A stretch of 22,149 nt of DNA from a virus. Position numbers and translations under genes: made by a program. Under the pieces are notes generated by a model. It saw only the letters and a list, made by a program, of their open reading frames with translations, was not told where the DNA came from and did not search any database. Every line of letters starts with the position of its first letter. Position 1 is the stretch's first letter. Location: the IMG/VR virus record IMGVR_UViG_3300022752_000435, positions 1 to 22,149 of that record; one strand, given 5' to 3'. Shown one piece after another: positions 1-22,149 of this stretch.

Positions 1-1492
1 TCAGCATCTTGTACAGGTCGCGTTCCACCATACTTCCTTGGATATGCACCACCGTCATGGAGTTTTTCTGCCCCTTGCGGTTGATACGTGCGTTTGCTTG
101 CAGGTATGTCTCGATGGAAGTTACAGGGGAATACCAAACAACTACGTTTGCGGCTGTAAGGGTGACCCCGTGTGCTGCCGACTGTGGTTGGATTATCAAT
201 ACGTTTGGTTCGGGTTGTGTCTGGAACCGATTGAAAATATCTGTACGCTTACTTACAGGTACATCACCACATATAATCTCAGTTCGAATCCCGTTTTGTG
301 TAAGATAATCATAGAGCAAGTCAATAGTGTGGCGGAAAGGCACGAAGACAAGAACCTTATGTGACGCTTCTTCGATTACCTCTTTGACTACTTGCAGTCT
401 GTTTGATACGTCAAACTCAATGACTGCGCCCGAGTCCGCATACACCGCACCGCCAGAAATTTGTAGGAGTTTCGTTAGTTTGGCTGCTGCGTTGACTGCA
501 CTGATTTCTTCTCCCGCTGCTTCCGCTGCGAGTTTTGCCTTCATCTGCTTGTAGTACTTAGTCTGCTGCGCCGTGAGCGGTGCTTCGCGTTCTACGTATA
601 CGAGGTCAGGTAGGTCTAGGCATTCTTCTTTGGTGAACCGGATGGCAGGTTGTAGGGCTGCGTGTACTGCTGCGCTGGCTGTATGTTTCGGTATCCACTT
701 GAACTTGTTGATTTGCTCCATGACTCGGTCACGGAATGCCCCAAAGAATTTAGGCACGTTGTCCGGTACGCAGAGTTTGCCAAGTCCGTAAGCGTCAGTC
801 GGAGACTGTGCTGCAGGGGTGCCTGTCATCATCCACAGATAGGTCTGCGGTGTTAGCAAGCCGCGCATTACCTTCCAGCGTTTGGTCTGCGGGTTCTTGT
901 AGGCGTTGGCTTCATCAATAATGATAAGGTCGAACCCACCTGCGGCTATCTCTTTGGAAACCGTCTCGACTCCGTCATAGTTGATAATGATGTAGTCGTA
1001 AGGAGCGGAAATAATCTCCTTCCTTTTTTCCCTTGACCCATGCGCTACACCTACCTTGCGGTGGGTTGCAAACTTAAACAGGTCTGCTTGCCACGCCGAC
1101 TGCATGATGGACAAGGGGCATACAATCAGAACACGCCCGATGGCGCCTTGTGTCAGTAAGTAGTCCGAAGCCCAGATAGCGGCGGCGGTCTTGCCCGTAC
1201 CTTGCTCGTTAAAGCAAAACGCACGGGGGTTCAATGTAAGAAACGATGCTGTATCTTTCTGATGCTGCATAGGCGGATACACGCCGGGCCACTTATAGTC
1301 CCGCTCGATAGGGGAAGGTACTTTCTTAAACTTAAGTCGAGCTAATAGTTGGGCTTCTTTTAAGTTCCAATTGACGGCAACCATGTGGATGCCCTCGTTT
1401 TCTGAAAGTGCCCTACTACCATCTATCGTCTCTGTGATTCTCTCTGGTGTCTTGGTTCGCACCAATAACACTTTGTCTTTTAGAATTTCCAT
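1..1492 (-). CDS. SNF2/DEAD-like superfamily 2 helicase, 3' end outside the window
   Basis: ATP-dependent DNA translocase or helicase of superfamily 2, SNF2-like. About 497 codons are visible from ATG 1492; the C-terminus lies beyond the window. Visible motifs: Walker A EQGTGKT at residues 96-102, the VLIVCP segment at 121-126, a DEAN box at 193-196 in place of the usual DEAH, TGTPA at 223-227, and in the C-terminal half QPQSAAHGVTLTAAN (motif V) and ANARINRKGQK (motif VI with the arginine finger). Such helicases sit in many phage replication modules and may remodel forks or assist recombination. The start overlaps the HNH stop as TAATG, so translation is probably coupled. The family call is firm; the exact role is inferred. 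Confidence 0.92.
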   Translation of the reverse strand, partial: MEILKDKVLLVRTKTPERITETIDGSRALSENEGIHMVAVNWNLKEAQLLARLKFKKVPSPIERDYKWPGVYPPMQHQKDTASFLTLNPRAFCFNEQGTGKTAAAIWASDYLLTQGAIGRVLIVCPLSIMQSAWQADLFKFATHRKVGVAHGSREKRKEIISAPYDYIIINYDGVETVSKEIAAGGFDLIIIDEANAYKNPQTKRWKVMRGLLTPQTYLWMMTGTPAAQSPTDAYGLGKLCVPDNVPKFFGAFRDRVMEQINKFKWIPKHTASAAVHAALQPAIRFTKEECLDLPDLVYVEREAPLTAQQTKYYKQMKAKLAAEAAGEEISAVNAAAKLTKLLQISGGAVYADSGAVIEFDVSNRLQVVKEVIEEASHKVLVFVPFRHTIDLLYDYLTQNGIRTEIICGDVPVSKRTDIFNRFQTQPEPNVLIIQPQSAAHGVTLTAANVVVWYSPVTSIETYLQANARINRKGQKNSMTVVHIQGSMVERDLYKML

Positions 1493-1767
1493 TATTTTTT
1501 GGGTTTGTTTCTTTTGACAGTGTGGTCTGAGTTACGTGAGAACGAACGATTCTTTGTGGGGGATTTAAGCCGAAGATTGCTGGGCGAGTTGGTGCCCCCT
1601 TTGGATAGCGGAATGGCATGGTCAATATCCTTTCCAGTTCGGTCTACGCCTTTTTTGTCCATCGCGTATCTTGCTCGTTGCCGAGCAGCACGCGGAGCTT
1701 TTTCGTCTCGTGCCTTTTGTTGCTGCCATTCTTTCTTATAAGGTCTGGGTTTGTTTACGTACGGCAT
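1492..1767 (-). CDS. HNH endonuclease-like protein (91 aa)
   Basis: Small HNH-type nuclease candidate. After a very basic N-terminus rich in K, R and Q (residues 1-40), residues 48-75 carry the core: DIDHAIPLSKGGTN, then NLR and a KNRSFSRN segment, which match the D-H and N positions of compact phage HNH proteins. No zinc-binding CxxC pairs are seen. ATG 1767 has a strong AGGAGG six bases upstream. It lies 9 nt after the PD-(D/E)XK gene and overlaps the helicase start. It could be a nicking or packaging-type HNH protein or a free-standing homing endonuclease; its position inside the replication operon does not decide between these. Confidence 0.85.
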   Translation of the reverse strand: MPYVNKPRPYKKEWQQQKARDEKAPRAARQRARYAMDKKGVDRTGKDIDHAIPLSKGGTNSPSNLRLKSPTKNRSFSRNSDHTVKRNKPKK

Positions 1768-1776
1768 GGTGTCCTC

Positions 1777-2445
1777 CTAACGTCCATTATTGCCATGATA
1801 CTCGCAATCTGTCACAGGGCAAAACTTCTTGCACGTGAAGTTAGGACTAGGATTCCAAGTCTCTGACTCATAGCAGCCTTCAAGGCGAATCAACTCATCG
1901 AACCAATTCATCCATGCTTCTTTCTGACCTTCGGGGGTGTATTCGGTTTGGATAAACTCTTGAGTTACTACAAACAACAACCCTGCCTTCACTAACTTAA
2001 TTTCAGGGAAGTGCTTGAACACGCAGAGCGACATTAGTTCCAATTGTTTGGTGTCGGCGTATTGCGATTTGCCAGTCTTATAATCAACCAAGAAGGCAGT
2101 GTCCCCGCTGATAATTAGCAAGTCAGCCACGCTACGCAGCCATACATCTTTTGCGAAGAACTCGCACGGTGCAAGTTCCTTAGTCAGCCCCATACGGTAT
2201 TCGCAAAGTCGCTCACCATCAATGGTCATGAACACATCTAAATAGGGCTTGATGAAGGAGAACTTCTCAGGGATGTCCTTGCCGTCCCTTACATACAACT
2301 CGGCTGCTTTGTGTAACTCCTGTCCATACATCATTATTTCGGACATCGGTTCTTTGATGTCCTTGGTAATCTTCAGCCGAAAATACTTTCTCGGGCATTG
2401 CTGAAAGGTAGAAAGAGCGGAATACGACCATGTGTAATCTGGCAT
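1777..2445 (-). CDS. PD-(D/E)XK nuclease, Cas4/RecB-like (222 aa)
   Basis: Predicted single-strand DNA exonuclease of the RecB/Cas4 group. The N-terminus has the typical YSALSTFQQCPRKYF motif (residues 6-20), the middle has ELHKAAE (H in motif I), and the catalytic core is FLVDYKTGKSQ with the downstream helix Q residue in KQLELMSLCVF. The C-terminus has a Cys cluster (CKKFCPVTDC), which together with the N-terminal Cys could hold an iron-sulfur cluster as in Cas4. The start ATG 2445 follows the polymerase stop directly, with GGAG 7 nt upstream. Likely works in phage recombination or replication with the neighbouring polymerase and helicase. Family call is confident; the Fe-S cluster is inferred. 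Confidence 0.88.
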   Translation of the reverse strand: MPDYTWSYSALSTFQQCPRKYFRLKITKDIKEPMSEIMMYGQELHKAAELYVRDGKDIPEKFSFIKPYLDVFMTIDGERLCEYRMGLTKELAPCEFFAKDVWLRSVADLLIISGDTAFLVDYKTGKSQYADTKQLELMSLCVFKHFPEIKLVKAGLLFVVTQEFIQTEYTPEGQKEAWMNWFDELIRLEGCYESETWNPSPNFTCKKFCPVTDCEYHGNNGR

Positions 2446-4248
2446 TTAGCATTCTCCGTAGCTATGTGCGTATCCGGCTTCACAGTTAAGGGGTAGTCCT
2501 TCCGCCCACTCAGGTGTCCACCGCATACATTTCTCTACGTACTTTTTTGCTTCTTCCGCTTCGTCTTCTGTAGCGACACACGCCACAGCGTCATGAACGG
2601 TAAGTACGACTTTGTACTTCTTGTTTATTTTCACCATCTGCTCGGCAATCACACAACGTGCTAGTGCTTGGCATAGGTTCTCTACTACCTTACCACCGTA
2701 GACCTTAGTTCGTCCATTGCGAGATTTGTATGTATACCCCTCTACCTCACTGCGCAGGTCGAAGTACTTGATGTGAAAGTCGTTAGGCAACCGAAACCCG
2801 CGTGCGTCCATGCTCAGTGCTTGTGGTTGAACACCGACAGGGGCAACAGCCCCTTGAATCATTGCATCAAGGCAACGGCCCGCCTGTCTCCATAACTCTG
2901 GGATTTTTGGGTATGTTTGGCGATACACCGTTATGATGCGCTGACACTCTTCAAGGGGGGTGTCTACCCCAAAGTTCTTCAGTTGAATCTTAAACTTTTC
3001 AGCACCCATGCCGTATCCAGCGCCAAGAATCGTAGTCTTGCCTACAAATCTTTCCTGCTTAGTAATTTCTTCTATTGGTTTGTTGTATATGGCGGACGCC
3101 ATTATCTTGTACACGTCTTCGCCGTTCTTAAACGCTTCGACTAAGTCAACCTGACCCGCCAGCCAAGCCAGCATCCGTGCTTCAATCTGAGAAGAGTCCG
3201 AGTCAATGATGACGTACCCATCCGGCGCAATGATTGCGTTCTTGAGGGTGTTCGTCCCACGTGAGGGGAGATTCTGCAGGTTGAGTTTGTCGTCCCCACC
3301 CCACCGACCTGTGTGTGCTGCGTAGTACCGCAGGGGGACAGGAAGTTTGCCGCGCTTGGCGATGCTGATGAACCGCTGCGTGCGGGTCTCTTCAAGTGTG
3401 GATTTAGTGCCTAACCGAGCTGCCGCTAATGTTTGTACAGTTTCGTCTTCGTGCTCAAGCAAAGCCTTGAAGCCTTCGTCGGTCTTGGCAAATGCCCACG
3501 TTTCCTTGCCGGTGGTGTTACTAATTTTACGAGGGGGGTCTACACCAATGGACTTCAATAACTCCGCAAATTTATCATTTGACATGAGCGTTTCGCGGTC
3601 TGCTTCTGCAGCCTCCAATAGTTTCGACTTTCTATCCCGCACCGCTTCGAGATGCTGCTCCAACAGTTCAACATCCAATTCCAACACTGGCTCCGAGAAC
3701 ATCTTGGTCGTGATACTGATAACTTGAAGTTCTTGTTCAGAGACCTGTGATAGATAGATGTTAAGGAGTTTGAATGTCAGCTCGGTATCATTCTTACAAT
3801 ACTCACCGTATTGCTTTAAGTCTTCTACCAGAAAGTCTTTGCGGTGCTTACCGAGCGCATCCAGAACTTCCGTGCCTTTGATGCCAAGTCCATGTCGCTC
3901 AGCCAATTTCTTAAGACTATTACCCTGTTCCAATCCATCCACTGCTCTAGCAATAGCAAGAGTATCAACCCACATGTAAGGGCGAATGCCCAACCGCCAA
4001 GTGAGGATAGCAGCATCAAAAGGAGCATTATGGGCCACAGCAATAGATTCAGCCCAATCAAAAGCAGCAAGAAAGTTTTTTGTTTCTTGTAGGTTACCTG
4101 AGAACCACTCGGCTTCTTCATCATTTACTTTAACTCCTACTCCGATTATTTCAAATTGGTCTGACCGTACGTATTCTTCGGTCGTTACTTTTGATAACGA
4201 AAACTCGCGTGAGTAATACGTTTCAAAGTCTATGGTTATGAACTGCAT
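2446..4248 (-). CDS. polA: Family A DNA polymerase with 3'-5' exonuclease domain (600 aa)
   Basis: Replicative polymerase of the phage. Exonuclease domain, about residues 1-170: Exo I DFET (D7, E9), Exo II HNAPFD (73-78), Exo III YCKNDTE (150-156). Polymerase domain, about 300-600: motif A DSSQIEAR (351-358), motif B from R400 and K404 to YG (412-413), motif C VHDA (551-554). The E. coli Phe762 position aligns with Leu408, and motif C has Ala where most family members have Glu (HDE). There is no 5'-3' exonuclease domain, as is usual for phage enzymes. The start overlaps the preceding stop (TAATG), with GGGG upstream. The identification is certain; the effect of Leu408 and Ala554 is discussed under findings. 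Confidence 0.97.
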   Translation of the reverse strand: MQFITIDFETYYSREFSLSKVTTEEYVRSDQFEIIGVGVKVNDEEAEWFSGNLQETKNFLAAFDWAESIAVAHNAPFDAAILTWRLGIRPYMWVDTLAIARAVDGLEQGNSLKKLAERHGLGIKGTEVLDALGKHRKDFLVEDLKQYGEYCKNDTELTFKLLNIYLSQVSEQELQVISITTKMFSEPVLELDVELLEQHLEAVRDRKSKLLEAAEADRETLMSNDKFAELLKSIGVDPPRKISNTTGKETWAFAKTDEGFKALLEHEDETVQTLAAARLGTKSTLEETRTQRFISIAKRGKLPVPLRYYAAHTGRWGGDDKLNLQNLPSRGTNTLKNAIIAPDGYVIIDSDSSQIEARMLAWLAGQVDLVEAFKNGEDVYKIMASAIYNKPIEEITKQERFVGKTTILGAGYGMGAEKFKIQLKNFGVDTPLEECQRIITVYRQTYPKIPELWRQAGRCLDAMIQGAVAPVGVQPQALSMDARGFRLPNDFHIKYFDLRSEVEGYTYKSRNGRTKVYGGKVVENLCQALARCVIAEQMVKINKKYKVVLTVHDAVACVATEDEAEEAKKYVEKCMRWTPEWAEGLPLNCEAGYAHSYGEC

Positions 4249-4514
4249 TAGTAATCCCCACTCAGCAGTAAACTCAAGATTCGTTCTCGAGTGTATCTGA
4301 GGTCCAACCTACGGCACTTACGCCCGATAGCCCAGCGTTCACAAAACGTATACGCACCGAAAGAAGCCAGCCCTAACCAAGCGGATTCCTTGCGGTCCCA
4401 CATACCATCTCTGTGCTTGGAGAACAGTTCTGGATGTGTGTCTATTCTGTTCAACAGAATCTTTACTTCGTCTGCCGATAGGATGTACAGAATGTTGTCA
4501 AGTAGATTCGACAT
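4248..4514 (-). CDS. Hypothetical protein (88 aa)
   Basis: Not recognised. The N-terminal half looks helical (LSADEVKILLNRID), the C-terminal half is basic with a WAIGRKCRRLDLRYTRERI segment. Start at ATG 4514 is chosen over an upstream TTG because GGAG lies 10 nt before it; the gene overlaps the end of the DUF3310 gene by 17 nt and its stop overlaps the polymerase start. The tight coupling to polA suggests joint expression, perhaps a replication accessory, but nothing in the sequence proves this. Confidence 0.75.
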   Translation of the reverse strand: MSNLLDNILYILSADEVKILLNRIDTHPELFSKHRDGMWDRKESAWLGLASFGAYTFCERWAIGRKCRRLDLRYTRERILSLLLSGDY

Positions 4515-4755
4515 TTTTGGCAATCTCCGCTTCTATGTTGGTGATAAGTTTGTCGAGGTACCAACGACTCTTACGCAGGTCGTTAACGCCACCTTTCTTC
4601 TTCCACCGCCACAGATACTTAATAGAGTTGCCAACGCATACCGCTTCTAGACCTTCAAGCCCGTGAGTCGCCGCTGCGATTGCGTCGATACATTCAATTT
4701 TGAAAGGGCTTTGGTAATGCTCGGGGTGGTCTACGGTATCAGTAGGTGTGCTCAT
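4498..4755 (-). CDS. DUF3310 family protein (85 aa)
   Basis: Matches the DUF3310 family of small phage proteins, sometimes labelled SaV-like or nucleotide-kinase-associated. Hallmarks seen: DHPEHY (residues 9-14), IECIDAIAAA, GLEGLEAVCVGNSIKYLWRW (about 32-51), a KKKGG turn and KSRWYLDKLI. Typical length for the domain. GGAG lies 9 nt before ATG 4755, and the gene overlaps the stop of the zinc-ribbon gene by 17 nt. The family is widespread in phage replication or nucleotide operons, but its biochemical activity is not established. Confidence 0.92.
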   Translation of the reverse strand: MSTPTDTVDHPEHYQSPFKIECIDAIAAATHGLEGLEAVCVGNSIKYLWRWKKKGGVNDLRKSRWYLDKLITNIEAEIAKNVEST

Positions 4756-5074
4756 CTTGGTATTCTCCGTTCCAAAATAAATCGTCTTCCAGTTCGCGTT
4801 GCCACTTCATGTCTTCAAGCATGTGGCGTGCTCTGGTTTTCTTTTCTTTTATTTTCTGTGCTGTTTCTTTGCGTACATACGGGGTCTTTACTTTCGGTTC
4901 TTCTTGCTTAGGCTCCTCAATAGGTTTGACAGTATACCGTGTCAGTTCGGACTCTAGGACTTCCAGTGTGTTAAACCGGTTACCACAAGTTAGGCACACT
5001 CTACGCCTTCTTTGTTTGTCCTCAATCAAACGGGTGTCAACTACTTTGGTGTCACTTCCACATGCACACTTCAT
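4739..5074 (-). CDS. NrdR-like zinc-ribbon protein without ATP-cone (111 aa)
   Basis: The first 38 residues look like the zinc ribbon of the ribonucleotide reductase repressor NrdR: C3 and C5, VVDTR (11-15), four arginines (22-25), C27 and C30, then RFNTLE. The NrdR ATP-cone is absent; instead there is a charged tail rich in K and E that ends in an acidic, aromatic stretch. It may bind DNA or zinc; calling it a true NrdR would be too strong. ATG 5074 is preferred over the open reading frame's upstream ATG (5098) because it overlaps the HNH stop as ATGA, the junction type used throughout this operon. Confidence 0.82.
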   Translation of the reverse strand: MKCACGSDTKVVDTRLIEDKQRRRRVCLTCGNRFNTLEVLESELTRYTVKPIEEPKQEEPKVKTPYVRKETAQKIKEKKTRARHMLEDMKWQRELEDDLFWNGEYQDEHTY

Positions 5075-5400
5075 ATAGGTTCGTTTCTTTCTTCCCAATG
5101 ATGAATCCGATGACAGTTAGCACAGAGAATAAGACACTTCTCAATCTCCCTGTACGCAGCGGTGTAGTTATCGTCTTGTACTAGTTTGTGTACTTTTCTT
5201 TTCTCGGGGTCATGTCGGTTTATGTGGTGGAAATCAATAATTGCTGGGTGCGATGCACCGCATCTGGTGCAAGAAAGAGAAGCCTTATAGGCGTGCCATT
5301 CATCTCGTTTCTTTAACTTGTATTTTTTTACTTTTGTTTTAACCGTTTCTTTATTTTTTGCGTAGTGCTTTCTACTGGCGGAGCGTTTAGCCTCGGTCAT
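5071..5400 (-). CDS. HNH endonuclease (109 aa)
   Basis: HNH nuclease with a zinc-binding frame. A lysine-rich N-terminus (1-40) is followed by CTRCG (about 44-48), IIDFHHIN (HH of the active site), a long helix, then CLILCANCHRIHH. This order C-x2-C, HH, C-x2-C-H, H is that of free-standing HNH phage proteins. ATG 5400 overlaps the upstream stop as ATGA and the gene ends in an ATGA overlap with the zinc-ribbon gene. It could be a homing endonuclease carried in the operon or a phage function such as host DNA cleavage. Confidence 0.9.
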   Translation of the reverse strand: MTEAKRSASRKHYAKNKETVKTKVKKYKLKKRDEWHAYKASLSCTRCGASHPAIIDFHHINRHDPEKRKVHKLVQDDNYTAAYREIEKCLILCANCHRIHHWEERNEPI

Positions 5401-5555
5401 GACTTTTTTACTTGCACAGGAAGGCAGTAGTAATCGCCGGGGTGGACATTTTCATACCAAATTTTTAATTCTTGGCACTGCTCTAATGTTTCTAGCGTTT
5501 CTACATACATCCAGTGCCCACTGCTAAATAACAATAGATTAAACCAGATGTACAT
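5397..5555 (-). CDS. Small hypothetical protein (52 aa)
   Basis: Too short for routine ORF cut-offs but well supported by context. ATG 5555 has GGAG 5 nt upstream and the stop overlaps the HNH start as ATGA. The first 16 residues are hydrophobic and aromatic (MYIWFNLLLFSSGHWM); the rest has ETLETLEQCQELKIWYEN, probably a helix. Function unknown; a short membrane-associated N-terminus is possible. Confidence 0.7.
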   Translation of the reverse strand: MYIWFNLLLFSSGHWMYVETLETLEQCQELKIWYENVHPGDYYCLPVQVKKS

Positions 5556-5563
5556 GATGGCTC

Positions 5564-5746
5564 CTATTTTTTCACTAGAACTTCGAGTGCTTGGATAGTG
5601 GCCTCTAGCTTTGCAATGTAGCGGTCTTTTTCTTTTATCTGTTCCTCGTACTTCTCAAAGAAACGGCTGCGCTGCTCGTGTTCACGGTTCATCAACCGAA
5701 TAAGTTCTTGGCTGATGTCAAACTGCTTCTGCATAAAATCACTCAT
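5564..5746 (-). CDS. Small coiled-coil protein (60 aa)
   Basis: Almost entirely charged helix with heptad-like leucine, isoleucine and phenylalanine spacing (QELIRLMNREHEQRSRF, EEQIKEKDRYIAKLEATI), so a coiled coil is likely. ATG 5746 is chosen because it overlaps the stop of the 39-aa membrane gene as ATGA; an upstream in-frame ATG would overlap that gene further. Function unknown. Pairing of a one-helix membrane protein with a coiled-coil partner recalls small two-gene phage modules such as spanin or exclusion systems, but no lipobox or signal peptide is seen here. Confidence 0.72.
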   Translation of the reverse strand: MSDFMQKQFDISQELIRLMNREHEQRSRFFEKYEEQIKEKDRYIAKLEATIQALEVLVKK

Positions 5747-5862
5747 GATAGCCATCCCCATAGTGCGTAAAGAATACCAGCTAAAGGTAGGGCTAATCCT
5801 ACAGCCATACCAAGTAAACCAAACCCAAGCCAGACATCAAAAACTACTTCTTTCACTTTCAT
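5743..5862 (-). CDS. 39-aa single-span membrane protein
   Basis: A short charged N-terminus (MKVKEVVFDV) is followed by about 25 hydrophobic residues (WLGFGLLGMAVGLALPLAGI and on), then ends in WGWLS, so one transmembrane helix is predicted. GGAGG lies 5 nt before ATG 5862; start and stop both make ATGA overlaps with the neighbours, which supports translation. Missed by a 60-aa cut-off. Role unknown; not enough evidence to call it a holin, especially in an early-gene block. Confidence 0.72.
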   Translation of the reverse strand: MKVKEVVFDVWLGFGLLGMAVGLALPLAGILYALWGWLS

Positions 5863-6041
5863 GCGTCCTCCGGCTGTCCCATTTCTAGAATCTGCATTTT
5901 AGCCAACTCAAGCGCCCAAAGAATATCTGGACCTCTGGTAATAGTGGAGTGCAGTGATAGTTCGCCATACTCATCGAAACAAATAATTATTACATCTTCC
6001 GCCGTTTGTGCCTCGGCAAGGGCGTATTCAACTTTGCTCAT
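5859..6041 (-). CDS. Hypothetical protein (60 aa)
   Basis: Not recognised. Acidic small protein with a beta-type centre (DVIIICFDEYGELSLHSTI) and a C-terminal helix (WALELAKMQILEM). ATG 6041 has GGAG about 11 nt upstream and overlaps the end of the 54-aa gene; the stop overlaps the next start as ATGA. Probably a single small globular domain of unknown role. Confidence 0.7.
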   Translation of the reverse strand: MSKVEYALAEAQTAEDVIIICFDEYGELSLHSTITRGPDILWALELAKMQILEMGQPEDA

Positions 6042-6192
6042 TTCGATGCTTCTCCACAAACTGTTCCATACGCCAAATAAGTTCTTCCTTCATCCAGTCA
6101 CATGCAGCGTCCCAGATGTCGTTAGGGTTGTGTGTCTTGCCACTATTCTCAAACCACCACTGCTCAAATGCCTTCCGGCGGCTCTCGTTCAT
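6028..6192 (-). CDS. Small hypothetical protein (54 aa)
   Basis: ATG 6192 has a perfect GGAGGA seven bases upstream. The product is helical and rich in tryptophan: FEQWWFENSG near the N-terminus and CDWMKEELIWRMEQFVEKH near the C-terminus. It overlaps the preceding gene by 29 nt and the following one by 14 nt. Short proteins with this FEQWW...AxxDWMKE pattern are common in phage genomes, but the function is unknown. Confidence 0.72.
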   Translation of the reverse strand: MNESRRKAFEQWWFENSGKTHNPNDIWDAACDWMKEELIWRMEQFVEKHRNEQS

Positions 6193-6337
6193 GGTCTTCC
6201 TCCATTAGTTTAATGGCGTCGTTCAGTATTGCGTTGAACCCACGCTCCATCAAATACTGACGGCCTTCCTCATCAACATCAAGACTCACAATCAAGCCAC
6301 TGTCAGTTTCAAGACAACTAATAACATCAAACTTCAT
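6164..6337 (-). CDS. Small hypothetical protein (57 aa)
   Basis: ATG 6337 is chosen because AAGGAGG lies 5 nt upstream; an in-frame start 15 nt earlier lacks this spacing. The product has a beta-rich N-terminus (CLETDSGLIVSLDVDEEG) and an acidic helix (FNAILNDAIKLMEEDHE). It overlaps both neighbours (11 and 29 nt). Not recognised. Confidence 0.7.
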   Translation of the reverse strand: MKFDVISCLETDSGLIVSLDVDEEGRQYLMERGFNAILNDAIKLMEEDHEREPPEGI

Positions 6338-6557
6338 CTTCCCCTCCTTCAATGAGGTCCTTCAAACCCTTCGCCTTTTCTTCACCAGCAAAGTACTCAA
6401 ATATAACCCACAGTGCTTCCCTAAGTTTGTTGTTCCATTCGACATCGTCTGGGTGCAAAGAAACAAAGTCACTGTAAGTGTACAAAATATGGTCTTCTAA
6501 AGTTTTAACCATAATTAAACCAAACGCGTCGTCATCTATCTCAACAGTTACTTTCAT
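6327..6557 (-). CDS. Hypothetical protein (76 aa)
   Basis: Not recognised. Begins MKVTVEIDDDAFG, then a helix with aromatic residues (WNNKLREALWVIFEYF) and a charged tail. ATG 6557 has AAGGAG at 7 nt; the frame stays open upstream through the tRNA, but an earlier start would have its ribosome site inside the tRNA. Lies 12 nt downstream of the tRNA-Leu 3' end. Confidence 0.7.
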   Translation of the reverse strand: MKVTVEIDDDAFGLIMVKTLEDHILYTYSDFVSLHPDDVEWNNKLREALWVIFEYFAGEEKAKGLKDLIEGGEDEV

Positions 6558-6569
6558 TTGCATTCTCCT

Positions 6570-6658
6570 TGGTGCCAGAGGCCGGAATCGAACCGGCACA
6601 ACCTGTTATGGTCGGCAGATTTTAAGTCTGCTGTGTCTACCGATTTCACCACTCTGGC
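6570..6658 (-). tRNA. tRNA-Leu (anticodon UAA)
   Basis: Complete class II tRNA of 89 nt including an encoded CCA. Acceptor arms GCCAGAG and CTCTGGC pair fully, followed by A and CCA. Anticodon stem GCAGA/TCTGC holds the loop CTTAAAA, giving UAA, which reads UUA and UUG leucine codons. A long variable arm (CGACC paired with GGTTG) and T arm GCCGG-TTCGATT-CCGGC confirm the leucine type. It is embedded between coding genes in the operon, so it must be cut from a longer transcript. The terL gene in this window uses at least ten TTA codons. Confidence 0.97.
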
Positions 6659-6665
6659 CCACTAT

Positions 6666-6944
6666 TTATTTGCGGTTTAGCAACCCCTTTGAAGCCTCGT
6701 AGAGTAGCTCATCCATATTAATTTCCTTACCCTTAGCGACCCCTGCAATAAAGGCTTCGTTCTCCTCTGCCTCCAGCAGTCCCCACAATTCTTCAATGAT
6801 GTCAGCGGAGTGCTCACACATCCCGCTTTGTTGCTCACGTAACAACTGGCAAAAATCCTTAAGATATTCAGCCATCTCCTCGGCGGGGATTCCATTGTCC
6901 GGACCTTCAACCGCATACTTTTCCCACTTGCTCATATCAATCAT
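6666..6944 (-). CDS. Hypothetical acidic protein (92 aa)
   Basis: Not recognised. Mostly helical and acidic: IPAEEMAEYLKDFCQLLREQ, then DIIEELWGLLEAEENEAF, then MDELLYEASKGLL. ATG 6944 is preferred over an upstream start at 6977 because AGGAG lies 7 nt before it and it begins one base after the MazG-like stop. The gene ends 7 nt before the tRNA-Leu. Confidence 0.72.
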   Translation of the reverse strand: MIDMSKWEKYAVEGPDNGIPAEEMAEYLKDFCQLLREQQSGMCEHSADIIEELWGLLEAEENEAFIAGVAKGKEINMDELLYEASKGLLNRK

Positions 6945-6945
6945 C

Positions 6946-7254
6946 TCAGTTCTCCTCTTTAACAAAAGCACCACCACTTATCACCTTGCCCTTGCGGTCC
7001 TTGATTTCGTTGTACGCATGGGCCAAGCATTTAGTTACATCTAAGTTCCACATCTGGCAATAAATAATCAGACATACAATAACATCACCTACACCATCTA
7101 TCCTACCTTCGTGGTTGGCTTTTAGCTCTGCACTTGCCAACTCACCAAGTTCTTCGACGGCTTTTAGCAACTGTGCCTGTGGTGTAGAATACGCAGTGAT
7201 ATCTCGGGCGAACGCCCATTCGCGCACTCGCTGTTCTAGTTCCTCAAAGTTCAT
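6946..7254 (-). CDS. MazG-like nucleotide pyrophosphohydrolase (102 aa)
   Basis: All-alpha NTP pyrophosphohydrolase of the MazG-like group. The metal-binding pattern is visible: KAVEELGELASAEL (an ExxE-type motif, about residues 31-44), HEGRIDGVGDVIVCL (DxxxD-type motif) and a C-terminal NEIKDRKGKVISGG typical of phage members. These enzymes hydrolyse nucleoside triphosphates to monophosphates and pyrophosphate; in phages they may clear modified nucleotides or alter alarmone signalling. ATG 7254 overlaps the upstream stop as ATGA, with GAGG 8 nt before. Family call is strong; the true substrate is unknown. Confidence 0.9.
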   Translation of the reverse strand: MNFEELEQRVREWAFARDITAYSTPQAQLLKAVEELGELASAELKANHEGRIDGVGDVIVCLIIYCQMWNLDVTKCLAHAYNEIKDRKGKVISGGAFVKEEN

Positions 7255-7478
7255 CGCGCCATCCTCGACTTTTCGCTCATCCAGTATCGCGGCCAAAGAA
7301 ATACTTCCTTTTTAATGGCCCCGAGCACCTCTAACTCAATCTCACGCTTTTCCACACCGCCCGGCGCAACAAACACACCCTTTGCGGTGTAGTGCGGAAG
7401 CCAAGGCAGTCCTTTCAAATAGTACATGTACGACCTGTCAGTTTCTGCGGTGGCGTTTGAGCCAAGTTTGTTTTTCAT
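7251..7478 (-). CDS. Hypothetical protein (75 aa)
   Basis: Not recognised. Contains SYMYYLKGLPWLPHYTAKGVF, a glycine-rich turn and a C-terminal FLWPRYWMSEKSR. GGAG lies 6 nt before ATG 7478, and the stop overlaps the MazG-like start as ATGA, so the two are likely co-translated. Confidence 0.72.
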   Translation of the reverse strand: MKNKLGSNATAETDRSYMYYLKGLPWLPHYTAKGVFVAPGGVEKREIELEVLGAIKKEVFLWPRYWMSEKSRMAR

Positions 7479-7825
7479 CTAATTCTCCAGTTTGTAATTT
7501 TTCTATTTGCGGAACTTAGGCAGGTTCCATCTTCTTCATACAAAGTGCCTGTAACCACATCAGCATATACATGCCTTCGGCCTTCCTCGGTTGGTACGAG
7601 TATCTTGAAAACCCTAATCAATGAGTACCCCATACCATGCGTATATACACGTACGGTTTTCGGTCGTATCAGGAGTTTAGTTCTGGGCAGGTTCCAAAAC
7701 CTATAGACTTCTATATCAAGAAGGCAGGGAGCCTCTGGACTTAATTTCCAGAGTCGCTCCCTTTTAGTCTTTTGCGTCCGCACACCAGATTTTTGTGTTG
7801 AATCGTTCTGCTTCGTATTGGTCAT
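7475..7825 (-). CDS. Hypothetical protein (116 aa)
   Basis: Not recognised. Basic N-terminus (KTKRERLWKL), then a beta-rich body (TKLLIRPKTVRVYT, SLIRVFKILVP, HVYADVVTGTLYEEDG) that could be a small barrel. ATG 7825 has GGAG 8 nt upstream, but it overlaps the preceding gene by 62 nt in another frame, unusually long for this operon. A later GTG start is possible; the C-terminal part is the better supported. Confidence 0.65.
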   Translation of the reverse strand: MTNTKQNDSTQKSGVRTQKTKRERLWKLSPEAPCLLDIEVYRFWNLPRTKLLIRPKTVRVYTHGMGYSLIRVFKILVPTEEGRRHVYADVVTGTLYEEDGTCLSSANRKITNWRIR

Positions 7826-8003
7826 GCCATTCTCTCCAAATAAACCCCTTGTGCAGTGGTTTTTCTGTTGATATGCACAAGTAGTGGAAGTCAATCTTCC
7901 AGACTGAGGGGTTTTCAAGATTTAGTCGTTTGAACCGACTATTCTCGATTTCTTGTTTTTCTACGCCCAAAGTCTTTGCAACGATTTCTACGGGACTATT
8001 CAT
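7764..8003 (-). CDS. Hypothetical protein (79 aa)
   Basis: Not recognised. Starts SPVEIVAKTLGVEKQEIENS, which resembles a short helix-turn-helix or carrier-like helix pair, then has WKIDFHYLCIS and GFIWREWHDQYEAERF. No convincing Shine-Dalgarno site precedes ATG 8003, so the start is less certain than for its neighbours. The gene is 37 nt after the preceding one, the largest gap in this stretch. Confidence 0.65.
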   Translation of the reverse strand: MNSPVEIVAKTLGVEKQEIENSRFKRLNLENPSVWKIDFHYLCISTEKPLHKGFIWREWHDQYEAERFNTKIWCADAKD

Positions 8004-8040
8004 CTAATTTGAGGCTATCGTGAAGTGTATGACCAGTTCC

Positions 8041-8232
8041 CTACGCTGCAACGTCAAGATGGTGGTTTGCCCAAGCACGAACCATACGAGCGTTAACAAT
8101 CAACTCATTAACCATCTCACCAACATCTCGGTAGTTTCTAGTATTGCATGCGTCATGAATGTCTCGTTCGAGTTTCTCAATCTTCAGCAGGGGCATCGCA
8201 TAGTCGAAGATGTCGTTTTGGTTTTGGCTCAT
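8041..8232 (-). CDS. Hypothetical helical protein (63 aa)
   Basis: Small, mainly helical protein (LLKIEKLERDIHDACN, VGEMVNELIVNARMVRAWANHH). AAAGGA lies 7 nt before ATG 8232. It overlaps the end of the VRR-NUC gene by 56 nt in another frame. Not recognised. Confidence 0.68.
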   Translation of the reverse strand: MSQNQNDIFDYAMPLLKIEKLERDIHDACNTRNYRDVGEMVNELIVNARMVRAWANHHLDVAA

Positions 8233-8539
8233 GTTTTGGTCCTTTGATTCCTGTTAAGTGTATAAGTATTTGCTTCAACTCATCCAAGTTAGATTCTCGG
8301 ATTACGAGGGAATAACCTCCTGCCTCCTGTATCTTCCGGAGTTCGCGTCGTTGTAGTTCTGTTGTTTTGTTGTCTCCCGCCTTACATTCAATACCGATAA
8401 ACTTACCATTGCAGCAAGCAACTATATCGGGAATACCCGCCCTACCATACGTCCCCATCGCAGGGAAGAAATGATAAGCGCCATAGGATTCTAGTAATAA
8501 GACGACTTGTTTTTTAACCTTAGATTCGGGGGTAGCCAA
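8177..8539 (-). CDS. VRR-NUC domain nuclease (120 aa)
   Basis: PD-(D/E)XK nuclease of the VRR-NUC family. Core motifs: TPESKVKKQVV at the N-terminus, YGRAGIPDIVACCNGKF with the catalytic D, and IGIECKAGDNKTTELQ with the ExK pair and following Q. Stand-alone VRR-NUC proteins in phages act on branched or structured DNA, often near replication genes. Start: a TTG at 8539 with GAGG 5 nt upstream places the domain right at the N-terminus, as in relatives. The frame is open further up to ATG 8620/8623, but those codons lie in a palindrome copy, have no ribosome site and would sit upstream of the likely transcription start. The domain is certain, the start less so. Confidence 0.88.
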   Translation of the reverse strand: MATPESKVKKQVVLLLESYGAYHFFPAMGTYGRAGIPDIVACCNGKFIGIECKAGDNKTTELQRRELRKIQEAGGYSLVIRESNLDELKQILIHLTGIKGPKHEPKPKRHLRLCDAPAED

Positions 8540-8606
8540 ACTAACCTCGGTGTCGTCACTACAGAACAATCTTACACTGGGTCTGCCCTCGGTGCTATTG
8601 TTTTTT

Positions 8607-8636
8607 CTTATAGGGGACATCATGACGCCGTGTCAG
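8607..8636 (-). promoter_or_regulatory. Possible promoter overlapping palindrome copy A
   Basis: On the minus strand CTGACA (8636-8631, inside the palindrome) is followed after 18 nt by TATAAG (8612-8607). This would start transcription near 8600, upstream of the VRR-NUC gene and just after terminator 1. Palindromes at the other sites lack such a clear -10 element. Confidence 0.4.
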
Positions 8637-8643
8637 TTTGTCC
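8615..8643 (-). repeat. 29-bp palindrome, copy A
   Basis: Arms (minus strand) GGACAAACTGAC and GTCATGATGTCC around spacer ACGGC. Lies directly after terminator 1 and before the VRR-NUC gene. Exactly 60 bp from copy B. Confidence 0.92.
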
Positions 8644-8644
8644 C

Positions 8645-8670
8645 AATAAAAAAGCCACCCGAAGGTGGCT
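8645..8670 (-). terminator. Intrinsic terminator 1 (UUCG loop)
   Basis: Minus strand: stem AGCCACC, loop TTCG, stem GGTGGCT, then a run of Ts. Ends leftward transcription that reads through terminator 2. Confidence 0.9.
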
Positions 8671-8674
8671 GGCC

Positions 8675-8703
8675 GGACATCATGACGCCATGTCAGATTG
8701 TCC
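8675..8703 (-). repeat. 29-bp palindrome, copy B
   Basis: Arms (minus strand) GGACAATCTGAC and GTCATGATGTCC around spacer ATGGC. Sits between terminators 2 and 1; part of a tandem terminator-palindrome duplication with a 60-bp period. Confidence 0.92.
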
Positions 8704-8704
8704 C

Positions 8705-8732
8705 AAATAAAAGGGCCACCCGAAGGTGGCCC
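8705..8732 (-). terminator. Intrinsic terminator 2 (UUCG loop)
   Basis: Minus strand: stem GGGCCACC, loop TTCG, stem GGTGGCCC, then TTTTATTT. First terminator reached by transcripts of the 8.9-17.8 kb gene block. Confidence 0.9.
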
Positions 8733-8747
8733 AGTACTACTAAAGGA

Positions 8748-8850
8748 GGCTACACAGTTGTTACATCTTGTAGGCTAAAGCAGATTCCACGTCCTACTCG
8801 TGGTTGGGAGGGTGCCGGTTCTACCGGCGCAGGGATAACTTACATCTGCT
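8748..8850. other. Gene-free segment with nested stem-loops, possible structured RNA
   Basis: No supported gene here. Four pairings are visible: GGCTACA (8748-8754) with TGTAGGC (8769-8775, one mismatch); AGCAGAT (8779-8785) with ATCTGCT (8844-8850); inside it CCACG (8787-8791) with CGTGG (8799-8803), closing a 7-nt loop; and GCCGGT (8814-8819) with ACCGGC (8823-8828). The shape is partly tRNA-like, but a D arm is absent. Strand is unknown; if transcribed leftward it is a 3' untranslated region in front of terminator 2. Confidence 0.35.
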
Positions 8851-8876
8851 AGGTTCATTATCCGTGCTCATATATT

Positions 8877-9062
8877 CTAGAATGCGGCTTCACCGAAAGC
8901 GTACAAATCAGCCGCTGGTTCAGTTGGAGCCTTTTGTTTTTTATCCACCTGCAAAATCAAATCTTTCCTGCACCCCATAAAGTGTGTAGCCTCAGTTTTA
9001 GTGGCGAACTTGCGGAGTGTGCCGTCTTCGTCGCAGACCCTATACCGTAATTGCGTCTTCAT
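8877..9062 (-). CDS. Hypothetical protein (61 aa)
   Basis: Small protein starting MKTQLRYRVCDEDGTLRKF, then TKTEATHFMGCRKDLIL, with a QKAPTEPAADLYAFGEAAF tail that looks disordered. ATG 9062 overlaps the upstream gene by 23 nt; no good ribosome site is visible, and an earlier in-frame ATG at 9119 is equally poor and would overlap far more. Last gene before the terminators. Not recognised. Confidence 0.68.
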   Translation of the reverse strand: MKTQLRYRVCDEDGTLRKFATKTEATHFMGCRKDLILQVDKKQKAPTEPAADLYAFGEAAF

Positions 9063-10008
9063 ACTTGGGGGTCGCAAGGGCGTTCTCGTGAAGTACGTAG
9101 AAGGTTTGGGGTTCATCATCGTCTGATATCCGCACCCCGATATTGAAGATTGGTTCCCGCGATGCCGCGACTTTCAAAACAGCCACACGGTCTTGAATGT
9201 GTTTCGGCAATGAGTCAAAAGTGCGATACCGAGTAAGGAAGTCCGGCTCTGCGTCCGTCACTTTGTTGCCTTTGATTTTGTTTTGGTATTCATGGTACTT
9301 GGCAAGGTCAACTACGTGCAAGGAGTCGTCCTTTAGACTTGCGACAGCATAGCCCGTAGCAAAAGATGCGCTTCGAGTGTTGGACGCTACTGCTCTGTCA
9401 ATCTGCTTTGCTGCCATGTAGATATCGTAGCATGACCTGACTTGCTTTTTATCTTCCATTCTGAAATCTGATGGAAGCGTGAGGGGCGCACCGAAAAGAG
9501 CGTGTTCAACAAACCCCAGTTGGGCTATCTCGGTATTGTAAGAAATCTTGTACGCCAATTCATGCCGTGCGTTGTACGCGATAGAACTGATAGGCGCGGT
9601 AACGGTATTCATAATTCCGATAGCAATCTGGTATGGGTCTTTACCACTAAGTAACTTCAACGCATTCCGCACCGCAGCGGCGGGGTCGGCGGTAATCAGT
9701 ACGTTACGCGTACCCCTGCGTTTTTCTACTTTGTGAGATTGAATACCGAACGCTTCTGGCTTGACGCCATCCTTGTTCTCCTTGCCTTCGTAAACGCCGA
9801 AACTAATCTCGCCAATCTGCTCAGCATCGTCGTATACCATGACTGCATTGACTAACTTCTCTTGACTTACATCATCGCTGTATTTAGCAGTGGTGTATGT
9901 GTTTGAGACTTCATACTCAAACGTCGGGCGCTTCTTCGAGAGTTTATCGAGAACGAACTTGAGGGGCGGGACAATGCCTTTGGCACTACCGAGAATAATC
10001 TTAGCCAT
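9040..10008 (-). CDS. Hypothetical protein (322 aa)
   Basis: Not recognised. Soluble, mixed alpha/beta protein. Features: basic N-terminus (AKIILGSAKGIVPPLKFVLDKL), an acidic beta-type region (NAVMVYDDAEQIGEISFGVYEG), KRRGTRNVLITADPAAAVRNALKLL, and a C-terminal FYVLHENALATPKYED. ATG 10008 has GGAG 9 nt upstream; an earlier GTG at 10023 would overlap that site. Follows the DUF3150-like gene by 18 nt and may belong to the same functional set as the AAA/VWA cassette, which is an inference from order only. Confidence 0.75.
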   Translation of the reverse strand: MAKIILGSAKGIVPPLKFVLDKLSKKRPTFEYEVSNTYTTAKYSDDVSQEKLVNAVMVYDDAEQIGEISFGVYEGKENKDGVKPEAFGIQSHKVEKRRGTRNVLITADPAAAVRNALKLLSGKDPYQIAIGIMNTVTAPISSIAYNARHELAYKISYNTEIAQLGFVEHALFGAPLTLPSDFRMEDKKQVRSCYDIYMAAKQIDRAVASNTRSASFATGYAVASLKDDSLHVVDLAKYHEYQNKIKGNKVTDAEPDFLTRYRTFDSLPKHIQDRVAVLKVAASREPIFNIGVRISDDDEPQTFYVLHENALATPKYEDAITV

Positions 10009-10026
10009 GAAAGTTATCTCCACTAA

Positions 10027-10908
10027 TTAAAAGTTAAACTTCGACAAGATGTCGTCCACTTCGGACTTGACTTTGCTGCGTACTTCTTCGGACTCTTTCA
10101 AGTCTTCGGTGTCTACGCTATTCACGACTGCGTTGAACCGACGACGAGCCTCTTCGAGTTTGGGGTCTTGTGTCAGGTTGAGGTGCTTGAGAACATCGCA
10201 CAGGTCGCGGGCGTTAGTAATCATTGAATCATGAATGCGGCGCTTCTTAGCCTTCTCCCCGTTTGCCGGTTCAGTAACCTCTTCCAACTTGGTACTCATG
10301 TGGACAAGACTATCGCGTAGTCTGCCATAGATTTCCTCCACGCCAGTTTGGATTCGGCTTTCCAACGCCGTCTCGTATTGCTTCTGCAATTCCTCCATCG
10401 CCTCGTTGCCCACATCTACACGGAAGTCACCCGCCGCAGGGACGGGCAGAAAGGAATAACGGAAACTGAAACTATGGATAATCTCATGCTTGGGCGGGTA
10501 GTCCGATGCCACAAACATATCAACAAGCACGTTCTCGGCTTCCTTCACCAAGTCTTCGTAGCGGTCTTTGAACTCTTCAACCATGTCACTACGCCGCATC
10601 TCGTAGTGTGAAAGAGTCTGTTTGTAGTTGAAGAAGTTTGATGCCGCAAGCAAGCGTGGGCCACGGTCTGACCACGGCAGGGTTTGGGATTGATGCCACA
10701 GACGGATACTTGCATCGAACTTGTTGATGTCAGACAGAAGGCTGGTTCCTGCGAACAGGTTCTTAGTAACCTTGGCTACCTTTGCCGTGGCATTCTTGAT
10801 TACGTTGACTTCGTCCGACATACTGCGGTCAGTAATGTTGGCAGTCCACGACTTGATGTTGAGGTCCACGAGCATTGCGCTCGATGCGATGCTGATGCTG
10901 TTTTGCAT
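10027..10908 (-). CDS. DUF3150-like protein of the MoxR/VWA cassette (293 aa)
   Basis: Largely alpha-helical, charged protein: N-terminal SSAMLVDLNIKSWTANITD, TKNLFAGTSLLSDINKF, then a long helical body (VEEFKDRYEDLVKEAENVLVDMF) and a C-terminal SKVKSEVDDILSKFNF. The N-terminal DLNIxSWTAxxxD pattern and its place next to a MoxR-like ATPase and a VWA protein match what I recall of DUF3150 proteins of phages and plasmids; length fits. ATG 10908 with AAGGAG 8 nt upstream is chosen; the open frame reaches further but those codons are only the translated palindrome copy C, whose end is 20 nt from the ATG. Biochemical role unknown. Confidence 0.72.
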   Translation of the reverse strand: MQNSISIASSAMLVDLNIKSWTANITDRSMSDEVNVIKNATAKVAKVTKNLFAGTSLLSDINKFDASIRLWHQSQTLPWSDRGPRLLAASNFFNYKQTLSHYEMRRSDMVEEFKDRYEDLVKEAENVLVDMFVASDYPPKHEIIHSFSFRYSFLPVPAAGDFRVDVGNEAMEELQKQYETALESRIQTGVEEIYGRLRDSLVHMSTKLEEVTEPANGEKAKKRRIHDSMITNARDLCDVLKHLNLTQDPKLEEARRRFNAVVNSVDTEDLKESEEVRSKVKSEVDDILSKFNF

Positions 10909-10928
10909 TTTATTCTCCTTGGTTATCG

Positions 10929-10957
10929 GGACAACCTGACACCATGTCAGATTGTCC
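10929..10957 (-). repeat. 29-bp palindrome, copy C
   Basis: Arms (minus strand) GGACAATCTGAC and GTCAGGTTGTCC, spacer ATGGT; 11 of 12 arm positions pair. Lies between the RHH gene and the DUF3150-like gene, 20 nt before its ATG. Confidence 0.93.
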
Positions 10958-10971
10958 ATCTGCCGGGTGGA

Positions 10972-11154
10972 TTACTTCTCATCCTTCTTGGCATGCTGAT
11001 GTACGAGCAGTACTACTATCTGCGCGTAGGACAATTTCAGTCCGGTCGATGCCTCCATTTCATCCCCAATCGTATCGAGCATATCAACCACCTCGACAGG
11101 CAGAGAGATAGTGAGCCGATTGTTCTTTGCTACGCGTTCGCGCTTGAGTGCCAT
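10972..11154 (-). CDS. Ribbon-helix-helix DNA-binding protein (60 aa)
   Basis: Looks like a CopG/Arc/MetJ-type ribbon-helix-helix regulator. A basic N-terminus (ALKRERVAKNN) precedes the beta strand RLTISLPVEV (about 13-22), then helix A (VDMLDTIGDEMEAS) and helix B (SYAQIVVLLVHQHAKK). Such dimers bind palindromic operators through the paired strands. AAGGAG lies 5 nt before ATG 11154, overlapping the VWA gene's end. It is a candidate to bind the 29-bp palindromes, one of which follows its stop by 14 nt; no direct proof. Confidence 0.82.
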   Translation of the reverse strand: MALKRERVAKNNRLTISLPVEVVDMLDTIGDEMEASTGLKLSYAQIVVLLVHQHAKKDEK

Positions 11155-11156
11155 GC

Positions 11157-12422
11157 TTACTCCTTGATGTGAATAGTTTTGCCAGACTCGGCGTTAAATG
11201 AGGGATTGCCAACCACGCACCAGATAATCGGACACCCCAAATCCGCCCAATTACCCTCTCCATGAAAGTACCCATCAGTAAGGACAATAACTACGTCCAC
11301 CTGCTGGCCCTTGCCTTGGATGATTTTGTTTTTGATGTACGGCGGCAGACAAGACGGGTCTGTGCCACCACCTCCCCTCGGTTGTGTAGTCTTATCAATC
11401 TGGTCGTACTCCGCCGGAGCGTAGACTTCATGTCCCGCAACTCGGGTATCCCAATACAAATGATGCAAGCCTTCGGGCATAACCTCGTTGCAGATAGACT
11501 TCACCTCGGACATGAACTTGCCAAGGATAGGCCCGCCGATGGAACCGGATGTATCAACACAGTCTACGATAAACCCGACGCGGTGCTCGATGTTCTGAGG
11601 AAGATAAATGTCAGCCCCAAGATGACGACGGCTGAATCGACGCCACGACGAGTCCCCGCTACCCTTGCATACATTCTTGACAAGGTCTCGCAGTACGTCA
11701 CGCCAATCGACTTCTGGCTCCACGAGTTCTACCAAGTCGCGGGGCACATCACCACCCATCTTCCCAACCAACTGCTTACCCTGCTGCAAGGCACGGTTGA
11801 TGCGGCTCTCCAGTTCGCGCTTCTCCTTGTCAGTCAGTTCCTTGTCACCATCCCAATCGTGCTCATCAAACTGATTGGCATCCAATTTCTTACGCTTTGG
11901 ACTACGTCCGCTACCATCGACAGGTTCGCCGTCTTCGCAAGGTTCACCGTCCCCCTCGCAATCATCTTCGAGTTCCTTCATCAGGTCGTCGAATACTTGC
12001 TTCGAGTCCCAACCGCGATACTTCTCATCAAGCAGGCCCATGCGGCTACCATCAGGGAACGTGGGGAATTGAATCTCCTGTTCATCAGGGTCTTGGTCAA
12101 TCAACTGAAGATTGATGACGTAGTCACACGCTGCGTTAGCAACGAGCGGGTCTTTGCGATATAGGTTCTTCCACACGCTAGTGTGACGCCATGCGATATG
12201 TGACAACTCATGCAGCACCACGAACAAGAGTTGCTTCTGGTTTAGGGAATCAACGAACTCCCGACCATACCACACATCTGCTCCATTGGTACGTGCAGTC
12301 GGAACGTCATCATCGACGAACACCTTGCCGACCATCGTCATACCCGCAAAGAAGCGAAACTTCTTCGATTGTAGAATTGAGACGTGAGCACGCTCAATCT
12401 TCTGCTCTGCTGTTATCTTCAT
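11157..12422 (-). CDS. Putative metallopeptidase/VWA protein, DUF2201-like (421 aa)
   Basis: Two-part protein. The N-terminal part has a zinc peptidase-like motif HELSHIAWRH (H71, E72, H75, H80) as in the DUF2201 metallopeptidase-like domain. An acidic, glycine-rich linker follows (about 155-190). The C-terminal part is a von Willebrand A fold with a MIDAS: DTSGS, then GGGGTDPS, then VLTDGY. Together with the upstream MoxR-like AAA ATPase this forms a chaperone-type pair in which the ATPase acts on targets through the metal-binding VWA protein. ATG 12422 has AAGGAG 6 nt upstream and palindrome copy D 15 nt upstream. Domain calls are strong; peptidase activity is unproven. Confidence 0.87.
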   Translation of the reverse strand: MKITAEQKIERAHVSILQSKKFRFFAGMTMVGKVFVDDDVPTARTNGADVWYGREFVDSLNQKQLLFVVLHELSHIAWRHTSVWKNLYRKDPLVANAACDYVINLQLIDQDPDEQEIQFPTFPDGSRMGLLDEKYRGWDSKQVFDDLMKELEDDCEGDGEPCEDGEPVDGSGRSPKRKKLDANQFDEHDWDGDKELTDKEKRELESRINRALQQGKQLVGKMGGDVPRDLVELVEPEVDWRDVLRDLVKNVCKGSGDSSWRRFSRRHLGADIYLPQNIEHRVGFIVDCVDTSGSIGGPILGKFMSEVKSICNEVMPEGLHHLYWDTRVAGHEVYAPAEYDQIDKTTQPRGGGGTDPSCLPPYIKNKIIQGKGQQVDVVIVLTDGYFHGEGNWADLGCPIIWCVVGNPSFNAESGKTIHIKE

Positions 12423-12432
12423 GCTTCTCTCC

Positions 12433-12720
12433 TTAATGGACAATGTGACCGGATGTCAGATTGTCCTCGTCTTCGTCAATGCCCTTGGTTACCAAGTAAC
12501 TCATCTGCATTCCGTACAGGAACCCCTCCATACTGAGTCCGTTCTGTACCGCGAGTATTGCCGCAGACTTACCCAATACAGTCATGCAGTGGGCGATTGC
12601 GTCTCGCTTGTCTTTTATGTTGTTAGTGTTGTTAATCACTTTCTTGATTGCTTCCAACATAATCGCAAGGTCTCTCTCGGCAGCGGCTATCTGCTCATCC
12701 GTGATGTCATCTTCAGTCAT
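12433..12720 (-). CDS. Hypothetical protein (95 aa)
   Basis: Helical acidic protein (TDEQIAAAERDLAIMLEAIKK, then KRDAIAHCMTVLGKSAAIL, MEGFLYGMQMSYLV). AAGGAG lies 6 nt before ATG 12720. Its last ten codons (DNLTSGHIVH and stop) are the translated palindrome copy D, so the C-terminus was added or fixed by the repeat. Sits between the ATPase and the VWA gene and is probably part of the cassette. Not recognised. Confidence 0.78.
   Translation of the reverse strand: MTEDDITDEQIAAAERDLAIMLEAIKKVINNTNNIKDKRDAIAHCMTVLGKSAAILAVQNGLSMEGFLYGMQMSYLVTKGIDEDEDNLTSGHIVH
12438..12466 (-). repeat. 29-bp palindrome, copy D
   Basis: Arms (minus strand) GGACAATCTGAC and GTCACATTGTCC, spacer ATCCG. Encodes the C-terminus of the 95-aa gene and lies 15 nt before the VWA gene's ATG. 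Confidence 0.92.
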
Positions 12721-12731
12721 GGTGTATCTCC

Positions 12732-13793
12732 TTAGAAAAGGTATTGGTTTTCACGCGCCCAGTCGATGAACGGCTGGCTGGAAAAGAGAATGCGCTTCTT
12801 CTCTTCGTTCTTTGCTGCTGTCAGGCAGAAGATAGATTGCAACTCTTTGGGTGCTCTCTTCATGTAAATGAACCACTTGCCGATGGTGCTGCGGTCAACC
12901 CATTGCACCGCCCCGAACGCGAGGATGCACAATGCTGCGGGGTCAGTCGGAACTCTTGCTGTTTCAGGAGTGTCGATTATGTCCTTACGCAAAGGTAGCG
13001 AGTCAGACAGGGCGATGAACGCAGACAACTGCTGCGCCGCCGTCCCACCGATTGTGCCTTGCAATGCACAGATAAGCGCCCCCTCGCTGAACTTGTCACG
13101 TGCCTTGATGATATTGCTAGCCAGTTCCAAGGAACGCGGCGACACAAAGGACTTCTGGTTGTGTCGTGGGTTGTAGATGAGGTGGTTGTTCTCTTGCGCC
13201 GCATCCAGATATGAAGCAAGGCAATTCGGGTTCTCGTGTACCCACGCCAACATGACCGGAGCAATCCTGTCGCTGCCCCAGTTAATCCATTCCTCCGCAC
13301 TCGGCTTGCGTATATTGAGTACCGACAGACGGTTTCGACTGTGAGCCGCCATCACGTCGCCTACCCCATCGCTTGTCAAGTTACCCGCAGTTAGCACCAC
13401 AGACGACGGGTGTAGAGGCAACCCACCGACACGGCGCGGGTTAGTGAGTAGCGGATGCAGCATGTTCTTGACTGCCGGTGCGCCCTTGGTGAACTCATCG
13501 AGCATGATACAAAGTGGTTCGTCAAGATGGAAACCCCAATGCTCACTCGGGTAGAGGGAGGTAGTGCGCGTCTCGCGGTCAGGCATGGGAATGCCCAAGT
13601 CACCCAACTCGGTATTCGGTACGTCGATGTAAATACCTTTCATGTTGAGGCGTTCGGCAATCACTCGGTGCATACTGGTTTTACCAACGCCCGGTTCGCC
13701 GACAAGATGGAATGTATTACCCGATGCACAGGCAACGATAAGGTCAGCGGCCTCGTTGAGGGAAACGTTCTGCTCAAGGTGAATCTGGTTCAT
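12732..13793 (-). CDS. MoxR-like AAA+ ATPase (353 aa)
   Basis: AAA_5/MoxR-type ATPase. Walker A GEPGVGKTS at residues 32-40, Walker B CIMLDE (95-100), sensor TAGNLTSDG around N138, and SRNR (152-155) with a probable arginine finger. MoxR ATPases work with VWA proteins to remodel or activate partner proteins; the next genes supply a VWA-metallopeptidase protein and a DUF3150-like protein. ATG 13793 has GAGAGG upstream, and palindrome copy E ends 32 nt before the start. Target in the infected cell unknown. Confidence 0.92.
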   Translation of the reverse strand: MNQIHLEQNVSLNEAADLIVACASGNTFHLVGEPGVGKTSMHRVIAERLNMKGIYIDVPNTELGDLGIPMPDRETRTTSLYPSEHWGFHLDEPLCIMLDEFTKGAPAVKNMLHPLLTNPRRVGGLPLHPSSVVLTAGNLTSDGVGDVMAAHSRNRLSVLNIRKPSAEEWINWGSDRIAPVMLAWVHENPNCLASYLDAAQENNHLIYNPRHNQKSFVSPRSLELASNIIKARDKFSEGALICALQGTIGGTAAQQLSAFIALSDSLPLRKDIIDTPETARVPTDPAALCILAFGAVQWVDRSTIGKWFIYMKRAPKELQSIFCLTAAKNEEKKRILFSSQPFIDWARENQYLF

Positions 13794-13817
13794 GATTTGG
13801 TCCTCTCTTGGTTTAGG

Positions 13818-14969
13818 TTAAACGTGGACATTCTGACGACGTGTCAGGTTGTCCCTCAGATACTGATATGTATACACATAACAAGTATTTCTCTCACTAG
13901 GTAATACCCCTGTCTCCACTTCTTTGCTTACAAAGCATATATCTGCATATGCTATCTTAAGTACATCATCAAAAACTTTTAAGAGCGTGCTTGCGGGTAT
14001 GCTGCTCCGCAACTCTGGTGTTTTGTGATAACCGTCTCCCACGAATGTTGCTAACAAGTCATGCTTAGTTGATGTACCAGCATCGACTCTAAAATTCGCA
14101 GCAACGCTTGCTGCTAGAAGCACTGTCAGTTTGCGCCAGTCGTCAGGCTTGCTTGACTGCGCTAGATTAAGCGCATTGTTGAGGTTGTAACTCGCGTCCT
14201 CTTTGTCCTCCTCTTTGGCTTTCATTACAATTCTCATAGACGGGAGCAGTGTGTGCTGAGTTTGGAACATCTGCTGAATCGAAAGGCGCATATTCCATAT
14301 GGGGTTGACAGACCATTGACTGTTTGCTTTATTCGCTATGTCAACAAGCATGTTTGAAACAAACCTAGCCCCCACCTGCGGGAAGCACTCAATCAATTCG
14401 TCAGATGAATAAACGTCCGAAATCGCCGCCGTTACCTTGAGGTAGTTGATGAAGTCCGAGTACGCACGTCGCACCGCGTTGAGTGCCTTGCGATTGGCTA
14501 CGTATTCGTATTTCACTGGCGCGTTGAGAGGCTCAAGCGTAGTCCACTCTTTGTCAGCCTTGAAGTACACCCATCCGTTCTTTGGTATCTCATAGTTGAG
14601 CGACTTGTCAGGCCGAGGCACAGTAAGAATTACTTTGTTGTCCTTCCGATACACCGTCCCGAGAGTGGCGGGGAGCACCGCATCCAAGAACTTGACCGTA
14701 GTTATAGACGGCCAGCCGCAACAGTTGAATGCAACCGTGCCATCCTTGGCGTACGTCATGACTATGTTGTCGTACAGTTTGAACTGCAGGCGTTCGTCTG
14801 CCATCTCGATGGCGCATTGCTTGTACCTACGGTTATTCCCGACCGGACGAATCGGCGGGTTGCTGCCACGGATAGGCTTGACCTCGTTGTAGAACTTGAG
14901 TGCGGTCTCGTAGTTCTTGAAGTCATGCCAACTGATTGAAGCAGGGTGATGCCTCGAGTGTCCCCACAT
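13818..14969 (-). CDS. Hypothetical protein (383 aa)
   Basis: Not recognised. N-terminus HSRHHPASISWHDFKNYETA, then a beta-rich region with paired cysteines (VAFNCCGWPSITT) and VPRPDKSLNYEIPKNGWVYF; the second half is helical (NLNNALNLAQSS, TVLLAASVAANF). ATG 14969 has GGAGG 8 nt upstream, one base after the 56-aa gene. The last 12 residues (RDNLTRRQNVHV) are mostly the translated palindrome copy E. Lies directly before the MoxR-like gene and may function with it. Confidence 0.78.
   Translation of the reverse strand: MWGHSRHHPASISWHDFKNYETALKFYNEVKPIRGSNPPIRPVGNNRRYKQCAIEMADERLQFKLYDNIVMTYAKDGTVAFNCCGWPSITTVKFLDAVLPATLGTVYRKDNKVILTVPRPDKSLNYEIPKNGWVYFKADKEWTTLEPLNAPVKYEYVANRKALNAVRRAYSDFINYLKVTAAISDVYSSDELIECFPQVGARFVSNMLVDIANKANSQWSVNPIWNMRLSIQQMFQTQHTLLPSMRIVMKAKEEDKEDASYNLNNALNLAQSSKPDDWRKLTVLLAASVAANFRVDAGTSTKHDLLATFVGDGYHKTPELRSSIPASTLLKVFDDVLKIAYADICFVSKEVETGVLPSERNTCYVYTYQYLRDNLTRRQNVHV
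13826..13854 (-). repeat. 29-bp palindrome, copy E
   Basis: Arms (minus strand) GGACAACCTGAC and GTCAGAATGTCC, spacer ACGTC. Overlaps the end of the 383-aa gene; 32 nt before the AAA ATPase start. Confidence 0.93.
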
Positions 14970-14970
14970 T

Positions 14971-15141
14971 TCACCTTCCTCCAAACTTGTAGATTACCCA
15001 TTCACCGATTCGAGCAAGCAGGCTTTGCTTTTCTTCTTGCGCCCACAATGTCGGCTCGTAGCCATACGCTTCCTTCATGCTTCTCGCTATCCGGTAGTCC
15101 TTGTCACGGAACTCCGTGAACTGATAGTGGCGTTCGTTCAT
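14971..15141 (-). CDS. Small hypothetical protein (56 aa)
   Basis: Found by reading the gap between longer genes. ATG 15141 has GGGAG 7 nt upstream and overlaps the preceding stop as ATGA. Starts NERHYQFTEFRDKDYRIAR, ends WVIYKFGGR. Looks like a small phage protein with mixed charged and aromatic residues; not recognised. Confidence 0.74.
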   Translation of the reverse strand: MNERHYQFTEFRDKDYRIARSMKEAYGYEPTLWAQEEKQSLLARIGEWVIYKFGGR

Positions 15142-15560
15142 TTCGTCTCTCCCTTCGCAGCCTTAACTGCGCGAGCCAACTGCAGTCGAATGTACTGACG
15201 CTTCACGCGCTCGTACTCACTCTTGGGGATTGCCATCCTAACAGATACAAACATCGTCTCGCCATCATCCCCTGCTTTGAGCGAGGTCCAGTCTGCCTTG
15301 GTGTACTTCCAATTAATCTCACCCACGGTCTGCGCTGTGACCATGCAGGCATGCCGATGCGCCCTACGGTTCATTGCCACGGTGTACGCGTGGTGCGGGA
15401 CTTCCTCTGCTGTCAGGACATTCTGACCTTGTGTCAGGTTGTCCACCACGGTTTCGGCTTTCTCGACCATCTTCGTCCACTCCTCTTTGGTTGGTTTCGT
15501 CTTCAGCAACACCAGTCTGTTTGCCAAATGCGTGGCAATCTTCTCGTCTCTGGTTTTCAT
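15138..15560 (-). CDS. Hypothetical protein with in-frame palindrome (140 aa)
   Basis: Not recognised. Helical N-terminus (KIATHLANRLVLLKTKPT, EEWTKMVEKAET), then the repeat-encoded DNLTQGQNVLT (residues 40-50), then MNRRAHRHACMVTAQTVGE and a basic C-terminus (YERVKRQYIRLQLARAVK). ATG 15560 is preferred over the neighbouring GTG; it overlaps the upstream stop as TGATG and has GGGAG 7 nt before it. The palindrome copy F does not break the frame. Confidence 0.76.
   Translation of the reverse strand: MKTRDEKIATHLANRLVLLKTKPTKEEWTKMVEKAETVVDNLTQGQNVLTAEEVPHHAYTVAMNRRAHRHACMVTAQTVGEINWKYTKADWTSLKAGDDGETMFVSVRMAIPKSEYERVKRQYIRLQLARAVKAAKGETK
15416..15444 (-). repeat. 29-bp palindrome, copy F (inside a gene)
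   Basis: Arms (minus strand) GGACAACCTGAC and GTCAGAATGTCC, spacer ACAAG. Lies in the middle of the 140-aa gene and encodes DNLTQGQNVL. Confidence 0.92.
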
Positions 15561-15883
15561 CACTCATCTCCCTTGATGTATCCGGTGGCCTTATCAATAA
15601 GGAACTCACCCTCCATGTAGTCCAACCCATTCGGGTACTCGTCCTGCGCAGTCACTTCATCAAACTTGATGCGAACATGGGGCTTGCCGCCGTTGTCACG
15701 CACGTCTTCCGCGGCCTGTTCAAGCCACTCAGCCACGCTCTCAACGGTAGAGCCATAAAGACTCACATCGAACGTCCATCTGATGGGTTTCCAATCTCGG
15801 TCATACGAAATCTCGACAATCCTGTAGCAATCCACAGTTCCATCTTCCGAGACAATCTCTGCTACTCCGTAACTCCAGTTCAT
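15560..15883 (-). CDS. Hypothetical protein (107 aa)
   Basis: Not recognised. Beta-rich: WSYGVAEIVSEDGTVDCYRIVEISYD, then WTFDVSLYGSTVESVAEWLEQ, then VRIKFDEVTAQDEY. ATG 15883 follows GAGGAG at 7 nt and the preceding stop by one base. Ends in GDE followed by a junction (GGGAGATGAGTGATG) that recurs at the next-but-one gene boundary. Confidence 0.75.
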   Translation of the reverse strand: MNWSYGVAEIVSEDGTVDCYRIVEISYDRDWKPIRWTFDVSLYGSTVESVAEWLEQAAEDVRDNGGKPHVRIKFDEVTAQDEYPNGLDYMEGEFLIDKATGYIKGDE

Positions 15884-15884
15884 C

Positions 15885-16070
15885 TCACCACTCCTCGTAA
15901 AAAGCATTCAATACAGGATGCACACCGAACGAATCAAAATCTGCGCGGTACTTCTCTGCGTAGCCCCACGCCTCCTGCTCGGTATCAAACAAGCCATAGA
16001 CACTGCATGGCAAGCGGTCGGAGTAGAAAGAGTACCCAATCACTACCCACTTCCCTGTCTCTTCACCCAT
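15885..16070 (-). CDS. Hypothetical protein (61 aa)
   Basis: Not recognised. Begins GEETGKWVVIGYSFYSDRL and carries SVYGLFDTEQEAWGYAEKYR, a strand-loop-helix arrangement often seen in small phage proteins of unknown role. ATG 16070 overlaps the preceding stop as TGATG and has GGGAG 7 nt upstream. Confidence 0.74.
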   Translation of the reverse strand: MGEETGKWVVIGYSFYSDRLPCSVYGLFDTEQEAWGYAEKYRADFDSFGVHPVLNAFYEEW

Positions 16071-16357
16071 CACTCATCTCCCTCTCGGACTACATCCTCA
16101 ACCATAAAGTTATCAGCCACTTCGTTAAGGGCTGCACTCACCAACCCAAGCACAGGCTTCGCTATCCTGATGCGGCTCTCATAAACCTTGATTAGTTCTT
16201 TCCTGTTCGGGATGTCCCCCTCTTCCTTGCTGTGTTGCAGTTGCGTCAGGTTCTCCTTCGCGCAACCGATGAAGTCAATCAACGCCCACTCGACGAGTAC
16301 TACGTCAACGTATGGCATGTTCAACGGAACAATCACTTCCTCTTTCACTTCGCTCAT
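16070..16357 (-). CDS. Hypothetical helical protein (95 aa)
   Basis: Not recognised. Mainly helical after a short strand: VEWALIDFIGCAKENLTQLQ, RKELIKVYESRIRIAKPVL, VSAALNEVADNFM. Start overlaps the upstream stop as ATGA. Ends GDE like the 107-aa gene. Confidence 0.75.
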   Translation of the reverse strand: MSEVKEEVIVPLNMPYVDVVLVEWALIDFIGCAKENLTQLQHSKEEGDIPNRKELIKVYESRIRIAKPVLGLVSAALNEVADNFMVEDVVREGDE

Positions 16358-16677
16358 GGCTTGCTCCCCAGATGCTGTTCAATCGCTTTCAGTATCAGGT
16401 CTTTGTTGCGCGTCTTAGGCTCGCGGATGTACGCGGCGCAGTGGCGCAGTAGTTCCTTCTGTTGCTTCTGGACCTCCTTGTGCAGTTCGATGATTTCATG
16501 CAGCGAGTTGACCACTTGCTTGGTGCGCTTGATGTACGCGATGGATTGGGTTAGGACTTCCTGACGCCGTGTCAGATTGTCCTGTGCTTGTTGGTTGAGC
16601 GCGTTGTTGAGTAGCGCGTAGAGGTCGTCCACCTGTGGGGCGTAGGGACCTTCGATGGGGATGTTGTGCATGGTCAT
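16354..16677 (-). CDS. Hypothetical helical protein with in-frame palindrome (107 aa)
   Basis: Not recognised. After MTMHNIPIEGPYAPQ the protein is a long charged helix: DDLYALLNNALNQQAQ, then the repeat-encoded DNLTRRQEVLT (33-43), then IAYIKRTKQVVNSLHEIIE and LHKEVQKQQKELLRHC. ATG 16677 has GGGAG 7 nt before it and an ATGA overlap with the RHH gene; the longer open frame upstream would overlap that gene wholly. Confidence 0.75.
   Translation of the reverse strand: MTMHNIPIEGPYAPQVDDLYALLNNALNQQAQDNLTRRQEVLTQSIAYIKRTKQVVNSLHEIIELHKEVQKQQKELLRHCAAYIREPKTRNKDLILKAIEQHLGSKP
16554..16582 (-). repeat. 29-bp palindrome, copy G (inside a gene)
   Basis: Arms (minus strand) GGACAATCTGAC and GTCAGGAAGTCC, spacer ACGGC. 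Encodes DNLTRRQEVL within the 107-aa gene, in the same frame as copy F in an unrelated protein. Confidence 0.9.
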
Positions 16678-16820
16678 GCTTGCTCTCCCTTCATTGCCTG
16701 CAGCAGCAGGGCGTAGATGTAGTTGGACTTCGGGCGGTGCGTCTCGCGGGACATGGCCTCGAGCCATGCGTTTACTTCTGGGCTGACACGCAATGTCAGT
16801 ACGATGCTTCTGGGTTCCAT
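16674..16820 (-). CDS. Ribbon-helix-helix protein, short form (48 aa)
   Basis: ATG 16820 has AAGGAGGAG 6 nt upstream, the best ribosome site in the area, inside the longer open frame. The product is almost exactly one RHH domain: strand RSIVLTLRVSPEV, helix NAWLEAMSRETHR, helix KSNYIYALLLQAM. Second RHH protein of the window and a candidate operator-binding regulator. Confidence 0.6.
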   Translation of the reverse strand: MEPRSIVLTLRVSPEVNAWLEAMSRETHRPKSNYIYALLLQAMKGEQA

Positions 16821-17048
16821 GATTAACTCCTCCTTGATTTGTGCAAAGGTATGCAGCACCTTGAGATGTTTAGTTTTCTCTATGTGCAGTTTCAATGTGG
16901 CTTGGTTGTCAGCAGCAAGTTGCATCTTGCGTTTGATGTCCTCCCTGTTGGCCCGTTGCTTGTTGCCGTGCGTACTGTCAGTAACCTCGCCGTCCCCGCA
17001 CAGGTGGATGAACGACGTAGGCGTGGTGTTGATAATTTGGGTTTTCAC
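16674..17048 (-). CDS. RHH protein, long form with helical N-terminal extension (124 aa)
   Basis: The frame from GTG 17048 (GGGGAG 6 nt upstream, next to the preceding stop) is open to 16674. Residues 1-75 have a polar start, NKQRANREDIKRKMQLAADN, then a helix (TLKLHIEKTKHLKVLH, FAQIKEELI). Residues 77-124 are a ribbon-helix-helix module. An excellent internal start (ATG 16820) may give a separate short form. Whether one or both products are made cannot be decided from sequence. Confidence 0.62.
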   Translation of the reverse strand: MKTQIINTTPTSFIHLCGDGEVTDSTHGNKQRANREDIKRKMQLAADNQATLKLHIEKTKHLKVLHTFAQIKEELIMEPRSIVLTLRVSPEVNAWLEAMSRETHRPKSNYIYALLLQAMKGEQA

Positions 17049-17049
17049 A

Positions 17050-17292
17050 TTACTCTCCCCGCCACTCGGCGCGGATGGCGCGCTCGTTGGCTTGTTGGTC
17101 TGCATACACAGCAGTGATGCGCTTAAGCATTACCCACATGCTGTCGGTGTTGTATAGGTGGTCGCCAGCAAACCGGAACCACTCGTTGTCGTCCCAACAC
17201 TCGACCATCATGTCGCCACCGCGAGTGTAGTTCTCGAGGCACCAACGCTTCATGTCCTCGATTTCAATCAGCACTTCCTTGAATGCACCCAT
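17050..17292 (-). CDS. Hypothetical protein (80 aa)
   Basis: Not recognised. Acidic and aromatic: EVLIEIEDMKRWCLENYTRG, ECWDDNEWFRFAGDHLYNTD, then a helix (MWVMLKRITAVYADQQANER). AAGGAG lies 6 nt before ATG 17292; the gene runs into the RHH gene start. Confidence 0.75.
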   Translation of the reverse strand: MGAFKEVLIEIEDMKRWCLENYTRGGDMMVECWDDNEWFRFAGDHLYNTDSMWVMLKRITAVYADQQANERAIRAEWRGE

Positions 17293-17302
17293 CTCGTTCT
17301 CC

Positions 17303-17428
17303 TTATTTCTTCTCAGGTTGCTTCTCGGCTTGCTTCTTCATCTTGGCTGACCTCGCTCGTTCGTAGGCCATGTTCTCCCAGTGCTTGCGTGTCAGTTCGC
17401 GCTTGAATTCTTCTGAGTATCTGTCCAC
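17303..17428 (-). CDS. Small basic protein with GTG start (41 aa)
   Basis: Below usual length limits. GTG 17428 has AAGGAG 6 nt upstream, and palindrome copy H ends 20 nt before it. The product is highly charged: YSEEFKRELTRKHWENMAYE, then a lysine-rich tail (KMKKQAEKQPEKK). Supported by position, ribosome site and neat spacing to the next gene. Role unknown. Confidence 0.62.
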   Translation of the reverse strand: MDRYSEEFKRELTRKHWENMAYERARSAKMKKQAEKQPEKK

Positions 17429-17448
17429 TTCTCTCTCCTTGGTTGGCT

Positions 17449-17477
17449 GGACATTCTGACGGGCTGTCATGTTGTCC
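17449..17477 (-). repeat. 29-bp palindrome, copy H
   Basis: Arms (minus strand) GGACAACATGAC and GTCAGAATGTCC, spacer AGCCC. Contains the stop codon of the zinc-finger gene and lies 20 nt before the 41-aa gene. Confidence 0.9.
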
Positions 17478-17670
17478 TCTTGGGGTTGAGTTGACGTAGT
17501 TGTGTAAGGTCAGTAATCAGCAAGTAGTTGGACTTGTTGAGCGGCGCGGTGATGTGATACTTGCTTTCGGCTTTCGCTTGCTGTTCGCCGCAGTACAGGC
17601 ACGTGCGATAACCCAAGACCCAGCGGTCAGGCACGACAACATCACCACAAATAACGCAATGGGTTTCCAT
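17467..17670 (-). CDS. Zinc-ribbon-like protein (67 aa)
   Basis: Two CxxC pairs, CVIC (5-8) and CLYC (24-27), each followed by G, bracket VVVPDRWVLGYRT, giving a treble-clef or zinc-ribbon fold. C-terminus TDLTQLRQLNPKRTT is polar. GGGGG lies just upstream of ATG 17670. The stop codon lies inside palindrome copy H, but the repeat is read in another frame than in copies D to G. DNA or RNA binding is likely; the target is unknown. Confidence 0.8.
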   Translation of the reverse strand: METHCVICGDVVVPDRWVLGYRTCLYCGEQQAKAESKYHITAPLNKSNYLLITDLTQLRQLNPKRTT

Positions 17671-17679
17671 CTCACCCCC

Positions 17680-17793
17680 TCACTTAATAAATACAAGACG
17701 GTTGAACACGAAATGCCCGATGCGGATGGTATGGCCCACACGCACATGCTCGGAACGGTAGAAGTAATAAGTAAGCATACGAAGAACACGCAC
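17680..17793 (-). CDS. Small basic protein (37 aa)
   Basis: Proposed start GTG 17793 with GGGAG 7 nt upstream, 17 nt after palindrome copy I, the same geometry as at copies C, D and H. Product: VRVLRMLTYYFYRSEHVRV, then HTIRIGHFVFNRLVFIK, basic and aromatic. The frame is open further upstream, but that part is the translated palindrome. First gene of the leftward block; function unknown. Confidence 0.5.
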   Translation of the reverse strand: MRVLRMLTYYFYRSEHVRVGHTIRIGHFVFNRLVFIK

Positions 17794-17810
17794 AATGAAT
17801 CTCCCAGTGG

Positions 17811-17839
17811 GGACAACCTGACATACCGTCATTTTGTCC
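17811..17839 (-). repeat. 29-bp palindrome, copy I
   Basis: Arms (minus strand) GGACAAAATGAC and GTCAGGTTGTCC, spacer GGTAT. At the left edge of the noncoding hub, 17 nt before the first gene of the leftward block. Confidence 0.9.
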
Positions 17840-17953
17840 GTTACAAAAAATGGACGAGGTACTACATTATCATTATCCCACACTATGACACATACCTCAA
17901 ATTTGTGTCCCGACTATCGCGTAGGTGTCCCGCATTACGAAATGTTGTCTAGT

Positions 17954-18001
17954 GTCACGCGGACTTGGTATTGACAACGGAACAATAGGAACAATGGAAC
18001 A
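17954..18001. repeat. Direct repeat unit 1 of the hub
   Basis: About 48 bp starting TGTCACGCGGAC and ending in three GGAACA boxes. Repeated 66 bp further on with few differences. Confidence 0.85.
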
Positions 18002-18380
18002 TTATAAGTGGGACGGAATGTCACGCGGACGTGGAAATGACAACGGAACAATAGGAACAATAGAACAATAGGTGTCAGTTGGGGTCAGTTAGCCCTAATG
18101 TTCTGTAATGTTCCATAATGTTCCTAAGGGGTAGGAACAAAACAAACCCAGTAAATACGGGGCTTGCAGCGTAATGTTCTTTTGTTCCGTCTATTATTAG
18201 TTTTATATGAATTTATTTTTGTCCCCCTGCAAAACTTGCGTAGGTGCTCCGACTGACATAAAAATTTTCCCAGAAGCCCTAAATTGGACGGAACATTAGG
18301 AACAAAAGAACATTACTGCATAATCAGGCACTTACCGAACTGACTCGACGGAACATTATAGGAACATTAGGAACAATAGG
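17980..18380. other. Iteron-rich noncoding region, candidate replication origin
   Basis: No gene is seen from 17840 to 18662. Within it 18 GGAACA/TGTTCC boxes (three with one change) form clusters of two to three with 9-10 bp spacing at 17980-18003, 18046-18072, 18099-18124 (inverted, plus one box at 18134), 18175-18188 (inverted), 18290-18314 and 18350-18380. The inverted clusters flank a strongly AT-rich core (18191-18220). Such iteron and AT-rich layouts are usual for replication origins, but a regulatory hub is also possible, as this is where leftward transcription should begin. Confidence 0.6.
18020..18067. repeat. Direct repeat unit 2 of the hub
   Basis: Second copy of the 48-bp unit: TGTCACGCGGAC, then TGACAACGGAACAATAGG and following boxes. 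Differs from unit 1 at about five positions. Confidence 0.85.
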
Positions 18381-18399
18381 ATTTGCCCCTTTTTGGTGC

Positions 18400-18428
18400 A
18401 GACAATCTGACACGATGTCAGTTTGTCC
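18400..18428 (-). repeat. 29-bp palindrome, copy J
   Basis: Arms (minus strand) GGACAAACTGAC and GTCAGATTGTCT, spacer ATCGT. Lies at the right edge of the iteron region; the next terminator on the right is at 18623. Confidence 0.9.
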
Positions 18429-18502
18429 CTCGCTCTGGTCGCCCTTTGTCAGTTTGTGACTTTGTACGCAGGATGATGCTACCGCGTAGGTTTTAGGGAA
18501 CT

Positions 18503-18521
18503 GGTCAGGCGAAGCCTGACC
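18503..18521. repeat. Perfect inverted repeat in GC-rich noncoding DNA
   Basis: GGTCAGGC, GAA, GCCTGACC: an 8-bp stem with a 3-nt loop, no T-run. It begins a GC-rich stretch (18520-18610) with short repeats such as GAGGCCGC and GCTCGCTGCGCTCGC. No gene is supported there. Confidence 0.6.
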
Positions 18522-18622
18522 GAGGCAGGCGCGAGGCCGCACCGAGGCCGCAGCCGAGGGCAGCCGAAAGCGTGACGCCGCGCCACCCGCTCGCTGCGCT
18601 CGCCTGCTGGCGCACGATGGAC

Positions 18623-18649
18623 AAAAAAAGCCCCGCCCGAAGGCGAGGC
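18623..18649 (-). terminator. Intrinsic terminator 3 (UUCG loop)
   Basis: Minus strand: stem GCCTCGCC, loop TTCG, stem GGCGGGGC (one U-G pair), then seven Ts. It is 13 nt after the 81-aa gene and closes the right-hand leftward unit. Confidence 0.9.
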
Positions 18650-18662
18650 CGATGCTGCTGAA

Positions 18663-18908
18663 TTACAGGAAATGGTGGAATGGGGCGAACTCATACTCGA
18701 CGTAGAATTCGGTGGCGTTGACGCTGGTCATGTACTGGTGACCAAGAAAATTCATGGTGTCCCTGTTGGTGGCATCTTCCGACCACCGCTCCGCAAACCC
18801 CATGTCAACTGATGAGAACTTGACGATGGTCCAGCGCCAAGACCGCGCCCGCTTTTCGCAGGCGACCCGAACGCGAATGGTTAGACTACCCTTTGTGCTG
18901 TCTGACAT
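18663..18908 (-). CDS. Hypothetical protein (81 aa)
   Basis: Not recognised. Beta-rich: TKGSLTIRVRVACEKRARSW, then WTIVKFSSVD, then NATEFYVEYEFAPFHHF. GGAGGG lies 7 nt before ATG 18908. It follows the 263-aa gene after a hairpin and is followed by terminator 3, so the two form a short leftward unit. Confidence 0.78.
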   Translation of the reverse strand: MSDSTKGSLTIRVRVACEKRARSWRWTIVKFSSVDMGFAERWSEDATNRDTMNFLGHQYMTSVNATEFYVEYEFAPFHHFL

Positions 18909-18936
18909 GATGCAACCCTCCGATATGTTATGGGAA

Positions 18937-18962
18937 GGCCGGAAGCCCGAAAGCCTCCGGCC
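18937..18962 (-). other. Intergenic hairpin between the 263-aa and 81-aa genes
   Basis: GGCCGGA pairs with TCCGGCC over a short GC-rich loop. There is no T-run, so it is more likely an mRNA stabilising or attenuating element than a terminator. Confidence 0.45.
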
Positions 18963-18972
18963 CGCTTGCTAC

Positions 18973-19764
18973 TTACTGCGACTGCAGAACATCGAGCACT
19001 TGGTCAAGAACCCGCAGGTCGGACACGAACAGTTTATTGTCCGCGCCGTCAACCTTACGCTTGCCATACTGCGCAATGGCTTTCCACTTGTCGGACACCG
19101 CCTTGTTATGCTCATCCGACTCAGTACGCTCACGCAGGGTGATGGCGGTCTTGATGCGCTCCGCCTCCGCCTCGCCCGCCGCGTCACCCTTGGCCGCTTT
19201 AGTGTAAGCCGCCTTGAGCGCCGCCTTTAGGTCGGCTTCCGTCTTGCCCTCAAACGCAGCAAGCAACTCAGCCCGCGCCGCATCCGCCTTGACTTTCGCC
19301 TCAGCACGTTGGGCCGCCTTTTTCAAGGCCTCCGGATTATCCGACACCGGAGGTTTGAAGCCGCCCTTGAGCACATGGTCAACCAACTCGACCGCTCGAG
19401 ACCACGCCTTATCGTAGGCGTTGTCAGTAAGGCCGGGACGCTTGGCTCGGTACTGTTCGAGCACCATCACCCGCACGCTCGAGAACCAGCCCCACCGCAC
19501 CATGCGGACCCGAACGTCGAAGTCTAGCGCCGCGCCGTGTTCGTCCACGACATCGGACTGAGACGCCAACAAAGCCGTTACCGCCGAGTACACTTGCAAA
19601 TCGGCTTTGCCCGCGTCCGCTCGGAGCACTTCCGCCTCGAACATCCCGAGCGCCGCCTCCGCTGCCAGACTGCGCATATCGGCGGTCCACAACAGGCTTA
19701 CCGCATCCGCGTCAGCCGCCAACAACTCACCGGCTTGAGCCGGAACCATTTGATTCTGTTCCAT
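18973..19764 (-). CDS. Alanine-rich hypothetical protein (263 aa)
   Basis: Not recognised. N-terminus with PAQAGELLAADADAVSLL; a middle domain with FDVRVRMVRWGWFSSVRVMV and KAWSRAVELVDHVLKGGF; then a long alanine- and lysine-rich helix (EALKKAAQRAEAKVKADAAR); C-terminus SDLRVLDQVLDVLQSQ. GGAGGG lies 7 nt before ATG 19764; the frame stays open upstream only through noncoding GC-rich DNA. Clearly more GC-rich than genes on the left. As the first leftward gene at the divergent region it may be an early regulator or initiator, an inference from position alone. Confidence 0.78.
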   Translation of the reverse strand: MEQNQMVPAQAGELLAADADAVSLLWTADMRSLAAEAALGMFEAEVLRADAGKADLQVYSAVTALLASQSDVVDEHGAALDFDVRVRMVRWGWFSSVRVMVLEQYRAKRPGLTDNAYDKAWSRAVELVDHVLKGGFKPPVSDNPEALKKAAQRAEAKVKADAARAELLAAFEGKTEADLKAALKAAYTKAAKGDAAGEAEAERIKTAITLRERTESDEHNKAVSDKWKAIAQYGKRKVDGADNKLFVSDLRVLDQVLDVLQSQ

Positions 19765-19801
19765 GTTGGAACCCTCCACCAGATACCGTCTGGCAATCGG
19801 A

Positions 19802-19826
19802 CTACGCTGCAACACGCAGCGCGTAG
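19802..19826. repeat. Leader inverted repeat
   Basis: CTACGCTGC pairs with GCAGCGCGTAG (2-nt bulge) around AACAC. In the 5' leader of the 263-aa gene; could fold in the mRNA. Confidence 0.4.
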
Positions 19827-19889
19827 ATGAATAGTAGCAAACCCACGGAACCCGTGTGATTTTTTGGGAGGCGCCGCCGCGCCGCCGCC

Positions 19890-19918
19890 GGACAGACTGA
19901 CACGCCGTCACAATGTCC
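19890..19918 (-). repeat. 29-bp palindrome, copy K
   Basis: Arms (minus strand) GGACATTGTGAC and GTCAGTCTGTCC, spacer GGCGT; the most diverged copy. Located in the divergent region, 125 nt before the 263-aa gene. Confidence 0.82.
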
Positions 19919-20089
19919 CCGCCGAGCCGCCACCCACCGCCCCCCATCCCCCCAGATGTCAGCAGATGGAACCAAGCGCGTTTTCTACACAATGATTTGC
20001 ACGTTCGACGACGTTAGTTTGGGTTTAGGGGAGGTGCGGGTCCCTCCGAGGGGGTGGGGGGTATAAAAATAATATTAGGGGTACCCCCC
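19919..20089. other. G/C-tract rich divergent intergenic region
   Basis: No gene. Contains runs of C (near 19936-19953) and G (near 20048-20060), GTATAAAAATAATATT and the self-complementary GGGGTACCCC. Lies next to terS, where a packaging (pac or cos) site could be, but nothing specific proves one. Confidence 0.35.
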
Positions 20090-20117
20090 TTGACTTTTTA
20101 ATTCACTACTATAGAAT
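20090..20117 (+). promoter_or_regulatory. Sigma70-like promoter for the terminase operon
   Basis: TTGACT (20090-20095), a 16-nt spacer and TAGAAT (20112-20117). Would start transcription near 20124, about 50 nt before the small terminase ATG. Confidence 0.6.
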
Positions 20118-20172
20118 CCGCCTTTGAAACGCATCCCCCCTATATATACTTTTGGAGTCCCGTTTCCTCCGC

Positions 20173-20769
20173 ATGGATACTACAAATCCTTTTGCGAATA
20201 CCAATCCGCTGCTTAGCGAGTTGGGGATTACGCCTGAATTCACAAACGCCGTCGAATCTGACATTAAGGAGACGTTTTCGGCTCTCCAAAACGGCATTCC
20301 CCCCTCACCAAATCAAAATATCCCTGCCCACAGCATTATCAAAACGCTTGTGGAAGAGTACGCAAAAGAGGTATTCGACAGCCCTCAACAGGCTCGCTCG
20401 TTTATTACCAACAAACTCTTGGAATTATCCACGTGCGGGGACCCCCGGCACGAACTGCGTGCATTGGAATTGCTAGGTAAATTGTCTGACATCGGGGCCT
20501 TCTCAGAGAAAAGTGAGGTCGTTGTTACCGCCAAGAGTAGCGCGGATATTGATAGGCAGATTCGTGAGAAAGTAAATGAGATTCTTCTGAAGCGCGGTGT
20601 CAGTTTGGAGAAAGTAATTGATGCCGAAGTAGTTGAGGTGCCAAAAGAAGAAGACGAACTGGACGAAGTAATCAGACAGCGTAAGCATAAAGACGACAAG
20701 AAAGTCGAAACCGTAGTAGAGAACGACGTGTCAGTTGATGAACCGGTAGAAGACGATGAGTCAGCTTGA
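20173..20769 (+). CDS. terS: Terminase small subunit (198 aa)
   Basis: Recognises phage DNA for packaging and passes it to the large subunit. Supporting features: position directly before terL, length near 200 aa, helical centre with FITNKLLELSTCGDPRHELRALELLGKLSD (positions about 84-113), then FSEKSEVVVTAKSSADIDRQ, a pattern found in small terminase-type proteins of podo- and siphoviruses, and an acidic tail (EPVEDDESA). ATG 20173 is used; GGAG is 16 nt away, which is long, and an in-frame TTG at 20152 is possible. Overlaps terL by 14 nt. Family call is by context and pattern. Confidence 0.82.
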   Translation: MDTTNPFANTNPLLSELGITPEFTNAVESDIKETFSALQNGIPPSPNQNIPAHSIIKTLVEEYAKEVFDSPQQARSFITNKLLELSTCGDPRHELRALELLGKLSDIGAFSEKSEVVVTAKSSADIDRQIREKVNEILLKRGVSLEKVIDAEVVEVPKEEDELDEVIRQRKHKDDKKVETVVENDVSVDEPVEDDESA

Positions 20770-22149
20770 CGAGCTAAGTACACAAGAGCTAGCTGCCATC
20801 ATGCAGCTACTGCCTACGCTTCCGGAAGCCGAGAAGCGTGAACTTCTTATTAAGTTAGACCAACGAAATAGGCTGAAAGAAAAAGAAGACTGCCGTGCTG
20901 ACTTTATGTCTTTCGTGCAGAAGGTTTGGCCTAATTTTATTCACGGAGCACACCATGCAAGGATGGCTAGAGCGTTTGAAAGAGTGGCACGAGGCGAGGT
21001 CAAGCGGCTCATTATCAACATGCCACCGCGTCACACTAAATCGGAGTTTGCGTCATACCTCCTTCCCGCATGGTTTCTGGGTAATTTCCCGCAGAAAAAG
21101 GTTATCCAGACTTCACACACAGCAGAATTGGCTGTCGGTTTCGGACGTAAAGTCCGGAACTTGGTGGATAAAGAAGAATATCGAATGGTATTTGATGGGG
21201 TTGAGCTACAAGCTGACTCGAAAGCCGCTGGACGCTGGGCAACTAACGCAGGTGGTGAATATTTTGCTATTGGTGTTGGCGGCGCTGTTACTGGTAAAGG
21301 TGCTGACCTCCTTATAATTGATGACCCGCACTCGGAACAAGAGGCTGCATTAAGCGAAACTAACCCCGAAATCTACGATAAAACGTATGAATGGTACACA
21401 TCGGGTCCACGGCAGCGCTTACAACCGGGCGGTTCCATCGTCATAGTGATGACGAGATGGTCAAAAAAGGACCTGACTGGGCAAGTTTTAAAGTCAGCTA
21501 TGCAGCGCAGCGGCGAAGAGTGGGAAGTGATTGAATTTCCGGCGTTACTCCCCTCCGGGCGCCCATTATGGCCCCAGTTTTGGTCATTAGCTGAATTAAC
21601 TGCCCTAAAATCTGAACTTCCGCACTCAAAGTGGATGGCGCAGTACCAGCAAGACCCGACATCTGAAGTTAGCGCCATTATTAAGCGTGAATGGTGGAAT
21701 GTTTGGGAGAAAGACGACCCGCCGGGCTGTGAATTCATCATTCAGTCGTGGGATACGGCGTTTTTGAAGACGCAGCGGGCTGACTATTCAGCTTGCACCA
21801 CGTGGGGCGTGTTCTATATAGACGACGATACTGGCAAAGCGCAGGCCAATATTATCTTGCTCAACTCCTTCAAAGACCGGATGGAGTTTCCTGAACTGAA
21901 GCAAGAGGCGTATAGGCACTATTTAGAGTGGAACCCGGACGCGCTCATCGTAGAAGCGAAAGCCGCAGGCGCCCCGTTGGTGTTTGAACTGCGGGCTATG
22001 GGCATACCAGTACAAGAATTCACACCGTCTAAAGGCAATGACAAGATTGCTCGATTAAATGCAGTGGCTGACATCTTTGCTTCTGGTAGAGTATGGGTAC
22101 CTAACACAAATTGGGCAGAAGAGCTAGTCGAAGAAGTTGCTTCGTTCCC
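20756..22149 (+). CDS. terL: Terminase large subunit, 3' end outside the window
   Basis: Packaging motor with ATPase and nuclease domains. After a helical N-terminus comes FIHGAHHARMARAFERV, Walker A-like MPPRHTKSEF (about residues 91-100), LLIIDDPHSE (Walker B), the coupling segment IVIVMTRWSKKDLTG, and the start of the RNase H-like nuclease domain: IIQSWDTAFLKTQRADYSA with its first catalytic Asp, and ALIVEAKAAGAPLV with the second acidic residue. 464 codons are visible. ATG 20756 overlaps terS. At least ten leucines use TTA, which the phage tRNA-Leu(UAA) reads. No stop codon is reached, and the gene is intact as far as seen. Confidence 0.96.
   Translation, partial: MSQLDELSTQELAAIMQLLPTLPEAEKRELLIKLDQRNRLKEKEDCRADFMSFVQKVWPNFIHGAHHARMARAFERVARGEVKRLIINMPPRHTKSEFASYLLPAWFLGNFPQKKVIQTSHTAELAVGFGRKVRNLVDKEEYRMVFDGVELQADSKAAGRWATNAGGEYFAIGVGGAVTGKGADLLIIDDPHSEQEAALSETNPEIYDKTYEWYTSGPRQRLQPGGSIVIVMTRWSKKDLTGQVLKSAMQRSGEEWEVIEFPALLPSGRPLWPQFWSLAELTALKSELPHSKWMAQYQQDPTSEVSAIIKREWWNVWEKDDPPGCEFIIQSWDTAFLKTQRADYSACTTWGVFYIDDDTGKAQANIILLNSFKDRMEFPELKQEAYRHYLEWNPDALIVEAKAAGAPLVFELRAMGIPVQEFTPSKGNDKIARLNAVADIFASGRVWVPNTNWAEELVEEVASF

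Follow-up and report, generated by a model that had tools for sequence, protein, structure and literature searches.

A dispersed array of 29-bp palindromes, candidate operators resembling stoperators in arrangement, in one gene block of uncultured phages

Described systems of dispersed sites and the present array

The stoperators of Cluster A mycobacteriophages, such as L5 and Bxb1, are found at 20-30 sites genome-wide, many of which lie in short intergenic spaces; they are mainly in one orientation relative to transcription, and their motif drifts with the phage (PMC6550527, PMC9283540). The palindromes described here, found in the window, i.e. the whole 22-kb virus contig (22,149 nucleotides) that was analysed, and in related contigs, have in common with stoperators the presence of multiple dispersed sites oriented with transcription, although the bias is here moderate, and absent at the operon end. 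Stoperators, however, are 13-bp asymmetric sites bound by the monomeric immunity repressor of temperate phages, while the present sites are 29-bp near-symmetric palindromes, occur in 3-11 copies within a single block, are also located inside a coding sequence and are, in one position, combined with a terminator. Genes for lysogeny were not found along with them: no tyrosine integrase in 14 records, and neither a resolvase nor ParB_N in 12 records each, so that a role in lysogeny, as for the L5 stoperators, is not indicated.

A second term of comparison is provided by ESAS of Cluster K phages (TM4, Anaya, Pixie), inverted repeats of 17 bp, imperfect and with a spacer mostly of 4-13 bp, which in one orientation lie just 5' of the start codons of some of the non-structural genes, with a consensus differing between phages and a better conserved left arm (PMC3203893). 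An inverted repeat upstream of a start codon is likewise found at five sites of the window, C, D, E, H and I. In contrast, ESAS are accompanied by a 13-bp SAS (GGGATAGGAGCCC) next to the start codon, while no such companion, nor any other conserved sequence after the palindrome, was found in 160 aligned sites of the present array, whose spacer is fixed at 5 bp, whose members also lie in genes and at a terminator, and whose carriers are unrelated phages.

The Planktothrix phage Pag-Yong1 (OL906435) has relatives of the terminase, portal, VWA, MoxR and P310 proteins in common with the phages analyzed here, and a similar arrangement, many copies of a palindrome being set between the stop codon of one gene and the start of the following one; its palindrome is, however, a different, 23-bp sequence (ATCCGGTTCAGnCTGAACCGGAT). 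By the features tested, the present array appears to work like stoperators and ESAS, and is a member of neither.

The array in the window and its conservation in relatives

The window contains 11 palindromes, named A to K, all 29 bp long and all on the minus strand, as described in a previous sequence-only reading. Each copy has 0-1 mismatch to GGACAnnCTGACn5GTCAGnnTGTCC, and a chance origin is excluded, since 100 shuffles gave no match to this pattern. The GGACAA arm lies, as also reported, 5' in the sense of the genes in 10 of the 11 copies.

Five copies had been placed 15-32 nt before a start codon, and the measured distances, 20, 15, 32, 20 and 17 nt for C, D, E, H and I, respectively, agree. 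Their typical order on the gene strand is stop codon, palindrome, Shine-Dalgarno, start codon, a Shine-Dalgarno-like AAGGAG being present downstream of several window copies. Site C (10929..10957) lies between a ribbon-helix-helix (RHH) gene and P310, followed by AAGGAG and, 20 nt downstream, by ATG 10908. Sites D and E overlap 3' gene ends: D (12438..12466) that of a 95-aa ORF, with the VWA gene ATG (12422) 15 nt on, and E (13826..13854) that of a 388-aa ORF, with the MoxR ATPase ATG (13793) 32 nt on, a P388/MoxR junction kept in relatives. Site H (17449..17477), in a gene-exchange slot with GTG 17428 as the next start, overlaps the end of a 67-aa C4 zinc-ribbon gene (17467..17670, minus strand), the family of which is weakly DksA/TraR-like, below the cut-off. 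This gene is downstream of site I (17811..17839), located in the leader of the zinc-ribbon operon, with GTG 17793 downstream. Site I lies about 26 nt past the transcription start predicted from a putative sigma-70 promoter at 17872..17900 (minus strand; TTGAGG-17-GATAAT, with TG before the second hexamer): hits of this kind are no more numerous in the region than expected by chance, and relatives have stronger promoters at the same place.

Sites F (15416..15444) and G (16554..16582) fall within open reading frames, of 141 aa (15138-15563) and 137 aa (16354-16767), respectively. Site A (8615..8643) is the operon-end site, upstream of a VRR-NUC/Hjc-like nuclease gene and about 10 nt past the terminator 8670-8653, at a junction where most relatives also have a palindrome; site B (8675..8703) lies between the terminators 8732-8713 and 8670-8653. 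A, B and J had been said to follow terminators: this is true for A and B, where the terminators are ordinary ones, while J (18400..18428), in the non-coding region below the terminator 18650-18629, follows one only at some distance. Site K (19890..19918) had been placed upstream of a divergent 263-aa gene; that gene (263/264 aa; P264, 18973..19764, minus strand, ATG 19764) is on the strand of the block itself and is conserved beside the terminase genes, and K separates it from the terminase small subunit gene, which is the divergent one.

Nor is the array genome-scale, as it had been called, the sites being limited to one block of about 11 kb. A 54-kb IMG/VR contig, IMGVR_UViG_3300027963_000098, encoding a VWA protein 98% identical to that of the window, also has 11 sites, all within 25,685-35,855, and none in its remainder, even allowing 4 mismatches: the array is therefore a property of one gene block, and not of the whole genome.

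As nGACAnnnTGACn5GTCAnnnTGTCn, the motif is found in dozens of very different uncultured phage contigs, often in 3-11 copies each. A loose pattern search of IMG/VR selected 75 stretches, with many multi-copy contigs, while a reversed control pattern gave almost no contigs with multiple copies. In relatives, the sites are confined to one gene block, containing a MoxR ATPase, a VWA protein and genes of unassigned function, in the syntenic order zinc-ribbon gene, P388, MoxR ATPase, VWA protein, P310, P327, VRR-NUC-type nuclease, DNA polymerase region, with the terminase on the other side of P264. Sites occupy orthologous places in diverged phages at P388/MoxR, VWA/P310 and P327/nuclease, in the zinc-ribbon leader and inside the VWA gene. 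With orthologous positions and no match in shuffles, the sites are clearly neither at chance frequency nor free to change place among relatives, and their description as operator-like and oriented, with a stoperator-like arrangement, is supported.

Since most contigs were found by the pattern itself, motif statistics are conditional, and related contigs are non-independent samples. An independent sample was drawn through an 83-aa helix-turn-helix (HTH) protein: all seven contigs so obtained in which the MoxR-VWA-P310-P327 block is present, in full or in large part, have GACA...TGTC palindromes, while in those without palindromes the block is missing from the sequence examined.

P327 and P264 had no match among 50,697 phage records, so that no phage of that collection is seen to carry the block. 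In the phages nearest by terminase or polymerase, DSL-LC04, HTVC023P, HTVC027P and RHph_TM3_14A, the palindrome is absent from 50 kb of each, and a de novo search revealed no comparable array. An exact-pattern scan covering the genomes of 84,980 species of bacteria and archaea found 7 stretches, five sites in four of which belong to one Butyrivibrio repeat family. Literature searches found no report of the motif.

The palindrome inside the VWA gene falls in one alignment column, and in the same frame, in 24 of 33 genes, within a hypervariable Gly-rich linker. Codons GGA, GAC and TCA are fixed in 20 out of 20 distinct sites, their usage being otherwise 11%, 52% and 23%; this fixation is partly circular, the sites having been matched by pattern, while the common alignment column is independent of it.

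Promoters, terminators and alternative readings

On balance, we favor the view that a single symmetric protein, encoded by the phage, binds the palindromes as double-stranded DNA and most likely roadblocks the elongating polymerase along one operon region. With sites past the start, between genes, inside a gene and at a terminator, an action on passing RNA polymerase fits better than one on initiation or translation. The sites themselves, their positional conservation, DNA-level constraint and concerted drift, the orientation bias and the geometry of promoters and terminators were all computed directly. Excluding terminator and VWA sites, 89 of 124 are oriented with transcription, a modest bias, whose p-value overstates independence because the lineages are related; window sites, scored with a matrix from other lineages, are in the right orientation in 9 cases out of 11 (p=0.065 taken alone).

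Near-consensus sigma-70 promoters are found upstream of palindromes in several lineages (e.g. TTGACTttgtatagttattatgcTATAAT), where transcripts from these predicted promoters would reach the first palindrome after about 30-80 nt. Strong promoter-like sequences occur near 30 of 121 sites, versus 7 of 121 in shuffles, and many place the palindrome at that same distance past the start, about 30-80 nt; none was found near the sites inside the VWA gene. The P327/nuclease junction, where the operon ends, has features of its own: a T-run directly 3' of the palindrome in 12 of 17 cases, versus 10 of 143 elsewhere, fuller stems and a loss of the orientation preference. To judge from these sequences, the operon-end palindrome is in most lineages an intrinsic terminator as well. 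Further on comes the nuclease operon's own promoter, read by eye, the -35 element of which (TTGCnn-17-TATACT) is in several lineages about 20 bp downstream of the palindrome.

This last spacing is an activator-like distance, and could indicate that the bound protein is an activator, or an anti-termination (polymerase-modifying) factor, loaded at many points to raise the expression of the block; the retention of sites beside terminators would suit this reading. We regard it as rather unlikely: the majority of the other sites lack a promoter a short way downstream, and none was found near those internal to the VWA gene.

RNA hairpins, acting within the mRNA on translation, stability or termination, are an unlikely explanation, although many palindromes precede a start codon by 15-40 nt and the operon-end copy features a full stem and a T-run in most lineages. 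In 189 oriented sites, columns 2-5 and 9-12, with their partner columns, are nearly fixed, and pairing is not maintained in those that vary, 1/29, 6/24, 7/23 and 8/22; the 7/23 pair is of the Watson-Crick type in only 33 of the 189, and in variable columns G-U is not preferred over A-C, the two having roughly equal frequency. As an RNA stem would show the opposite, the lack of covariation and of a preference for G-U leads us to read the copies as DNA sites. Moreover, a conserved site lies deep within the VWA gene, and there is no credible Rfam match. The earlier suggestion of hairpins in 5' leaders is thus disfavored, and stands only for the operon-end site, a predicted intrinsic terminator in most lineages.

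The palindromes, at the edges of which information drops to near background, accordingly look like DNA sites, candidates for binding by a symmetric protein. Their outer GACA/TGTC is constant, while the inner half-sites of a genome (TGAC, TTAC, TTTC, GTAC) drift together: seven sites of one genome mostly feature TTAC/GTAA in place of TGAC/GTCA, and other genomes have TTTC or TTCC/GAAA, or GTAC, on both arms at several sites. Such a pattern would be expected from a cognate protein that changes. As a separate observation, some genomes carry mixed inner half-sites.

The best candidate binder is the HTH protein, found in 12 of the 19 site-bearing records searched, the other 7, including this window, being short or partial contigs, and absent from all 5 relatives lacking the palindrome; its recognition helix (VSRMTIYKWF), nearly invariant although the inner half-site varies, counts against it. 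RHH proteins are found in many, not all, site-bearing phages, and the one of the window (60 aa; 10972..11154, minus strand) is a candidate, not a universal one. P264 is a further candidate: its AlphaFold model gave no PDB match. Fold searches with P327 returned no informative match.

Little probability is given to the sites serving the organization of the genome, through partition, packaging or a nucleoid protein of the host, and taking no direct part in transcription. Multiple spaced copies, some of them inside genes, would be in agreement with such a function, and phage N15 provides a known case of scattered centromere sites. Here, however, the sites are found in only one transcribed block of a 54-kb genome, with an orientation biased with transcription, and a ParB centromere was rejected, ParB_N being absent from 12 records.

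Very improbable is the proposal that CTGACA, present in most copies, is a -35 element and the sites are parts of sigma-70 promoters. Site A does have TATAAG 18 nt later, but among 141 sites no enrichment of a -10 element was seen at any fixed spacing after the palindrome, including the 16-18 nt past the -35 element where the hexamer would be expected, and near-consensus promoters lie elsewhere; this reading was rejected. The same holds, with hardly any probability left, for the insertion, at the ends of genes, of mobile palindromic elements of the REP or RPE type, which the sites recall in being short, palindromic, in many copies and in some cases translated in frame (DNLTxxQNV), since their positions are orthologous across diverged phages, with no insertion at non-orthologous places, the flanks contain no further element sequence, and drift is concerted.

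Proposed roadblock mechanism and its significance

Returning to roadblocks, a single phage-encoded DNA-binding protein, dimeric or tetrameric, would bind the palindromes of an operon region transcribed from putative sigma-70-type promoters, just past the start, at junctions and terminator, and within long genes. The bound protein would stop or pause elongating RNA polymerase at many points, as stoperators do, and the whole block may thus be switched off as a unit. Binding by a phage protein, the sign of the effect and its timing are inferred, the sign, repression, from the likeness to stoperators (PMC9283540, PMC6550527). A possible purpose is feedback, or a switch from early/middle to late expression, rather than lysogeny.

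More tentatively, and with doubt prevailing, we propose that in a widespread clade of uncultured phages without detected lysogeny genes a whole operon may be controlled by roadblocks to elongation at dispersed palindromes, one of which is merged with a terminator, the same sequence serving as protein site and as RNA hairpin, and that the specificity of these sites may drift in concert.

Dispersed sites for the control of elongation are best known from temperate mycobacteriophages. If the proposal is true, the same strategy, based on sites of another architecture, would be in use across a broad clade of uncultured phages. The array offers a natural record of how the specificity of an operator changes jointly at many sites, and both the putative operator embedded in a terminator and the one kept within a coding sequence are directly testable.

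A candidate binder and the gene after the leader site

The 83-aa HTH protein, one candidate binder of the palindromes, has a copy encoded at 14999-15250 of L090, one of the sequences used in comparison, where it adjoins primase and SSB-like genes; its likeness to the Lac repressor headpiece is visible by eye and is weak by profile. Directly 3' of the leader site (site I, 17811-17839) lies the zinc-ribbon gene (17467-17670, minus strand), which belongs to a conserved family, weakly matched by DksA/TraR C4 zinc-finger models (one relative, E 0.01-0.14, below the cut-off).

Other repeats in the window and elsewhere

The non-coding stretch at 17949-18380, between sites I and J, is filled with repeated GGAACA/TGTTCC units, such as GGAACATTAGGAACAATAG, and comparable GAACA/TGTTC runs are found close to the leader promoter in other lineages. 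A different palindrome, ATCCGGTTCAGnCTGAACCGGAT, is present in many copies in Planktothrix phage Pag-Yong1 (OL906435), placed between a stop codon and the next start; three records share the length 65,014, yet each names a different cyanobacterial host. Several palindromes similar to those of the window in Butyrivibrio sp. SIG348 (L194-L197), flanked by inverted CCCCGTCCCCTAGGG-type sequence, look like an unrelated chromosomal repeat family.

The accessory gene below site H

Within the region below site H (17294-17477), the accessory gene is not constant when the window is compared with L084 and L045, two further sequences. It is missing from L045. In the near-identical 54-kb relative (IMGVR_UViG_3300027963_000098) one gene is present and a second palindrome comes after it; the window has a different gene there, with no second palindrome. 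Palindrome-Shine-Dalgarno modules seem to have genes exchanged between them.
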